DNA of 64,000 nucleotides from [Clostridium] celerecrescens 18A. Its GTDB lineage: Bacteria > Bacillota > Clostridia > Lachnospirales > Lachnospiraceae. The position numbers were made by a program, and so were the translations under genes. This document shows positions 1 through 64,000 of this stretch, one piece after another; within the stretch, counting starts at the first letter, position 1; every line of letters starts with the position of its first letter. The DNA lies in the NCBI RefSeq assembly GCF_002797975.1, contig NZ_PGET01000001.1:4948001-5012000 (forward strand), read 5' to 3'. The notes under the pieces were generated by a model that ran no database searches, had not been told where the DNA came from, and saw nothing but the letters and a program-made list of their open reading frames with translations.

Positions 1-1624
1 GGTCATCTGTTTCTTCTTCATTGTAATAGGAGTAGATCGCACTCATGCTGATATCTATAAGGGGATCACACATTCCGGAATATTCCCAATCAATTAAGCG
101 CACGTTACCGTCGGGCATCATTAAAAAGTTATCGACCACTGTATCAATATGGGAAAGGACTTTCTCGTGCTTTAAGTTATCCAATTGGTCTAATAGCTCA
201 GTCATCTCCCTGCGGACAACATCGTAATCGTCAAACGGGATACCGCCGTGGGCTTTGCAAAGCTTTTCGTAAAAGTCGATCCGTTCGCGAATGTCAAAGG
301 AATGGTCCACCTTAAGCCCGGATTTGTGGAGCCTTCGGACAACCGCCATGCAGCGTTCCATTTCTTCCCTGCTGGAAGGATTGGCATTGTGAGTACCTTC
401 ATAAAATTCCGCAATCTTATATCCGGTTTCCCCATTAAAGTAAATGACCTTTTCCGTAATATCCAGTCCGCTTAAGGCATCATAAACTGCTTTTTCCTGC
501 TGACGGTTAATCAGTAGCTCTGTTCCGGCTCCCGGGATGCGGCAAATATAATGGCGGTCCTTAATTTTAAATAGGAAGGATTTGTTTGTCATACCTGATT
601 TTAAGCACCTTATTTCTGTGATTTCTGACTCCGGTACCTGGAATACGGTCGATACTAATTCCATTGCTTCATTATCAGAATGGTGCTGATACTTCAAATC
701 AAAGCGGCGAAGCTCTTCCAGGTTCTCAAATTCATATACTTCGTCAGCCGGCCTTCGGTTGACGTATAAATCAATGTCCTGTTTTGCTTCCGGAATATGA
801 GGAAGCCTTTTGGCAGCTTCTCCGGACATCATTTCCATATAGACATTTTCCCAGTAAAACTGCTCGGTTCCAGGAAGGTTATAATAATGTTCCAGTACGG
901 TTAAAAATTGTTCTGAGAATAATTTTGAGAAAAAAACCGGCCCATACATCACCCACTTGTCCTGGCCGCCTACGGATACATTTAAAATGCGTCCCTTCTT
1001 ATTATAATCAAGACACCATTCGGAGGTTTCTCCTTCCATATATGACGCTGAGTACCATGCGCCGCTTTCATAAGCATGATACATATTGTGGCGCATCCAG
1101 TTATCGGAAGAAAGAACATACATATTTCTGCCCCGGAGAAGCTTGCGGGCATGATAAATGGTGGTCAGGGTGTTTTTCTGGGAATACTCGGGGTTATATA
1201 GAAGCTTAACCTGATATTTGTCTATAAGGTATTCAAACTTTTCCTTTAAATATCCGACCACAATGGTGATATCCTTAATTCCTGCTTCATGTAGCTGGCG
1301 GATCTGCCGTTCGATCATTCGTTCTCCGAATACTTCCAGCAGGCCTTTGGGGGTTTCGAAAGTTAAGGGAACGAAGCGGGAGCCGAAGCCGGCGGCGATG
1401 ATGACGGCGCCGTCTACTTTATTTTCGTTTAAAAGGGCTTGGCCGTCTGGGAGTAGTTCGTATAGGTCATTTCCGTTTCCAATCTCAATGTACTTTTTTT
1501 CTATGCATTCCTTTATTAAGTTATTAACAGTTCCCAGGGAAACGCTAAGCTCTTTTGATAAATCTCTCTGTGTGACTGCCGGGTTTTCCAGAATGGAACG
1601 GCAGATGATGACGTTACGATCCAT
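1..1624 (-). CDS. Winged-helix / LicC-like cytidylyltransferase / LicA-like choline kinase fusion (3' end cut by window)
   Basis: Reading the minus strand from the ATG at 1624 (GGAGGTC lies just upstream) gives 541 codons that are still open at the left edge. Residues about 1-66 look like a winged helix, with a TQRDLSKELSVSLGTVNNLI helix-turn-helix stretch. Residues about 72-300 are a nucleotidyltransferase, with AAGFGSRF at about 77-84 followed by TPKGLLEV, as in LicC-type CTP:phosphocholine cytidylyltransferases. From about 320 on it is a LicA-type choline kinase: GMTNKSF, ICRIPGAGTELLINR, a catalytic-loop SHIDTVVDNF and the metal-site IDWEYSG. Together these would phosphorylate choline and make CDP-choline for decorating surface glycopolymers. 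It is divergent from a choline-binding-repeat protein, which fits. The choline assignment is family inference; another amino alcohol is possible. The C-terminus is not visible. Confidence 0.85.
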   Translation of the reverse strand, partial: MDRNVIICRSILENPAVTQRDLSKELSVSLGTVNNLIKECIEKKYIEIGNGNDLYELLPDGQALLNENKVDGAVIIAAGFGSRFVPLTFETPKGLLEVFGERMIERQIRQLHEAGIKDITIVVGYLKEKFEYLIDKYQVKLLYNPEYSQKNTLTTIYHARKLLRGRNMYVLSSDNWMRHNMYHAYESGAWYSASYMEGETSEWCLDYNKKGRILNVSVGGQDKWVMYGPVFFSKLFSEQFLTVLEHYYNLPGTEQFYWENVYMEMMSGEAAKRLPHIPEAKQDIDLYVNRRPADEVYEFENLEELRRFDLKYQHHSDNEAMELVSTVFQVPESEITEIRCLKSGMTNKSFLFKIKDRHYICRIPGAGTELLINRQQEKAVYDALSGLDITEKVIYFNGETGYKIAEFYEGTHNANPSSREEMERCMAVVRRLHKSGLKVDHSFDIRERIDFYEKLCKAHGGIPFDDYDVVRREMTELLDQLDNLKHEKVLSHIDTVVDNFLMMPDGNVRLIDWEYSGMCDPLIDISMSAIYSYYNEEETDD

Positions 1625-2260
1625 AGTCGTGTGACCTCCGTATAGTTAATAAATTGGTAAATTGCGTAAGACGTTCAGAAATTGATATTATTATAGATAT
1701 ATGAACATTATACCATTGAAATGGCAAATTGCAATAGGGATTGCGATAGGGGGGTGAAAGGAGATTGAGATTGAATAGTGATAGGGATTGCGTTTGGATT
1801 GTGAACGGAGTATGTACTTGGAGATTGCGATAGAAGATTGTCGTATGGCCTGGTCTAAGGTGCCTGAGAATTAATTATGAATTGATTATGATATGTTATT
1901 AATCTTGTACTGTTTTTCTCTGTGACAGACTTTGATTGTTACATTTAGCAGGAAAAAGGTGACTTATTGATCTGGAGAGAGCTCTGTTTTCCGCTTCTGG
2001 AGCGGCACATATAATAAGGTTTATCAAGAAAAAACAGAAGAATAAGTCTATAAAAACAGGATTGTACTAATAAAAATACAATCTGATCCCCGAATTGCAT
2101 TTTCGTAAAGATTATGTAAGAAAATGCACAGAGAAATGTTATAGCATTTTCCAAAAAATTGTATTATACTATACCATGTGATGGAGGAATTGATAGCTTC
2201 TGCCGGAAATGTAAATATTTTTTTGTTTTTGCAAAAAATGCAAAAAAAGTAAAAAAGGTA
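1625..2260. other. Intergenic region between divergent genes, no gene seen
   Basis: No credible coding frame. At about 1730-1850 there is a degenerate G/A-rich repeat built on GATAGGGATTGCG and GGAGATTGCGATAG. Two hairpins follow: GATTGTA/TACAATC near 2060-2083, and GAAAATGC at 2120-2127 pairing with GCATTTTC at 2144-2151. A-tracts at about 2230-2258 lie directly upstream of the promoter of the next gene and could act as an UP element. Confidence 0.5.
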
Positions 2261-2289
2261 TTGATAATTTCCATTATAGGAAGTATAAT
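2261..2289 (+). promoter_or_regulatory. Sigma-A-type promoter of the choline-binding-repeat gene
   Basis: TTGATA at 2261-2266, a 17-bp spacer and TATAAT at 2284-2289, preceded by A-rich tracts. The predicted transcript starts about 60 bases before the ATG at 2356. Confidence 0.75.
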
Positions 2290-2355
2290 TACCTCGTAAT
2301 GCAATTAGGAATTTCGAAGAGTATTTCAAAAAGAAAAAAGGAGAGTGCATTAATT

Positions 2356-4050
2356 ATGAGAAAGCAGACCAAATTAGTTGCTGTATTATCAACAGCAGCA
2401 CTGCTTGCATTAGGCGCTTCCATGTCCTCTTTCGCAGCAACTGGCTGGCAGGAAGAAAATGGTTCATGGGTGTACTATGACAAGAACGGCGACTTAGAGA
2501 CAGAGAAATGGGAGAAATCAGGAGATAACTGGTTTTACCTCAATGAAGATGGCGAGATGGCTACCGATGTACTTGTTGAGTACAATGACAACTACTATTA
2601 TGTAGATGAGAACGGTTCTATGGTAGCTAATAAGTGGGTTTCCATTGAGAACGATGATTATGATGGCGATGATGATAATGAGCCTTTAAATCATTGGTAC
2701 TATTTTGGTTCTAATGGTAAAGCATATAAGAGCTCCAGCACCAGCAACAGCGCTTCTTTCAAGACCATTAATGGAAAGAAATACATCTTTGATGATGAAG
2801 CTAAGATGTTATATGGCTGGATTGATGCCGATGGCCAGAGATTAACAGATGACAACGCTTGGCGTGCTGATAACGGTGTTTACTACCACGGTAATGAAAA
2901 TGATGGTGCACAGGCTACTGGTTGGGCATATATGCACATCAAAGATGATCAGTGGGAAAATACTGGTGATTTAGAGAAAGGTCTCTCCAGCGACAACACA
3001 TTTGACGATGAAGAGCAGGATCGTTGGTTCTACTTCAAGAGCAATGGTAAGAAGATGGCCGATAAAAAAGGCGAGACAATCAACGGTAAAAAGTACAGCT
3101 TTGACGTAGATGGCCGTATGAATGCTGAGTGGGTTAACTGGGATTCTACACAGACAACTGCTACTAAGACAAGCGGAGACAGAACAGCTACACAGACACA
3201 GGGTAATCCGGTATACAGTAGCGGATTCAGATATTATGGAAGTCCAGAAGATGGCGCCAGAGTTACTAAGGGTTGGTTCCAGGTTGTTCCAGGTTCCTAC
3301 TTAAATGAAGGCGACTATGATGACGATTCTGAAAACTGGTACTATGCTGATAAAGATGGTAAGCTGATTACAGGACAAATGAAGACTATCAACAGCAAGA
3401 AGTATGCTTTTGATAACCAGGGAGCTATGATTGATGGCTTTAGATTTGTTGAATTAGCTTCTGACAATAAAACTATTGTTTCTCTTGCAAAGAAAGACGA
3501 TTCAGCTAAACCATATGACACAACCGATGGATTTAAGGCTAATGCTTCTTATTGGGAAGGCGAAGGCTACAAATTCTATTTCTTCGGTGATGATGGTGCT
3601 GTAAAGACTAACAAACAGAACATCACTATTGATGGTGATACTCATAGCTTCTTACTGAATAAGTCTGGTACCTTCAAGGGTGCGGGTAAGACAGCTCTTG
3701 ATAACAAGAAGTATTATCAGTCTGGTATGCTGTTATCAGCAGATAAAGATGATAAGTATGCTGTAGTTAAGGCCAATATTGGCACTGATGGAAAACTTAC
3801 TGGCGCAACTGTTCTGACAACAGATGAATTCTTACGCTTAATGGACGTTGATAGTGTTGTAACTAATGATAAATATTCAGAGGAATACAATTTAACAGAA
3901 GCAGCAAAAGATACTGCAACTGTTGAGTACAGATTAGTTAATACTGCTGGTACTGTTCAGAAGGGCAAGAACAAAGCTAAAGATGGCAATGACCGTTGCT
4001 ATGAAGTTAATGGTAGTGGTAACATTGTAAAGGTTTTCGTTGAAAACTAA
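2356..4050 (+). CDS. Secreted choline-binding-repeat (cell-wall-binding) protein
   Basis: A 564-residue protein. The start is placed at 2356 (AGGAG upstream), where a signal peptide begins: MRKQ, then a hydrophobic stretch ending SSFAATG. The in-frame ATG at 2299 would add 19 residues ahead of the signal and is unlikely. Most of the mature protein is imperfect CW_binding repeats of about 20 residues rich in W, Y, G and D (GWQEENGSWVYYDKNGDL, KWEKSGDNWFYLNEDGE, and so on). In other Firmicutes these repeats bind phosphocholine on teichoic acids. The last 130 residues or so lose the repeat pattern. I see no catalytic domain, so it may be a structural or adhesive surface protein. It resembles the protein at 29728-31068. 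It has its own promoter and terminator. Confidence 0.85.
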   Translation: MRKQTKLVAVLSTAALLALGASMSSFAATGWQEENGSWVYYDKNGDLETEKWEKSGDNWFYLNEDGEMATDVLVEYNDNYYYVDENGSMVANKWVSIENDDYDGDDDNEPLNHWYYFGSNGKAYKSSSTSNSASFKTINGKKYIFDDEAKMLYGWIDADGQRLTDDNAWRADNGVYYHGNENDGAQATGWAYMHIKDDQWENTGDLEKGLSSDNTFDDEEQDRWFYFKSNGKKMADKKGETINGKKYSFDVDGRMNAEWVNWDSTQTTATKTSGDRTATQTQGNPVYSSGFRYYGSPEDGARVTKGWFQVVPGSYLNEGDYDDDSENWYYADKDGKLITGQMKTINSKKYAFDNQGAMIDGFRFVELASDNKTIVSLAKKDDSAKPYDTTDGFKANASYWEGEGYKFYFFGDDGAVKTNKQNITIDGDTHSFLLNKSGTFKGAGKTALDNKKYYQSGMLLSADKDDKYAVVKANIGTDGKLTGATVLTTDEFLRLMDVDSVVTNDKYSEEYNLTEAAKDTATVEYRLVNTAGTVQKGKNKAKDGNDRCYEVNGSGNIVKVFVEN

Positions 4051-4071
4051 TTTATTGCAATAATTTAAATA

Positions 4072-4109
4072 AAAGACCGGAAGTTATTAAGAATTTCCGG
4101 TCTTTTTTT
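4072..4109 (+). terminator. Rho-independent terminator
   Basis: AAAGACCGGAA pairs with TTCCGGTCTTT across an 11-base loop, followed by a run of T, 20 bases after the stop of the choline-binding-repeat gene. Confidence 0.9.
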
Positions 4110-4923
4110 GACTCTTTGTCAATAGTTGGGGTGGGATTCTTCTGAATCCTGCTCCATTCTTGTATTTAGAACTGGTTTGATAATTAATCTTGCTATATGA
4201 TGTTTTTTAGTATGCTGAATAAACTTTGTATCACTAGAGGCATAGTCCTATAATTCATCGATGGGGACAGACTTAATTGGCATTGTATAGTGGACTGCGG
4301 GCAGGAGCTGCAGATGGTTAAACATAAGGGTGTAACCTACTTTAGAGAGAATGTTTGTCGGAGTAGCGAATTAGTATAAAAGGTCAGCTATTTAGTCTGG
4401 CGTTGATTAAAGATGCAGGAAATAGTAGTGTCACCAAAATGGCAGATACGGACTGTGCTATATAACGGCGTATCTGATGTCGTTAATTTCCTGAGTTCGA
4501 TAATCATGGACCTTTTTGGTTCTACAGCCGAAACAAGAACAGGACAACTCTGAAGGGTGTATTTCATGAAGAACTTTAGGTAGCTATCCGCATGACTTAT
4601 CCTTTTTACAAAAACATTTTCCAAGTTAAATGAGCTTAACTATTAATAGGGCACATCCTTAAGGGACACATCCGTTAACAATGAACTTTAGTCGGGAATA
4701 ATGTGCTTTGGGGGGCTTGTGGAGCATACGAGTTTTGAACCATTTAAGGTCTCAAATTAAAACTCTATTATAATATTTAATATTTTGTATTTTATGGTGC
4801 CATAATTGAAGATTTAGTATTTCTTTTACTTCAACAGTTTTTACGATTTACTGATAGTAGTACTATTAATGATGGTGAAGAATTAATTCTAGTATATGGT
4901 AAAGGGCTTTGATTTTGTAAAAG
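4110..4923. other. About 800-bp region before the polysaccharide locus, no convincing gene
   Basis: The longest frame is 78 codons on the minus strand (4388-4624) with no recognisable family and no clear ribosome site. Plus-strand frames are broken by stops. It may be decayed sequence or a long regulatory region before the locus; I cannot tell which. Confidence 0.4.
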
Positions 4924-4952
4924 TTGCAGGATTAAATACAAAGTGTTATACT
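4924..4952 (+). promoter_or_regulatory. Promoter of the first polysaccharide locus
   Basis: TTGCAG at 4924-4929, a 17-bp spacer and TATACT at 4947-4952, about 30 bases before the ATG at 4985. Confidence 0.6.
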
Positions 4953-4984
4953 AAGTACATTAAATGTGAAAGGGATTATATATC

Positions 4985-6541
4985 ATGATTGAATTACACA
5001 AAAATGAAGAGAAAAGAGGATTTTTGTCTATAGTACTTGGAATATATGTGGTATTAGTTGGTGTAGGACTACCTATTGTTATTAGAGATCGCTACTTTGA
5101 TATTCTTGTTGCTAAATATTATTATTACTGTATTTGTACGATTTTAATGGTGATATTAGTGCTGGGTTATTTCGCCACAGTGAGAGCAAGACAGACAATA
5201 TTGTATTTTAAGGAGTTTTCTTTTAGTGATTTTTTGAAAAGGTTTACAGTAGCAGACTATGCTGCCATAATATTCTTAATAGTTGCAATTTTATCCACTT
5301 TAACTTCGGACTATCTTTATGAATCTTTCTGGGGCAACGAAGGAAGGTTTTCAGGGCTATTTTTGATAATTTGGTATGTTGCTAGTTATTTTTGTGTGAG
5401 TAGATTTTGGAAATTTAAGAATTGGTATATTGACATCATGCTAATTGCTGGTATGCTGGTATGCTTGTTTGGAATTACTGATTACTTTCAATTAGATATT
5501 TTTCATTTTAAAGTTATTATGAATCCAGATCAGTGGCTTATTTTTACTTCAACAATAGGTAATATAAATACCTATACAGCGTATGTTGGTATTGTTGCGG
5601 CCATTGCAACAGTTTTGTTTGCAACAGATAAAAATAATATTAGCATGATCTGGCACTATTTGTGTATGGTTATTTCCTTTTTTGCAATAATAATGGGAGT
5701 TAGTGACAATGCATATCTCTCATTAGGAGCATTATTTGGTTTTTTACCATTATACTTATTTGGAAGTAAGATAGGGATTCGGAAATATGTTATTATATTA
5801 GCGACATTTTTTTCTGTTATTCAATTTATTAACTTGATTAACTTTTATTTTAAAGATATGGTAATAGGAATAGATAGTATATTTGTCTTAATAGCTAATT
5901 CTGGTATATCTATGATATTAACCCTTTTTCTTTGGGTATTGATTATCTTTTGGTATTTATGGGATTATGTTAAAAAAACCCCAAATAGAGAATATGGAAA
6001 TTTATTTAGATATTTCTGGTTAATCATACTTTTATCAGTATCAATTATTATTTTATATATCATATATGATTGTAATCTTCAGGGAAATATTGGCAAATAC
6101 GGAAATATAGGTAATTACCTTGTATTTGACGATGATTGGGGAACTAATAGAGGTTATATTTGGAGAAATGCTATTGAACGTTTTTCAAAATTTTCCTTAT
6201 GGAAAAAAATGGTTGGTTTCGGCCCTGAAACATTTGGGATTTTACTGATGTACCAAACAAAAGGTAATCCATATAATTTGATTTTTGATAGTGCTCATAA
6301 TGAATATTTACATTTTTTACTTACAATTGGAATAGTAGGTTTGTTCTCTTATTTAGTATTTATATTTGCATGTATAAAAAAATGTTTTGATTTTAAAAAG
6401 AAAAATTCATATATTATAGCAATAGCTTTTGGACTAATTTGTTATAGTATTCAGGCCTTTGTAAATCTTAATTTACCCATAGTTACACCAATTTATTGGC
6501 TATTATTAGCAATGGGTAGTTCCAAATTTATTAATAATTAA
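4985..6541 (+). CDS. O-antigen ligase / Wzy-type polymerase family membrane protein
   Basis: A 518-residue protein with about a dozen hydrophobic segments. Near residues 410-450 it has the family's large-loop signature: VGFGPETFG, then DSAHNEYLHFLLTIGIVG and a further membrane span. This matches the Wzy_C/WaaL superfamily, which joins lipid-linked glycans at the outer face of the membrane. In a Gram-positive it could polymerise repeat units or transfer the finished chain to a wall acceptor. AAAGGG upstream supports the ATG. It is the first gene of the AT-rich locus and has its own promoter. Confidence 0.75.
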   Translation: MIELHKNEEKRGFLSIVLGIYVVLVGVGLPIVIRDRYFDILVAKYYYYCICTILMVILVLGYFATVRARQTILYFKEFSFSDFLKRFTVADYAAIIFLIVAILSTLTSDYLYESFWGNEGRFSGLFLIIWYVASYFCVSRFWKFKNWYIDIMLIAGMLVCLFGITDYFQLDIFHFKVIMNPDQWLIFTSTIGNINTYTAYVGIVAAIATVLFATDKNNISMIWHYLCMVISFFAIIMGVSDNAYLSLGALFGFLPLYLFGSKIGIRKYVIILATFFSVIQFINLINFYFKDMVIGIDSIFVLIANSGISMILTLFLWVLIIFWYLWDYVKKTPNREYGNLFRYFWLIILLSVSIIILYIIYDCNLQGNIGKYGNIGNYLVFDDDWGTNRGYIWRNAIERFSKFSLWKKMVGFGPETFGILLMYQTKGNPYNLIFDSAHNEYLHFLLTIGIVGLFSYLVFIFACIKKCFDFKKKNSYIIAIAFGLICYSIQAFVNLNLPIVTPIYWLLLAMGSSKFINN

Positions 6542-6643
6542 GGCAAAATTTAGAATAAGATCATTGTATAGTTAAAACTTAATAAAAAGGAAAAATATTC
6601 ATAAAATCTTAAAAACTAACAGCTCTTTTTATTTTGTAGAACA

Positions 6644-6673
6644 TTGTAATTAAGGTGAATACTATGGTATACT
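6644..6673 (+). promoter_or_regulatory. Promoter upstream of the initiating sugar transferase
   Basis: TTGTAA at 6644-6649, an 18-bp spacer and TATACT at 6668-6673, about 55 bases before the ATG at 6727. Confidence 0.55.
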
Positions 6674-6726
6674 AGTAAAGCTTTGAGAAGATTGAAATAC
6701 AAAATGATAAGTAAAGGTGCATTTAT

Positions 6727-8076
6727 ATGAAAGATAAACGAAAATATAAAAGACTTATTAAAGTGTTTTTTACTTTTGGAATTACATCAATGCTGATTGT
6801 ACTATATGGCTGGACTTGGATAGATCATTATAATCGAATTATAGAGTTTCCGTTTTTTCGACGTGGAAACTGGATGATGATTTTCCTTTATGGGATTCTT
6901 CTTATTCTTTTTATGAGTACATATGGTGGTTTTAAAGTTGGATATTTAAAAAAAGGAAATTTAATATATTCTCAAATTTTGGCAGTAATTTTCACTAACA
7001 TTTTTACGTACCTACAAATTGCAGTTTTAGATAAGCATTTTTTAAATCCTTTACAGTTAATCAGAATGACAGCGTGGGATTTTTTGGTTATTGTGGGTTG
7101 GACTTTCATCTATCAAGGGATTTATGGAAAATTATTTCCGCCAAGAAAAATGCTTTTAATTACTGGTAATAGATCTGATTATCATCTTATGGAAAAAATC
7201 AATTCAAGGGAAGATAAATACGAGATATGTAGTGTAATAAATATTGAGCAGGGAATTGCTTCCATGCAACAGGAGATATGCAAATATGATGGTATAATAG
7301 TAGGAGATATTTCATCTCATGAACGTAATTTGATACTTAAGTATTGTTTTGCAAATTCTGTCCGTACCTACAGTGTTCCAAAGATATCAGACATTTTATT
7401 AAAGAGCTCAGTTGAATTGAATTTGTTTGACTCTCCACTGTTACTCTCCAGAAATGAAGGATTTACTATTGAGCAACTATTTATTAAACGATTAATTGAT
7501 ATAATAGGAGCTTTAATAGGAATAGTGATAACAAGTCCTCTTTTTATTATCATAGGTTTTAGCATTAAACTTTCAGATAAAGGTCCTGTCTTTTTTAAAC
7601 AAGCTAGATTGACTAGAGAAGACAAAATATTTAGTATATATAAGTTTCGTACCATGATTCAGGGAGCTGAAAAGAATGGGGAGGCACGTTTGGCTACGAA
7701 AGGGGATTCTAGAATCTTACCTATTGGACATTTCCTGAGGAGAACAAGGTTGGATGAACTTCCACAGCTTTTTAATATATTAATGGGCCATATGTCCTTT
7801 GTAGGTCCTAGACCAGAGAGACCAGAAATTGTAAAAGGAATACTTAAAGTTATGCCAGAATTTTCCTACCGGACAAAGGTCAAGGCGGGTCTCACTGGCT
7901 ATGCGCAAATTTACGGGAAGTATAATACAACTGCATATGATAAACTAAAACTAGATTTAACATATATTCGTAATTATTCATTACTTTTAGATTTAAAGCT
8001 GATTATTATGACACCTAAAATTATGTTTATGAAAGAAAGTGCAGAAGGTGTGGAAGCAGATGATCATACCAGTTAA
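6727..8076 (+). CDS. Polyprenyl-phosphate sugar-phosphate transferase (initiating enzyme)
   Basis: A 449-residue protein. The N-terminal 130 residues or so hold about four membrane segments, a soluble nucleotide-binding-like middle region follows, and the bacterial sugar transferase core starts near residue 249 with a hydrophobic helix. Core motifs are KFRTM (about 305), RRTRLDELPQLFNIL (about 340) and GPRPERPEI (about 362). Enzymes of this family move a sugar-1-phosphate from a UDP-sugar to undecaprenyl phosphate to start glycan assembly. The sugar cannot be read from sequence; the pathway encoded at 16974-20016 makes an N-acetylated deoxy sugar that is one possibility. A second enzyme of this family lies at 41317-42735. 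Confidence 0.88.
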   Translation: MKDKRKYKRLIKVFFTFGITSMLIVLYGWTWIDHYNRIIEFPFFRRGNWMMIFLYGILLILFMSTYGGFKVGYLKKGNLIYSQILAVIFTNIFTYLQIAVLDKHFLNPLQLIRMTAWDFLVIVGWTFIYQGIYGKLFPPRKMLLITGNRSDYHLMEKINSREDKYEICSVINIEQGIASMQQEICKYDGIIVGDISSHERNLILKYCFANSVRTYSVPKISDILLKSSVELNLFDSPLLLSRNEGFTIEQLFIKRLIDIIGALIGIVITSPLFIIIGFSIKLSDKGPVFFKQARLTREDKIFSIYKFRTMIQGAEKNGEARLATKGDSRILPIGHFLRRTRLDELPQLFNILMGHMSFVGPRPERPEIVKGILKVMPEFSYRTKVKAGLTGYAQIYGKYNTTAYDKLKLDLTYIRNYSLLLDLKLIIMTPKIMFMKESAEGVEADDHTS

Positions 8077-8292
8077 CATAAGTAACAAGCTTGTTGATAG
8101 GAACTATTTTTCCAACAGAGCAGTCCTGAAAACTTGACTATTTGGTCTTGCGTTACCGTTTAAAATGAATTTGGCTGCAGATCCAGTAGAGAATAGTGCT
8201 TGGGTGATTAAAAGGATTTATTTATAATGAGATAAATTATGATGATTGGAAAATAATACCTTGTAAAGTTGTAATATTTTAAGATAAAGTAA

Positions 8293-8321
8293 TTGACAGC
8301 AGTAATAACAAGGTCAATATT
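8293..8321 (+). promoter_or_regulatory. Possible promoter before the ABC exporter genes
   Basis: TTGACA at 8293-8298 is perfect, but 17 bp downstream the -10 candidate is only AATATT (8316-8321). It would place the start of transcription close to the TTG start codon at 8344. Confidence 0.35.
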
Positions 8322-8343
8322 TGGATAATGAAGGAGTAGTATT

Positions 8344-9312
8344 TTGAAAAAAATAATAGGCATAATTAGTTATTTGTTACTTAGCTTAGGAATCTTCCAA
8401 TTGGTTAAAGATAGTACATTGTTTATTACATTAAATGAGAACCCAACATGGATTTTTTTGAGGTATATGGTTTTATCTTGTATGTTGGCTTTTGTCATAA
8501 TGTTTCTACTTATTTTATATATTAAACGAAAAAGTTTCTACCCGTTTTTAAGCAAGCTATATCGATTTCGATCATTACTATTTCAATTAGTAAAAAGGGA
8601 TTTTAAATCAAAGTATAAGCGTTCTGTTTTAGGGGTATTGTGGTCAGTACTTAATCCATTATTAACTATGTGTGTTATGACAATTGTATTTTCTTCAATA
8701 TTTCGTTTTGATGTTGAAAATTATCCAGTATATTTGTTAAGTGGACAATTGATTTTTACCTTATTTAGTGAAATAACAAATACATGTATGTTTTCGGTTT
8801 TAGCATCAGCACCTCTTATGAAAAAAGTCAATACACCAAAATACATTTTTCCATTATCAAAAGCAATATCAGCACTTATTAATTTCTTTTTTTCAACCAT
8901 TGCATTGTTAATAGTAATGTTTGCGACTGGAAGTCCGATTTACTCAACTATTTTGTTGGCGCCCTTACCCGTTCTGTATATTTTTGTTTTTTCTCTAGGA
9001 ATTGGTTTAATATTAGCGGCGGCCATAGTATATTTCAGAGATATGTCTTATTTGTATGGGGTGCTGATAACTGCTGTTACGTATATAACGCCCCTTTTTT
9101 ATCCTATAAGCATCATACCGGATCATTTTAAATGGTTGATATCAATAAATCCATTATATCACTTTGTGGAGTGTTTCAGAACAGTCGCGATTTATGGAGG
9201 AGTGCCCAGTTTATGGCAGAATTTAGTTTGCATTTTATTAGCGCTTGTTTCTTTGATATCTGGTATAATTATTTTTTACAGGCAACAAGATAGATTTATC
9301 TTATACGTTTAG
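8344..9312 (+). CDS. ABC-2 polysaccharide exporter permease, Wzm/TagG type
   Basis: A 322-residue membrane protein starting at TTG (AAGGAG 9 bases upstream). The ABC-2 core begins around residue 80 with the typical amphipathic stretch KRDFKSKYKRSVLGVLW followed by LNPLLTM, and it ends with IIFYRQQDRFILYV. Six spans are expected in the core. About 60-70 N-terminal residues with two hydrophobic segments extend beyond the usual length of about 260. It pairs with the ATPase 20 bases downstream to flip a lipid-linked glycan across the membrane. Confidence 0.9.
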   Translation: MKKIIGIISYLLLSLGIFQLVKDSTLFITLNENPTWIFLRYMVLSCMLAFVIMFLLILYIKRKSFYPFLSKLYRFRSLLFQLVKRDFKSKYKRSVLGVLWSVLNPLLTMCVMTIVFSSIFRFDVENYPVYLLSGQLIFTLFSEITNTCMFSVLASAPLMKKVNTPKYIFPLSKAISALINFFFSTIALLIVMFATGSPIYSTILLAPLPVLYIFVFSLGIGLILAAAIVYFRDMSYLYGVLITAVTYITPLFYPISIIPDHFKWLISINPLYHFVECFRTVAIYGGVPSLWQNLVCILLALVSLISGIIIFYRQQDRFILYV

Positions 9313-9332
9313 TGCATTAGGAGAAGAGTTTA

Positions 9333-10070
9333 ATGAATGAAAATTCGGTGATCAGATTGGATCATGTTACAATGAAGTATAATTTGAGTAAAGATAGAGT
9401 CGATAGCATCAAAGAATATATAATTAAACTTATGAAAAGACAATTATTTTATGATGAGTTTATTGCTGTTAAGGATGTTTCACTTGAAATTTCAAAGGGC
9501 GAGGTATTTGGTTTGGTAGGACTTAATGGTGCTGGAAAATCAACCTTGTTAAAGCTTGTGGCAGGGGTAATAAAACCAACTACAGGAACTGTTACTGCTA
9601 AAGGGACTATTGCGCCGCTTATTGAATTGGGAGCTGGCTTTGATCCCGAACTTACAGCCAGAGAAAACGTTTATATGAATGGTGCAGTAATGGGCTACTC
9701 GGTGAAGTATATGAAAGAACGATTTGAACAAATTATTGATTTTGCTGAGTTATGGGAGTTTGTTGATGTTCCCATTAAAAATTTTTCATCAGGCATGCAT
9801 GCGCGATTGGGTTTTTCGGTTGCTACTATTGTAAAACCTGAAATATTAATTGTTGATGAGATTTTGGGTGTAGGAGACTTTAAGTTCCAACAAAAGTGTA
9901 ACGATAGAATAAAAGAACTCATGAGTGATGGTACTACAGTACTGATGGTTTCTCATTCGTCAGATCTAATTGAAGAATATTGTGACCGGGCAGCATGGCT
10001 AGAAAAGGGAGAACTTAAAGATGTCGGTCCTGCAAAAGAAATTTGCGAAAGATATCTGTCAATGCGGTGA
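9333..10070 (+). CDS. Polysaccharide exporter ATPase, Wzt/TagH type
   Basis: A 245-residue ABC ATPase: Walker A GLNGAGKST (about 63-71), signature NFSSGMHARLGF (about 150), Walker B ILIVDEILGVGD (about 172) and the switch His in LMVSHSSD. It stops at the end of the ATPase fold, so it lacks the C-terminal carbohydrate-binding domain that lets some Wzt proteins recognise a capped chain. Export would then not depend on chain-end recognition by this subunit. It is partner of the permease at 8344-9312. Confidence 0.92.
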   Translation: MNENSVIRLDHVTMKYNLSKDRVDSIKEYIIKLMKRQLFYDEFIAVKDVSLEISKGEVFGLVGLNGAGKSTLLKLVAGVIKPTTGTVTAKGTIAPLIELGAGFDPELTARENVYMNGAVMGYSVKYMKERFEQIIDFAELWEFVDVPIKNFSSGMHARLGFSVATIVKPEILIVDEILGVGDFKFQQKCNDRIKELMSDGTTVLMVSHSSDLIEEYCDRAAWLEKGELKDVGPAKEICERYLSMR

Positions 10071-10097
10071 TGATTATACTATAGAGGAAGTGAATAA

Positions 10098-11258
10098 TTG
10101 AAGAGGATTTTTGTAGCAGCATGGAGTTATCCTCCGAAGATGTCGGGGGAAAGTGTGGTTTGTAGGAGAACACTTGAAAACTCAAAGTTATACTATGATG
10201 TTTGCAGTTGTATGCAAAAGGTCGAGGACGCTGATGCCGATAAGGTGAGAGTATTTCCTGTTCATGGACGATATATTAGATGGCCATTTAACGTAGTTAA
10301 ACAGTTTATAAAGCTTGATAAAACGGAACATTATAATATTATAATGACAAGGGTTATGCCACCGAATGGGCATTTTGCTGGGATTTTAATTAAGCTATTG
10401 AGGCCTCATGTAAAATGGGTGGTGTATTTTTCTGATCCAATTTGGAATTCGCCTTTCATTAGCTTTTTCTCGCTTTTTAGAAAAAATCTTCAACAACAGC
10501 CTAATTATCTTTTAATGAAGGTGTTTGGAAGTGCTGCTTGGTTAGGCACGAGGTTTGGAGATTTGCTTGTTTTTAATAATGACCGTTTAGCTAGATATGT
10601 TCTTGGTGAAAAATATAATTCTTTTAAAGATAAAATAGTGATTACGCCTTATGGGCATGAAGGAGTGCAGTTACAGAAATGCCTGCAAAAACAACCAAGT
10701 GATAAGGTGGTAATTGCACATGTTGGTCAAATCTATGGTGCTCGCTCTTTTTCTAGAGTTGTTGAAGCTTTAGAGATTTTAAAACAAAATTATCCGGAGC
10801 AGTACAACCGCTTGGTGATTTTGCAAGTTGGATTTATTTGTAGTTCTGAAAAAAGTGCTATTATTAATTCGAAGGTTATTAATAGCTTTTGTTTTGTTGA
10901 TGAAGTTGATTATGAGAAGAGTTTAGAATATATGAGAACAGTAGATTTTGCTCTAATACTTGACCCTTATTTTTCAGAGAAAAACAAAAATATATATGTA
11001 CCAGTGAAAATATATGATTATATGTCAGTAGGTGCAGAAATTATAGCAGTAGCTGATGATGACAGTGCGACAGCCGATATCGCCAAAGAATTAGGCTGTG
11101 CTTTAGCAGGCCATAATGCTGAGGAAATTGCCAATATGTTGTTAAATTGTGTATCGGGTAATATTGGTAGACACATTGACAGTGGCGGGCGTTTTCATTG
11201 CCGTAAAGGGGTGGAAATTTTGGATTCTTGCCTAGAGCAGTTGTTAGATAATGATTAA
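10098..11258 (+). CDS. GT4-like glycosyltransferase
   Basis: A 386-residue protein starting at TTG (GAGGAAG upstream). The layout is GT-B: an N-terminal acceptor half beginning FVAAWSYPPKMSGES, then a nucleotide-sugar-binding half with VIAHVGQIYGARSF (about 210), and an acidic region VKIYDYMSVGAEIIAVADDD (about 305-325). This resembles group 1 glycosyltransferases, although the usual E-x7-E motif is weak. Donor and acceptor are unknown. It lies 27 bases after the ATPase gene and 26 before the next, so it is part of the same operon. Confidence 0.65.
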   Translation: MKRIFVAAWSYPPKMSGESVVCRRTLENSKLYYDVCSCMQKVEDADADKVRVFPVHGRYIRWPFNVVKQFIKLDKTEHYNIIMTRVMPPNGHFAGILIKLLRPHVKWVVYFSDPIWNSPFISFFSLFRKNLQQQPNYLLMKVFGSAAWLGTRFGDLLVFNNDRLARYVLGEKYNSFKDKIVITPYGHEGVQLQKCLQKQPSDKVVIAHVGQIYGARSFSRVVEALEILKQNYPEQYNRLVILQVGFICSSEKSAIINSKVINSFCFVDEVDYEKSLEYMRTVDFALILDPYFSEKNKNIYVPVKIYDYMSVGAEIIAVADDDSATADIAKELGCALAGHNAEEIANMLLNCVSGNIGRHIDSGGRFHCRKGVEILDSCLEQLLDND

Positions 11259-11284
11259 TATTAAGATCATGGAGGGTTTGTAAA

Positions 11285-14200
11285 ATGAGTATGGAAATGA
11301 ATAAACTGCCTAAGATATCGGTAATAATTCCGTTTTATAATAGGATAGAATTATTGAAAGAATCAATTAATAGTGTTCTAAATCAAACTTATCAAGATTT
11401 TGAGATAATACTAGTGGACGATGGGTCAACGGAGGACATCAAGGACATAGAACTGCTTGCTAATCAGAAACAAAAGATAAGATTGTATACACAAGAGAAT
11501 AAAGGTGTTTCTGCAGCTAGAAACTTTGGTATTTCTATGGCTAAAGGTGAGTTTATAGCTTTTTTAGATTCTGATGATTTATTTTTACCAGAAAAATTAG
11601 AAAAACAAATAAATTTTATGGAAGAAAATGACTATCTAATATCTCATACTTCATATGAATGTTTTTCTAATGATAATAGACGGATAAGAGTTATGGATTC
11701 AGGAATGGAAAGGGGAAATCTTTTTAAAAGATTTTTATATTGTTGCAGAGTTGCTACGCCAACAGTAATGTTAAAAAAAGAATTGCTTGACAAATTTGAT
11801 CAACCTTTTTGTACTAAGTTTCATATTGGAGAGGATGTCTGTCTATGGATTGATTTGGCATATCAGTATGAAATTGGCGGAATTGACGAGATTTTAACCT
11901 CAGTTAGATATAGTGATACGACTGCAGCGTTAGATCTTAACAAACAAAGAATGGGTTTGACAAATATATTGAGCCATATAATGTCTAGACCCGAGTATGC
12001 TAATAATGAACATGAAATTGCTAAGTTGGTTAATGCTCTGAATATACAGTACGAAATGGCTAGAATACAAGCTGAACAGGCGGAAAGGATTAATAATATT
12101 AGAGAGAACTTAAAATCCTATCATAAAAAGATTGAAGTAGAGCAAAAAGAAAAGGGATTTTTTCCTAAGATTTCAATTGTAATTCCAGTATATAATGGTG
12201 CAAATTACATGCGAGAAGCAATAGATAGTGCTCTCTTTCAGACCTATCCTAATATTGAAGTGGTTGTGGTTAACGATGGTTCGACCGATGGCGGTCAGAC
12301 AGATAAAATTGCGAGATCATATGGTGATTATATCAGTTACTACATAAAAGAAAATGGCGGAGTAGCTACCGCGCTTAATTATGGTATAAATAAAATGACT
12401 GGAGAATACTTTTCTTGGTTAAGTCATGATGATATGTATACTCCGAAGAAAATTGAGAATCAAATTAAGGAACTCACAAACTGTGATGATAAAGAAACTT
12501 TGATTATGGGAGGCTACCAGGTTGTATCTGCTAATGGTGAGAAACTGTACGAAGTTGATCCGATAAAATTGTATGGTAATGAAAAACTGAGAAATGGACT
12601 TTTTGTACTTATGAGAGGTTGTGTTCATGGTTGTTCACTATTGATTAATAAAAGGCATTTTGAAAGGGTAGGATGCTTTGATCCCACTTTGCCTACTACA
12701 CAAGACTATGATCTGTGGTTTAGAATGCTACGAAGGCAAAAAGTTAAATTTATTGAGAGTCTTGATATTTTATCTCGATCACATGAGGAACAAGATAGCA
12801 AAAAATTAATAACAACTCATGTCGCTGAATGTGATAGGCTTTGGATTGGTATGATTAATTCGCTATCTCCAGAAGAAATGTGTGAAATGGAAGGATCGGT
12901 TCAAAAGTTTTACGTTAAAACTAGAGAATTTTTGGTAAATAATACTGGATATAAGAATGTTATTGCATTTCTTACTCGACGAATTCTTATAACCATGGTA
13001 GAAAATATGAAATCAAATCCAATAAGGGTGAATGAATTACTGCGTGAATCAAAAATACCCAAGTCGATTTTGGCACAAAAAAATATTGAAGAATTAATTC
13101 GAAAAGAAAAAATTAAACCGCGAATTGCTTTTTTGTTGCCATTTCCTAATGAACTTGGGGGTCTAAATAGAATAGTATTACAGATGGCTGGCTTATTGAC
13201 TCCAAAATATGAAGTATTGTTGATTATGGATGACCATTATGACGGAAATGGGTATTCACTTTGTGAGAATATAATACAAGTTGAAGCTCCCAAGGTTACG
13301 GCTAATGCTGATATCTTACCTAAACTTTTGGTAATACTTAATGTTGATATTTGTATAAATAGCTATAATTGTATTCCTGAATATTTGAATCTGTACGAAC
13401 CACTTCGCAATATGGGTATAAAAACAATTGCTTGGTCGCATGAATTTTACTTTTTGCCATATTGGAATACGGATTTATATAAATGCTTATCTATAAAAAA
13501 TAACGCACTCGCTTGTGCGAATGCTGTTATTTGGCTAAATAGCACAAGTGCTAGTTTTTATAGTCAACTCAATGATAATGCTTTGGTCATGCCTAATATG
13601 GTAACAATAGAAAATATTAAAAGTGATATAAAACATCAACAAAAAAATATAATTGCTATTGGTAGGTTTGATGATCCTCGTAAAGGGTTTAAAGAATTAC
13701 TACAGGTATTCAAAAAGATCTCGTTGAATAATGATACTGTAGAGTTATACATCGTGGGTCCATATGATCTAGGACAGAGTGTACCTGGTGACGAAAGTCT
13801 GACTTATGAAATGTTAATTAGAAAGCTGAATTTACCTCTTTCCAGAATCCACTTTACCGGTTGGGTTAAGGAGGTTGAACAATATTATGAGAAAGCCTGC
13901 CTACACTTGATGACTTCTAGATATGAAGGGTTTGGTCTTGCTATAACTGAGGCAGCAGCTTATAATATTCCGTCAGTAATCTTTGAAGGTTCTGGGTTAG
14001 ATGATATTATTACAGATGGAGTTGATGGGTATGTTATCCCTCAAGGTAATCTTAATGAAATGGCAGAAAAGATTATTGATTTATTGGCTGATAGCGAGAA
14101 AGTGAGTCAGATGGAAATAGCAGTCGGTGATATTATTCATAGATATAGCAAAGATAATATTGTAAGGCGTTGGGAGGTGCTAATTGAATTAGTTCTAAAG

Positions 14201-14545
14201 TATAGCATGAGTCAACAGGAAGAGCTAAACATAGCCTTACATGATTATTTAATGTTTGAACCAAAAAATCGTGAAGCTTTGTATAAACAAGCAATACAGG
14301 AATATGAAAGTTGTATTCAGAAGTTGCTAGCATCGCGCGTTGAAGTTACTGATGGAACAGGCAATGTAGTATATTATCCATTATATGACGGAGCATATCA
14401 GCAGGAATGCATAAACATGATGAATAGTCTATCATGGAAAATCACTAAGCCTTTACGTTTGATTCGCAAAGTGCAGCTATCTTTGAAACAGGGTGGTCTA
14501 AAAGTGACACTAAGAAAGATAAAAAGGAAACTTTTCAAATATTAA
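11285..14545 (+). CDS. Three-domain glycosyltransferase: GT2-GT2-GT4
   Basis: A 1086-residue protein. Domain 1 (about 8-260) is GT2, with SVIIPFYNRIELL and an acceptor-site AFLDSDDLF. Domain 2 (about 295-520) is a second GT2, with SIVIPVYNGANYM and SWLSHDDMY. Domain 3 (about 608-965) is GT-B/GT4: AIGRFDDPRKGF near 789 and SRYEGFGLAITEAAA near 877. The tail (about 1040-1086) is basic and carries LSWKITKPLRLI, a motif shared with the tail of the next protein. Three catalytic units in one chain suggest that several successive linkages of the repeat unit are made by one protein. No stop or frameshift separates the domains. Confidence 0.88.
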   Translation: MSMEMNKLPKISVIIPFYNRIELLKESINSVLNQTYQDFEIILVDDGSTEDIKDIELLANQKQKIRLYTQENKGVSAARNFGISMAKGEFIAFLDSDDLFLPEKLEKQINFMEENDYLISHTSYECFSNDNRRIRVMDSGMERGNLFKRFLYCCRVATPTVMLKKELLDKFDQPFCTKFHIGEDVCLWIDLAYQYEIGGIDEILTSVRYSDTTAALDLNKQRMGLTNILSHIMSRPEYANNEHEIAKLVNALNIQYEMARIQAEQAERINNIRENLKSYHKKIEVEQKEKGFFPKISIVIPVYNGANYMREAIDSALFQTYPNIEVVVVNDGSTDGGQTDKIARSYGDYISYYIKENGGVATALNYGINKMTGEYFSWLSHDDMYTPKKIENQIKELTNCDDKETLIMGGYQVVSANGEKLYEVDPIKLYGNEKLRNGLFVLMRGCVHGCSLLINKRHFERVGCFDPTLPTTQDYDLWFRMLRRQKVKFIESLDILSRSHEEQDSKKLITTHVAECDRLWIGMINSLSPEEMCEMEGSVQKFYVKTREFLVNNTGYKNVIAFLTRRILITMVENMKSNPIRVNELLRESKIPKSILAQKNIEELIRKEKIKPRIAFLLPFPNELGGLNRIVLQMAGLLTPKYEVLLIMDDHYDGNGYSLCENIIQVEAPKVTANADILPKLLVILNVDICINSYNCIPEYLNLYEPLRNMGIKTIAWSHEFYFLPYWNTDLYKCLSIKNNALACANAVIWLNSTSASFYSQLNDNALVMPNMVTIENIKSDIKHQQKNIIAIGRFDDPRKGFKELLQVFKKISLNNDTVELYIVGPYDLGQSVPGDESLTYEMLIRKLNLPLSRIHFTGWVKEVEQYYEKACLHLMTSRYEGFGLAITEAAAYNIPSVIFEGSGLDDIITDGVDGYVIPQGNLNEMAEKIIDLLADSEKVSQMEIAVGDIIHRYSKDNIVRRWEVLIELVLKYSMSQQEELNIALHDYLMFEPKNREALYKQAIQEYESCIQKLLASRVEVTDGTGNVVYYPLYDGAYQQECINMMNSLSWKITKPLRLIRKVQLSLKQGGLKVTLRKIKRKLFKY

Positions 14546-14563
14546 AGAAAGGATATTTTGTAT

Positions 14564-15781
14564 ATGGATGGCCGATATATATATGCAGCCTCAAAGGTGA
14601 AAAACAGAAATTCTAGAATATTGGAAATTGGGCCGCTTAATCGGCCAATATTTACAAAATGCCAATATGCCAATTGCTTTTATTGCGATATAAGATCAAC
14701 TGAAGCTGTGAAAGCATTATATACTGGAAATGCATACTTAGATGCAACTGGTATTTCAATTAATATAAATACTATCGTCGATATTGATTTTGTATTAAAT
14801 GGGAATTACTCAGAGACATTTGCTAATATTGAAAAATTCGATTATGTCGTTGTTTCTCATGTTATAGAACATGTTGATGATATTTTGTATTTCTTCAATG
14901 ACATTGCTTCAGTTCTTAAACCTGGTGGGTCATTAATTATTGTTTACCCAGATAAACGGTATTGTTTTGACCACTACAGGCAGGAAGCCTCTTTTCGTGA
15001 TGCCTTTGAAGTAAGTCAAAAAGGTTATAAAGCAAACGGGAGAATGGTATTTGACTTTTTGTTCAATGCGATACAAGAGAATTCTGAGCCATTTTTTTGG
15101 CAGGCATATCAAATGGAGAACCATATGCCAGTTAATTCTTTTGAAGCTGCTAAAGCTGCTTATAACCGTATAATGGATGGATCGCATGAGGATGATGTCC
15201 ATTATTGGCCATTTAGTGATATTGGATTTTTAAAATTTCTATATGATTGTACTCGTGCTGGTTTGCTGAAATTTACTTGCACTGATTTTGTACCAACTGC
15301 AGAAAATACGCAACAATTTTTTGTGACGTTGCGATATGATGAAACAGTACCGGAGAATATTGAAAAAGAACTTGTAAATTTAAGAAGCATGGTAGCAAAA
15401 GCACCGATAGAATACCGAAATTCCGGACAGTTGCGTATAGAAGAACAAAACAATCTTTTTCTACAAGAGCGAGAAGCGTTACAGTCGCAGGCTATGGCAG
15501 CAATTAACCAGAGCGAGAAATTACTGAGGCAGGTTGATGAACTTCAGACAATGATTGAATCGAAAAATCAACAATATATTGAATTACAGTCGCGGCTTTT
15601 GACTGTTGAAGAGTATTCTCATCAATTAGAGTTAGACTTGAGTATGCAACGAGAGAGGGCTGAGACGAATGCAAAGATTGTTGATGAACTAAAGGCCCAG
15701 ATTGCAATGATATTAACGAGCAGTAGTTGGAAAATCACTGCACCAGCAAGGCGTTTGGTTGATATAATAAGAAAAAGATAA
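14564..15781 (+). CDS. Class I SAM-dependent methyltransferase with C-terminal coiled coil
   Basis: A 405-residue protein. ATG at 14564 has AAAGAAAGG about 10 bases upstream; a TTG at 14558 is in frame but too close. A SAM-binding motif ILEIGPLNRP is near residue 20, FDYVVVSHVIEHVDD near 100, and LKPGGSLIIVYPD near 120. Residues about 285-380 are predicted coiled coil (heptads of L, E and Q), and the end reads SSWKITAPARRLVDII, matching the tail of the preceding 1086-residue protein. It probably methylates a sugar or a chain end; methyltransferases fused to coiled coils cap some ABC-exported O antigens. The substrate is unknown. Confidence 0.75.
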   Translation: MDGRYIYAASKVKNRNSRILEIGPLNRPIFTKCQYANCFYCDIRSTEAVKALYTGNAYLDATGISININTIVDIDFVLNGNYSETFANIEKFDYVVVSHVIEHVDDILYFFNDIASVLKPGGSLIIVYPDKRYCFDHYRQEASFRDAFEVSQKGYKANGRMVFDFLFNAIQENSEPFFWQAYQMENHMPVNSFEAAKAAYNRIMDGSHEDDVHYWPFSDIGFLKFLYDCTRAGLLKFTCTDFVPTAENTQQFFVTLRYDETVPENIEKELVNLRSMVAKAPIEYRNSGQLRIEEQNNLFLQEREALQSQAMAAINQSEKLLRQVDELQTMIESKNQQYIELQSRLLTVEEYSHQLELDLSMQRERAETNAKIVDELKAQIAMILTSSSWKITAPARRLVDIIRKR

Positions 15782-15801
15782 ACAAAAGTAGGTGTAAAGC
15801 A

Positions 15802-16977
15802 ATGCGATATGAGCGAAAAGTTGCATTTTTACTCCCTTCTATGACAATGGGTGGAGTTTCGAAAATGTTACTTGATATTTTACGTGATTTAAAAGACTCT
15901 ACTTGTAAAGTGGAAATTCTTTTATTAAATAGGGAAGGCGAAATGCTTGACCAGTTACCTGAATGGGTAACTGTTAAGAAGGTAGCCGGAATTAAAGATT
16001 TGGAAGGTCTTCGTAAAAATATTTCAAACTTGTTAAATAGACTAGGCTTAAAACATCTTTTCCATATATTAAAGGGAATTTATCATAGGCATGGGCATTT
16101 GTTGGTAAGTAAAAGATACACCTTTGTAAATGATAGCTATGATGTAGTTGTTGCCTTTCAAGATGGAATGGCAACGTGGTATGCTGCTAGAAACATTGCA
16201 GGAACATGTAAACTTGCGGTAATACATACTGATTTTGAAAAGGCCCAGTATGATGCTTCCATTGAAATGAAAATCTATGGTGGTTTTGATGGTATTTATT
16301 GCACTTCTCAGTCTGCTAGAGAAAGTTTCTTGAGGTGTTTGCCAGAGTTTGCTGAACATACGCAGGTATTATTGCCTCATATAGACCGTGCAGATATATG
16401 CCGAAAGGCAGCTATATTCAATGGTGTTGAACTTTCCACAACTGGTGTTAACATTGTTACTGTTGCCAGACTCAGTCATGAAAAGGGTATTGATAAAGCA
16501 TTAAGTGTATTGGGGAAGTTGCTGGTAGCGGGATATGACGTGCACTGGTATTTTATTGGTGACGGTGTGGATCGTGATAGGCTAGAGGCACTGGCTATTA
16601 AATTAGGCTGCAAAGATAATGCCGTATTTACTGGTAAATTAGATAATCCTTACAGAACTATGGCGGTCGCGGATATTTATGTACAGCCATCAAAATATGA
16701 AAGCTATTGCATTGCACTGGCAGAAGCCAGAGCTTTGGGTTGTGCAATAGTAACTACGGACTTCCCAAGCGCACATGAGCAATTGGACCATGGAGGGGGA
16801 ATAATATCAGGAACGACTGAGCAAAGCTTATTTGATAGTATAAAAATATTGATAGATGACCCTGAAGAGAGAAAAAAGATCGCTTTGCAGAATAGAGAGT
16901 TATTTTGTGAGGATATATATATAAACAATCGCTTGGTACAGGATATTAAAGACTTATTTAAAGGAGAAAAATTATGA
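15802..16977 (+). CDS. GT4 glycosyltransferase
   Basis: A 391-residue GT-B protein. Its N-terminal half has AFLLPSMTMGGVSKML, the usual glycine-rich loop of group 1 transferases. Its C-terminal half has VARLSHEKGIDKAL (about 217) and PSKYESYCIALAEARALG (about 298-315), where E-x7-E residues bind the nucleotide sugar. It overlaps the start of the next gene by four bases (ATGA), so the two are translationally coupled. Donor sugar unknown. Confidence 0.85.
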   Translation: MRYERKVAFLLPSMTMGGVSKMLLDILRDLKDSTCKVEILLLNREGEMLDQLPEWVTVKKVAGIKDLEGLRKNISNLLNRLGLKHLFHILKGIYHRHGHLLVSKRYTFVNDSYDVVVAFQDGMATWYAARNIAGTCKLAVIHTDFEKAQYDASIEMKIYGGFDGIYCTSQSARESFLRCLPEFAEHTQVLLPHIDRADICRKAAIFNGVELSTTGVNIVTVARLSHEKGIDKALSVLGKLLVAGYDVHWYFIGDGVDRDRLEALAIKLGCKDNAVFTGKLDNPYRTMAVADIYVQPSKYESYCIALAEARALGCAIVTTDFPSAHEQLDHGGGIISGTTEQSLFDSIKILIDDPEERKKIALQNRELFCEDIYINNRLVQDIKDLFKGEKL

Positions 16978-18020
16978 TGACCAAAGAACCAGATGACATT
17001 TTCAAAGGAAAAACGCTATTTATATCAGGCGGAACCGGTAGTTTTGGTAATGCTGTTTTGGAAAGATTTTTATCAACAGATATCGGTGAAATTAGGATTT
17101 TTTCTCGTGACGAGAAAAAACAGGATGATATGAGAAAATTGTATAAAAACGACAAGATTAAATTCCATATTGGTGATGTCAGAGATATTTCTAGCGTTAA
17201 AAATGCAATGTATGGCGTTGATTATATTTTTCATGCTGCAGCACTAAAGCAGGTTCCTTCTTGTGAGTTCTTTCCGCTGGAGGCTGTGAAGACCAACGTG
17301 CTGGGAACTGACAATGTACTAACTTCGGCAATTGATTTGGGAGTTAAGCGTATAATTTGCCTTTCTACTGATAAGGCTGCTTACCCTATTAATGCAATGG
17401 GGATTTCCAAAGCGATGATGGAAAAGGTTATTACCGCGAAAGCAAGAACTGTACCTTCTGATAAAACTACAATAGCCTGTACTCGTTACGGCAATGTAAT
17501 GTGCTCTAGAGGTAGTGTTATTCCGCTGTTTATTGATCAGATAAAGGCTGGAAAACCACTAACAATTACCGATCCAAATATGACACGTTTTCTGATGAGT
17601 CTGGAAGAAGCAGTGGAATTAGTGGTTTATGCTTTTCAAAATGCTAACCCTGGTGATTTGTTTATTCAGAAGGCACCGGCCTGTACGATCGCCGATTTGG
17701 CTGAAGCAGTGACTGAATTATTTAATCCAAGTGCAGAGGTTAGAAATATTGGAACCAGACATGGTGAGAAGCTTTATGAAACACTTATGACAGCAGAGGA
17801 AAAAATAAAGAGTGTCAATGAAGGAGGATATTTCCGTGTGCCGGTTGATAAGAGAGATCTTAATTATGAAAAGTACTTTGAAGTAGGTAATACCGAGATT
17901 GAATCAATTGAGCCATATACCTCTCACAACACAACAAGATTGAATGTTAAACAAGTTAAAGAAAAATTGTTAACTCTAAGTTATGTAAGGGATGAATTGG
18001 AGGCATGGAAAAATAGATGA
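16974..18020 (+). CDS. UDP-GlcNAc 4,6-dehydratase / 5-epimerase (WbjB/FnlA/CapE/WbvB type)
   Basis: A 348-residue extended SDR. The Rossmann loop is SGGTGSFGNAV (about 17), and a FHAAALKQVPSCE signature lies near 87. The catalytic region STDKAAYPINAMGISK (about 130-145) has M-x3-K instead of Y-x3-K, which is typical of this dehydratase/epimerase subgroup. These enzymes start from UDP-GlcNAc and make a 4-keto-6-deoxy L-configured intermediate. The next two genes encode the reductase and 2-epimerase of the same pathway, with ATGA overlaps before and after. The product could be UDP-L-FucNAc or UDP-L-QuiNAc. Confidence 0.88.
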   Translation: MMTKEPDDIFKGKTLFISGGTGSFGNAVLERFLSTDIGEIRIFSRDEKKQDDMRKLYKNDKIKFHIGDVRDISSVKNAMYGVDYIFHAAALKQVPSCEFFPLEAVKTNVLGTDNVLTSAIDLGVKRIICLSTDKAAYPINAMGISKAMMEKVITAKARTVPSDKTTIACTRYGNVMCSRGSVIPLFIDQIKAGKPLTITDPNMTRFLMSLEEAVELVVYAFQNANPGDLFIQKAPACTIADLAEAVTELFNPSAEVRNIGTRHGEKLYETLMTAEEKIKSVNEGGYFRVPVDKRDLNYEKYFEVGNTEIESIEPYTSHNTTRLNVKQVKEKLLTLSYVRDELEAWKNR

Positions 18021-18871
18021 GAATATTGGTTCTAGGTGCAACTGGTATGGCTGGACATATGATTTCTTTATATTTTAAAGAGTGTGGTCATCATGTTGTT
18101 TCATTTTCCACAACACCATTTTTACATTGTGAAAATATTGTTGGTAATGCTTTTGATACAGAATTGATTAAAAAGGTAATTTCTGAAGGGAAATTCGATG
18201 GTATTATTAATTGCATAGGCATACTTAACAAAAGTGCAGAGGATAATAAAGCGTTGGCTGTATACTTAAATAGCTATTTACCTCATCAGTTAGTTGACTT
18301 AACTAAGGAAACAAAAACTAAGGTGTTACACATGAGTACAGACTGTGTCTTTTCAGGAAGGACAGGCAACTATACAGAAGAAAGCTTTAGAGACGGTGAA
18401 ACGTTCTATGATCGGTCAAAAGCACTAGGTGAAATTTCGGACAGTAAGAATCTTACTTTTAGAAATTCTATAGTTGGACCAGATATGAATGAACATGGGA
18501 TTGGTTTATTTAATTGGTTCATGAAACAAGGCGGAACAATTAATGGTTATACTGGTGCTATGTGGACTGGTGTTACAACCCTGACATTAGCGAAAGCTAT
18601 GGAGCAGGCATTACAGGAGAACTTATCAGGGCTTTATAACTTAGTAAACAATACCTCTATTTCTAAATATGATCTATTGGGATTGTTTAATAAATATTTT
18701 AGAGATAATGAACTATTAATTTTACCTAGTGACAAACTTCAGGTAAATAAACAGCTTGTTAGAACAAGGGAAGATTTTTCGTTTGTTGTACCAAGTTACG
18801 AGCAGATGATATCGGAAATGTACGACTGGGTAATGGCTCATAAAGAGTTATACCCCCATTATTATAGGTAG
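18017..18871 (+). CDS. RmlD-like NDP-sugar reductase (WbvR/WbjC-type step)
   Basis: A 284-residue SDR: GATGMAGHM at the N-terminus, MSTDCVFSG (about 110) and a YDRSK catalytic Y-x3-K (about 136-140). It would reduce the 4-keto group made by the preceding enzyme. FnlB/WbjC/CapF reductases of the L-FucNAc pathway are about 370 residues and end in a cupin domain; this protein has no such domain and has the length of RmlD and of WbvR, the reductase of the UDP-L-RhaNAc/L-QuiNAc branch. That length argument is the only basis for preferring WbvR. Confidence 0.8.
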   Translation: MRILVLGATGMAGHMISLYFKECGHHVVSFSTTPFLHCENIVGNAFDTELIKKVISEGKFDGIINCIGILNKSAEDNKALAVYLNSYLPHQLVDLTKETKTKVLHMSTDCVFSGRTGNYTEESFRDGETFYDRSKALGEISDSKNLTFRNSIVGPDMNEHGIGLFNWFMKQGGTINGYTGAMWTGVTTLTLAKAMEQALQENLSGLYNLVNNTSISKYDLLGLFNKYFRDNELLILPSDKLQVNKQLVRTREDFSFVVPSYEQMISEMYDWVMAHKELYPHYYR

Positions 18872-18879
18872 GTGTATTT

Positions 18880-20016
18880 ATGAGTAATGTAGAAAAGCTA
18901 AAATTGATGACTATTGTCGGGACACGTCCCGAAATCATCAAAATGTCAGAAATTATTAAAGCGAGTGACAAATATTTTAATCATATATTAGTACATACTG
19001 GTCAGAACTATGATTATACGCTAAATGAAGTATTTTTTAATGATTTGGGGCTACGCGCTCCTGACTACTATTTGGGAGTTGTAGGCGAGGATCTGGGAGA
19101 AACCATGGCGAATGTAATTTCCAAATCGTATAAATTGATGCAGGAAATAAAACCAGACGCACTCATCGTCTTGGGAGATACCAACTCTTGTTTATCTGTA
19201 ATTTCTGCAAAAAGACTTAAAATTCCGATTTTTCATATGGAAGCAGGCAACAGATGTTTTGATGAGAACCTTCCGGAGGAAATAAATAGAAGAATTGTTG
19301 ATGTAACAAGTGACGTTAATCTTTGTTATACCGAGCATGCACGTAGATATATATCAAATGCTGGTGTTAAAAAAGAGTATACATATGTTGTTGGTTCTCC
19401 AATGGCAGAGGTCTTAACGAAATATACTGATCAAATTGAGAATAGTAATGCATTAGAACAATTGGGATTAACAAAAGGAGACTATGTTTTACTATCTGCA
19501 CACCGAGAGGAAAACATTGATAACGAAGCTAATTTTATGCAGCTAATGAGTGCAGTTAATTCTATAGCGGAGAAGTATAATATGCCAGTGATATATAGTA
19601 CTCATCCACGTAGTGCAAAATTTATTGACAAAAGAAATTTTAAGTTCCATCCTAATGTGAGAACTTTAAAACCATTTGGATTCTTTGATTACAATAATTT
19701 GCAAAAAAATGCTTTTTGTGTAGTTTCCGATAGTGGTACTGTACCAGAGGAGGCGTCATTCTTTAAATTTCCTGCAATTTCGATTAGAACCAGCACTGAG
19801 AGACCTGAGGCTTTGGACAAAGGAAATTTTGTAATTGGAAGTATTACTGCAGATCAGGTACTACAAGCGGTAGAACTAGCCACTGCAATGCAGAAAAATA
19901 ATGAGTTAGGGACTGATGTGCCGGATTATATAGATCAGAACGTTTCGACTAAAGTTGTAAAGATCATTCAAAGCTATACTGGTATCATAAATAGAATGAT
20001 TTGGCGGAAAGAGTAA
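18880..20016 (+). CDS. UDP-N-acetylhexosamine 2-epimerase (WecB-like; WbjD/FnlC/WbvD type)
   Basis: A 378-residue protein of the non-hydrolysing 2-epimerase family: IVGTRPEIIKMSEI at the N-terminus, VLGDTNS (about 95), HMEAGNRCFDENLPEE (about 118) and DSGTVPEEASFF with RTSTERPEA near 285-310. It inverts C2 of the nucleotide sugar and completes the three-gene UDP-2-acetamido-2,6-dideoxy-L-hexose pathway with the two genes upstream. WecB itself (ManNAc synthesis) is the same fold, but the linkage with a dehydratase and a reductase argues for the deoxy-hexose pathway. Confidence 0.88.
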   Translation: MSNVEKLKLMTIVGTRPEIIKMSEIIKASDKYFNHILVHTGQNYDYTLNEVFFNDLGLRAPDYYLGVVGEDLGETMANVISKSYKLMQEIKPDALIVLGDTNSCLSVISAKRLKIPIFHMEAGNRCFDENLPEEINRRIVDVTSDVNLCYTEHARRYISNAGVKKEYTYVVGSPMAEVLTKYTDQIENSNALEQLGLTKGDYVLLSAHREENIDNEANFMQLMSAVNSIAEKYNMPVIYSTHPRSAKFIDKRNFKFHPNVRTLKPFGFFDYNNLQKNAFCVVSDSGTVPEEASFFKFPAISIRTSTERPEALDKGNFVIGSITADQVLQAVELATAMQKNNELGTDVPDYIDQNVSTKVVKIIQSYTGIINRMIWRKE

Positions 20017-20064
20017 CAATGATATTTGCATTCGTGCACTCTTTTTTAGAGGATGAGGCTGAAG

Positions 20065-21234
20065 ATGAAAAAAGCGTTATTAGTTACTACTGTAAGCGGA
20101 TTTGTGCCGCAGTTTGAGATGAATAATGTCAGACTGCTACAACAGATGGGATATGAGATACATTATGCTTCAAATTATCATACACCGTCTTATGGAAAGG
20201 ATAATAGTCGCCTGGATGGTACTGGGATTGTAAGACATCAGATAGATTTTGTGCGGAGTCCTTATAGTTTGAAAAATTGGAAGGCATATAAGCAACTAAA
20301 AATTCTAATGGAAAAAGAGCACTTCCAATTAGTGCACTGCCACACCCCTATGGGAGGGGTGATGGCAAGGCTGGCCGCTCATGCTACAGGGACTGTACCA
20401 CTTTTTTATACGGCTCATGGATTTCATTTTTATAAAGGTGCACCATTAGTTAATTGGCTATTTTATTATCCGGTAGAAAAGTGGTTGTCACGCTATACAG
20501 ATCAGCTAATGTGTATAAATAAAGAGGACTATAAACGGGCCAGTAAATTTCATGCCCGTTATGTGGATTATATTCCTGGAGTGGGAATTGATCTGAAAAA
20601 AATTAGATACGTATCTGAGACGGATATTGACAAGAAAAAGGCGGAGTTGGGAATTCCTACGGATAAAAAGATTGTTTTGTCAGCGGGTGAATTAATTAAG
20701 CGGAAAAATCATGAAAGCGTGATACGAGCAATCGCACGAATTCAAGATGAATCTCTGTTGTATGTAATCTGTGGACAGGGGGAACTGGCTAAGCACCTTG
20801 CAGATGTGGTTAAAAAAATGATGCTGGAAGATCGTGTGCTTTTTACAGGGTACCGCTCAGATATTTTTGAAATTTATCAGATCGCTGATTTGTATATATT
20901 CCCTTCTTTTCAGGAGGGTTTGCCTATGGCGCTACTTGAAGCTATGGCTAATAGACTGCCCGTTATATGTTCTGATATACGCGGAAGCAGGGACTTGATG
21001 GATGAGGACACTCCGGATGATGTGAAAGCTAGATGGAGGATTTGTGATGGCGGCATAATGGTAGATAAGGCAGATGATATTGAGGCGTATGCAGAAGCAA
21101 TTGAATATTTTTTAAAAGATACAGAAGAATTGAAAGTTTGTGGAAAACGGAATGCATTGAAGGCAGAAAAATTTTCAAGAGAATGCGTTGAAAGTCGTAT
21201 GAAGGATATCTATAAGAGATCCAATACTGATTGA
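20065..21234 (+). CDS. GT4 glycosyltransferase (EpsD-like)
   Basis: A 389-residue protein. ATG at 20065 is favoured over the in-frame ATG at 20053 because AGGATGAGG ends about 6 bases before it, whereas the earlier ATG lies inside that sequence. The N-terminal half has CHTPMGGVMARLAAH and FYTAHGFHFYKGAP, characteristic of EpsD-type group 1 enzymes. The C-terminal half has LSAGELIKRKNHE (about 208) and PSFQEGLPMALLEAMA with E-x7-E (about 292). It is the last glycosyltransferase of this locus; donor and acceptor unknown. Confidence 0.85.
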   Translation: MKKALLVTTVSGFVPQFEMNNVRLLQQMGYEIHYASNYHTPSYGKDNSRLDGTGIVRHQIDFVRSPYSLKNWKAYKQLKILMEKEHFQLVHCHTPMGGVMARLAAHATGTVPLFYTAHGFHFYKGAPLVNWLFYYPVEKWLSRYTDQLMCINKEDYKRASKFHARYVDYIPGVGIDLKKIRYVSETDIDKKKAELGIPTDKKIVLSAGELIKRKNHESVIRAIARIQDESLLYVICGQGELAKHLADVVKKMMLEDRVLFTGYRSDIFEIYQIADLYIFPSFQEGLPMALLEAMANRLPVICSDIRGSRDLMDEDTPDDVKARWRICDGGIMVDKADDIEAYAEAIEYFLKDTEELKVCGKRNALKAEKFSRECVESRMKDIYKRSNTD

Positions 21235-21468
21235 TGATAGTAATAGACCATTTTGATTCAATGATTTATATTGTTATTCAATACTGTGAATTTTTTATTG
21301 CATAGCAATTGACTAGAGCATACTCAAAAAATCTATAATACAAAACTTATTCATTAGATGATTCAGTTTAGAAAAGTTAACAAGTCAGTAGATTTCAGGA
21401 ATCTTCATACAATTTTCATCAGGGAAGATAGATACAAAAAGATTAATCATATTTAAAGAGGTAAAAGT

Positions 21469-23787
21469 TTGTTAATAATAATAGTTACTTTATTTATGAG
21501 TTATTTAATATATGGATATGTTAAACCTAATATAACTTGTTCTAACCGGATTATGAAAATATATTTTGTTATCTCTATAATAATGGCACTGGGTCTACTA
21601 GAGATATTTATTAAAATTTTAAACTTTTCGGATGTAACTAGTTTTTTATGGTGTATATATATACCAGTTTCATTAAGTTTATTTTATATAATATTAAATA
21701 CCATCTGTATACGAGGAAAAAGAACCTTAAATATAATACTTTGGTTAAAATATCTATTTTGTTTATTATTTTTGATATTATGTCTTAATGCATACTATTA
21801 TGGTTATATTTGTGTATTAAATCAAGATACAGCTTCTGGAGATTTTACATCGTTAATAATTGGAAACCATAATATTTTAACTGTTTTATATGGTTTTATG
21901 ATAGGTGGCTTTTTTTGGTTATTTGGTGAAAAAATTTTCTGCCATATAAAAACATTTTCTTTTTATTTATATATTACAATATTAATCCTTACACCATTTT
22001 TAATGTTTTTTATTTTAGAAATTTCTTGCAATCCCCAAATAGGAAATATGAACCTCTTTAGAGTTTTACTAAACATTTTTATTATGATGTTCTTTGAAAT
22101 AATAATTTTAAACTTCTTTAATAATAGAGCTTATGGATTATATGTTTTATATTCATGTGTATTAATAATTGGAGTAGCGAACCACTTTGTAGTATTGTTT
22201 CGTAATAATCCTATAATGCCTGTTGATATTTTATCAATTAAAACAGCACTATCTGTATCCAATCATTATCAATATTATCTAACAAATGGAATTACTTTAT
22301 CGGTTGTTATTTTTTTACTATTAATAGGTTTAATATCATCGTTTAACAGATTAGATATTACAAATAAAATAACTAGTAAAAAAGAAGTTATTTCTCGTAA
22401 GTTTCTTTCAGTGATGGTGTTGATTTTCGGCATATTCTGGATTCATAATTCAAACTTTGAAAATGCTTATTCTATCAATATAAATTTTTGGTGGCCTGCA
22501 GCAACTTACGAAAGTGATGGCTTTGCTGCTTCGTTTATCACATTTTTACAAAAGTTGAAAGTACAGAAGCCTGATGAATATTCAAGTGAATTAGCAGAAA
22601 ATATTTTAATAAATACTTCGGAAGACAGGAAACCAGCAGTTTCGTCTACTAATCAAGATCCAACAATTATTGTTGTTATGAATGAATCTTTTAGCGACTT
22701 AAGTGCACTAGGGCCTTTGGAGTGTGCTGATAGATATTTGAAAAATTTTAATTCACTTAGACATGATACGAATACTATTGAGCATGGATTAAATTATGTG
22801 TCCACCAGGGGTGGTGGAACATCTACTACGGAATTTGAGTTTCTTACTGGTAATTCAATGTCAAATTTGCCTGGAAGTAACCCATATGCTCAATTTAACT
22901 TCACTCATATTCCCAATATTATAAAAGTTGCTAAAGCAAAGGGATATAAGACAATTGCGATGCATCCTGAAGATCCTAACAATTGGCGTAGAAGCAACAT
23001 ATATGCTGATATGGGGTTCGATGAATTTTTGTCACTTAAGGATTTCGAAGGATATGAAACTACAGTTTGGAATAGAATAAGTGATTTAGGTGACTATAAA
23101 AAGTTAATTGATGTTTATGAAAGCCAAGAGCAGCCGGCTTTGATTTTTAATGTTACAATGCAAAATCATGGAGGTTATGATATTGATGCAATAAAAGAAG
23201 ATAATAGAGTTTATATTGATGATAATTATAGTCAATACCTAGATGTGCAAGCATATGAATCATTAATTTATGAGTCAGATAATGCTTTAGGTTATTTAAT
23301 GAATTATTTTAACAAAGTAGATAAACCTGTTATTATTTGCTTTTTTGGAGATCATCAGCCAGTGCTTGACAATGAGTTTGAAAGTGAACTCGTTTCAAAT
23401 AAAAAAGAATATAATAATTCGGATTTATCTGTAGAAGAAAGATATTATGCTGTTCCATATTTTATTTGGAGCAATTATAAAATTGATAATACGATAGCTA
23501 GGAATAACACTGATGGGAAAAATATTACAAGTACAAATTATTTGGGCTATCAGGTACAATATTATGCAGGATTTGAATTGTCTAATTATGGAAACTTTTT
23601 GTTGTCTCTAAAAGAGCAGATTCCTGTAATTAACTTTATAGGATATTTGGGAACCGATAATCAGTGGTACTCTTTGACTGATGATTCAGGGTTTCTAACT
23701 CAACTAAATAACTATCAAATAATCCAGTATTATGCAATGTTTGATAAAAGGAAAAATATAAAATGCTTTGAGGAAAAGGAACCATAA
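21469..23787 (+). CDS. LTA-synthase-like membrane phosphotransferase (sulfatase fold)
   Basis: A 772-residue protein starting at TTG (AAAGAGG upstream). The first 340 residues or so are many membrane spans, more than the five of canonical LtaS. The extracellular domain begins PTIIVVMNESFSD (about 402), where the Glu is a metal ligand. It has RGGGTSTTEFEFLTG (about 446), which contains the nucleophile threonine, and FFGDHQP (about 625), a metal site. LtaS-family enzymes transfer glycerol phosphate from phosphatidylglycerol. Its position at the end of a glycan locus suggests decoration of the polysaccharide or building of a polyol-phosphate chain. A 230-base gap precedes it. TAATG couples it to the next gene. 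Confidence 0.82.
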   Translation: MLIIIVTLFMSYLIYGYVKPNITCSNRIMKIYFVISIIMALGLLEIFIKILNFSDVTSFLWCIYIPVSLSLFYIILNTICIRGKRTLNIILWLKYLFCLLFLILCLNAYYYGYICVLNQDTASGDFTSLIIGNHNILTVLYGFMIGGFFWLFGEKIFCHIKTFSFYLYITILILTPFLMFFILEISCNPQIGNMNLFRVLLNIFIMMFFEIIILNFFNNRAYGLYVLYSCVLIIGVANHFVVLFRNNPIMPVDILSIKTALSVSNHYQYYLTNGITLSVVIFLLLIGLISSFNRLDITNKITSKKEVISRKFLSVMVLIFGIFWIHNSNFENAYSININFWWPAATYESDGFAASFITFLQKLKVQKPDEYSSELAENILINTSEDRKPAVSSTNQDPTIIVVMNESFSDLSALGPLECADRYLKNFNSLRHDTNTIEHGLNYVSTRGGGTSTTEFEFLTGNSMSNLPGSNPYAQFNFTHIPNIIKVAKAKGYKTIAMHPEDPNNWRRSNIYADMGFDEFLSLKDFEGYETTVWNRISDLGDYKKLIDVYESQEQPALIFNVTMQNHGGYDIDAIKEDNRVYIDDNYSQYLDVQAYESLIYESDNALGYLMNYFNKVDKPVIICFFGDHQPVLDNEFESELVSNKKEYNNSDLSVEERYYAVPYFIWSNYKIDNTIARNNTDGKNITSTNYLGYQVQYYAGFELSNYGNFLLSLKEQIPVINFIGYLGTDNQWYSLTDDSGFLTQLNNYQIIQYYAMFDKRKNIKCFEEKEP

Positions 23788-24086
23788 TGCTAATATTACA
23801 AATGATTTTACTTATTACTCCTGGAATAATTGCAACTTATATTTATAAATATAAGAAAAAGTGTGATCTAACTCTTAAAAGTTGGTTATATAATGTCATA
23901 AAGTTTGCCTTTATTATATTTTGGATTTTAAATGTATATCAATACTTGAGAGGTTTTGGGGATTTTGTCTGGACCAGCTTTTCAACTCAGTTTATTCTGA
24001 GGTATATACTGATCACGTTATCATTAGCAATTATTCTACCGCATATTAATCTGTTTTTATCAAGGTACTCCGATACCCCATTGTAG
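23787..24086 (+). CDS. Small membrane protein coupled to the LTA-synthase-like gene
   Basis: A 99-residue protein with three hydrophobic segments (about 2-18, 32-52, 66-86). I do not recognise a family. Its ATG overlaps the TAA of the preceding gene (TAATG), implying translation by re-initiation and a job connected to that enzyme, for example as an accessory or stabilising subunit. It is followed by a terminator, so it closes the locus. Confidence 0.6.
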   Translation: MLILQMILLITPGIIATYIYKYKKKCDLTLKSWLYNVIKFAFIIFWILNVYQYLRGFGDFVWTSFSTQFILRYILITLSLAIILPHINLFLSRYSDTPL

Positions 24087-24127
24087 TTCTATTGTATTTC
24101 AAAAGGGGTGACTTCTATCAAAAATAG

Positions 24128-24152
24128 ATAACGGTTATAATAACACCGTTAT
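24128..24152. repeat. Inverted repeat after the locus
   Basis: ATAACGGT and ACCGTTAT form 8-bp arms around a 9-base loop. It has no T-run of its own and sits just ahead of the terminator. Confidence 0.5.
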
Positions 24153-24165
24153 AACAACTGTAAAT

Positions 24166-24193
24166 AAAATCCGAGGCATATGCTCGGATTTTT
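24166..24193 (+). terminator. Rho-independent terminator closing the first polysaccharide locus
   Basis: AAATCCGAG pairs with CTCGGATTT around a 7-base loop, followed by TTTATTATTTT. Confidence 0.85.
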
Positions 24194-24240
24194 ATTATTT
24201 TATAGGCTACCTATGATGTCGTATATTTATATTGGCAAAT

Positions 24241-24255
24241 GATAGTGTCAAGATT
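24241..24255. repeat. Stray 15-bp IS256-type end
   Basis: GATAGTGTCAAGATT is identical to the outer 15 bases of the left end of the intact element at 24397, but no element is attached to it. It lies 8 bases outside the left end of the decayed element at 24263. Confidence 0.6.
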
Positions 24256-24396
24256 GATTGTAGATAACGTATAATTAATTTCGCATATCAATTAAATAAA
24301 ATGGACATGTTCCATAGCCACTTGGTAAAATAAAGTTACCACACCAAATCTCACAAAGGAGGCTATGAAACATGTCTGATAATATTATACAGCTAA

Positions 24397-25759
24397 GATA
24401 GTGTCAAGATTTTTTCGCAAATTGTATTTCAACCGTCTGGTAGCCGGTAGTTAGCCGGCTATGATATCAGACTCGTTTTGGAGATCCATTTCTTTTAGAT
24501 GCTCCATATTCATGTAGCGCTTTGTACCCCATTGAGTCCCTGCTACGTGTCGTAGTCTGGCACATACAAGCATTAAAGCACTTTGCCCATCTTGAAAAGC
24601 ACCAATTGCCCGGGTTCTACGTTTGATTTTCCGATTAAGTCTTTCGATGGTATTGTTGGTGCGGATTCTAGTCCAGTGCTGGCTAGGAAAATCCATGTAT
24701 GTAAGGGTTTCCTCGATTCCGTCTTCGACCTTTTTAGCTGCTGAAGCTAATTTCATCTCGCGAAGTTTATCAGATACTTGTTTTGCCTTTTCCTTTGCAG
24801 ATGCCTTGCACTCTTGAGCATGAATAGCCTTTAGAAGCATAGAGACTTCTTTCATCTTATTACGAGGAGTGGCCGAAAATATATTCCGATAGAAGTGAAC
24901 CGTACATCTTTGATACTTTGCATCCGGAAATACTTCTGGAATGGATTCGAGCATCCCAAGGCATTTATCACCAATAATTAGGCGCACTCCAGCCAGGCCG
25001 CGTTCTTTTAACCATACAAAGAATGTCCTCCAGCTTTCACGATCTTCTTTCATACCTTCTGCTGCACCAATGATTTCACGGCATCCTTCTTCATTGACAC
25101 CAATAGCAACAAGGATAGAGACATTTTGAACTTCACCACCCCAGCTGCGCTTTAAGTAAACACCGTCAACATAAACATATGGATAAGAACCGCTAAGTTT
25201 GCGGCTTCTCCACGTTTCTATGTGTTCATAAGCTTTTTTATTAAGATTACTTATTGTTCCAGGTGAAACTTTAGTTCCCCATAATGCCTCGGTGATATCT
25301 TCAACACGGCGAACAGAAACACCCGCGAGATACATTTCAATGAGAGCCTCTTCTACGGAGCATTCTCTGCGGCGATAGCGTTCAATAATATCAGTTTCGA
25401 ACGGAACACCCTTTAGCTTTGGCATCTTTAATTTGACCTCGCCAGCTGTGGTTTGAAAGTTCCTGCTGTAATGGCCGGAACGATATCCCTTGCGTTCACC
25501 GGAACGTTCGTATTTTTCAGCATTAACAAGTTCTTCTGCTTCATGATCTAGCAAGGCATTGAGGGTTTCCTCAACGCTGTTGCGTACTAAATCTTTCAAT
25601 TCATTATGGATAAGTTCCTGATTTAATTGTATAATGTTATCAGACATGTTCTATAGCCTCCTTTGGGAGTATTTCGTGTGGTAACTTAATTTTACCAAAC
25701 GGCTATAGACCATGTCTATTTTTATGAAATTGAATTTGCGAAATTAATTATACGTCATC
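24397..25759 (-). mobile_element. Intact IS256-family insertion sequence (1363 bp)
   Basis: Both ends carry imperfect inverted repeats of about 34 bp sharing TTTCGCAAATT and an outer GAT. They are flanked by a perfect 8-bp target duplication ACAGCTAA at 24389-24396 and 25760-25767, as expected for IS256. The insertion split the transposase of the older element right after codon 8. The single transposase gene reads on the minus strand. Confidence 0.92.
24451..25647 (-). CDS. IS256-family transposase
   Basis: A 398-residue Transposase_mut protein, full length for the family. The DDE residues are visible in context: VYVDGVYLKRS (first Asp, about 158), LIIGDKCLGMLE (second Asp, about 225) and NTIERLNRKIKRR (Glu, about 333). 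The C-x2-H-type YQRCTVHFYRN follows the second Asp. The start has AAAGGAGGC upstream on the minus strand. The reading frame has no defects, so the element may be active. It starts with the same MSDNIIQL as the broken transposase it interrupts. Confidence 0.95.
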   Translation of the reverse strand: MSDNIIQLNQELIHNELKDLVRNSVEETLNALLDHEAEELVNAEKYERSGERKGYRSGHYSRNFQTTAGEVKLKMPKLKGVPFETDIIERYRRRECSVEEALIEMYLAGVSVRRVEDITEALWGTKVSPGTISNLNKKAYEHIETWRSRKLSGSYPYVYVDGVYLKRSWGGEVQNVSILVAIGVNEEGCREIIGAAEGMKEDRESWRTFFVWLKERGLAGVRLIIGDKCLGMLESIPEVFPDAKYQRCTVHFYRNIFSATPRNKMKEVSMLLKAIHAQECKASAKEKAKQVSDKLREMKLASAAKKVEDGIEETLTYMDFPSQHWTRIRTNNTIERLNRKIKRRTRAIGAFQDGQSALMLVCARLRHVAGTQWGTKRYMNMEHLKEMDLQNESDIIAG

Positions 25760-26365
25760 ACAGCTAAATGAGGAATTAATCAAAACAGAATTAAAAGATT
25801 TAGTTCGTTCCAGTGTGGAGGAAACTCTCAATACTCTGCTTGATAAAGAAGCAGATGAATTGGTCAACGCCGAAAAATCGAGCCTTCGAGGGAATGAAAG
25901 AGGACCGGGAAAGTTGGAAAAACCTCCTAATTGAACTAAAAAGCAGAGGTCTTAAAGGTGTCCGCTTAATTGTTGGGGACAAATACCTTGGAATGCTGGA
26001 ATTATTTCCACATGTGTTTCCATATACTAAATATCAGCGATGCACCGTACATTTCTATCGAAATATTTTTTCCGTTACCTCACGAAGCCGAATAAAATAT
26101 ATAGCTAAATGTAAAAGCAATCCATTCCCAGGAAAGTAAGGAAGCAGCACCCAAAAAGTGGTAAAAGAACTTCGAACAATCGTCTACGCCATGTGGCAGG
26201 GACCTGGGGGGGCTAAACTATATATGAATATGAAACATCTTGATCAAATGCAATCTGCTGAAGAAGTAGATCACATAGCAAGTTACCGGAATGCTACCAA
26301 ACGGTTATGGAACATGTCCATTTTATTTAATTGAATTTGCGAAATTAATTATACATATCAGAAAT

Positions 26366-26545
26366 AATATCATTGAAGAGCATTTATACTCTCAAATCCA
26401 CCCACTCCATACGGAGGGTGAATCCCTGCGGTCTATAGTAAAGCAATTAGGCAATCCTAGATTGATCGTGAAAAAAATGCGAAGAAAGTTACATACAATT
26501 ACTATATACAAAAAACCTCTTGCAATTTACCTCTACATAGAGTAA
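26366..26545 (+). pseudogene. Possible remnant of a helix-turn-helix protein (transposase-like)
   Basis: The frame reads EEHLYSQIHPLHTEGESLRS followed by IVKQLGNPR, which resembles the N-terminal DNA-binding helices of IS21/IS30-like transposases (Y/S-x-R-S-I-x-K-x-L-G). It then ends in unrelated sequence. There is no ribosome site of its own, and the frame is open only because it runs out of the IS end. This is a weak call. Confidence 0.25.
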
Positions 26546-26562
26546 TATATAACTACATAGAG
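26520..26562 (+). promoter_or_regulatory. marR promoter with two operator-like repeats
   Basis: TTGCAA (26520-26525), a 17-bp spacer and TAATAT (26543-26548). The spacer contains the palindrome CTCTACATAGAG (26531-26542), and CTACATAGAG recurs at 26553-26562. The two copies are 20 bp apart, two helical turns, which fits autorepression by the MarR protein encoded just downstream. Confidence 0.65.
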
Positions 26563-26579
26563 ATAATATAGGAGAAGCA

Positions 26580-27014
26580 ATGGCAAAGACAGAGTTAAAA
26601 ATCCTAATAGGCCTCCATCGGGCCGTAAACTACATTGACCGCCAATCAACCAAGATTTTTTCTGAGTACAACCTAACCATGGGCCAATTTGCCGTATTAG
26701 AGGCACTATACCACAAAGGCGACATGACCATAGGCCAAGTACAGGAAAAGATCCTAAGTTCCAGCGGAACCATTCCTCTTATTATAAATAACCTTGAGAA
26801 AAGAGGGTATCTTATAAGGAAAGCCGACAGAAAGGATAAGAGGCGATGCATTCTCCATATCACAGCTCAGGGACAGGAGTTGATTGGCCAGGTTTACCCA
26901 AGAAATGAAGCCAGGATTATTGAGTTAATGGCTCATTGGACTGATGAAGAAAAAGAACAATTGGCAATGTTATTAAAAAAGTATGGAGATGAGATTAATG
27001 GAGAGAAAGATTAA
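26580..27014 (+). CDS. MarR-family transcriptional regulator
   Basis: A 144-residue winged-helix protein: LTMGQFAVLEALYHKGDMTI (about 33-52) and the recognition helix region KILSSSGTIPLIINNLEKRG. The wing is IRKADRKDKRRCILHITAQG, which holds the conserved D-x-R-D-x-R-like basic patch. It overlaps the downstream pirin gene and is probably co-transcribed with pirin and the nitroreductase. It likely represses this operon until a phenolic or oxidative signal is present; signal unknown. Confidence 0.9.
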   Translation: MAKTELKILIGLHRAVNYIDRQSTKIFSEYNLTMGQFAVLEALYHKGDMTIGQVQEKILSSSGTIPLIINNLEKRGYLIRKADRKDKRRCILHITAQGQELIGQVYPRNEARIIELMAHWTDEEKEQLAMLLKKYGDEINGEKD

Positions 27015-27843
27015 AAGACAGGTTAGAGGCTTTAGAACCCAAGACGGTGCCGGTGTAAACCTGGTCAGGGTATTAGGACATGAAACAATGGAAGAATACG
27101 ATCCCATTTTGATGCTGGATTCCTTTGACAGCACAAATCCCGATGAATACACAGCTGGATTCCCCATGCACCCGCATAGGGGCATTGAAACAATCAGTTA
27201 TGTATACCGCGGGCAGATGGTTCATAGGGACAGTTTAGGAAATGAAGATTCTATTTCCGACGGAGAAGTCCAGTGGATGACAGCAGGTTCCGGAATCCTG
27301 CATGAAGAGAAACTACCTGCATCAGAACGAATGCTTGGAGTACAGCTGTGGCTGAATTTACCATCTAAGGATAAGATGACCGCTCCTTCCTACCACAGCA
27401 TAAAAAATGACGAGATTGAAGAGATTAATCTTGAAAATGGAAAGCTGAGACTACTTGCCGGGCAATACAAGTCCAGTAACGGATACATGGGCAGATATCT
27501 TCCTCTGGATTACTACGATATCCATCTTGATCCAAACGCTTCCATTTCCATAGATACGGATCCAAACCGCTCGGTTATGATCTTTACCCTGTCCGGAGAG
27601 GTTTCTGTCGGAGGTGAACTGGTGAGTGAGAAGACAGCAGCAAAGCTTACCTCTGGAGACAAGGTCGAGTTAAAAAGTACTGAAAAGAATGCCCAGGTGT
27701 TATTTATTAGCTCAGAGCCTTTAGGAGAGCCTATCGCCTGGGGAGGACCCATTGTAATGAATACGAAAGAGGAATTGCAAAAAGCTTTTACAGAACTGGA
27801 TCAGGGAACGTTCTTACAACAGAAAATGTCATATGATAACTAA
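26998..27843 (+). CDS. Pirin family protein
   Basis: A 281-residue bicupin protein. The start at 26998 (MERKIKRQVRG, GGAGATGAG upstream) matches the family; an ATG at 26983 is also in frame. The N-terminal cupin has the metal-site residues in HPHRGIETISYV (about 56-68) and HRDSLGNE, then GEVQWMTAGSGILHEE (about 85-100). Pirins bind iron; some have quercetin 2,3-dioxygenase activity. The gene overlaps marR by 17 bases and precedes a nitroreductase, a pairing common in redox or xenobiotic-responsive operons. Confidence 0.9.
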   Translation: MERKIKRQVRGFRTQDGAGVNLVRVLGHETMEEYDPILMLDSFDSTNPDEYTAGFPMHPHRGIETISYVYRGQMVHRDSLGNEDSISDGEVQWMTAGSGILHEEKLPASERMLGVQLWLNLPSKDKMTAPSYHSIKNDEIEEINLENGKLRLLAGQYKSSNGYMGRYLPLDYYDIHLDPNASISIDTDPNRSVMIFTLSGEVSVGGELVSEKTAAKLTSGDKVELKSTEKNAQVLFISSEPLGEPIAWGGPIVMNTKEELQKAFTELDQGTFLQQKMSYDN

Positions 27844-27876
27844 TAAAATATTATAATTAGATCAGGAGGAATTAAA

Positions 27877-28449
27877 ATGGGCATTATTGAATCATTAGAA
27901 AAGAGAAGAAGCTATTACAGCATTAATAAAGAACTTCCCGTTGATACCGGCGAAGTCATTAAACAGATTGAAAAATTAACCGAACTGGTACCTGATGCTT
28001 TTAACATGAAAAGCTCCCGCGTTGTTGTGGCGTTAGGAGAAAAGCAGGAGTTATTATGGGACGCTATCTATGACGCTTTCGGTGGTCAGGTCCCAAGAGA
28101 AAAAATTGACAGCTTTAAAGCTGGGGCGGGAACAATTCTTTATTACTACGATCAGGAGGTCGTAAAAGGATTACAGGGACAATTTCCACTGTATGCGGAC
28201 AATTTTCCAGCCTGGGCGATGCAGTCCAGTGCAATGCTTCAAATAAGCATCTGGAGCGGGCTGCGGGAATTAGGGATCGGTGCTTCCTTACAGCACTATA
28301 ATCCGGTTATAGACCAGAAGGTCCGCGAACTGTTTGATTTGCCGGAAAGCTATCTGCTGATTGCCCAAATGCCTTTTGGTGGTATTGTAAAGGAACCTGA
28401 AGCAAAAGAGAAGGAAGATATATCAAAACGAGTTCGGATTGAAAAATAA
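27877..28449 (+). CDS. Nitroreductase family protein (Frm2/Hbn1-like)
   Basis: A 190-residue FMN-binding nitroreductase fold. The N-terminus SLEKRRSYYSINKELP has the FMN-phosphate arginines, followed by PDAFNMKSSRVVVALG, AGTILYYYDQ, and SGLRELGIGASLQHYNP near 130. Length and motifs match the short nitroreductase subgroup that includes yeast Frm2/Hbn1. It probably reduces quinones or nitro compounds with NAD(P)H. AGGAGG lies upstream. It is the third gene of the marR-pirin operon and is followed by a terminator. Confidence 0.88.
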   Translation: MGIIESLEKRRSYYSINKELPVDTGEVIKQIEKLTELVPDAFNMKSSRVVVALGEKQELLWDAIYDAFGGQVPREKIDSFKAGAGTILYYYDQEVVKGLQGQFPLYADNFPAWAMQSSAMLQISIWSGLRELGIGASLQHYNPVIDQKVRELFDLPESYLLIAQMPFGGIVKEPEAKEKEDISKRVRIEK

Positions 28450-28476
28450 TTTAATTATATTCTATTTCTAATTTGG

Positions 28477-28516
28477 AAAAGCAAGCGTACTGTTTGATTA
28501 AACGCTTGCTTTTTTA
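28477..28516 (+). terminator. Rho-independent terminator of the marR operon
   Basis: AAAAGCAAGCGT pairs with ACGCTTGCTTTT, followed by TT; loop about 13 bases. Confidence 0.9.
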
Positions 28517-28890
28517 TGATAATTTCTTAGTGATCTTCAAAAGCATCTTACAGATTACAAAATACTCTCCAAACCAATAAACCTCTATTAAAGCACAGGT
28601 GCCCTGGATATCAGAAAAATGAGATGAATTGTTGCATATAGTCGTTAAAAGGTTATCAAATGTGACCAATTTTTCACGAATTTTATCGACAATCTCTTAC
28701 AGCACATATTGTACCCTGATTTATTAGTATAAATAGATGTTGTATTTTTACCTCTTTTTAGAAAAAAATATGGCTAAATTATTATAGAATGACAAAAAAA
28801 TGTCGAATATTGCGATTTGTTTCGCTTTTCAAACAATCGAAAACGGCTTATAGTGATTACAAGAAAAGCATAAAAAGGAGGGTTTTCTAT
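28517..28890. other. AT-rich intergenic region
   Basis: No gene seen. A bulged hairpin CGATTTGTTT / AAACAATCG lies at about 28812-28838, just before TATAGT (about 28849), a possible -10 for the small gene that follows. An in-frame ATG at 28789 precedes the small gene but has no ribosome site. Confidence 0.4.
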
Positions 28891-29040
28891 ATGACAGACG
28901 CTGAGAAGCTAAGGATTATAGAGATTGAGAATGAAAGGCTTATGGAAGAGAATGAAAAACTCCATAAAGTGATTAAAAGGTTAAATCAGACGCTTAACAG
29001 ATTGATAGGTCGTTACATATGCGCTGACGAGGTTGCCTGA
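28891..29040 (+). CDS. 49-residue coiled-coil protein
   Basis: The ATG at 28891 has AAAAAGGAGGG upstream and encodes 49 residues, nearly all one charged helix: IIEIENERLMEENEKLHKVI, then KRLNQTLNRLIGR. Heptad spacing of I, L and N suggests a short leucine zipper. No family recognised. The same pattern, IEIENEKLNK followed by an Asn/Gln-containing helix, ends the convergent protein at 29087-29494, so the two could be relatives or partners. Confidence 0.65.
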   Translation: MTDAEKLRIIEIENERLMEENEKLHKVIKRLNQTLNRLIGRYICADEVA

Positions 29041-29043
29041 TTA

Positions 29044-29084
29044 GGGATAGCCGGGGAGTGCGGGGGCACTCCCGGGAGTATCCC
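29044..29084. terminator. Strong GC hairpin between convergent small genes
   Basis: Outer arms GGGATA/TATCCC and inner arms GGGAGTGC/GCACTCCC around GGGG. There is no T-run on either side, so termination is likely but not certain; it could serve both converging transcripts. Confidence 0.6.
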
Positions 29085-29086
29085 AA

Positions 29087-29494
29087 TCAGGGATCGATCC
29101 CGGTTTTGGAAGTGTCCTCGTTACCGGGATCTAATCCTTTGGTCTTGCGCATCAGTTCCCATATTGTTTGGTGCATCCATTCAATAGTTTTATTCAGCTT
29201 TTCATTTTCTATTTCTAATTCAGTAATGCGATCCCCCATACGGGCAATAATCTCCCGGTTGTTATTGACCTTGTGTGGCGCCAGCAGGCGTCGGACATAG
29301 GGAGAGGATGTGGCAATAATATGGGTGGAAAGCAATTCGTCCCTTGCTTCGCAGGAGAGATCCATAAAATCTTGATAACTGATGGATAAGGTTATCATAT
29401 CCTCCCTGCACTTGGGGCAAACTGCGTTCCGCTGAAGCTGATAATATCCATAGTAGCCGCATTTGGGACAATAGTACACGGACAGTTCTCTCAT
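29087..29494 (-). CDS. Zinc-ribbon plus coiled-coil protein
   Basis: A 135-residue protein with AAAAAAGGAGGAG upstream of the ATG. The N-terminus has two Cys pairs, YYCPKCGYYGYY and AVCPKCRED (about 9-12 and 28-31), a rubredoxin-like zinc ribbon. The middle is unremarkable. Residues about 85-120 form a coiled coil, MGDRITELEIENEKLNKTIE then WMHQTIWELM. Family unknown. The coiled coil resembles the 49-residue protein encoded convergently next door; together they might form a small nucleic-acid- or protein-binding complex, which is speculation. Confidence 0.6.
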   Translation of the reverse strand: MRELSVYYCPKCGYYGYYQLQRNAVCPKCREDMITLSISYQDFMDLSCEARDELLSTHIIATSSPYVRRLLAPHKVNNNREIIARMGDRITELEIENEKLNKTIEWMHQTIWELMRKTKGLDPGNEDTSKTGIDP

Positions 29495-29647
29495 CGGTCT
29501 CCTCCTTTTTTTACCATAAAAACAATCTACCTCTATAATATATAACGTAAAATAATTTTAATTATAACGCGAAAAGGTACAAATTATATAAAAAATTGTA
29601 AGTTTATAGAAGGTATACAAAAACCCCCGGATAATTGGTGCAGAATG

Positions 29648-29690
29648 CATAAAAGAGGTCCACACGCGGAAAACGTGCGGACCTCTTTAT
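29648..29690 (-). terminator. Terminator of the second choline-binding-repeat gene
   Basis: AAAGAGGTCC at 29652-29661 pairs with GGACCTCTTT at 29679-29688, with an inner CACG/CGTG. On the minus strand the stem ends in TTTT. Confidence 0.8.
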
Positions 29691-29727
29691 ATTTGAACGG
29701 ATGAATCTTTTGTAATATGTTTTTACT

Positions 29728-31068
29728 TTACTGGATAATGCCGTTTACATCGACAACCCATACTTTGTCATTGGAATCCTTATAATCCTTAAATCCTGCT
29801 CCAAGTTCTGGCTTTGTAGCTGACTTGGAAGAGGAAGTTGCTTTTTGGAGGGAACCGCTGGCATTTACCAGATACTGATTGCCTTCAAAGGAAATAGGAG
29901 CAACCTTTAAGTCGGCATCAGCTTCTTTTCTTAAGCCATATTCATACAGGACGTTATCACGGACACCGTGAACTCCCTGTCCTTTGTTAGTACCTTCTGT
30001 CTGGAAGAACCATACCTGATCCTCATCCAGATCTTCATTGTAAACTGTCTGCTTACCGGTAGTCATAGCACCGTCAGTTCCAAAGTAGAAATTGGCGATT
30101 CCGCCGTCTTCTAAGTTGATAACTTTCAGTCCGGTCTGCATTTCTCCATTAGTATTGAATGCATATTTTTTGGAATCAATGGTAAATAATTCAAGACCTT
30201 TTGCTGCGCAGGTAGGAGCACCGTTCTTGAAATAGAAATTATAGGTCTCTCCCTCTTCGCTGAGTCCTTCAATACCTTCGATTACCTTCCAACCGTTAAC
30301 CCGTGCACCATTCTCTGGATCATAGTACTGGTATCCAGCTGCTGTAGTAGCATCTGCGGTTGCTTCGGATTCGGTTGCAGTTACAGGAAGCTTATACCAG
30401 CCTGTCTGCATGATTCCGCTTACAAAGGTATAATAGTTTCCATCGATCTTTTTGTCGACCTGGTTTTCTACCATACGGCCGCTCTTATCAAAATAGTACC
30501 AAGATTGGGTTTCATCAAGATCATCGGAATCATTTTCAAGCTGGATCCAGCCTGTTTTCATAACGCCGTCATTCTCTTGTCCTAAATAATAAATACTTCC
30601 TTCAATCTCAATCTTTCCGGTCTGCATTTCACCCTGGTCATTGAAGTAGTACAAATTATCGTTGATTTTCTGCCACTTGGAAACAACTTCCTTACCGTTT
30701 TTTCCATAGTAGTGCCATAAAAACTCAGGGGCATCAGCTGAATCCCAGAAGTTTTCATTGGTCATGGAAATCCATTTGTCAGAAACCCTTTTCCCGCTTT
30801 CATCTACGTAATATTCATCGATTTGTGAATTAATGGCGACATTGCCGTCCTCGTTTAAGTAGTACCAGTCTTCGCCGCGCTTTTTCCAGGAATCGGTTAC
30901 GTAGCTGTCATTATCTTCATAAAATTTCCAGCTTCCGTTTTCCTCAACCCAGCCGAGTACTTTAGCATAGGCGGTGGCTGCTGTGCTGATTAAGCCCAGC
31001 TCTGGAGCTGCGACGGTTAAAACACCGGCAGCGGATAATACAGCCATCAATTTTAAATGCTTTTTCAT
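29728..31068 (-). CDS. Secreted choline-binding-repeat protein (second copy)
   Basis: A 446-residue protein. The start is at 31068 (AAAGGAGAG upstream): MKKHLKLMAVLSAAGVLTVA opens a signal peptide. The longer frame to 31203 has no signal-like start and crosses the probable promoter. The mature part is CW_binding-type repeats, for example GWVEENGSWKFYEDN, WKKRGEDWYYLNEDGN and TGWYKLPV. It shares its opening layout with the 2356-4050 protein (GW-x-EENGSW, then W-x-K-x-G-x-x-W-(F/Y)YLNEDG). No enzymatic domain is seen. It probably binds phosphocholine-bearing wall polymers. Confidence 0.85.
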   Translation of the reverse strand: MKKHLKLMAVLSAAGVLTVAAPELGLISTAATAYAKVLGWVEENGSWKFYEDNDSYVTDSWKKRGEDWYYLNEDGNVAINSQIDEYYVDESGKRVSDKWISMTNENFWDSADAPEFLWHYYGKNGKEVVSKWQKINDNLYYFNDQGEMQTGKIEIEGSIYYLGQENDGVMKTGWIQLENDSDDLDETQSWYYFDKSGRMVENQVDKKIDGNYYTFVSGIMQTGWYKLPVTATESEATADATTAAGYQYYDPENGARVNGWKVIEGIEGLSEEGETYNFYFKNGAPTCAAKGLELFTIDSKKYAFNTNGEMQTGLKVINLEDGGIANFYFGTDGAMTTGKQTVYNEDLDEDQVWFFQTEGTNKGQGVHGVRDNVLYEYGLRKEADADLKVAPISFEGNQYLVNASGSLQKATSSSKSATKPELGAGFKDYKDSNDKVWVVDVNGIIQ

Positions 31069-31137
31069 AAATATGTTCTCTCCTTTTTTGCAATAAGTTT
31101 TATCGTGGCCGAAAATCCATAGTTGCATTACCCTGCG

Positions 31138-31143
31138 ATTATA
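31138..31143 (-). promoter_or_regulatory. Probable -10 box of the second choline-binding-repeat gene
   Basis: TATAAT on the minus strand, 70 bases before the start codon. The -35 region 17 bp upstream is poor. Confidence 0.4.
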
Positions 31144-31298
31144 CCGTATTCCGGAGTCCATTTGATAGTGTGGTTTGATGGCAGATATGGAAGGAGATAA
31201 CATAAAAAGAAAAAAGAAGATAAAACCAAGGGGTCAGGAGCAACCTAAAAGAAAATAAAGTAAGAAAACTTTAAATAGGAAAAAGGGGGGGTGTGTGG

Positions 31299-31304
31299 TA
31301 TAAT
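31299..31304 (+). promoter_or_regulatory. Probable -10 box for the second polysaccharide locus
   Basis: GGTATAATCT contains a perfect TATAAT. No good -35 is visible 16-18 bp upstream (G-run). If used, transcription would start about ten bases before the structured element at 31322, making it the 5' end of a 500-base leader. Confidence 0.45.
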
Positions 31305-31321
31305 CTACACGAAAGCAATGA

Positions 31322-31465
31322 GCAGTGCGAATTAGAGCAAGGAAAAATTTTCGTCGTGCTAGCACGTAAGAAAATTTTTCCATGTTCTAATTCATAGGGC
31401 GAATGCCCGTGAGCCTGTGAAGCCGCAGGGTTCACAGGCTGCACTGCGGACTAGAAGCTACGTGC
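31322..31465 (+). ncRNA. Candidate structured leader RNA: four-way junction with possible pseudoknot
   Basis: Closing stem P1: GCAGTGC (31322-31328) with GCACTGC (31441-31447). P2: a 24-position stem, 31329-31352 with 31370-31393, broken by one A-A mismatch and one G-T pair; its loop contains the palindrome CGTGCTAGCACG. P3: GGGC-GAAT-GCCC (31397-31408). P4: AGCCTGTGAA (31412-31421) with TTCACAGGCT (31431-31440). The loop segment GCACGTA (31362-31368) can also pair with TACGTGC (31459-31465). Nearly every base between the P1 arms is in a helix. No known RNA family recognised. A dispersed DNA repeat is the alternative. Confidence 0.6.
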
Positions 31466-31474
31466 ATACACTTT

Positions 31475-31690
31475 GCAAGCAAGAATCTGAGCTTCAGGCA
31501 AGAGTGTGGGCTTCAAGCAAGAGACTGGGCTTCAGGCAAGAGTCTGGCTCCATCTGAGCTTCAAGCAAGAGTCTGCCTCTAAGCAAGAGTGTGGGCTTCA
31601 AGCAAGAGTGTGGGCTTCAGGCAAGAATCTGGGCTCCAAGCAAGAATCAGGGCTCCAGGCAAAAATCTGGGCTCCGAGCAAGAGTCCTCG
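31475..31690 (+). repeat. 19-bp tandem repeats, about 10 degenerate copies
   Basis: The unit is GCTTCARGCAAGARTSTGG. Several copies are contiguous; two interruptions of different length occur near 31555 and 31585. The unit is not a multiple of three, so the overlapping short reading frames here are products of the repeat, not genes. Confidence 0.9.
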
Positions 31691-31720
31691 CTGCAATCCA
31701 CAACCCACACATCAATCTAC

Positions 31721-31765
31721 AACACAAGCAACACAAGCAACACAAGCAACACAAGCAACACAAGC
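31721..31765 (+). repeat. 9-bp tandem repeat, five perfect copies
   Basis: AACACAAGC repeated five times, then a partial AACAC, ending 65 bases before the start codon at 31836. It is perfect in sequence, so it is likely to vary in copy number by slippage. Confidence 0.95.
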
Positions 31766-31835
31766 AACACCCCACACTGCAGACAAAAGTTCTGCACAAC
31801 GAAAATAAACATCTCAAAAAGAGGAGAGAAGATCC

Positions 31836-33770
31836 ATGAGAATGAAAGTATCCAATTATATCTCCCAGAAGTTGGTTGATTCCGGGATTACACAGGTGTT
31901 TACGGTTACAGGCGGAGGAGCTATGCATTTAAACGACGCCCTGGGGCATCAGGAGGGAATGCACTGCTTATATAACCATCATGAGCAGGCATGTGCCATA
32001 GCGGCCGAATCCTATGCCAGAATCAAGGACCGAATTGCTGCTGTCTGCGTAACCACAGGCCCTGGGGGCACCAATGCCATTACCGGAGTGCTAGGAGGTT
32101 TTCTGGATTCTATTCCCATGTTAATTTTATCCGGTCAGGTGCGCTATGACACAACGGCCAGATGGTCAGGAGTCGGAATCAGAGCCATGGGAGATCAGGA
32201 ATTTGATATAACAAAAGCCATTGACTGTATGACAAAATACAGTGAGATGGTGATTGATCCCATGAGGATCCGCTACACTTTAGAAAAAGCCATTTATCTT
32301 GCCCTATCCGGCCGGCCCGGACCCACCTGGCTGGACATCCCCTTAAATGTCCAGGGTGCCTATATAGAAACAGAAGAGCTAATCGGCTTTTCCCCAGAAA
32401 ATTACGAGAATGGCGGAGATGGCTGGTCCGCTGAAACTAACGCAAAAATAAAACAGGATGACCCCGGCTGCGGAGAAAATCGTCAGATCCTTCCGGAAAA
32501 GGTGACAGAAGATGTTGCCAGGGCCATTTTAGAAAAAATAAAATCATCTTCCCGTCCGGTAATCAATGCAGGCAACGGAATCCGCATCGGTCAGGCCCAT
32601 GAAGTATTCAAGCGGGTCGTGGACAAGCTGGGAATCCCTGTAGTGACCGGCTGGAACAGCCAGGACTGCATAGAAGATGAGCATCCACTTTACACAGGGC
32701 GAGGCGGCGGAATGGGAGACCGTGCAGGGAACTTTGCCATTCAAAACAGCGATTTAGTCCTTTCTCTTGGAAGCCGCTTAAGCATCCGGCAGGTGGGGTA
32801 CAATTATACTACATGGGCCAGAGAAGCCTATGTGATTGTCAATGATATCGACCCTGAGGAATTGAAGAAACCATCCATTCACGCCGATATGAAGATCCAA
32901 GCCAATGTAAAGGATCTGCTTACAGCCTTAGAGGAACTACTGGATTCAGAATACAAAACTTCCAGTAATCACCCACTCTTTTCCGGTGGAAAAGGCCTTG
33001 ACGATATGACCTGGAATGAGACCTGCCGGATGTGGAAGGAAAAATATCCGGTCGTGCTTCCAAAGCACTACAGAAGCGGAGAAGATGAGGAAGTCAATGT
33101 TTATGCATTTATAAAGGAACTAAGTACCCGAGTCCCAGAGAACAGGGTCACTGTGGTGGGCAATGGATCTGCCTGCGTTGTGGGTGGACATGCATATATC
33201 ATTAAGAAGGGGCAGCGTTTCATATCCAACTCAGCAGTTGCTTCCATGGGCTATGATCTTCCGGCTGCCATTGGAGCAAGCGTTGCTGAACGGGGAGAGG
33301 ACGTCATTCTGGTTACAGGTGACGGAAGCATCCAGATGAACTTACAGGAGCTTCAGACCATCATCCATCACCATATGCCTGTTAAAATATTTCTTATTAA
33401 TAACGGAGGCTACCATTCCATCCGCCAGACCCAGAAGAATTTCTTCGGAGAACCATTAGTGGGAATCGGAGTAGACAGCCGGGATTTGAGCTTCCCTGAT
33501 ATGGAAAAACTTTCAGCAGCCTATGGCTATCCTTATGTCCGTGCATGCCATAACAGCCAGCTGAAACATGCAATTGAAACGGCGCTGGCCATGAAGGGAC
33601 CAGTCATCTGTGAGGTATTTGTAAGCCAGGACCAGAACTTTGAACCAAAGTCCTCGGCGAAACGCCTGCCGGATGGAACCCTTATTTCACCGCCGTTAGA
33701 GGATTTGTCTCCATTCCTTTCCGATGAAGAGATGGACCGGAATATGATCATCCCGAGGATCAGGGAATAG
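31836..33770 (+). CDS. Thiamine-diphosphate enzyme of the acetolactate synthase family
   Basis: A 644-residue protein (GAGGAGAG upstream), longer than IlvB's 570 or so. The N-terminal domain has VTGGGAMHLNDALG and the catalytic Glu in NHHEQACAIAAES (Glu about 50). The central domain follows. The C-terminal ThDP-binding motif is GDGSIQMN at about 493 through INNGGY. No regulatory small subunit and no other branched-chain amino-acid gene is nearby. It leads a run of sugar-modifying and glycosyltransferase genes. YerE, which adds a two-carbon unit from pyruvate to a keto-sugar in yersiniose synthesis, belongs to this family, so a similar role is plausible here. Ordinary acetolactate synthesis cannot be excluded. 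Confidence 0.8.
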   Translation: MRMKVSNYISQKLVDSGITQVFTVTGGGAMHLNDALGHQEGMHCLYNHHEQACAIAAESYARIKDRIAAVCVTTGPGGTNAITGVLGGFLDSIPMLILSGQVRYDTTARWSGVGIRAMGDQEFDITKAIDCMTKYSEMVIDPMRIRYTLEKAIYLALSGRPGPTWLDIPLNVQGAYIETEELIGFSPENYENGGDGWSAETNAKIKQDDPGCGENRQILPEKVTEDVARAILEKIKSSSRPVINAGNGIRIGQAHEVFKRVVDKLGIPVVTGWNSQDCIEDEHPLYTGRGGGMGDRAGNFAIQNSDLVLSLGSRLSIRQVGYNYTTWAREAYVIVNDIDPEELKKPSIHADMKIQANVKDLLTALEELLDSEYKTSSNHPLFSGGKGLDDMTWNETCRMWKEKYPVVLPKHYRSGEDEEVNVYAFIKELSTRVPENRVTVVGNGSACVVGGHAYIIKKGQRFISNSAVASMGYDLPAAIGASVAERGEDVILVTGDGSIQMNLQELQTIIHHHMPVKIFLINNGGYHSIRQTQKNFFGEPLVGIGVDSRDLSFPDMEKLSAAYGYPYVRACHNSQLKHAIETALAMKGPVICEVFVSQDQNFEPKSSAKRLPDGTLISPPLEDLSPFLSDEEMDRNMIIPRIRE

Positions 33771-33787
33771 CAGGGGGAGGAAAAGCG

Positions 33788-34717
33788 TTGAACGTTGTTG
33801 TAACAGGGGCCACCAGTTTTCTTGGGAGAGCATTGGTTGACCAGCTTTTAACAGAGAAAAACCAGGTATTTGCCGTAATCCGTCCCGGTTCAAAGAATAT
33901 GGGAAGCCTTGCGGCTGAGCGGGAGGGTCTTGTGCGGATCGAAGGTCACTTAGAAGAGCTTCATGAGATCAATCAGGTAATTCACGAGCCATGCCAGGCA
34001 TTTTATCACTTTGGCTGGGATGGCTCCGGAAGTGAAAACCGTATGAAGCGAGAAGTCCAGCATAAGAACGTGGAAGATTCCTTAAAGGCTCTGGAAGGAG
34101 CCAGACGCCTTGGCTGCAAACGCTTTCTTTTCAGCGGTTCCCAGGCGGAATACGGAATTCATAAAGATACGATGACAGAGGAGATGCCGTGTACGCCTGT
34201 CTCCGAATATGGCAGAGCCAAGCTGGAATTTTTAAACAGGGCATTGGAATTGACAGAGAAATGGAAAAAGACAGGTGTTTCAGAGATGGAATACATCCAT
34301 ACCAGGATATTCAGCGTGTACGGCCCAGGAGATCATCCCTGGTCCCTGGTGGAAAGCTGCCTTAAGGCATTTCGCAGAGGAGAGTATATTTCCCTGGGGG
34401 AATGTACGCAAATATGGAACTATTTATATCTTGATGACTGCATCCGGGCGCTGATACTTTTGATGAAACAGGAGAAAGAATCAGCTTCCGGAACTTATAA
34501 TGTAGCAGGACCGGAAGGGGAAAACAGGCCTTTAAGAGAATACATACGAACCATGTATGAGGTTTTAGGATTCCATGGAAGCTACAGCTTCGGAAGAAGA
34601 TCGCCTAATGCAGAAGGACTCGCAAACCTTATTCCTGATATAAAAAAGCTGGAAAAAGCAACGGGCTGGCAGCCTCTTGTGGACTTTCCAGAGGGGATCC
34701 GGCGGACGATCCGCTAA
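33788..34717 (+). CDS. Extended SDR, NAD-dependent epimerase/dehydratase family
   Basis: A 309-residue protein from a TTG start (GGGGGAGG upstream). VVTGATSFLGRALV is the Rossmann loop, FSGSQAEYG the serine region (about 117) and YGRAK the catalytic Y-x3-K (about 138-142). HTRIFSVYGPGDHPWSL and NYLYLDDCIRALILL are typical of nucleotide-sugar epimerases/reductases. It lies 17 bases after the TPP enzyme. It would act on a nucleotide sugar (epimerisation, dehydration or keto reduction); which one is not readable. Confidence 0.82.
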   Translation: MNVVVTGATSFLGRALVDQLLTEKNQVFAVIRPGSKNMGSLAAEREGLVRIEGHLEELHEINQVIHEPCQAFYHFGWDGSGSENRMKREVQHKNVEDSLKALEGARRLGCKRFLFSGSQAEYGIHKDTMTEEMPCTPVSEYGRAKLEFLNRALELTEKWKKTGVSEMEYIHTRIFSVYGPGDHPWSLVESCLKAFRRGEYISLGECTQIWNYLYLDDCIRALILLMKQEKESASGTYNVAGPEGENRPLREYIRTMYEVLGFHGSYSFGRRSPNAEGLANLIPDIKKLEKATGWQPLVDFPEGIRRTIR

Positions 34718-34761
34718 ATTCATTCGATTACAAAATATTGACATGGAGGAATTTTTGTGGT

Positions 34762-35949
34762 ATGAGAGATAGGATTTGTATTGTATGCGGCAGACCTCTT
34801 GGGGAAACGCCTTTGATGACCCTTGCGGATATGCCGGCTTCGGCTCAGGATATTCCGGTCAGGGAAGAACTGGGAGAGGAGCAGGGAATCACCCTCTCTC
34901 TTCATCAGTGCCAGACATGCGGTCTGGTACAGTTTGATTGTGAACCTGTGGCATACTACAAGGACGTGATCCGCTCCGGCGGCTTTACCACCACCATGGT
35001 AAACTTAAGAAAACGCCAGTACCGGCATTTTATTGATAGATATCATCTGGAAGGTAAAAAGCTCATCGAGGCAGGCTGCGGCCAGGGGGAATTTCTTGGA
35101 CTGCTGTCAGACTTTCCTGTAAAGGCTTATGGAATCGAAAACAGGGAAAGTCTTGTCCGCCTTGCTAAGGAAAAGGGTCTTACGGTCTGGAAACAGTTTG
35201 CAGCAGAAGGGGAAGTCCTTGCAGCTGATGACGGCAGCGCAAGTGGCCCATTTGACGGATTTTTATCCTTTAATTTCCTGGAACATCAGCCAGACCCGGT
35301 GGGAATGCTCCGCTGCATAGCAGACAACCTGTCAGAGGAGGGCGTGGGCTTAATTACAGTACCAAGCCTTGAATATATCCTGCAGTATGACGGATATTAT
35401 GAACTGATCCGGGACCATCTTGCCTATTATACCTTTGACACCCTGCGCTATGCAGTAGAAAAAGCCGGGTTCCAGGTATTAGAGGAGGAAATGATAAACC
35501 GGGATACCCTTTCTGTCATCGTGAAGAAAAGTCCGGCCGTACAGCCAGAGGATAGCAGAAAGCTTATGCCGGTAGACATATCCGGTCTTAAAGAAAGCCT
35601 GGATACCATTGGTAGCGAGCTGGAAGAACTGGTTGACGGTCTTAAGAGCCAGGGGAAAACCTTAGGTATATGGGGCGCCAGCCATCAGGGCTTTACACTG
35701 GCTTCGACAACGGTCATCGGCCGGTTTGCAAGATACATCATTGATTCCGCCCCATTTAAGCAGGGAAAGTACGCCCCTGCCTCCCATCTTCCCATTGTAC
35801 CCCCGGATCATTTTCATATGGACCCGGTAGATGCCATTTTAATCGTGGCCCCTGGCTATACGGATGAGATCGCCGGAATCATACAGGAAAGATTTGGCGG
35901 GAATGTAGAGATATTGGCGTTAAAATCCAATCATTTGGAAAGGATATAA
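34762..35949 (+). CDS. Sugar C-methyltransferase-type enzyme (zinc-binding, SAM, C-terminal domain)
   Basis: A 395-residue protein. ATG at 34762 puts the zinc ligands at the N-terminus: CIVC (Cys 6 and 9) and CQTC (Cys 50 and 53). The in-frame TTG at 34738 is the alternative. The SAM motif is IEAGCGQGEFLG (about 109), then NFLEHQPDP. The last 100 residues have GIWGASHQGFTLA and DSAPFKQGKYAPASHLPI, the signature of the C-terminal domain of TylC3/EvaC-like sugar C-methyltransferases. Those enzymes methylate C3 of 4-keto sugars. No 4,6-dehydratase is visible in this locus, so the substrate would come from elsewhere. Confidence 0.8.
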   Translation: MRDRICIVCGRPLGETPLMTLADMPASAQDIPVREELGEEQGITLSLHQCQTCGLVQFDCEPVAYYKDVIRSGGFTTTMVNLRKRQYRHFIDRYHLEGKKLIEAGCGQGEFLGLLSDFPVKAYGIENRESLVRLAKEKGLTVWKQFAAEGEVLAADDGSASGPFDGFLSFNFLEHQPDPVGMLRCIADNLSEEGVGLITVPSLEYILQYDGYYELIRDHLAYYTFDTLRYAVEKAGFQVLEEEMINRDTLSVIVKKSPAVQPEDSRKLMPVDISGLKESLDTIGSELEELVDGLKSQGKTLGIWGASHQGFTLASTTVIGRFARYIIDSAPFKQGKYAPASHLPIVPPDHFHMDPVDAILIVAPGYTDEIAGIIQERFGGNVEILALKSNHLERI

Positions 35950-35958
35950 GAAAAACCT

Positions 35959-37026
35959 ATGAAAGCTTTTGTTTTGATCGAACCTGGCAAGGTCGGCTGG
36001 TATGATGCGCCGGAACCTGTCGTAACTCCCTATGGGGCCATCCTCCGCCCGATCGCGGTGACCCCCTGTTCCTCCGATGTTCATACGGTATATGGCGGAG
36101 GTTCCAGAAAGGCTCCTAACCTGATCCTTGGGCATGAGTGTGTGGCGGAAATCCTGGAAACAGGAGAGCTGGTCTGCGACTTTAAGGCAGGAGATCTTGT
36201 AGCAGTACCTGCCATCACACCGGACTGGAGAGCCAGCGGAATTCAGGAAGGGAATTTTAAGCATGCGACCGCCCCATTTTCCGGACACCAGCTTGGTAGA
36301 ACGGCTCCGGGAGTATTTGCAGAAAAATTTTTAATCCCTGATGCAGATACTACTTTGGCAAAGATTCCAGAGGGAATTACCCTAGAGCAGGCACTCATGT
36401 GCGTGGATGTTGTTACTACAGGCTTTACAGGTGCGGAATTTGCGGATATTAAAATCGGCGATACCGTAGTGGTCCTGGGAATCGGCCCCATTGGGCTTAT
36501 GGCGATTGAAGGAGCGCGCCATCTGGGCGCTGCGAGAATCCTGGCAGTCGGCAGCAGGCCCATTTGTGTAAAGCTTGCCAGGGAGTTCGGAGCCACGGAG
36601 GTCTTAAGCTATAAAGATGGAAACGTGACGGAACAGATCATGGAACGGACAGGAGGTCTGGGAGCTGACGGTGTCATTATCTGCGGAGGCGGGGATGAGG
36701 TCTTTGCCCAGGCGGTAGATATGGCTAAATACGGGATCGGAACCATATCCAATGTGAATTACTATGGCGGAACCGGAAACCTTCCCTTCCCCAAGTTTTC
36801 AGGCGGACGTGGCATGGCGGGAAAGACGATCCACACAGAGCTTGCAAAGGGCGGCAGAGTGAGAATAGAACGCCTTTTAAAAATGGTCCAGTATGGAAGG
36901 ATCAATCCCGAAAAGCTTGTGACTCACCATCTTAATGGCTTAGAGCAGGTGGAAACGGCTCTGCAGCTTATGAAAGAAAAGCCGGAAGACTTGATTAAAG
37001 TAATGGTTCGGATAGATTGGAAGTGA
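35959..37026 (+). CDS. Zinc-dependent secondary-alcohol-dehydrogenase homologue
   Basis: A 355-residue protein collinear with the NADP-dependent isopropanol dehydrogenases of C. beijerinckii and Thermoanaerobacter. The three zinc ligands are at the same numbers: Cys37 (VTPCSSD), His59 with Glu60 (ILGHE) and the Asp near 150 in VDVVTTGF. The cofactor loop is VVLGIGPIGLMA, and GSRPICVKLA matches the NADP-binding GSRP of those enzymes. It probably reduces a methyl ketone or keto group to a secondary alcohol. Sitting after a YerE-like enzyme and a C-methyltransferase, it may reduce a branched keto-sugar, but stand-alone alcohol metabolism is possible. Confidence 0.85.
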   Translation: MKAFVLIEPGKVGWYDAPEPVVTPYGAILRPIAVTPCSSDVHTVYGGGSRKAPNLILGHECVAEILETGELVCDFKAGDLVAVPAITPDWRASGIQEGNFKHATAPFSGHQLGRTAPGVFAEKFLIPDADTTLAKIPEGITLEQALMCVDVVTTGFTGAEFADIKIGDTVVVLGIGPIGLMAIEGARHLGAARILAVGSRPICVKLAREFGATEVLSYKDGNVTEQIMERTGGLGADGVIICGGGDEVFAQAVDMAKYGIGTISNVNYYGGTGNLPFPKFSGGRGMAGKTIHTELAKGGRVRIERLLKMVQYGRINPEKLVTHHLNGLEQVETALQLMKEKPEDLIKVMVRIDWK

Positions 37027-37030
37027 ACAT

Positions 37031-38038
37031 ATGAAAACAATTAGCATCGTGGTGCCCTGCTACAATGAGGAAGAAAATATAAATGCCTTGTATCAGGCGA
37101 TTGACCATATATTTAATACTGAATTGCCAAGATACACCTATGAACTGATTTTTATTGATAATGATTCTAAGGACCGGACCAGGGAGATTATCCGTGGCTT
37201 GTGCGTCCAGGAGAAAAGAGTAAAAGGGATTTTTAACGCCAAGAATTTCGGGCAGTTCAACTCCCCTTATTATGCCATGCTCCAGTCAACGGGGGACTGT
37301 ACCATTCTTATGGCAGCGGATTTTCAGGATCCGGTGGAAATGATTCCAAAATATGTGAAGGAATGGGAAAAAGGCTATAAGATCGTCATTGGAATCAAGA
37401 AATCCAGCAAAGAGAATAAGATCATGTACTGGCTGAGAAGCTGTTACTATAAAACCATTAAAAAGCTTTCCGATGTAGAGCAGATCGAACACTTCACCGG
37501 CTTTGGCTTATACGATCAAAGATTTATAAAGGTTCTTAGGGAACTGGATGACCCAACGCCCTTTCTCCGTGGAATTGTGGCGGAGCTTGGCTTTCGGCGT
37601 AAGGAGATTCCATATGAGCAGCCGAAAAGGCGGGCAGGAAAGACCAGCAATAATTTTTACCGTCTGTATGATGCGGCCATGCTAAGTGTTACTTCCTATA
37701 CAAAAGTAGGGCTTCGCCTTGCGACCATATTCGGTAGTATCTGCTCCTTTGCCAGCATGATGGTGGCACTTGTCTATCTTGTCATGAAACTGGTTTACTG
37801 GGACCGTTTTCCGGCAGGTATGGCACCTCTTTTGATCGGCATGTGTTTTCTTGGCTCCGTACAGATCTTTTTTATAGGACTTGTAGGAGAATATGTTCTG
37901 TCCATTAATGCCCGCGTTATGAAGCGGCCTCTTGTAATTGAAGAGGAGCGGATCAATTTTACGGAAAAAGAGGAATACAGTCCAGAAGAGGGGATACTTT
38001 TAATGACGGCATCCGTGGAGAATGGGGAACAGAGATGA
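37031..38038 (+). CDS. GT2 glycosyltransferase, GtrB/ArnC (polyprenyl-phosphate sugar) type
   Basis: A 335-residue protein: SIVVPCYNEEENINAL at the start, IDNDSKDRT (about 38), AADFQDP as the metal-binding motif (about 95) and FLRGIVAELGF. Two membrane helices follow near residues 230-290. This is the layout of enzymes that make undecaprenyl-phosphate-sugar for transfer outside the membrane. ATGA overlap with the next gene. It suggests that a side sugar is added extracellularly. Confidence 0.85.
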   Translation: MKTISIVVPCYNEEENINALYQAIDHIFNTELPRYTYELIFIDNDSKDRTREIIRGLCVQEKRVKGIFNAKNFGQFNSPYYAMLQSTGDCTILMAADFQDPVEMIPKYVKEWEKGYKIVIGIKKSSKENKIMYWLRSCYYKTIKKLSDVEQIEHFTGFGLYDQRFIKVLRELDDPTPFLRGIVAELGFRRKEIPYEQPKRRAGKTSNNFYRLYDAAMLSVTSYTKVGLRLATIFGSICSFASMMVALVYLVMKLVYWDRFPAGMAPLLIGMCFLGSVQIFFIGLVGEYVLSINARVMKRPLVIEEERINFTEKEEYSPEEGILLMTASVENGEQR

Positions 38039-40227
38039 AATATAAGATAGATGTAGCGAGAATCCGTGAAAATTCAATCGTTTTAAACGGATGGGTCATT
38101 GGAAAGAGCCTTGACTCAGAGGCGGCGTTTGAGGTTTTAGACGGGCAGGAAAAAAGTGTGGAATTTAAGTACGTTCCGGTACGAAGAGATGATGTGTGCC
38201 AGATCTACTTTAAGAAAACAGCCGACAGGGATTTAGGATTTGACATCCGCATTCCCTATATCCGGGAGAAAAACGAGGACAGGATCCTGGTGATCCGGTG
38301 CGACGGTAAAACTGCCAGAGTGAAGCTGAATGCCCAGATAATCGAAAGACAGAACAGCTCCGCCCATAAAAAAAGCACAAAGCTGAAAAGCATGATGAAT
38401 GTGCAGACCCTTCGGTCCGCTGCAGATTTCTGGAGAGATAACGGCTTTAAGGCTTTTGTTTTAAAATCCAGGCATAAGCTTCAGGGAATTGACAGTGATT
38501 ATGATTATCCGGAATGGTATGCCCTTACAAAAACCACGGATGAAGAGCTGGAAGCCCAGAGAAAGACTGTTTTTGACTATAGACCTAAGATGTCTGTAGT
38601 AATACCTGCTTATAAAACACCGGAGCGATATCTGGCGGCTATGCTGGATTCCCTGCTGGCTCAGACCTATGGGAACTGGGAAGTGTGCATTGCAGACGGA
38701 AGCCCAAAGGGAGAAGGTGTGGAACGGGTATTAAAGCGCTATGCCATAAAGGATGAACGGATCCGTTATGTGATCCTTGGCGAGAATAAAGGAATTGCGG
38801 GAAATACCAATGCTGCCATTGAAATGGCAACAGGAGATTTTATAGTCCTTGCAGACCATGACGATACCCTTGCGCCCGATGCGTTGTTTGAGTGTGTGAA
38901 AACGATTAATTCCCATCCGGAAATTGATGTGGTTTATACCGATGAAGATAAGCTGGACATTGACGGTGGAGAATTATTTGAACCGCATTTTAAACCGGAT
39001 TTTAATCCGGATCTTTTAACAAGTGTCAATTATATCTGTCACCTGTTTGTGGTTAACCATGAGCTGCTGATGGAGGTGGGAGGCTTCCGGGAAGAATATG
39101 ACGGGGCCCAGGATTATGATTTTATTTTCCGCTGCACAGAAAAGGCCAGAAAGATATCCCATATACCCAAGGCTTTGTATCACTGGCGCTGTCATCAGAA
39201 TTCCACCGCAAGCAATCCGGAAAGCAAATTATATGCTTTTGAGGCAGGGGCAAGGGCTATTAAAGCACACTATGACCGGGTCGGTATAGAGACGCTTTCT
39301 GTTGAAAAAGGCATTGATTACGGAATCTATCATACTACGTTTAAGATCGCAGGAGATCCCCTGGTTTCTGTTATCATTCCAAGCAAGGATCACAGTACTG
39401 ACCTGGATTTATGTATTCGTTCTGTCGTAGAGAAATCCACGTATCAAAATCTGGAATTTATTGTTGTGGAAAATAACAGCACGGACCCGGAAACCTTTGC
39501 GTATTATGAAAGGATCCAGAAAGAGTTCTCTTTTGTCCATGTGGTTACGTGGGAGCGGGAATTTAACTACTCCGCCATCAATAACTTCGGCGTTGCCCAT
39601 GCAAAGGGCGAGTATCTCCTGTTCTTAAATAATGATACGGAAATGGTAAGTCCGGAAAGCATCCATGAGATGTTAGGCTTCTGCCAGAGAGAGGATGTCG
39701 GCGTTGTCGGGGTCAGGCTTCTTTATTCCGATGATACCATTCAGCATGCCGGTGTAGTGGTTGGCTTTGGCGGTATTGCAGGGCATACCTTTATCGGTCT
39801 TCATAAGGCGGAAAGCAGCTATTTCAATCAGGCAATGTGCGCCCGGAACTACAGTGCCGTAACAGCTGCCTGCATGATGAGCAAACGATCCGTGTTTGAA
39901 GAAGCGGGAGGATTTTCGGAGGACCTTGCCGTTGCCTTTAACGATATTGACTACTGCATGAAGATCCGGTCCTTGAATAAATTGGTGGTTTACGCTCCAT
40001 ATGCCCTGTTCTATCATTACGAATCAAAGTCAAGAGGGCTTGAGGATACGCCGGAGAAAGTGGCCCGCTTTCATGAGGAAATCAAAAAGTTTTCCCGGAA
40101 ATGGCCGGATATATTAAGAAACGGGGATCCTTATTACAATCCCAATCTGACCCTGCGTAAATCCAATTTTGCCCTGCGGGACCTTCGAAAGGAAAGAATC
40201 GGGGAGCCCTATCAGCTTGAGGTGTGA
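38035..40227 (+). CDS. Two-domain GT2 glycosyltransferase with N-terminal beta domain
   Basis: A 730-residue protein. Residues 1-105 form a beta-rich domain (KYKIDVARIRENSIVLNGWV) of the kind found ahead of some rhamnosyltransferases. GT2 domain A (about 180-400) has SVVIPAYKTPERYL, ADHDDTLAPDA and VYTDEDKLD. GT2 domain B (about 440-690) has SVIIPSKDHSTDL, LFLNNDTEM and FNDIDYCMKI. This is RfbF/WbbL-like architecture, so rhamnose or a related deoxysugar donor is plausible but not proven. It is translationally coupled upstream and followed within two bases by another GT2. Confidence 0.85.
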   Translation: MKYKIDVARIRENSIVLNGWVIGKSLDSEAAFEVLDGQEKSVEFKYVPVRRDDVCQIYFKKTADRDLGFDIRIPYIREKNEDRILVIRCDGKTARVKLNAQIIERQNSSAHKKSTKLKSMMNVQTLRSAADFWRDNGFKAFVLKSRHKLQGIDSDYDYPEWYALTKTTDEELEAQRKTVFDYRPKMSVVIPAYKTPERYLAAMLDSLLAQTYGNWEVCIADGSPKGEGVERVLKRYAIKDERIRYVILGENKGIAGNTNAAIEMATGDFIVLADHDDTLAPDALFECVKTINSHPEIDVVYTDEDKLDIDGGELFEPHFKPDFNPDLLTSVNYICHLFVVNHELLMEVGGFREEYDGAQDYDFIFRCTEKARKISHIPKALYHWRCHQNSTASNPESKLYAFEAGARAIKAHYDRVGIETLSVEKGIDYGIYHTTFKIAGDPLVSVIIPSKDHSTDLDLCIRSVVEKSTYQNLEFIVVENNSTDPETFAYYERIQKEFSFVHVVTWEREFNYSAINNFGVAHAKGEYLLFLNNDTEMVSPESIHEMLGFCQREDVGVVGVRLLYSDDTIQHAGVVVGFGGIAGHTFIGLHKAESSYFNQAMCARNYSAVTAACMMSKRSVFEEAGGFSEDLAVAFNDIDYCMKIRSLNKLVVYAPYALFYHYESKSRGLEDTPEKVARFHEEIKKFSRKWPDILRNGDPYYNPNLTLRKSNFALRDLRKERIGEPYQLEV

Positions 40228-40228
40228 G

Positions 40229-41218
40229 ATGGAGAAGAAAGTAACGGTTATTATTCCTAATTATAACGGATTAAAATTTATGGAACCTTGTTTTAAGGCC
40301 CTGGAAGCTCAGAGTGATAAGAACTTTGAGCTTCTTGTGGTGGATAACGGTTCCACGGATGGAAGCGTGGAATGGCTGAAGGATAGAAATATTTCTTCTG
40401 TTTTTCTGGAGAAGAATACAGGCTTTTCCGGGGCCGTGAATGTGGGGATCCGTCATGCGAAAACTCCTTATGTCATTCTGTTAAACAATGATACGGAACC
40501 GGAACCTGATTACGTAAAGGAACTGGTGCTTGCCATGGACCGGTCGCCTAAGATATTTTCCGTCAGCAGCAGGATGATCCAGCTATACCACAAGGAGCTC
40601 ATGGATGATGCAGGGGATATGTACAGCATATTAGGCTGGGCTTATCAAAGAGGCGTAGGACAAAGCATCAGAGGCTATCAAAAGCCCCGAACCGTTTTTG
40701 CTGCCTGTGCGGGAGCTGCCATCTACAGGCGGGACGTGTTTGAAGAGATCGGAGGCTTTGACGAAGCCCACTTTGCCTATCTGGAAGATATTGATGTGGG
40801 ATACCGGGCAAAGATCTATGGATATGAAAATGTATACTGCCCCGCAGCTGTGGTTTATCATGTAGGCAGCGGAACCAGCGGTTCCAAGTATAATTCCTTT
40901 AAGGTCCGGCTGGCTGCCAGGAATAATGTTTATTTAAATTATAAGAATATGCCGGTTCTGCAGCTTTTGGTGAATTTGCTTCCCATTTTAGCCGGCACCT
41001 TTGTAAAGTATCTGTTTTTTAAGAAGATCGGTTTTGCTTCCGATTATATGGAAGGGTTAAGCGAAGGGCTAAGGACAGCAAAGAATACCAGAAAGGTACC
41101 GTTCCGGATGTCCCATCTTGGCAACTATTTTCGGATAGAAGGAGAGCTGATCTTTGGCACGTTCCTCTATATTTGGGAATTTTTACGAAGAAAGTTAAAA
41201 ATTTTCAGGTCATATTAA
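40229..41218 (+). CDS. GT2 glycosyltransferase (WbbL-like)
   Basis: A 329-residue protein. The ATG at 40229 follows the previous stop by one base; the longer frame from 40169 overlaps the preceding gene and is rejected. Motifs: TVIIPNYNGLKF, VDNGSTDGSVEW, ILLNNDTEPEPDY (metal site, about 88) and AHFAYLEDIDVGYRAKI (about 190). This is the rhamnosyltransferase-like GT2 group. A hydrophobic stretch near 255 may associate with the membrane. It is the last glycosyltransferase before the initiating enzyme. Confidence 0.87.
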   Translation: MEKKVTVIIPNYNGLKFMEPCFKALEAQSDKNFELLVVDNGSTDGSVEWLKDRNISSVFLEKNTGFSGAVNVGIRHAKTPYVILLNNDTEPEPDYVKELVLAMDRSPKIFSVSSRMIQLYHKELMDDAGDMYSILGWAYQRGVGQSIRGYQKPRTVFAACAGAAIYRRDVFEEIGGFDEAHFAYLEDIDVGYRAKIYGYENVYCPAAVVYHVGSGTSGSKYNSFKVRLAARNNVYLNYKNMPVLQLLVNLLPILAGTFVKYLFFKKIGFASDYMEGLSEGLRTAKNTRKVPFRMSHLGNYFRIEGELIFGTFLYIWEFLRRKLKIFRSY

Positions 41219-41316
41219 GAATATTTTAATGGCATCATATTGACATATCATGTATAATATACGGGAATTATGGTGGAGAAATATGGTGCAATGCACGAAT
41301 GGAAGGTTTTGCTGCT

Positions 41317-42735
41317 ATGATTAAGGATAATCAAAAAAAATTAAATGGGTTTCATGTAGTACTGGATGGACTGGTCATTGTAATATCCTATGTATTAGCC
41401 TGGCTGCTTCTTTTACTGGGAAACCGGTTGTTCAGCCCTTATAAACAGGTTTTAAGGCCACAGTACTATTTTGCGGCGCTTCTTATCATATTGCCGACCT
41501 ATCTGCTGCTTTACGGCCTCTTCCATTTATATGCCCCAAAGAGAGTTCAGGAGAGACGGTATGAGTTTGCTAATATCTGTAAGGCCAATCTCCTGGGAGT
41601 TCTGCTTTTTGCTCTGATCCTGTTCCTGGCTAAGAAGAATCCTTATTTAAGTGAGTTCTCTACCAGGCTGGTATTTTATTTTTGTGCTATTAACATAACC
41701 CTGGAGGCGGCCGTTCGGAATATGCTCCGTTCGATGCTCCGCTCCATGCGCTCCAAGGGTTACAATCAAAAGCACATCCTTTTGATTGGTTACAGCCGTG
41801 CGGCGGAAGGCTTCATTGACAGGGTTCGGGTGAATCCTGAATGGGGCTATCAGGTCAAGGGGATCCTTGACGATACAAAGGAATGGGGAACCGGATACAA
41901 GGGAATCAATGTCATCGGCAAGGTTCGTGATTTAGATGAGATTCTTGCGTTAAATTCTCTTGATGAAATCGCCATCACCTTAAGCATTAAAGAATATGCG
42001 AATTTAGAAGGAATCGTAGCTTCCTGCGAAAAATCAGGTGTCCATACCAAATTTATACCGGACTATAACAACATGATACCTACAAGGCCCTTTATCGAGG
42101 ACTTACAAGGCCTGCCGGTAGTCAACATCCGCCGGGTACCCCTTACGGATACGGTAAATGCCCTGGTGAAGCGGATGGTTGACATTTTAGGAGCCTCCGT
42201 TGCTCTGGTTTTATTTTCTCCTGTCATGCTCATCACGGCAGTTCTTATTAAGCTGACCGCGCCGGGACCGCTTATTTACAAACAGGAGAGAGTGGGTCTT
42301 CATAACAGGTCGTTTCCTATGTATAAATTCCGTTCCATGGTGGTGCAGACTGCCACAGAGGAAAAAACTAAATGGACGACACCTCATGATTCCCGCGTAA
42401 CGCCTGTAGGGCGTTTTATCAGGAAAACAAGCATTGATGAAATGCCCCAGTTTATCAATGTCCTTCGTGGAGACATGAGTCTGGTGGGGCCAAGGCCGGA
42501 AAGGCCTCTCTTTGTTGAGAAGTTTAAAGAGGAGATCCCCCGCTATATGATCAAGCATCAGGTCCGTCCCGGCATCACCGGCTGGGCTCAGGTGAACGGT
42601 TACCGGGGCGACACATCCATTACAAAAAGAATTGAACACGATTTGTATTACATCGAAAACTGGACCCTGGGATTTGATTTTAAGATTTTATTTCTTACCA
42701 TATTCAAAGGGTTTATCAATAAAAATGCGTATTGA
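41317..42735 (+). CDS. Undecaprenyl-phosphate sugar-phosphate transferase (WbaP/CpsE type)
   Basis: A 472-residue protein. ATG at 41317 (GGAAGG about 10 bases upstream) gives the usual MIKDNQKKLNGFHVVLDG start; an ATG at 41299 is in frame. There are four N-terminal membrane spans, a nucleotide-binding-like middle with HILLIGYSRAAEG, and the sugar transferase core from about 285: YKFRSMV, RKTSIDEMPQFINVLRGD, GPRPERPLF and RPGITGWAQVNGYRG. It transfers a hexose-1-phosphate (often glucose or galactose) to undecaprenyl phosphate and starts the second polysaccharide. It is paralogous to the protein at 6727-8076 but in a separate locus. Confidence 0.9.
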   Translation: MIKDNQKKLNGFHVVLDGLVIVISYVLAWLLLLLGNRLFSPYKQVLRPQYYFAALLIILPTYLLLYGLFHLYAPKRVQERRYEFANICKANLLGVLLFALILFLAKKNPYLSEFSTRLVFYFCAINITLEAAVRNMLRSMLRSMRSKGYNQKHILLIGYSRAAEGFIDRVRVNPEWGYQVKGILDDTKEWGTGYKGINVIGKVRDLDEILALNSLDEIAITLSIKEYANLEGIVASCEKSGVHTKFIPDYNNMIPTRPFIEDLQGLPVVNIRRVPLTDTVNALVKRMVDILGASVALVLFSPVMLITAVLIKLTAPGPLIYKQERVGLHNRSFPMYKFRSMVVQTATEEKTKWTTPHDSRVTPVGRFIRKTSIDEMPQFINVLRGDMSLVGPRPERPLFVEKFKEEIPRYMIKHQVRPGITGWAQVNGYRGDTSITKRIEHDLYYIENWTLGFDFKILFLTIFKGFINKNAY

Positions 42736-42771
42736 TACTGGATACGACACGATTAGGATGAGGTTAAATAA

Positions 42772-45051
42772 ATGAGAAATGAATTTGACGATGAAGTAGG
42801 CCGCGAGGATACTAGGAAAGGAAAGCGCGGTTTCAACTCAAAACCAGATCCGTCTGATGAAGATTACTACCTGGATGATGATTATGAAAATTATCAGGAA
42901 CAGAATTACGGCAGGTCAAATCAGGAAGCAGACGGTTATGATTTACCCAAAAAGGCTAATAATGCGCCTGTAAGGAGAGGCGGGGCTGGGGAAAGAACCA
43001 GGAATTCTGACCGGTCCAGGCAATCCTCCGGTGACGGCCAGGCAGCCTTTCGAGGACAGTCCTCATCGGTCGCCGGTCCAGGTAAAAGTCAGGGAGCAGC
43101 GGGAAGCCGTGTTTCAGGAGACAGCCAAAGAGCAGCGGGAAACCGTGTTTCAGGAGACAGTCAAAGAGCAGCTGGAAACCGTGTTTCAGGAGACAGTCAA
43201 AGAGCAGCTGGAAACCGTGTTGCTTCAGGAGACAGCCCAAGAGCAGCTGGAAGCCGTGTTTCTTCAGGAGACAGCCAAAGAGCAGCAGTAAACCGTACTG
43301 CCGCAAGTATTAGCCAGGGAGCAGCGGTAAGCCGGACTGCTTCAGGAAATAGCCAGAGAACAGCAGGAGGCCGGGCTGTCTTAGAAAACGGCCAGGGAAC
43401 TGCAGGAAGCCGGACTTCACCGGGAAATGGCCAGAGTTCATCAAGAGGCCAGATTGTCATAGGAGACGGCGGTACAAAGCAGCAGCAGAGAGTACCGGCG
43501 CAGGATAAAAGTGTGGCTGCCAGCCGATCGGCGGCTCAGGCTGGAAAAAAGAGAAAAATCAGACGTATCATTCTTATGGTGGTTCTTGAAGTCTTTACAC
43601 TGGCAGGCATTTTCGCCTATGCTTATGTAGCCAGACTGATGGGATCCATCCAAAGACCAGATGATTTTAATAAAAACCAGGTAAGCAATGATATCTTATC
43701 TCCTATACAGAAACAGCATATGACCGGTTATCGTACCATAGCAATCTTTGGTCTTGACGGCCGTGATGGTAGTATCAATAAAGGAAGTAACTCTGATTTA
43801 ATTATGATTTGCAATATTAACAGAGATACGGGTGAGATCAGGCTTGTATCCGTTTACCGTGATACATACATGAGTATTGGAGAAGGATATTCTTATAACA
43901 AGATAAATGCTGCCTATGCCAATGGGGGAGCCGCTCAGGCACTGGCTGCCCTCAATCGGGACCTGGATCTGGATATCACGGAGTTCGTTACCTTTAACTG
44001 GAAATCGGTAGCTGACGGAATTAATATGCTGGGCGGTGTAGACATTGAAATTACCAAACCAGAATTTCGTTATATCAATTCCTTTATCACGGAAACCGTT
44101 AAGGAAACAGGCGTGCCTTCGGTTCATTTAAAGTCAGCAGGAATGAATCACTTAGATGGTGTTCAGGCAGTTGCCTATGCCAGACTGAGAAAAATGGATA
44201 CTGACTTTCAAAGAACAGAGCGTCAGCGCCTTGTTATTGAAAAAACCTTTGAAAAAGCAAAGAAGGCCGACCTTGGACTGCTTAACAGGATCTTGTTGAT
44301 GGAGGTAGACCAGATAGGATCAAACCTAACCTTTAGTGACTTTACGGAGCTGCTTCTGGATATCGGCAAGTATCATATCGGCAAAACAGGTGGTTTTCCA
44401 TTTACCCGCGGTGATATGACGGTAGGAAAAAGAGGAGACTGCGTAATCCCTCAGACCTTGGAATCCAATGTTACCGAACTTCATAAACTTCTTTTTGATA
44501 AGGAAGACTATGAGCCATCGGATATGGTTAAAAAAATAAGCGCTAAAATAGCCGCTGATACCGGCATGTATAAGCAAGGAAGCACCTCGAACAACAGCAC
44601 GAAGGACAATGATTCAAAGAAGGCCACAGAAGCGACGAAACCGGAGAAAACCACTGCTGCAGAAGAATCTTCCCCACAGGAAGGTTCAACAGGAGCTACG
44701 GATGGAAGCGGAAAACCAGGAAAGCCTACGGATTCCTCAGAAAGCAGTACGGGTGAGACCAAGGAAACCAGGCCTGGGGAATCAAAGCCTTCAGAAACAA
44801 CGACTGGATCAACGAAACCAGGGGAAACAAAGCCTTTGCCTTCAACCAGTGAACAGGAGACTACATCCCCTCATGGACCAGGACCAGGGAAGCCTTCGGA
44901 ACCTAACGAGACAACGGCTCCGCAGACAACCTCAGCAGGACCGGGCGGATCTGGCGGACCGGGGGAAACAACTTCATCCCATCCTTCCAACCCGACGACT
45001 GGCGGGAATTCGGATGTTCCGATTGTGGTTCAGCCCCCAACCAATAATTGA
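42772..45051 (+). CDS. LytR-CpsA-Psr (LCP) family glycopolymer ligase with repeat-rich N-terminal tail
   Basis: A 759-residue protein. Residues 1-260 are cytoplasmic and disordered, with about six 12-residue repeats of the form GNRVSGDSQRAA. A single membrane helix follows (about 265-285, IILMVVLEVFTLAGIF). The LCP domain (about 310-600) has SDLIMICNINRDTGEIRLVS, SVYRDTYM, YNKINAAYANGG and YARLRKMDTDFQRTERQR, with the arginines that bind the polyprenyl pyrophosphate. The last 140 residues are a Ser/Thr/Pro/Gly-rich wall-spanning tail. LCP enzymes attach glycopolymers to peptidoglycan, so this probably anchors the polysaccharide made by the genes upstream. The N-terminal tail is unusually long. 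Confidence 0.9.
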   Translation: MRNEFDDEVGREDTRKGKRGFNSKPDPSDEDYYLDDDYENYQEQNYGRSNQEADGYDLPKKANNAPVRRGGAGERTRNSDRSRQSSGDGQAAFRGQSSSVAGPGKSQGAAGSRVSGDSQRAAGNRVSGDSQRAAGNRVSGDSQRAAGNRVASGDSPRAAGSRVSSGDSQRAAVNRTAASISQGAAVSRTASGNSQRTAGGRAVLENGQGTAGSRTSPGNGQSSSRGQIVIGDGGTKQQQRVPAQDKSVAASRSAAQAGKKRKIRRIILMVVLEVFTLAGIFAYAYVARLMGSIQRPDDFNKNQVSNDILSPIQKQHMTGYRTIAIFGLDGRDGSINKGSNSDLIMICNINRDTGEIRLVSVYRDTYMSIGEGYSYNKINAAYANGGAAQALAALNRDLDLDITEFVTFNWKSVADGINMLGGVDIEITKPEFRYINSFITETVKETGVPSVHLKSAGMNHLDGVQAVAYARLRKMDTDFQRTERQRLVIEKTFEKAKKADLGLLNRILLMEVDQIGSNLTFSDFTELLLDIGKYHIGKTGGFPFTRGDMTVGKRGDCVIPQTLESNVTELHKLLFDKEDYEPSDMVKKISAKIAADTGMYKQGSTSNNSTKDNDSKKATEATKPEKTTAAEESSPQEGSTGATDGSGKPGKPTDSSESSTGETKETRPGESKPSETTTGSTKPGETKPLPSTSEQETTSPHGPGPGKPSEPNETTAPQTTSAGPGGSGGPGETTSSHPSNPTTGGNSDVPIVVQPPTNN
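43096..43292 (+). repeat. 36-bp tandem repeat inside the LCP gene
   Basis: About five to six copies of a 36-bp unit encoding GNRVSGDSQRAA. The middle copies are nearly identical, later copies carry an extra codon. Being a multiple of three, copy-number change would keep the frame. Confidence 0.85.
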
Positions 45052-45073
45052 TTAGGTAAATAAAAGTTGAATA

Positions 45074-45128
45074 CCCCGCAGACAGGGCCTTGGCGATTAA
45101 AAAGGCCGCTGATGCGGGGATTTTTTTC
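45074..45128 (+). terminator. Terminator closing the second polysaccharide locus
   Basis: CCCCGCA pairs with TGCGGGG, with inner GGCCTT/AAGGCC, followed by ATTTTTTT. Confidence 0.9.
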
Positions 45129-45232
45129 TTTTCACATATTCAATATAATTTTATCACAAAATGGTCACAATTCATTGATAGACTCTGATTATCAAAGGAA
45201 ATAAGAGGTATACATGAAAGGAGATAGATTCT

Positions 45233-46708
45233 ATGTATGACGAAGATGAAAGCAAAGACACAGGCCGCATGAATCCTGAAGAGCATAAAGAAGAAGCTGT
45301 TACCACGAATTTTATTATGAGAGATCCTGATTTGGAAAAATCCAGTACCCAGGATTCCGAAAGCAGCAGCCAGACTCAGTCCCAGACCCACAGCTCTTAT
45401 GAAGCGCAGCAGAATATTCCTCATTATCAGGAATACCAGTATCACAGGGCAGCAGGGCAAAATGCCTTCCAGGAGGAAGCAATGCCTAAGAAAAAAGGCG
45501 GCTTTGCAAAGAAAGCAGCAGGCCTTGTAGGAGGAGCACTTGTATTTGGAGTGGTAGCCGGAAGCACCATGGTTGGAATCAACTGGGCAGCCGGAGCTTA
45601 TGGAAGTAAAAACCCTGTGGAGATCAGTCAGGCGGAAACTATTCCCTCTTCCACAAGCGATTCAGGAGTCCAGGCGTCAAACACATCCAGCATTACCACC
45701 GCTAATGATGTTTCAGCCATCGTAGACAAAGCCATGCCATCCGTAGTTGCAATTACCAGCAAGATGGTTTATGAAAGCCAGACATGGTTCGGCCCTATGC
45801 AGAGAGAAGGGGTTGGCAGCGGCTCTGGTATCGTTGTTGGCAAGAACGACGATGAACTTCTAATCGTAACGAATAACCATGTGGTACAGGGAGCGGAGGA
45901 ATTAAAGGTTACGTTTATTGATGAGGTAGCCGTAGATGCTTCCATTAAGGGTACGGATGCAGACAGCGACTTAGCAGTGATCGCAGTTCCGTTAAAAAAT
46001 ATTTCTTCTGACACATTATCAAAGATTGCGATTGCCTCTCTTGGAACTTCCGATAACTTAAAGGTGGGTCAGGGGGTTATCGCCATCGGCAATGCTCTTG
46101 GCTATGGACAGTCCGTTACCGTAGGTTATGTCAGCGCACTTGACCGTTCCGTACAGACCGAGGATGGCACAAGCCGTGATCTGCTTCAGACTGATGCGGC
46201 CATTAATCCCGGCAACAGCGGCGGGGCTCTGTTAAATATGCGGGGCGAGGTGGTCGGTATCAACTCAGCCAAGTATTCTTCTACGGAAGTAGAGGGTATG
46301 GGCTATGCGATCCCCATTTCCAAGGCTCAGGATATCATTGATACCCTGATGACCAGAAAGACCAGAACTCAGGTTACCGATGCAAATCAGGGATATTTAG
46401 GAATCCAGTGCAAGAATATTGATGCAGTCACAAGCCAGCAGCTTGGTATGCCTCAGGGCGTGTTCATCTATAAGATCGTAGAAGACGGAGCAGCTTCCAA
46501 GTCAGATCTGCGGGAAAAAGATATTATTACCAAGTTTGACGGCCAGGGAATTAAGACCTACGATGACCTGACAAACATGCTTAAATATTACGAAGGAGGA
46601 ACCACTGTGACTCTTACTGTCCAGTCTCTTGAAAACGGACAGTATGTAGAAAGGAATGTAGATATTACTCTCGGCAATCGGCCGGCAGAGGTCCCGCAGC
46701 AGGGTTAA
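45233..46708 (+). CDS. HtrA/DegP-like membrane-anchored serine protease
   Basis: A 491-residue protein with AAAGGAGA upstream. The N-terminal 90 residues are cytoplasmic and polar (Ser/Gln-rich), then comes a membrane helix (about 92-118). The trypsin-like domain has the His in TNNHVVQGAEE, the Asp in DADSDLAVIAV and the Ser in NPGNSGGALL. One PDZ domain follows (about 385-480, GYLGIQCKNID and GAASKSDLREKDIITKF). It degrades or refolds misfolded proteins outside the membrane. Its own ribosome site and flanking terminators make it a single-gene unit. Confidence 0.93.
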   Translation: MYDEDESKDTGRMNPEEHKEEAVTTNFIMRDPDLEKSSTQDSESSSQTQSQTHSSYEAQQNIPHYQEYQYHRAAGQNAFQEEAMPKKKGGFAKKAAGLVGGALVFGVVAGSTMVGINWAAGAYGSKNPVEISQAETIPSSTSDSGVQASNTSSITTANDVSAIVDKAMPSVVAITSKMVYESQTWFGPMQREGVGSGSGIVVGKNDDELLIVTNNHVVQGAEELKVTFIDEVAVDASIKGTDADSDLAVIAVPLKNISSDTLSKIAIASLGTSDNLKVGQGVIAIGNALGYGQSVTVGYVSALDRSVQTEDGTSRDLLQTDAAINPGNSGGALLNMRGEVVGINSAKYSSTEVEGMGYAIPISKAQDIIDTLMTRKTRTQVTDANQGYLGIQCKNIDAVTSQQLGMPQGVFIYKIVEDGAASKSDLREKDIITKFDGQGIKTYDDLTNMLKYYEGGTTVTLTVQSLENGQYVERNVDITLGNRPAEVPQQG

Positions 46709-46720
46709 GAAGAATAAAGT

Positions 46721-46759
46721 CTCTCCAGGTTCATTGATTGGGCCTGGGGAGATTTTTTT
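46721..46759 (+). terminator. Terminator of the HtrA-like gene
   Basis: CTCTCCAGG pairs with CCTGGGGAG (one G-T pair), followed by ATTTTTTT. Confidence 0.9.
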
Positions 46760-46833
46760 GTACTTAAAAATGTGCCGGCTCTATGGATTTTTAAACCGCC
46801 ATATGAAAAAGACAGCTATTTTTTCAAAAATGC

Positions 46834-46862
46834 TTGACAAATGCAGGTGTTTCCAGTATTGT
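46834..46862 (+). promoter_or_regulatory. Promoter of the DUF2325/DUF3793/flavodoxin operon
   Basis: TTGACA at 46834-46839, a 17-bp spacer and TATTGT at 46857-46862. It leaves a leader of nearly 190 bases before the first gene. Confidence 0.65.
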
Positions 46863-46870
46863 AATATGTA

Positions 46871-46886
46871 GTTAGTTATAGCTAAC
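46871..46886. promoter_or_regulatory. Palindromic operator 1 (DtxR-family-like)
   Basis: GTTAGTTATAGCTAAC is a near-perfect 16-bp palindrome just downstream of the -10, over the expected transcription start. Its GTTAG/CTAAC half-sites resemble those of DtxR/IdeR boxes (TTAGGTTAGSCTAACCTAA). Confidence 0.55.
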
Positions 46887-47021
46887 CGCGCAAAGAACCA
46901 GCGGCTCTTTTTCTTACCGGTTGCATAAGAGAGGAAGGCTGTTTGCCCTTATAAGCGGGGATATGGTGTTTGATTTCTTTTACTAATTCACAGCGTCTTC
47001 GGGCGCATATCTTTTCATACA

Positions 47022-47041
47022 TAGTTAGTGTGAACTAACTA
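47022..47041. promoter_or_regulatory. Palindromic operator 2 in the leader
   Basis: TAGTTAGT-GTGA-ACTAACTA, perfect 8-bp arms, ending 20 bases before the ATG at 47061. It shares the TTAG/CTAA half-site with operator 1, so one metal-responsive regulator may bind both. Confidence 0.5.
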
Positions 47042-47060
47042 AAGGATTGGAGGTAATTGC

Positions 47061-47342
47061 ATGAGCGTAGTCATCGTTGGAGGAAATGAGTGCATGGTAC
47101 GCCAATATAAAGAACTATGCAAGGAATACAGCTGCTGTGCAAAGGTCTTTACAGAGCTAAAGGGCGGAATGAAAAATAAAATCGGCAAGCCTGATTTGCT
47201 GGTGCTTTTTACCAGCACCATGTCCCATAAAATGGTTCGCTGTGCATTGAGTGAGACAAAGGGACTGGATACCATAATCGCCCGTTCCCATTCCAGCTCC
47301 ATGTCGGCTTTGAAAAATATTCTGGTAGAACACGTGGGATAG
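47061..47342 (+). CDS. DUF2325 family protein
   Basis: A 93-residue protein with GGAGG upstream: SVVIVGGNECMVRQYKELCK at the start, DLLVLFTSTMSHKMVRCAL in the middle and ARSHSSSMSALKNIL near the end. This is the pattern of DUF2325, a small Rossmann-like domain of unknown biochemical role. It is the first gene of a three-gene operon with DUF3793 and a flavodoxin, a set usually connected with iron. Confidence 0.8.
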   Translation: MSVVIVGGNECMVRQYKELCKEYSCCAKVFTELKGGMKNKIGKPDLLVLFTSTMSHKMVRCALSETKGLDTIIARSHSSSMSALKNILVEHVG

Positions 47343-47353
47343 GAGGAAGCAAC

Positions 47354-47905
47354 ATGTCAGAAGAAATGCTGATCAGGCACTGTTCACCGACGCTTGCCGG
47401 GATTAAAACGGGGAGTTTGTTTTCCTGCCCTTGCCGTTCCAAAGAAGAAATCCAAAATGAGGTGAGGCGGCTAAACCGCGTACTTGCGCCAAAAGGAATC
47501 CGGGTTTTACCTCTGCGCTATTACAAGCAGAGGGCTTTGATCTACCTCTATCGTCCCAGCCACTTGAAACGGGATCTGTCGGATGGGTATGCTTCCGCCT
47601 TGCTGAAGCAATATGGATATTCTTTTGAAAACTCCCAGCGCTGTGTGGTACAGCTTGTGAACAGGCTGCGTACCTGCTCTGGATTTCCTCATGAAATTGG
47701 ATTGTTTCTTGGTTATCCCCCAGAGGACGTTCAAGGTTTCATCGACAACAAGGCCTGTCATTGTAAATGCATCGGATGCTGGAAGGTTTACGGCGATGAG
47801 GAAAAAGCGATACAAACCTTTAACCGATATAAAAAATGTACGGAAACTTATTTTGCACAGTGGTCAAAAGGCACAGCTGTTGAACGGCTCGCCGTAGCCG
47901 TTTGA
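47354..47905 (+). CDS. DUF3793 family protein
   Basis: A 183-residue protein starting 12 bases after the DUF2325 gene (AGGAGG upstream). Motifs: HCSPTLAGIKTGSLFSCP near the start, LIYLYRP (about 65), FPHEIGLFLGYPPEDVQGF (about 115-133) and ACHCKCIGCWKVYGDEEKA (about 138). The Cys-rich stretch could bind metal or heme. DUF3793 proteins are usually found beside flavodoxins and Feo genes in Clostridia (family recollection). Biochemical function unknown. Confidence 0.8.
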   Translation: MSEEMLIRHCSPTLAGIKTGSLFSCPCRSKEEIQNEVRRLNRVLAPKGIRVLPLRYYKQRALIYLYRPSHLKRDLSDGYASALLKQYGYSFENSQRCVVQLVNRLRTCSGFPHEIGLFLGYPPEDVQGFIDNKACHCKCIGCWKVYGDEEKAIQTFNRYKKCTETYFAQWSKGTAVERLAVAV

Positions 47906-47942
47906 TATAGAAGGATTAAATGAGAAAGGTTGGTTATACATC

Positions 47943-48365
47943 ATGAGTAAAATTGCAGTAGTTTATTGGAGCGGAACCGGAAACACCGAAGCAATGGCAG
48001 ATGCCGTATTGGAGGGAATAAAAGAAAAGGGTGCAGACGGGGTCATACTCACCCCTTCTGAATTTGACGCTTCCATGATTGATTCTCTGGATGCCATTGC
48101 TTTTGGCTGTCCTGCCATGGGGGCGGAGGTTCTGGAGGAAAGTGAATTTGAACCTATGTTTTCTTCCTGCCTATCCAGGCTGCCAGGTAAAAAGATTGCC
48201 CTGTTCGGTTCCTATGGCTGGGGCGACGGCGAATGGATGCGTTCCTGGGAAAAGACCTGCGAAGACGCGGGTGTGGAGCTTGCTTGCGATAGTGTGATCT
48301 GCAATGAAGCGCCTGACGGAGAGGCTGCAGCAGCTTGTAAAGCATTGGGGGCGGCTCTGGCATAA
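47943..48365 (+). CDS. Flavodoxin
   Basis: A 140-residue protein of short-chain flavodoxin length. The FMN phosphate loop is WSGTGNTEAMA (about 9-19), and the aromatic-rich FMN loops are GCPAMGAE (about 55) and GSYGWGDGEWM (about 88-98). It carries low-potential electrons and often replaces ferredoxin when iron is scarce, which agrees with the palindromic, DtxR-like sites ahead of the operon. Confidence 0.92.
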   Translation: MSKIAVVYWSGTGNTEAMADAVLEGIKEKGADGVILTPSEFDASMIDSLDAIAFGCPAMGAEVLEESEFEPMFSSCLSRLPGKKIALFGSYGWGDGEWMRSWEKTCEDAGVELACDSVICNEAPDGEAAAACKALGAALA

Positions 48366-48407
48366 TAGGAAAGGTATTACATAGGACGGTCAATCATTCA
48401 ATGAATT

Positions 48408-48447
48408 GCGCTGAGTACTTATTTAAAGTATTCAGCGCTTTATTATT
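48408..48447 (+). terminator. Terminator of the flavodoxin operon
   Basis: GCGCTGAGTACTT pairs with AAGTATTCAGCGC (one G-T pair), then TTTATTATT. Confidence 0.85.
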
Positions 48448-48518
48448 GCATATTGAATGTTATTTTGCAATCATTTGAATTTCAACTCATTAAAAAAATC
48501 TAAATTCCCGGCCCGTAC

Positions 48519-48547
48519 TTGTAAGAGACTTTTAAATGCTTTATAAT
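48519..48547 (+). promoter_or_regulatory. Promoter of the clpX gene
   Basis: TTGTAA at 48519-48524, a 17-bp spacer and TATAAT at 48542-48547, 46 bases before the TTG start. Confidence 0.7.
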
Positions 48548-48592
48548 AATCTGGTATGCGGTGCATAATTACAGATAGAAGGAGATTACAAT

Positions 48593-50026
48593 TTGGACGA
48601 GAAAGATTTTCCGGAAGAGAAAATGGAAGATACAGTTGCCCGCGGCTCTGACAGCGGCAAAAAGAAAAATGACGATGATGAGTATGAAAAAGTCTGCTAT
48701 GTCTGCCGCAGGCCGGAGAATGTGACAGGGCCTATGGTTTCCATGCCCGGAGGCATGAATCTGTGCCATGATTGTATGCAGAAAGCATTTGATTCCGTAA
48801 CACAGGGCGGATTTGATATAACAAAGATTCAGAATATGCCTTATATGAATTTGAATTTCAGCGATCTGGGAAGCTTAGACAGAAAAGATCTTGAGATACC
48901 TAATAAGCAGAGGGTGAAAAAGAAATCGGAAAAGGAGCCAGGACAGGCACTTAATTTAAAAGATATTCCGGCACCTCATGTGATCAGGCGGAGGTTGGAT
49001 GAATATGTCATCGGCCAGGAACAGGCCAAAAAGGTGATTTCCGTTGCAGTTTATAATCATTACAAAAGGGTTTATCTGGCGGATTCCAAAAAGGGGGATG
49101 AGGAAGGGAATGTTCAGATAGAAAAATCCAATATTTTAATGATCGGTCCCACTGGAAGCGGAAAAACCTACCTGGTTAAAACCCTGGCAAAGCTTCTTGA
49201 TGTTCCCCTTGCCATTGCCGATGCCACTTCTCTTACAGAGGCCGGATACATAGGCGATGACATAGAGAGCGTGGTTTCCAAGTTGCTTGCGGCGGCTGAT
49301 AATGATGTGGAAAAGGCGGAGCGGGGTATTATTTTTATTGACGAGATTGATAAGATTGCAAAAAAGAAGAATACCAGCAGCAGGGATGTAAGCGGAGAGT
49401 CCGTCCAGCAGGAGCTTTTAAAGCTGTTAGAAGGGAGCAGTGTAGAGGTCCCTGTGGGCTCAAACCAGAAAAATGCTCTCACCCCGATGACAGCGGTAAG
49501 CACCGAGAACATTCTATTCATCTGTGGAGGAGCGTTCCCGGATTTAGAGGATATTATCAGAGAGCGGCTGAAGGAAAAGTCATCCATTGGTTTTTCCGCA
49601 GAATTAAAAGACCGGTACGAAAAGGATCCCAATATCCTGTCTCACGTGACCAATGAGGATTTACGCAAATTTGGCATGATTCCTGAATTTTTAGGCCGCC
49701 TTCCCATTTCAGTAACCCTGGAATCTTTGGATAAGGAGCTTCTGGTCCGGGTTTTAAAAGAACCGAAGAATGCCATTTTAAAACAGTATAAAAAGCTTTT
49801 GGAGCTTGATGAGGTGTATCTGGTGTTTGAGGATGAGGCACTTGAATGGATTGCGGAAGAAGCTCTTAAGAAAAAGACAGGAGCAAGAGCCTTAAGAGCC
49901 ATTATAGAAAACTTCATGCTTGATATCATGTATGAGGTTCCCAAGGATCCCAACATTGGATCAGTGGTCATAACGAGAGCTTACTTAGATAAGAACGGCG
50001 GTCCTCTCATTCAGATGAGATGTTAA
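48593..50026 (+). CDS. clpX: ClpX-type AAA+ unfoldase
   Basis: A 477-residue protein from a TTG start (AAGGAGA upstream). A C4 zinc finger, Cys35/38 and Cys58/61, follows a 30-residue acidic extension. Walker A is GPTGSGKT (about 185), the pore loop GYIGDDIES where E. coli has GYVGEDVEN, Walker B IIFIDEIDK, and sensor 2 lies in the GARALRAII region. The ClpP-docking IGF tripeptide is present (KSSIGFSAEL). No clpP, tig or lon gene is adjacent, and the finger and pore loop are somewhat divergent, so it might be a second ClpX paralogue rather than the main one. ATP-driven unfolding of proteins for ClpP is the expected role. Confidence 0.88.
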   Translation: MDEKDFPEEKMEDTVARGSDSGKKKNDDDEYEKVCYVCRRPENVTGPMVSMPGGMNLCHDCMQKAFDSVTQGGFDITKIQNMPYMNLNFSDLGSLDRKDLEIPNKQRVKKKSEKEPGQALNLKDIPAPHVIRRRLDEYVIGQEQAKKVISVAVYNHYKRVYLADSKKGDEEGNVQIEKSNILMIGPTGSGKTYLVKTLAKLLDVPLAIADATSLTEAGYIGDDIESVVSKLLAAADNDVEKAERGIIFIDEIDKIAKKKNTSSRDVSGESVQQELLKLLEGSSVEVPVGSNQKNALTPMTAVSTENILFICGGAFPDLEDIIRERLKEKSSIGFSAELKDRYEKDPNILSHVTNEDLRKFGMIPEFLGRLPISVTLESLDKELLVRVLKEPKNAILKQYKKLLELDEVYLVFEDEALEWIAEEALKKKTGARALRAIIENFMLDIMYEVPKDPNIGSVVITRAYLDKNGGPLIQMRC

Positions 50027-50100
50027 TAAAGCGGGAATTGCTGGGGACGGGATAAAAAATACTAAAGAGTGGAGATAATAAGGACGGAAGGAGTGAGGTC

Positions 50101-50568
50101 ATGGTATTTATCGGTATCATTGCATTGCTGGCTGCCCTGGATCTTTTAATAAAAAGCGCCATTGAGGATCAGGAAGAAGCCGGCTTTCCCAAGGAACTGG
50201 AGGGAAGCGGCGGAAAAATTCTGCTGCACAAGAATCATAATGCCGGTTTTTCCTTCGGCTATTTTAAGGATCATCAGTCTATGGTGCAGATGATTCCCCT
50301 GGCAGTGGCATCTTTTATCGGAGGAATGCTGGCAAGCCTTCTTCAAAGAAAAGGAAACATTTTTGAAAAACTGGCTTTATCCATTGCCCTGGGAGGAGCG
50401 GTCAGCAATCTGTACGACAGGCTGGTCCGTCATTATGTCGTGGACTATTTCAGTATACAGTATGGAAAGCTTAAAAAAGTAGTGTTTAATCTGGGTGATC
50501 TGTTCATTTTTCTGGGAGCTGGAATTATCCTTATAGTGGAAATCATTAAAGCTTTTAAAGAACGATGA
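50101..50568 (+). CDS. Signal peptidase II (LspA) family protein
   Basis: A 155-residue protein with AAGGAG upstream and about four membrane segments. LspA motifs are visible but diverged: ALDLLIK (D-x3-K in the first helix), HNAGFSFGYF for N-x-G-A-A-F, NLYDRLVRHYVVDYF with the first catalytic Asp, and FNLGDLFIF for FN-x-A-D with the second. Both catalytic aspartates are kept, so lipoprotein signal peptide cleavage is plausible. The extended loop near 22-40 (QEEAGFPKELEGSGG) is unusual. It could be a second, specialised LspA. Confidence 0.75.
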   Translation: MVFIGIIALLAALDLLIKSAIEDQEEAGFPKELEGSGGKILLHKNHNAGFSFGYFKDHQSMVQMIPLAVASFIGGMLASLLQRKGNIFEKLALSIALGGAVSNLYDRLVRHYVVDYFSIQYGKLKKVVFNLGDLFIFLGAGIILIVEIIKAFKER

Positions 50569-50629
50569 AATGTAACATCCTGCGGACAATCCCTTTATGC
50601 CCAGAAAGCGTGGGCTGTAAATACGTAAA

Positions 50630-50662
50630 AAAAGCGGCTGTCTTCTTGACATAGCCGCTTTT
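50630..50662 (+). terminator. Terminator after the LspA-like gene
   Basis: AAAAGCGGCT pairs with AGCCGCTTTT around a 13-base loop. The loop and 3' arm also contain the promoter of the next gene. Confidence 0.85.
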
Positions 50663-50674
50663 CTATTGTAGAAT
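50646..50674 (+). promoter_or_regulatory. Promoter of the CBS-domain protein gene, nested in the terminator
   Basis: TTGACA at 50646-50651, a 17-bp spacer and TAGAAT at 50669-50674. Confidence 0.75.
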
Positions 50675-50710
50675 CAATGATAAAATATTATAAAACAGGA
50701 GTTGATCTTT

Positions 50711-51961
50711 TTGGATTCGAGTGACTATATACAGTTGCTTATGTTATTTATTTTAGTTGCATTATCAGCATTTTTCTCATCGGCTGAGACTGCGCTTACT
50801 ACGGTGAATAGAATCAGGGTACGGAATTTAGCCGAGGCAGGAGATAAGAATGCCATTACTCTGACTAAGATTTTAGAGAACCAGGGTAAGATGCTCAGTG
50901 CGATTCTTGTTGGTAACAATGTGGTAAACTTAACTGCCTCTTCCATGTCCACCACACTGGTTATGAACATTTGGGGCAATAAGGCAATAGGCATTGGGAC
51001 CGGTATCCTTACGCTTGTCATTCTGGTATTTGGTGAGATCTCACCGAAAACCATTTCTACCTTATATTCCGAACCAATATCTTTAAAATATGCAAAGGTA
51101 ATCTATGCCTTTATGATTGTCATGACACCGGTCATTTATGTGATTCGAATTCTTTCATCTGGATTTTTGCGCTTTATCCATGTAAACCCGGACCGAAAGC
51201 AGGAGCCCATCACAGAGGATGAGCTGAGGACCATCGTAGATGTGAGCCATGAGGAAGGCGTGATAGAATCAGAAGAAAGAAAGATTATTAATAACGTGTT
51301 TGATTTTGGTGATTCCGTGGCGCGGGATATTATGATTCCCCGTATAGACATGACTCTGGTAGAGGTAAATGCTGCCTATGATGAATTGATCGATATTTTC
51401 CGGCAGGAGATGTACACCAGGATTCCGGTATACGAGGAAACCAGTGACAATGTGATCGGAATCATCAATATGAAGGATCTGCTTCTCGTCGACAGGACAG
51501 ATGATTTCAATATCAGGAATTTTTTAAGAGAGCCGCTCTATACATACGAGTATAAAAAAACTGCGGAACTTATGTTGGAGATGCGCCAAACCTGCAATAA
51601 CGTTGTCATCGTTTTGGATGAATACGGAGCAACGGCAGGGATGATAACCCTGGAAGACTTACTGGAAGAAATCGTCGGAGAGATCCGGGATGAGTATGAC
51701 GAGGATGAAGAATATGAACTGGTTGAGGTGGAGCCCTTTGAATATCTGGTAGAAGGCTCCATGAAACTTGATGATTTAAATGACAGGCTGGATCTTGGAC
51801 TGGAGTCTGATGATTATGATTCCATCGGCGGCCTGATCATCGGACAGCTTGACCGGCTCCCGGAACAGGGGGAAGAGGTTGTCTGCGGGGGAATCCGCCT
51901 TGTTGTAGATGAATTGGACAAAAACAGAATCGATAAGGTTCGGATGTATTTGCCTCATTAA
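50711..51961 (+). CDS. CNNM/CBS-domain transporter-like protein (hemolysin C/CorC family)
   Basis: A 416-residue protein. TTG at 50711 is chosen because CAGGAG lies 9 bases upstream; the in-frame TTG at 50702 abuts that site. The N-terminal CNNM membrane domain (about 1-170) has FFSSAETALTTVNRIRVRNL and EISPKTIS. Two CBS domains follow (about 200-320, with DIMIPRIDMTLVE and VLDEYGATAGMITLEDLLEE). A CorC_HlyC domain closes the protein (about 335-416). The family includes Mg2+ exporters. Monocistronic by its promoter and the hairpin that follows. Confidence 0.92.
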   Translation: MDSSDYIQLLMLFILVALSAFFSSAETALTTVNRIRVRNLAEAGDKNAITLTKILENQGKMLSAILVGNNVVNLTASSMSTTLVMNIWGNKAIGIGTGILTLVILVFGEISPKTISTLYSEPISLKYAKVIYAFMIVMTPVIYVIRILSSGFLRFIHVNPDRKQEPITEDELRTIVDVSHEEGVIESEERKIINNVFDFGDSVARDIMIPRIDMTLVEVNAAYDELIDIFRQEMYTRIPVYEETSDNVIGIINMKDLLLVDRTDDFNIRNFLREPLYTYEYKKTAELMLEMRQTCNNVVIVLDEYGATAGMITLEDLLEEIVGEIRDEYDEDEEYELVEVEPFEYLVEGSMKLDDLNDRLDLGLESDDYDSIGGLIIGQLDRLPEQGEEVVCGGIRLVVDELDKNRIDKVRMYLPH

Positions 51962-52011
51962 GCATTTTGCTGGATAGCGGTTTCGCAGGTTTTACCGGAA
52001 GGCTGGGAAAT

Positions 52012-52047
52012 AAGGGAGAGGGAAGCTTGCTGCTTCTGCTCTCCCTT
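52012..52047. terminator. Hairpin between convergent genes
   Basis: AAGGGAGAG pairs with CTCTCCCTT, with inner GAAGC/GCTTC. T-rich only weakly on the plus side. Confidence 0.65.
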
Positions 52048-52072
52048 TAACATTTCCCGGAAACCCCTTCCG

Positions 52073-52432
52073 TCAACTAAGCATCCCCCCCGCGGTGCCG
52101 CTGACTGCGCAGATGGCCATGGTTGTGAGTAGCTGGTTCATAGAGCCATTTAATCCTTTGTTTAGGAAAAAGGATACGGCCAGGAGCACCAGGAAATATA
52201 GAAGTCCCAACAAAAGGCCCCAGAAGAATCTTCGATGCCGTACGCTCTTTCCCATTAAGACTCCGCCAAAGAGACAGGCGATGATATAAACCGCATTGAC
52301 TCCCAGGCGTATCTGCCCTTCCTTCAGCCGGAATCTATAGAGTGCTAAGGCCAGGACCACCAGCAAGATTCCGGTCAGTATGTAGGTGATAAGAAGGTTT
52401 CTTAGTGTGACCTGAAGCTTTGATTTTTCCAT
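52073..52432 (-). CDS. TIGR04086-type small membrane protein
   Basis: A 119-residue protein with four hydrophobic segments (about 13-29, 44-60, 68-88, 96-116) and a short basic N-terminus. GVNAVYIIACLFGGVLMGKS and the glycine-rich end AVSGTAGGMLS match the pattern of the TIGR04086 family, found in Firmicutes near yajC, tgt and scfA/scfB. Function unknown. Divergent from scfA. Confidence 0.7.
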   Translation of the reverse strand: MEKSKLQVTLRNLLITYILTGILLVVLALALYRFRLKEGQIRLGVNAVYIIACLFGGVLMGKSVRHRRFFWGLLLGLLYFLVLLAVSFFLNKGLNGSMNQLLTTMAICAVSGTAGGMLS

Positions 52433-52552
52433 TTAAATACTCCTTATATCTTGTCTTCTGGTTCAGTATATTCTTAGGGTATGGATGATATTCATGGATG
52501 TCCTAACAATAAAATTGATCCTTCCTTATCTGTGTCCCTGGGGCAATTCATC

Positions 52553-52581
52553 TTGCGCTCGTCTAAAACATGTGGTATAAT
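52553..52581 (+). promoter_or_regulatory. Promoter of scfA
   Basis: TTGCGC at 52553-52558, a 17-bp spacer and TATAAT at 52576-52581. Confidence 0.65.
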
Positions 52582-52617
52582 CTCAAAGAATTAGACAAAT
52601 ACAGGAGGTGTAAGTTT

Positions 52618-52764
52618 ATGAAGCATGTAAAGACCTTAAATTCCAGTACATTAAAAGAGTCTATGAAGAAAGGCGGCTGCGGCGAATGCCAGACTTCCTG
52701 CCAGTCAGCCTGCAAGACATCCTGTACAGTAGGAAACCAGAGCTGCGAGAACAGCAACCGTTAA
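52618..52764 (+). CDS. scfA: SCIFF ranthipeptide precursor (six cysteines in forty-five)
   Basis: A 48-residue peptide with ACAGGAGGTG upstream of the ATG. It begins MKHVKTLNSSTLKESMKKGG and then has six Cys in a 25-residue core with CGEC, TSC, SAC, TSC and QSC spacing. This is the near-universal Clostridia SCIFF precursor, whose cysteine thiols are linked to backbone carbons by the radical-SAM enzyme encoded next. The longer in-frame ATG at 52570 overlaps the promoter and is rejected. Confidence 0.95.
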   Translation: MKHVKTLNSSTLKESMKKGGCGECQTSCQSACKTSCTVGNQSCENSNR

Positions 52765-52808
52765 TTATTTTAACTGTATAGAATAGCCATAAGGCAGATG
52801 AGCAGATG

Positions 52809-52835
52809 CCCCTACGGTCGTAATGACGGTAGGGG
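52809..52835 (+). promoter_or_regulatory. Hairpin between scfA and scfB (attenuator-like)
   Basis: CCCCTAC pairs with GTAGGGG, with an inner GTC/GAC, followed by TTCCTT rather than a full T-run. It lies between the peptide and maturase genes and could reduce read-through so that more peptide than enzyme is made. Confidence 0.6.
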
Positions 52836-52899
52836 TTCCTTCGCTTGTCTGCCCAAAACCAATCATCAGTTAAATCTTTTTAAGTTAAGGAGAATACAA

Positions 52900-54294
52900 G
52901 TGATTCATCAATATATCAACAATGGCTTCCATATTATTATGGATGTCAACAGCGGCTCCGTTCACTCTGTGGATCCGGTCATGTATGAGGCAGTAGAGAT
53001 CGCCGCAGGCATGGTGCCGGAGATGGAAGAGGCCCAGACCCTGGACAAAGAGGTAGGAGAAGAAGTACGAATCCGTCTTTCTGAAAAATATGGAGAGACA
53101 GAAGTAGAAGAAGCGCTGGAGGAGATCCAGTATCTGATCGATAAGGGAGAGCTGTTTACAAAGGATTTATACCACGATTATGTGGTGGACTTTAAAAAGC
53201 GGCAGACAGTGGTAAAGGCTCTTTGCTTACATATTGCCCATGATTGCAACCTGGCCTGCAAATATTGTTTTGCGGAAGAAGGGGAGTACCATGGCAGACG
53301 GGCGCTGATGTCCTTTGAAGTGGGAAAAAAGGCTCTGGATTTTCTTATCGCCAATTCCGGGAACCGAAGAAACTTAGAAGTGGACTTTTTTGGCGGAGAA
53401 CCGCTCATGAATTGGGACGTGGTAAAGCAGCTTGTTGAATACGGACGGAAAAAAGAGAAAGAATATAATAAGAACTTCCGCTTTACCATGACTACCAACG
53501 GGGTGTTGTTAAACGATGAGATCATGGAGTTCTGCAATCGGGAAATGAGCAATGTGGTCTTAAGCCTTGACGGACGGAAAGAGGTCAATGATAATATGCG
53601 TCCCTTCCGTAATGGAAAAGGCAGCTACGAGCTGATTGTTCCCAAATTCCAGAAATTTGCACAGCTTCGGGGAACTAAGGATTATTATATCAGAGGAACC
53701 TTTACCCGTCATAATATGGATTTTGCAAAGGATGTTCTGGAATTTGCTGATCTCGGCTTTACAAGTATGTCTATAGAGCCTGTGGTGGCGCAGCCGGAAG
53801 AAGAATATGCCATCAGGGAGGAAGACCTTCCTCAAATCCTGAAAGAGTACGATGATCTTGCTGTGGAATACATTAAAAGGCAGAAGGAAGGAAAAGGGTT
53901 CAACTTCTTCCATTTTAATATTGATTTAAACCAGGGACCCTGTGTGGCTAAGCGCCTGTCCGGATGCGGTTCAGGAACCGAATATCTGGCAGTGACTCCA
54001 TGGGGAGACTTTTATCCATGCCACCAGTTTGTCGGTGAGGAAAAATTCCTTCTTGGCAACGTGGATACAGGCGTAACTAATTTGGAGATCCGCGATGAGT
54101 TTAAGCTTTGCAATGTTTATGCAAAGGACAAATGCCGGGACTGCTTTGCAAGGTTTTACTGCAGCGGAGGCTGTGCGGCTAACTCCCACAACTTCCATGG
54201 AAGCATAACGGATGCGTATGATATCGGCTGCGAAATGCAGAAGAAGCGGATCGAATCCGCCATCATGATCAAGGCGGCTTTGGCGGAAGATTGA
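52900..54294 (+). CDS. scfB: SCIFF maturase, radical SAM/SPASM protein
   Basis: A 464-residue protein. GTG at 52900 has TAAGGAG upstream; the open frame to 52798 runs through the hairpin and is not used. An N-terminal peptide-binding region (about 1-95) precedes the radical SAM motif CNLACKYCF (C-x3-C-x2-C, about 114-122) and FFGGEPLMNW. The C-terminal SPASM domain has Cys-rich CGSGTEYLAVTP, FYPCHQF and CRDCFARFYCSGGCAANSHN, which hold two auxiliary Fe-S clusters. It forms thioether bonds in the scfA product. Confidence 0.95.
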   Translation: MIHQYINNGFHIIMDVNSGSVHSVDPVMYEAVEIAAGMVPEMEEAQTLDKEVGEEVRIRLSEKYGETEVEEALEEIQYLIDKGELFTKDLYHDYVVDFKKRQTVVKALCLHIAHDCNLACKYCFAEEGEYHGRRALMSFEVGKKALDFLIANSGNRRNLEVDFFGGEPLMNWDVVKQLVEYGRKKEKEYNKNFRFTMTTNGVLLNDEIMEFCNREMSNVVLSLDGRKEVNDNMRPFRNGKGSYELIVPKFQKFAQLRGTKDYYIRGTFTRHNMDFAKDVLEFADLGFTSMSIEPVVAQPEEEYAIREEDLPQILKEYDDLAVEYIKRQKEGKGFNFFHFNIDLNQGPCVAKRLSGCGSGTEYLAVTPWGDFYPCHQFVGEEKFLLGNVDTGVTNLEIRDEFKLCNVYAKDKCRDCFARFYCSGGCAANSHNFHGSITDAYDIGCEMQKKRIESAIMIKAALAED

Positions 54295-54345
54295 GTACAC
54301 AACACTCTTATGCCCAATGAACTTGGGCAGGAATAGGGAAATCAG

Positions 54346-55485
54346 ATGAATTATAAGATCGTTGCAAAGGATGGACGTGCAAAGCGTGCAGAAGTAACCA
54401 CCGTTCATGGCACCATCCAAACTCCGGTATTCATGAATGTGGGTACGGTGGGAGCCATTAAAGGGGCTGTTTCCACGGATGATCTCCGCGAGATCAGAAC
54501 CCAGGTGGAGCTGTCAAACACCTATCATCTTCATGTACGCACCGGCGATAAATTAATCAAGGAGTTTGGCGGTCTTCATAAGTTTATGAATTGGGACCGT
54601 CCAATTCTCACGGATTCCGGTGGCTTTCAGGTATTTTCCCTGACTGGCTTAAGGAAAATAAAGGAGGAGGGCGTATACTTTCAATCCCATATAGATGGAC
54701 GTAAGATTTTTATGGGTCCGGAAGAGAGTATGCAGATCCAGTCCAATCTGGCGTCTACCATAGCCATGGCCTTTGACGAATGCCCGCCTCATCCGGCTAC
54801 CAGGGAATACATGCAAAACAGCGTAGACCGCACCACCAGATGGCTGGAAAGGTGCCAGGCTGAGATGGCAAAGCTTAATTCCCAGCCAGATACCTTAAAT
54901 AAGGACCAGTTGTTATTCGGCATCAACCAGGGTGGAACCTTTGAAGACATCCGCATCGCCCATGCAAAAACCATATCCGCCATGGATTTGGACGGCTATG
55001 CCCTGGGCGGACTGGCAGTAGGGGAGAGCCATGAGGAGATGTACCGGATCTTAGATGAGACGGTGCCTCATCTGCCGGAAAACAAGCCAACCTATTTAAT
55101 GGGCGTGGGAACTCCCGCTAATATTTTAGAGGCCGTAGACAGGGGCGTAGATTTTTTTGACTGTGTATATCCGTCAAGAAACGGCCGCCACGGTCATGTA
55201 TACACCAATCACGGCAAAATGAATTTATTTAATACAAAATACGAGCTGGACCACAGGCCGATCGAAGAGGGCTGTGGGTGTCCGGCCTGCCGTTCCTACA
55301 GCAGAGCCTATCTCAGACATCTTTTAAAGGCAAAAGAAATGCTTGGCATGAGATTATGTGTATTGCATAATTTGTATTTTTATAATACAATGATGGAAGA
55401 GATCCGCGACGCAATCGAGAACCACCGTTATGGGGAATACAAGGAGCAGAAGCTTTCGGGTATGATGGCAGGTCAGACTACCTAA
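54346..55485 (+). CDS. tgt: tRNA-guanine transglycosylase (queuine/preQ1)
   Basis: A 379-residue protein of normal family length. NTYHLHVRTG, LTDSGGFQVFSL with the nucleophile-region Asp, FGINQGGTFEDIR, GYALGGLAVGESHEEM and FDCVYPSRNGRHG (second catalytic Asp) are all present. The zinc site CGCPACRSYSRAYLRHL is intact. It exchanges guanine 34 for preQ1 in tRNAs with GUN anticodons. yajC follows closely, as in many bacteria. Confidence 0.96.
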   Translation: MNYKIVAKDGRAKRAEVTTVHGTIQTPVFMNVGTVGAIKGAVSTDDLREIRTQVELSNTYHLHVRTGDKLIKEFGGLHKFMNWDRPILTDSGGFQVFSLTGLRKIKEEGVYFQSHIDGRKIFMGPEESMQIQSNLASTIAMAFDECPPHPATREYMQNSVDRTTRWLERCQAEMAKLNSQPDTLNKDQLLFGINQGGTFEDIRIAHAKTISAMDLDGYALGGLAVGESHEEMYRILDETVPHLPENKPTYLMGVGTPANILEAVDRGVDFFDCVYPSRNGRHGHVYTNHGKMNLFNTKYELDHRPIEEGCGCPACRSYSRAYLRHLLKAKEMLGMRLCVLHNLYFYNTMMEEIRDAIENHRYGEYKEQKLSGMMAGQTT

Positions 55486-55533
55486 AGTGAGAGACAAGCA
55501 GGCGGCGGATCGTTATATAAGGAGGAAATGGTT

Positions 55534-55830
55534 ATGTTATCAGCAACAGGCGGTACCATGGGCGTGGGCTTTTGGGTCATTTATATCGCAGTGATCTTTG
55601 GCTTCATGTATTTTATTGCAATCAGACCACAGAAGAAAGAGAAAAAGAAACAGCAGGAGATGTTTGCAAACATTGCAATCGGAGACAGCGTTTTGACTTC
55701 AAGTGGATTTTATGGAGTCATCATTGATATGACGGATGATACGGTTATCGTAGAGTTCGGCAATAATAAGAATTGCAGAATTCCTATGCAGAAGACTGCT
55801 ATCGTTCAGGTAGAAAAAGCACAGGCTTAA
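55534..55830 (+). CDS. yajC: YajC, preprotein translocase accessory subunit
   Basis: A 98-residue protein. ATG at 55534 is 8 bases after AAGGAGG; the ATG at 55528 lies too close. One N-terminal membrane helix (about 8-28, FWVIYIAVIFGFMYFIAIRP) is followed by QKKEKKKQQEMFANIAIGD and a small beta-rich domain (SVLTSSGFYGVIID). It is associated with SecDF in the inner membrane. Confidence 0.94.
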   Translation: MLSATGGTMGVGFWVIYIAVIFGFMYFIAIRPQKKEKKKQQEMFANIAIGDSVLTSSGFYGVIIDMTDDTVIVEFGNNKNCRIPMQKTAIVQVEKAQA

Positions 55831-55840
55831 GAAATCAGGG

Positions 55841-55877
55841 CACCCGGAAAGAGATTTTTTCTTTCCGGGTGTTTTTT
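55841..55877 (+). terminator. Terminator after yajC
   Basis: CACCCGGAAAG pairs with CTTTCCGGGTG, followed by TTTTTT. Confidence 0.93.
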
Positions 55878-56099
55878 GTTTGAGCAGCGGATAAGTGAAA
55901 GAGCCTGCTCTCCATTACTGGAGGCCTCTTTCACATGCATTTTTTATTGCTGCTATGAAAATAAATTTCTCGAAAGTATAGTTTATAAAGAGGAAATTGA
56001 GGGACATGTATAATTAGCACAAAACAATATGCGATAATATAATTGAAAAGAGTAATAATTAGCAAAAACACCGAAAAGAAATATTATTACATAAATATA
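55878..56099. other. AT-rich intergenic region before the sugar operon
   Basis: No coding frame seen. AT-rich throughout; nothing identifiable apart from the promoter and palindrome listed next. Confidence 0.4.
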
Positions 56100-56128
56100 T
56101 TGACGTGAAATAAATATTCATATACAAT
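56100..56128 (+). promoter_or_regulatory. Promoter of the sugar ABC operon
   Basis: TTGACG at 56100-56105, a 17-bp spacer and TACAAT at 56123-56128. Confidence 0.65.
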
Positions 56129-56147
56129 GCAATTGTAAACTTAAAAT

Positions 56148-56165
56148 GTATTCAGTAATGAATAC
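56148..56165. promoter_or_regulatory. Palindrome downstream of the sugar operon promoter
   Basis: GTATTCA-GTAA-TGAATAC, perfect 7-bp arms, about 20 bases after the -10. A likely operator; the RpiR-family regulator encoded at 61754-62590 is the obvious candidate. Confidence 0.5.
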
Positions 56166-56192
56166 GAATCATGTATTTGGAGGGCTACATAA

Positions 56193-57536
56193 ATGAAAGT
56201 GAGCAAGTTTATGGAAAAAAGTCTGGCTGCCATAATGGCAGCAGGTATGGCGGTCAGCCTGATTGGATGCGCAAGCCAGCCAACAAAGACCACACAGTCA
56301 GCAGCAGCACAGCCAGCAGCTGCACAAGAGGCGTCATCAGAAATTGCAGCAAGCGGGGGAGATGTTACGTTGGAATTTCAGCAATGGTGGGGCGTAGAAT
56401 TACCGGACGGTGTCCTTAAGGAGATCTGCGATGGATTTACAGAACAATCAGGGGTTAAAATCGAATTATTAAGTAATCCTTATGCAGATACCAAAACACA
56501 GATTGCGGCAGGTGCAGCGGCAGGAACCATGGCAGATGTGGTAGGTCTTGATGGAGCCTGGGTGTATGATTTTGCAAAACAGGGTTCCATTGCAAATATG
56601 ACGGAGCTGATGTCATCAGACGGTTATGATGATGGACAATTATCTGATCAGATAAAAGTAGACGGAAATACATATATGATTCCGGTTGTAAACTTTGCAT
56701 ATCCCATGTACGTGAATAAAGATTTATTGGCATCAGCAGGTATTACGGAGGTTCCTAAGACATGGGGAGAATTTGCGGAAGCCTGTAAAAAGGTTGCGGC
56801 GGCAAATAAAGGAGTTGCCGGCTGGGCAATTCCCTTATCAACAGAATCGCCCAGCGGTATTCAGAACAATTTCATGAGCTGGTTATGGGCTTCGGGCGGA
56901 ACTATGCTGAAAGACGGAAAACCGGCTTTGACAGATAATCCATTTATGACAGATACTGTGGATTTTGTAAAAGGTTTATTTGATGCAGGAGTCGTTGCAC
57001 CAGGTGCTTATTCCATGAAAGAAGCAGATATGGTAGAAGAGTTTACCAATGGCCGTGTTGCATTTATGACAGATTCATTGGCGCACTTAACAACAATAAA
57101 GAAAGAAGCACCTGGCTTGAACTTTGAATTTATGCCTGTTCCGGTAAAAGAAGGCTATACAGGAAAGAGTGGTATGGATGTGGCTAACTGGGGAATCGGT
57201 GTTGCAGAAAACTGCGAACACAAAGCAGAGGCCATGAAGTTCGTGGAATATTTAATGAGTCCCGAGGTAAATGCCAAACTTGCAGTATATGCAAATGCCT
57301 TTCCTGGAAATGTAAATGCCAATCCGGATTATTCGAAAGCTGACGAATTATTCGTAAAAGCATATGAATTATACCAACAGTGTTATGCAATCAATGAATT
57401 TACTGGACTTCCAACTTCAGAGGAATTAATGAGACAGTTTGATGAGCAATTACAGCTGTATATTGACGGCGACACGGCCGGTGCTGCAGATATGCTGTCT
57501 GCAACACAAGAGATTTGGGAGGGAGCATTTAAGTAA
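56193..57536 (+). CDS. Sugar ABC transporter substrate-binding lipoprotein
   Basis: A 447-residue protein with TTGGAGGG upstream. The signal ends in a lipobox, SLIGC (Cys about 26), followed by a Gln/Ala/Ser-rich linker and a family 1 solute-binding fold (DVTLEFQQWWGVELPDG; VPKTWGEFAEACKKVA; VAFMTDSLAHLTTIK). It captures a sugar or oligosaccharide outside the cell for the two permeases that follow. The ligand cannot be read from sequence; the operon's lyxose isomerase, kinase and aldolase suggest a simple or modified monosaccharide. Confidence 0.9.
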   Translation: MKVSKFMEKSLAAIMAAGMAVSLIGCASQPTKTTQSAAAQPAAAQEASSEIAASGGDVTLEFQQWWGVELPDGVLKEICDGFTEQSGVKIELLSNPYADTKTQIAAGAAAGTMADVVGLDGAWVYDFAKQGSIANMTELMSSDGYDDGQLSDQIKVDGNTYMIPVVNFAYPMYVNKDLLASAGITEVPKTWGEFAEACKKVAAANKGVAGWAIPLSTESPSGIQNNFMSWLWASGGTMLKDGKPALTDNPFMTDTVDFVKGLFDAGVVAPGAYSMKEADMVEEFTNGRVAFMTDSLAHLTTIKKEAPGLNFEFMPVPVKEGYTGKSGMDVANWGIGVAENCEHKAEAMKFVEYLMSPEVNAKLAVYANAFPGNVNANPDYSKADELFVKAYELYQQCYAINEFTGLPTSEELMRQFDEQLQLYIDGDTAGAADMLSATQEIWEGAFK

Positions 57537-57544
57537 AGACGAGG

Positions 57545-57573
57545 CAGGCTGCATGATGGAATCATGCAGCCTG
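57545..57573 (+). promoter_or_regulatory. Perfect hairpin between binding protein and permease genes
   Basis: CAGGCTGCATGAT and ATCATGCAGCCTG, 13-bp perfect arms with a GGA loop and no T-run. Such intercistronic hairpins usually protect the upstream message, so that the binding protein is made in excess. Confidence 0.75.
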
Positions 57574-57590
57574 ATATAAAGAAGGAGGGA

Positions 57591-58523
57591 ATGGGTGAGT
57601 TGGCTAAGGTAAGAGAAATGATAAAAAAGGAAAGCAGCGGTAAGTCACAGATCATGAAAAAGAAGTGTGAACCTTACTTATATCTCCTGCCAACAATTGT
57701 GCTTATGCTTTTATTGTTGATTATCCCGATCTGTATGGTGGTCCGATATTCTTTTTTTGACAATGTTATTATCAAAAAAGATCCTGTATTCGTTGGATTA
57801 AAGAATTATGGCTTGATAATATCAGACAAAACGTTTTTTGTTGCAGTCAAAAACACATTGTTTTTTGTTGGTGCCAGTGTAGTGATGCATATGCTTTTAG
57901 GAATGTTGTTTGCCATACTCCTTAATACAAGTTATATAGGAATAAATTTAAAAGCATTTTTCAGAGTGATTTATGTACTGCCCTGGATGTTTACAGCATC
58001 GGTTATTGCAATATTATGGAAAATGATGATGAATCCCAATGGGATTATCAACTACCTGTTACAAATCGCAAATCTTACGTCGTCACAGATAGAATGGCTG
58101 GGTTCCCGGAATTTCGCCCTATTCTCAGTAACTTTGATAAACATATGGGCAGGATATCCATTTTATATGGTCAGCATCCTGGCAGGGCTTCAGGGGATCC
58201 CCACAGATCTTTATGAAGCATCGGCAATTGACGGTGCAAATGCAGTACAACAATATTTCCGCATTACAATCCCTCAATTAAAACCTATTATTATTAGTTT
58301 GTTAATGTTGGATTTTGTGTGGACGATACAGCAATTTGCCCTGATTTGGATGACCACAGGCGGGGGACCAATAAATGCAACAGAGATGATAAGTACTTTT
58401 ATTTATAAAAGGGGGTTTAGTAAATATCAATATTCCCAGGCTTCTGCATCAGCAGTGATCTTACTGGTTGTATGTTCTGTCATAGCTGTCTTTTATGTGC
58501 GGCATCAGAGAGAGAGGGATTGA
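57591..58523 (+). CDS. Sugar ABC transporter permease 1 (MalF-like)
   Basis: About 310 residues. ATG at 57591 follows GAAGGAGGGA closely; TTG at 57600 is an alternative and the in-frame ATG at 57564 lies in the hairpin. Six membrane segments; the EAA loop reads YEASAIDGANAVQQYFRITIPQL (about 212-234), the coupling helix for the ATPase. ATPase not encoded here. The next permease starts three bases after this stop. Confidence 0.88.
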   Translation: MGELAKVREMIKKESSGKSQIMKKKCEPYLYLLPTIVLMLLLLIIPICMVVRYSFFDNVIIKKDPVFVGLKNYGLIISDKTFFVAVKNTLFFVGASVVMHMLLGMLFAILLNTSYIGINLKAFFRVIYVLPWMFTASVIAILWKMMMNPNGIINYLLQIANLTSSQIEWLGSRNFALFSVTLINIWAGYPFYMVSILAGLQGIPTDLYEASAIDGANAVQQYFRITIPQLKPIIISLLMLDFVWTIQQFALIWMTTGGGPINATEMISTFIYKRGFSKYQYSQASASAVILLVVCSVIAVFYVRHQRERD

Positions 58524-58525
58524 TT

Positions 58526-59362
58526 ATGGTAGGAAAGAAAAAGTGGTACACAAAAACACTAATTATGATCCTTCTGATAACCGGAGCATTCTTTTCCGGA
58601 TTCCCTATATTGTGGATGCTGCTGAGTTCATTTAAGCCTAATGCGGAAATTTTTGCTTGGCCGCCAACATGGATATCAGAGAGTTTTAGCTTGAACGCCT
58701 ATATTTCAATCTTTCATAATCCTGAAAAAGTCAGATTCTTTATCAATAGTTACTGCATTGCATTAATTGTAGTGATTTTTACATTGATCATTGGAATACT
58801 TGCAGCGTACAGTTTCAGCCGTTTTGATTTTCCAGGAAAAGGTGTTATTAATACCGTCATTGTCAGTGTGCAGGCAGTACCTCCGATCACCCTTTTGATT
58901 CCATATTTAAGCCTGATTGTCAGCCTGAAATTATACAATACATTTGGTGCATTGATACTGACGTATATGCTGTTTACATTGCCCTATGCGATTTTGATGA
59001 TCACCGGATATATGAATACTTTGCCGAAAGATTTGGATGAAGCTGTAATGATTGACGGCGGTTCAAGGTTTATGGCTCTTTGGACGGTACTGGTTCCTGT
59101 ATCAATACCTGGCCTGGTTTCGGTGGGAATGTATACATTCATGCAGGCCTGGAATGAATATTTGTTTGCATTGGCATTAACGAAAACAAATGAAATGCGT
59201 ACCGTACCGGTGGGCATTAGCCTGCTGATGGGGCAGCATGCATATGAGTGGAATCAAATGATGTCAATGAGTGTATTAGGTTCCTTACCTGTATTGATCC
59301 TGTTTTTGTTTTTCCAGCGGTACTTTATTGCTGGAATGACAGCGGGAGCTGTAAAAAGTTAA
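58526..59362 (+). CDS. Sugar ABC transporter permease 2 (MalG-like)
   Basis: A 278-residue protein. ATG at 58526 with AGAGAGGGA upstream; the frame from 58472 overlaps permease 1 and is rejected. Six membrane spans; the EAA loop is DLDEAVMIDGGSRFMALWT followed by VLVPVSIPG (about 170-196). It completes a CUT1-type transporter. No ATPase gene is present, so a shared MsmK/MalK-type ATPase from elsewhere is expected. Confidence 0.9.
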   Translation: MVGKKKWYTKTLIMILLITGAFFSGFPILWMLLSSFKPNAEIFAWPPTWISESFSLNAYISIFHNPEKVRFFINSYCIALIVVIFTLIIGILAAYSFSRFDFPGKGVINTVIVSVQAVPPITLLIPYLSLIVSLKLYNTFGALILTYMLFTLPYAILMITGYMNTLPKDLDEAVMIDGGSRFMALWTVLVPVSIPGLVSVGMYTFMQAWNEYLFALALTKTNEMRTVPVGISLLMGQHAYEWNQMMSMSVLGSLPVLILFLFFQRYFIAGMTAGAVKS

Positions 59363-59415
59363 TACGTATGATTATCCGGAAACGGAAATCTAATAAAAAA
59401 TTGGAGGAAAAAACG

Positions 59416-60273
59416 ATGCTGTTAAACATGAAAGAACTTTTAGCGGTTGCAAACGAAAACAATTTTGCGGTACCTGCATTTAACATCAGCTCCTATGCGA
59501 TGTTAAATGGAATTATGGAGGCCTCAGAAGAAGAAAATGCACCGGTTATTATTTCAATCCATCCGGATGAGCTGTGCCATATTGGGGTAGATGTCATTTC
59601 CGCAATAAGACAGAGGGCTTATAAGTCCAACATACCGGTTTGCATTCATCTGGATCACGGTGCTTCTTTTGAGCAGGTCATGGTAGCGATTCAGGCAGGA
59701 TATACATCTGTTATGATTGACGGTTCAAGTCTTTCCTTTGAAGAGAATATTGCTCTATGCAAAAAGATATGTGAAGCAGCACATGCAGCCAATGTATCTG
59801 TAGAAGGCGAACTTGGCACAATTGGTACAACCGATTCCACAGAAACAGATAATCAGATTATTATTTATACAAAGCCGGATGATGCTGTAACGTTTGTAAA
59901 AGAAACAGGTGTTGATACACTGGCAATTGCAATAGGAACATGCCATGGATTATATCCTGCTGGCATGAAGCCGGAATTAAAGCTGGATTTATTAAAAGAG
60001 ATCAAGTCAAAAGTAACGATTCCGCTGGTGCTTCACGGAGGATCTAATAATCCGGATAAAGAAATTGGGGAATCAGTAACATTGGGGGTAAATAAAATCA
60101 ATATTTCCAGTGATATCAAAGTGGCTTATTATAATAAAATGAGAGAAGTTTTGTCAGATAACAGCCTGAGAGAACCAAATATGATTGAACCACCTTGCAT
60201 GAAAGCCATGAAAGAAGTGGCGTATCACAAGATCCGTCTTTTTAAGGCAAATGGAAAGGCTGCACTTTATTAA
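59416..60273 (+). CDS. Class II ketose-bisphosphate aldolase family (FbaA/KbaY/GatY-like)
   Basis: A 286-residue protein with TTGGAGG upstream; the open frame extending back to 59248 overlaps the permease and is rejected. N-terminus MLLNMKELLAVANENNFAVP is typical. The catalytic Asp and zinc His are in IHLDHGAS (about 77-84), the Glu in EGELGTIG (about 130), the other zinc histidines in IGTCHGLYP and VLHGGSN, and the phosphate-binding INISSD follows. It cleaves a ketose bisphosphate or ketose-1-phosphate to DHAP plus an aldehyde; the exact substrate is open. Confidence 0.9.
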   Translation: MLLNMKELLAVANENNFAVPAFNISSYAMLNGIMEASEEENAPVIISIHPDELCHIGVDVISAIRQRAYKSNIPVCIHLDHGASFEQVMVAIQAGYTSVMIDGSSLSFEENIALCKKICEAAHAANVSVEGELGTIGTTDSTETDNQIIIYTKPDDAVTFVKETGVDTLAIAIGTCHGLYPAGMKPELKLDLLKEIKSKVTIPLVLHGGSNNPDKEIGESVTLGVNKINISSDIKVAYYNKMREVLSDNSLREPNMIEPPCMKAMKEVAYHKIRLFKANGKAALY

Positions 60274-60288
60274 TCAGACATCGTTTCA

Positions 60289-60333
60289 TTGCCCTGTAAA
60301 ATAGAAATATAAAGTTTTTATTTTATGGGGCAA
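60289..60333 (+). promoter_or_regulatory. Stem-loop between aldolase and kinase genes
   Basis: The 15-base arms 60289-60303 and 60319-60333 (TTGCCC outer end) pair fully in RNA if two G-U pairs are allowed. There is no T-run, so this is more likely a processing or stability element than a terminator. Confidence 0.6.
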
Positions 60334-60378
60334 AGCTGATTTAAGAAAAATAGATAGCAGGAGAAGGTAGGGGATAGC

Positions 60379-61695
60379 GTGAAGATCGAAGAAAAGTATA
60401 TTGAAACATACGAAAAAATGGAGCTGCTGATTGAAGCCAGAATTAAAAACAATGCTTTTACAGCTCTGGGTTACACGAGTAATCTGGATGTTTTGTGTGA
60501 TTTTCAAATAGAAACATTCAATCAACTTCTGAACAGATATCTTCCGAATGCTGATTTGGTCAAAATGAAAGCGGCAAAAGAGATAACCAGCATGGACGAA
60601 TTCTTAGAAACTATTGTATTTTATTGCAGACATGGAATTGGCGGAGAAGTAGATATTTCAGATTTCCATATTATCAGTGATACTTTTGCAATAAAAGAGG
60701 GCATGGGCGGAACTGCAACCCAGGGGGCCATGGCTTTGGCTGCAGTAGGATGTCCTTCCATTGTCCATTTAACGGATGATTCGAAAGAAGTATGTGATAT
60801 TTTAAATTCCCCATATATTTATACGGTCTCCAAAGATGGAGTAATGGTCCATACGGATCAGATCCAGCAGACAGCGGAGCAGGAAATACACTACATCATT
60901 CAATTTAAAAAGGGTGATATAATCTGTCTTGGCAGCCGGAAGATTACAATTCCAACATCAAATCGGCTGATCATAACCAAAATTACGGTAAACGAGATGC
61001 TTCCCTTCTCGGCTTCCTATTTTTCCTACATAGAAGCTCATGCAGCAGATATTAAAAGCAATGTTCTGTCAAGCTTTAATGCAATTCAGGATAAAGATAT
61101 TTTAGAACAAAGGCTGGCTTATGTAAAAGAGCATATCAAAAAATATAAAGCAAATAATAAAAATGGGATTATCTATTTTGAAGATGCACATTACCATAAT
61201 AAGGAGGTCCGGCAGCTATGCCTGGAGACACTTTATCCATACATTGATATTTTGAGCTTAAATGAAGAAGAATTGGAATATACCCTAAACATGTATGATT
61301 TTCCCATAGTAACCGATGATATCTTTTCCTGTATCAGGGGAGCATCTTATATTAAGGAAAGATATTCCGTAAAAAAAGGGGTAATTGTACATACCAAGAA
61401 TTATTCTATGTATCTTGGAAAAACGTTGAATGCAGACATTGAAAAAGGCTTAATGCTTGGCAACATGCTGGCGACTGCAAAAGCGGTCAATGGCTGGTAT
61501 GGAACAAAAGAGCAGATCGGAGAAGTCATAAAGCTGCCATTAAGTGAAAAAGGAATCAGATACAGGGAATTAATATTAAATGAGCATTTTACCTGCGAGG
61601 TCATTTTAGTTCCGTCTAAATACATTGACAAACCAAAGTATACCATTGGATTGGGGGATTCTTTTGTTGCAGGTGTCCAGATGTGTTTTGAATAA
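60379..61695 (+). CDS. ADP-dependent phosphofructokinase/glucokinase family sugar kinase
   Basis: A 438-residue protein from a GTG start (TAGGGGATA upstream). The C-terminal GLGDSFVAGVQ carries the catalytic Asp of the ribokinase/ADP-kinase fold, and SLNEEELEYTL (about 290) is the N-x-x-E motif that holds magnesium. GMGGTATQGAMALAAVG (about 110) resembles the substrate-side glycine turn. Length and motif order match ADP-dependent hexose kinases rather than the 310-residue PfkB group. Beside an aldolase and an aldose-ketose isomerase, it should phosphorylate the ketose sugar or its phosphate. ADP versus ATP use is family inference. Confidence 0.7.
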   Translation: MKIEEKYIETYEKMELLIEARIKNNAFTALGYTSNLDVLCDFQIETFNQLLNRYLPNADLVKMKAAKEITSMDEFLETIVFYCRHGIGGEVDISDFHIISDTFAIKEGMGGTATQGAMALAAVGCPSIVHLTDDSKEVCDILNSPYIYTVSKDGVMVHTDQIQQTAEQEIHYIIQFKKGDIICLGSRKITIPTSNRLIITKITVNEMLPFSASYFSYIEAHAADIKSNVLSSFNAIQDKDILEQRLAYVKEHIKKYKANNKNGIIYFEDAHYHNKEVRQLCLETLYPYIDILSLNEEELEYTLNMYDFPIVTDDIFSCIRGASYIKERYSVKKGVIVHTKNYSMYLGKTLNADIEKGLMLGNMLATAKAVNGWYGTKEQIGEVIKLPLSEKGIRYRELILNEHFTCEVILVPSKYIDKPKYTIGLGDSFVAGVQMCFE

Positions 61696-61753
61696 AAAGC
61701 TTGAAAAAGGGTGTAATTTACGGCAATATAGTAGATAAGAAGGGAGGGACATG

Positions 61754-62590
61754 ATGCTAGACAAACCTGTACTAGATGTGATCAAGGATAATTATGGGAA
61801 AATTTTCTCGGCAGAGAAGAAAGTAGCAGATTATGTTCTGGAACACCCGCAGGAAGCAGTAGATGCAAATGTTTCTGAATTGGCAAAGGCTAGCGGAGTG
61901 AGTGATGCAACGGTTGTGCGTATGTGTCATCATTTGGGGTATAAGGGATATTATCAGTTTCGTTTGATGCTGGCTAAAGATGTTGGAAGAGAGGAAGGAG
62001 AAGAAATTGAAGAGCTACAGAATACTCCCAATCCAGTAATGAAAATTTTCCAAAAGTATGTGAATTCATTAACAGCGGTAGCAGAAAGTATTAACGAAGA
62101 AGATATGAAGTCCTGCGTGAACCTGATAAAGTCATGTAAACAGGCTCATATTTTAGCGGTAGGAAATACAACCCCGCTTGCACTTTATATGGGCTTCCGG
62201 TTAGGGAGACTGGGTGTGAAATGTACCAATGATATCTCACCGGAATATTTTTTAAATCATGTGAATCTTGCTGATAAAGAAGATATTATTATAGCAATTT
62301 CTCAATCTGGAAGTTCCAGACAAGTGATACAGGGGATGGAATTGGCCAAAGAGAAAGGCCTTAAGATGATGGCCATCACCGGATACCGGCAATCGCCCAT
62401 ATCGGAATTGGCTGATTATGTATTGATCTCAAACGGAAGAAAGGAATCCTTTGATTATTATAAAAATTATGCCCATCTAAAGGAGACTGCATTAATTGAT
62501 GCTTTGTTGGAGCTGTTAACAAACTGGAAAAAGATTGAGGAAACGGATGCCGATAAACCAGAGGTTATTTTATCTGAATATAAGTATTAA
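61754..62590 (+). CDS. RpiR-family transcriptional regulator
   Basis: A 278-residue protein. ATG at 61754 has better spacing to AAGGGAGGG than the adjacent ATG at 61751. The N-terminal helix-turn-helix (about 20-75) has EKKVADYVLEHPQEAVDANV and ASGVSDATVVRMCHHLGYKGY. The C-terminal SIS domain (about 110-250) has ILAVGNTTPLALYMGFRLG and IAISQSGSSRQVIQGMELAK, which binds a phosphorylated sugar. It probably controls this operon by sensing its sugar phosphate; the palindrome at 56148 is a candidate site. Confidence 0.93.
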   Translation: MLDKPVLDVIKDNYGKIFSAEKKVADYVLEHPQEAVDANVSELAKASGVSDATVVRMCHHLGYKGYYQFRLMLAKDVGREEGEEIEELQNTPNPVMKIFQKYVNSLTAVAESINEEDMKSCVNLIKSCKQAHILAVGNTTPLALYMGFRLGRLGVKCTNDISPEYFLNHVNLADKEDIIIAISQSGSSRQVIQGMELAKEKGLKMMAITGYRQSPISELADYVLISNGRKESFDYYKNYAHLKETALIDALLELLTNWKKIEETDADKPEVILSEYKY

Positions 62591-62617
62591 TCAAACTTGT
62601 CGGAGAGGAGCAGACTG

Positions 62618-63295
62618 ATGAAACGATCAGAAATCAATCAAGTAATTAAAGATATGGAACAACTTATCAAGGAACATAAATTTGAAATACCCCCTTTTGC
62701 AAAATGGTCTGCCAGGGAGTGGTCAGATAAAGGACATGAATATGATGAAATCAGGGATAATAAATTGGGATGGGATATTACAGACTTTGGCTTGGGGAGA
62801 TTTGACCAGGTTGGTTTCTCCCTGCTTACGATCCGGAATGGTAATCTGACCATGGATCAGTATAAAAAAAACTATGCGGAAAAATTACTGATGTTGTATG
62901 AAGGGCAATCAGCTGCAATGCATTTTCATTGGAACAAGATGGAGGACATTATTAATAGAGGCGGAAATGACGTGTATATTACTGTGTATAACGGGGCAGA
63001 AGATGGGAGAATTCTCCAAACGGATGTGACTGTTTCTATGGATGGGAAGCTAAGCATAGTAGCTGCAGGGACAAAAGTAAAGTTATCACCAGGAGAAAGT
63101 ATAACCATTACCCCGTATCTGTATCATGATTTTCTTGTCCCAGCTACAGGTGGAAGCGTGTTGCTGGGGGAAGTATCCATGTGTAATGATGATGAAAATG
63201 ACAATCGGTTTGCTGATGCGTCAGTAGGAAGGTTTCCGGAAATAGAAGAAGATGAATTGCCATACAGGCTGCTTTGCAACGAATATCCCATCTAG
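62618..63295 (+). CDS. D-lyxose isomerase family (cupin)
   Basis: A 225-residue protein. ATG at 62618 (GGAGAGGAG 7 bases upstream) is preferred to the TTG at 62597. The protein opens MKRSEINQVIKDMEQLIKEH and has WDITDFGLGRFDQVGFSL, then the cupin metal site AMHFHWNKMEDIINRGG (His-x-His with Glu, about 105-118) and TITPYLYHDF (His, about 175). This matches bacterial D-lyxose isomerases, which interconvert D-lyxose and D-xylulose and often D-mannose and D-fructose. It closes the operon and supplies a ketose for the kinase and aldolase. Confidence 0.9.
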   Translation: MKRSEINQVIKDMEQLIKEHKFEIPPFAKWSAREWSDKGHEYDEIRDNKLGWDITDFGLGRFDQVGFSLLTIRNGNLTMDQYKKNYAEKLLMLYEGQSAAMHFHWNKMEDIINRGGNDVYITVYNGAEDGRILQTDVTVSMDGKLSIVAAGTKVKLSPGESITITPYLYHDFLVPATGGSVLLGEVSMCNDDENDNRFADASVGRFPEIEEDELPYRLLCNEYPI

Positions 63296-63355
63296 CCTGG
63301 AAGCGGGAATATTATATCAGAAACAGTAATCAATCACAGTATCATGAATTTGCAT

Positions 63356-63397
63356 AAGGAATCCTTATTGGTGCCTAGGCATTAATAAGGATTCCTT
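63356..63397. terminator. Hairpin between the sugar operon and the convergent SDR gene
   Basis: AAGGAATCCTTATT and AATAAGGATTCCTT, 14-bp perfect arms, 14-base loop containing CCTAGG. No strong T-run; likely serves both convergent transcripts. Confidence 0.65.
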
Positions 63398-63513
63398 CAT
63401 AAATAATCCTGTGGATAAAAAAAAGCCTATTACGTCAGTGCATTCCAGTCAGTCCCAAGGTTTCAGTATACACCAGGGGGTTTTCAACATATGATTTACT
63501 AAGGGATGTTATT

Positions 63514-64000
63514 TTAAAGCCAGCCTCCGTCAAGGCCGATGACCTGTCCGGTCAGATAAGAATTTTTATAGCCCAGGTGGTATACCAGATCGGCTACCTC
63601 CTCTGCTTTTCCCAGCCGCCCTGCCGGGATTCCATCGATGAGATCGATTAATTCATCTTCCTCCAGGAATTGATTCATTTCCGTATCGATGGCGCCGCAG
63701 GCAACAGCGTTGACCTGGATATTGCTTGGAGCCAGCTCCTTAGCCAGAGCCTTTGTAAATGCATTGATGCCGCCCTTTGTGGCGGAGTAAGCGACTTCGC
63801 AGGAGGCGCCTGATATTCCCCATACAGAAGAGATGTTAATGATCTTTCCTTGCTTTTTTTCAACCATTCCGGGAATGGCCAGCTTACAGCAGTTAAATAC
63901 TGATGTTAAGTTGGTGCGGACAATCCGGTCCCAGGCATCTGTGCTCATATCCTGTAAAAGCCCGATGTAGGAGATGCCTGCGTTGTTAACGAGGACATCC
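63514..64000 (-). CDS. FabG-like short-chain dehydrogenase (N-terminus outside the window)
   Basis: The frame is open to the right edge, so the 5' end lies outside; the visible part is about 162 residues. It begins with DVLVNNAGISYIG (the NNAG motif), then NLTSVFNCCKLAIPGM, NISSVWGISGASCEVAYSATKGG with the catalytic Ser and Y-x3-K, and ends YLTGQVIGLDGGWL. This is the classical SDR fold of 3-oxoacyl-ACP reductases. No fab neighbour is in view, so an unrelated reductase is possible. The internal ATG at 63948 is not the start. Confidence 0.88.
   Translation of the reverse strand, partial: DVLVNNAGISYIGLLQDMSTDAWDRIVRTNLTSVFNCCKLAIPGMVEKKQGKIINISSVWGISGASCEVAYSATKGGINAFTKALAKELAPSNIQVNAVACGAIDTEMNQFLEEDELIDLIDGIPAGRLGKAEEVADLVYHLGYKNSYLTGQVIGLDGGWL

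Follow-up and report, generated by a model that had tools for sequence, protein, structure and literature searches.

A covarying four-way-junction element absent from Rfam 15 and dispersed in many copies among Clostridia

Closest described repeats

ERIC/IRU elements are described as 127-bp intergenic repeats of enterobacteria that are co-transcribed and have an orientation-dependent effect on mRNA stability (PMC2229807, PMC3049150). The element analysed here, from a polysaccharide locus of [Clostridium] celerecrescens 18A, is similar to them in length and in its intergenic position, a resemblance in kind only (sequence relation was compared through Rfam), and it differs from these repeats of another phylum by its four-way junction, its free arms, its strong covariation and a left edge that tends to lie at a TATAAT-like box or a stop codon. 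For the pneumococcus, also a Firmicute, BOX, RUP and SPRITE are reported as small interspersed repeats with extensive secondary structure that are commoner between convergent genes (PMC3049150), whereas the clostridial element lies mostly in sense orientation between co-directional genes or behind promoter-like boxes.

REP/REPIN sequences are short structured non-autonomous repeats located mostly downstream of coding regions (PMC3733652). As compared to the REP/REPIN-RAYT system, the element is longer (~140 nt, not a 20–40-bp palindrome) and its tails have no fixed GTAG or CGTC tag. A Y1 transposase flanked by the element, the mark of a REP/RAYT or IS200/IS605 derivative, was not seen: the mobiliser search, which covered Y1 transposases, found none in the own genome (G000) or in G007, both copy-rich, and the element is absent from 30 of the Y1 loci found. 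A Y1 (IS200/IS605, RAYT) mobiliser was rejected on these grounds, as was carriage by plasmid or phage, there being no match in the plasmid and phage collections. IS200/IS605-type elements insert 3' of a short fixed AT-rich target, strand-specifically and without duplication. Four loci described below resemble insertions of this type, but the targets of the element vary.

MRSC motifs (mobile/repeat sequence candidates, Breaker laboratory) are presented as multi-copy, covarying, possibly structured DNA, often inconsistent in orientation and often near transposase or integrase genes, and the survey counts 250 such candidates (PMC11109978). The clostridial element is likewise multi-copy and strongly covarying. 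MRSC-65-2, which the survey describes as one long stem carrying UYCCGG repeats and occurring in diverse phyla (PMC11109978), differs by that description from the clostridial element, which is a four-way junction matched here only in Clostridia and in consistent orientation; the element may be identical to an unnamed one of the 250 candidates. Its nearest counterparts in kind are ERIC, BOX and other small structured repeats that enter mRNA, and the MRSC category; it is assigned to none of the named families. The literature searched, supplementary motif lists of the two nearest surveys excepted, contains no description of the element, and the family is apparently undescribed.

Fold, copies and covariation

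The window is the whole stretch of DNA that was analysed (64,000 nucleotides; contig NZ_PGET01000001.1, positions 4,948,001 to 5,012,000), and the element and its leader are given on its forward strand. Fold prediction for 31322–31447 gives a four-way junction with an MFE of -77.8, as compared to a mean of -45.2 +/- 3.6 for 200 dinucleotide shuffles of the same stretch (z -9.0, 0 of 200 as low). The closing stem P1 pairs GCAGTGC (31322–31328) with GCACTGC (31441–31447). The long stem P2 (5' arm 31329–31352, 3' arm 31370–31393) has 24 positions with 92% complementarity between the arms, and its tip (31353–31369) contains a conserved internal loop and an apical mini-stem (31355–31358 with 31363–31366). 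It is followed by the block with the highest sequence conservation in alignments A1 and A4 (31394–31411), which consists of a linker ATA, the P3 hairpin GGGC(GAAT)GCCC (31397–31400 with 31405–31408) and a linker GTG. The P4 hairpin (31412–31440) has a 13-position stem (31412–31424 with 31428–31440: 10 perfect pairs, one mismatch and two more pairs) and a 3-nt loop. According to the information content per position in 90 copies, conservation extends leftwards some 16 bases beyond GCAATGAG, covering the left tail CTACACGAAAGCAATGA (31305–31321; family consensus TNCRCGWARGCAATGA), and on the right it stops abruptly at GGAC, with the end of the right tail GGACT (31448–31452).

The closing stem at these coordinates, the long stem of 24 positions and the stem with 10 perfect pairs had been named in the preliminary description, and both letters and fold agree with it. 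Three of the four helices that it nested inside the closing stem stand, and the fourth is the apical part of P2. The 12-bp palindrome at the tip and the complementarity of 31362–31368 to 31459–31465 exist as well, but the pseudoknot or switch proposed from them is unsupported, because 31459–31465 lies outside the conserved unit and its letters differ in the orthologues of three other species (G019, G020 and G005).

Using Rfam 15, we found 0 matches above the gathering threshold in the window and, at E up to 10, only three sub-threshold, irrelevant ones; among 20 family loci only rRNA and tRNA were matched, the element itself being unmatched. This is a real, covarying structured element absent from Rfam 15. 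An encoded peptide was considered and rejected (an open frame crosses many copies, but 3- versus 4-nt P3 loops shift the frame). The stability of the P3 mini-hairpin was likewise dropped as proof of DNA or RNA: the GAA (31/78) and GAAT (24/78) loops discriminate neither, since the stabilities of such mini-hairpin loops favour DNA and RNA alike.

A DNA search of the own genome identified 15 further copies of most of the element's length (75–85% identical) together with partial ones. The covariance model R1, built from 17 own-genome copies (alignment A1), recovers 20 full-length copies there, i.e. the 17 training copies and 3 new ones. These copies agree in both tails (GGACT on the right), in the P2 tip and in the block ATA-GGGCGAATGCCC-GTG; the P2 and P4 arms diverge widely yet remain complementary, and in the copy at 1776294 P1 is replaced by GCCATGG/CCATGGC. 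We note that the tip of the long hairpin is inverted in one copy (G000:C1:4334251-4334388, L040) and perfectly palindromic in another (G000:C1:4947582-4947719, L041), as if by template switching across the hairpin during replication. Partial tandem duplications of the 3' half of the element are also recurrent, often starting near a loop or apex; a partial second copy of this half lies directly behind the element in L090, L093–L096, L100, L109, L111, L112, L116 and L197.

Beyond the own genome, the element family was matched in 25 of 25 genomes of the genus Lacrimispora. Counting reverse matches to the palindromic stem, there are at least 37 matches in each of seven copy-rich genomes (G000, G005, G007, G008, G017, G019 and G020), 7 in G018 and 1–4 in each of the other 17. 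Matches were found in at least 112 of 299 genomes of a family-wide sample (each genome from another genus), at least 126 of 392 genomes of an order-wide sample (model R2; at least 33 outside the own family), at least 18 of 291 genomes of a class-wide sample (at least 8 outside the order) and at least 5 of 398 genomes of a phylum-wide sample, where all five matched genomes belong to the own family. Searches of more than 40 genomes scored 8–11 candidates per genome, which makes these counts lower bounds. A pattern scan of named genomes returned 27 stretches, including ones from Lacrimispora celerecrescens, Hungatella and Clostridium fessum, mostly Lachnospiraceae.

Judged from the alignments, covariation is overwhelming across the family and is present also among the orthologues of the window copy. 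The own-genome copies (A1) have 116 cells changed on both sides of a pair versus 32.3 after shuffling (0/500 shuffles reach it), and 92.2% of their cells are paired versus 37.5–51.5% after sliding by 1–3 columns. The 70 family members have 1041 both-sided cells versus 274.9 shuffled (0/500); 24 of 24 P2 pairs and 13 of 13 P4 pairs are changed on both sides, with 76.3% of P4 cells paired. P1 occurs in other copies as the compensatory variants GCCATGG/CCATGGC and GCCGTGC/GCACGGC, and, by a script reading, 80 of 90 copies carry an apical GC(NN)GC at the P2 tip, 51 of them as GCTTGC. Among the seven window-copy orthologues, 7 pairs show double changes (11 both-sided cells versus 3.4 shuffled, 0/500), with one of five measures, pair types, matched by 8/500 shuffles; at the base of P3, which is otherwise fixed, the orthologues of G007 and G008 have A-U for G-C. 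These shuffle controls leave the relatedness of the copies in place, and alignments A3, A4 and A5 are CM-fitted and lean towards structure (A1 and A6 were made with MAFFT).

Mismatches in P2 bear on which strand is selected. With the arms paired by a scheme that scores all mismatches alike (9 sequences with no anchors or pairing were dropped), there are 55 G-U versus 14 A-C mismatches in 64 family loci (a weaker 29 versus 11 when counted by sequence, p 0.006) and 21 G-U versus 0 A-C in 19 genus loci. Because G-U exceeds A-C in both sets, selection seems, on sequence grounds, to act on the sense strand as a single strand (RNA or strand-specific ssDNA) in most of the family; part of the excess could come from a mutational asymmetry of transcribed DNA. 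The 18 own-genome copies have 7 G-U and 9 A-C mismatches and no G-U excess, i.e. recent own-genome copies show no sign of sense-strand selection.

Landing sites at the window locus and elsewhere

At the polysaccharide locus the element follows a -10 box TATAAT (31299–31304) and precedes, as its first gene, a TPP-dependent enzyme gene (31836–33770, ATG at 31836) with TPP domains, whose product is acetolactate-synthase-like, below every curated cut-off shown; both the box and the start codon were confirmed where they had been reported. Six other copy-rich species (G005, G007, G008, G017, G019 and G020) have a copy at the same place. Five genomes shown (G018, G022, G023, G001 and G011) have no element and retain the promoter box TGGTATAATC with a short leader directly after it. 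Since the box is kept in these element-free relatives, the element entered directly behind a pre-existing -10 box, and it is expected, from its place behind this promoter, to form the 5' start of the mRNA, in keeping with the 5'-end position suggested earlier.

Two tandem arrays follow outside the conserved unit, one of 19-bp units (31476–31686, 11.6 copies) and one of 9-bp units (31720–31770, 5.7 copies); both are lineage-specific, and the arrays (31476–31770) are missing from the orthologous leaders of G019, G020 and G005, which are short. The leaders of G008 (L122) and G007 (L123) orthologous to 31453–31835 contain other arrays with units from the 3' end of the element (by eye ~140 bp and ~40 bp), and leader length behind this element is hypervariable between close species. 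Other features observed in the window include the divergent neighbour of the element (29728–31203; a protein with choline-binding-type repeats), a Mutator-family transposase gene (PF00872; 24451–25647), a shorter ORF in the opposite direction that by eye resembles a fragment of a related transposase (25813–26139), and an array of 36–39-bp tandem repeats with up to about nine units (43079–43470).

For position and orientation we used 90 copies, i.e. 70 matches (the best-scoring family loci and one weak 54-bit match, not a random sample) and 20 own-genome copies, with plain ORFs as gene calls. Sense genes are found on both sides in 57 of 90 copies, only downstream in 16, only upstream in 9 and on neither side in 7, with no downstream ORF in 1. 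Between co-directional genes, 57 copies are sense and 7 antisense (p 8e-11). The left edge carries a TATAAT-like box in 47 copies, a sense stop in 44 (a count raised by chance ORFs and by stop codons that belong to the left end of the element itself), a terminator by script in 5 and a tRNA-like end in 2, with at least one of these in 84 of 90; the reverse-side control gives 6 boxes, 22 stops and 1 terminator. According to Rfam, a tRNA lies directly upstream of the element in L190 and L197 and a 5S rRNA in L198 and L200, and there is no Rfam tRNA at L174, which the left-edge count had scored as tRNA-like. In L198 and L200 (same class, other family) the element begins within about 15 bases of the end of the 5S rRNA gene, and in L197, from a distant relative, 1–2 bases after the tRNA gene; at L197 1480–1720 the right flank carries the inverse complement of the tRNA end and P1 seems, by eye, to extend into the tRNA gene.

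Three further sites show empty, filled or decayed states. At trpS, 17 genus genomes have TTGACA-17-TACAAT and a short leader with no element, and in the seven copy-rich species the element lies behind TATAAT in the same promoter, so that here too it went in directly behind a promoter already present; the trpS leaders L279 (G007) and L280 (G008) have P4 swapped for a much longer hairpin-like stretch and the rest of the element kept. Between tkt and glk, G000, G007 and G008 carry the element behind the stop codon of the transketolase gene, decayed remnants are found in G005, G017, G019 and G020 (4 of 7 copy-rich species), and the site is empty in 18 genus genomes, 15 of them with TTATAAT at the stop. 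At rplQ, 15 outgroup alignments stop at the last base of TATAAT in the stop codon region and one stops a base earlier, the empty-site sequence itself being seen in G010 only; in the G017 copy P4 and the P1 3' strand are gone. Since a promoter-like TTGACG-18-TATAAT lies between the rplQ element and the next gene, the nearest promoter of that gene gives it a leader without the element. A terminator behind this copy is visible by eye (the terminator scan finds 0 in L042 1300–1750) and is weaker evidence for that reason; the reading of the copy as part of an rplQ 3' UTR draws on the stop, the downstream promoter-like site and this visual terminator.

At the four empty-site loci there is no clear target-site duplication and the left TATAAT pre-exists; some own-genome copies have TATAAT-like letters after the right end. 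Five sites are occupied in two genera each: the positions behind recO, groEL, rplQ and ilvC, and the gap from a CdaR-like gene to ftsE. Their neighbour proteins match (at rplQ only on the upstream side), and these are either very old copies or preferred sites. Both fates are seen, with retention at the window locus (7 of 7 copy-rich species) and decay at tkt-glk, and decay there and at rplQ in G017 fits an element that is non-essential at each site.

Competing readings and what the element may mean

We consider it probable that the feature belongs, as one copy among many, to a family of structured repeats of Clostridia that is dispersed, non-autonomous and proliferating and acts as a single strand. 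The element is ~140 nt long, with a four-way junction, nearly free arms and only a few letters fixed in its loops, linkers and tails, and relatives compared at four loci lack it but retain the TATAAT-like or stop-codon sequence that lies directly 5' of it elsewhere. Such an element would spread by a putative enzyme that recognises the folded single strand (RNA, or ssDNA of the non-template strand) and attaches it downstream of AT-rich boxes, which are often -10 boxes of promoters, stop codons or U-tracts. At the polysaccharide locus it would have landed between the -10 box and the leader, the mRNA should then begin with the folded element, and this 5' end probably alters mRNA stability or processing rather than sensing a ligand. 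A bolder version, which we offer only tentatively, is a promoter-seeking mobile element whose folded strand docks along transcription behind -10 boxes, stops and U-tracts, installing the same junction RNA at transcript boundaries; the host would have recruited old sites as a stability or processing module, and the predicted enzyme would read the fold and not the sequence.

The element is not a riboswitch-like leader class, given that a ribosomal operon has a copy behind it and that some copies have decayed. A regulator confined to 5' UTRs was rejected for a similar reason (copies behind other gene ends, and decayed copies), and placement is not consistently in 5' UTRs ahead of functionally related genes but extends to stops, terminators, RNA genes and convergent genes. 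The control of such loci by a dedicated leader, as first proposed, does not survive this spread of sites: copies of the element stand behind stop codons, terminators and the genes for tRNA and 5S rRNA as well as ahead of unrelated genes, the copy at the polysaccharide locus came in behind an older promoter, and the one at tkt-glk has decayed in four of seven species. A broader cis-regulatory RNA class (leader, protein-binding or processing) used at many operons, whose dispersal enlarged a regulon, agrees with copies that are sense to transcription, with the expected mRNA 5' end at the window locus and trpS, with the double changes among window-copy orthologues and with the surplus of sense-strand G-U mismatches seen in family and genus, and the five sites shared by two genera with conserved neighbours make long-term host use possible. 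We nevertheless regard it as unlikely, given that downstream genes have no common function on ORF inspection, 9 of 90 copies precede convergent genes, the rplQ copy is separated from the next gene by a promoter-like site, copies stand after terminators, tRNA and 5S rRNA genes, the tkt-glk copies decay, and 17 genus genomes have 1–4 matches and one has 7 versus at least 37 in seven.

The strong orientation bias, the conserved loops, linkers and tails, the lack of a clear duplication at four empty sites and the excess of G-U over A-C in family and genus all speak against a classical dsDNA MITE moved by a resident IS transposase, with covariation arising from hairpin correction (template switching), which we judge rather improbable. 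Short non-autonomous copies are indeed scattered through the genomes and relatives have empty sites, the copies are imperfectly palindromic with partial ones among them, the P2 tips inverted at 4334251 and perfectly palindromic at 4947582 are what template switching would give, and own-genome copies have no G-U excess. Sequence-fixed terminal inverted repeats shared with an IS were not found, the closing stem varying with compensation; on the IS side this comparison, like the transposase search, covered only Y1 families. The near-identical copies in both orientations with no covariation, by which the preliminary description would have recognised a MITE-like repeat, are not what the genomes contain, the copies being 75–85% alike, covarying and mostly sense. 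A chance or purely local structure, e.g. a terminator or leader of the polysaccharide locus, has the local context in its favour and is refuted by the 20 copies, together with the z of -9.0 and the 0/500 shuffles for both-sided changes, so that it can practically be discarded.

Taken as a mobile structured repeat acting as a single strand, the family makes it testable whether a folded single strand can be mobile, given how its copies covary, how they are oriented and where they land. Within one gut-associated family, at least 112 of the 299 genera sampled carry this element, which is absent from Rfam 15. In housekeeping genes such as trpS and in a surface-polymer locus it should replace the bases with which the transcript starts, and the empty and filled sites in close relatives form a natural experiment on structured 5' ends and expression.
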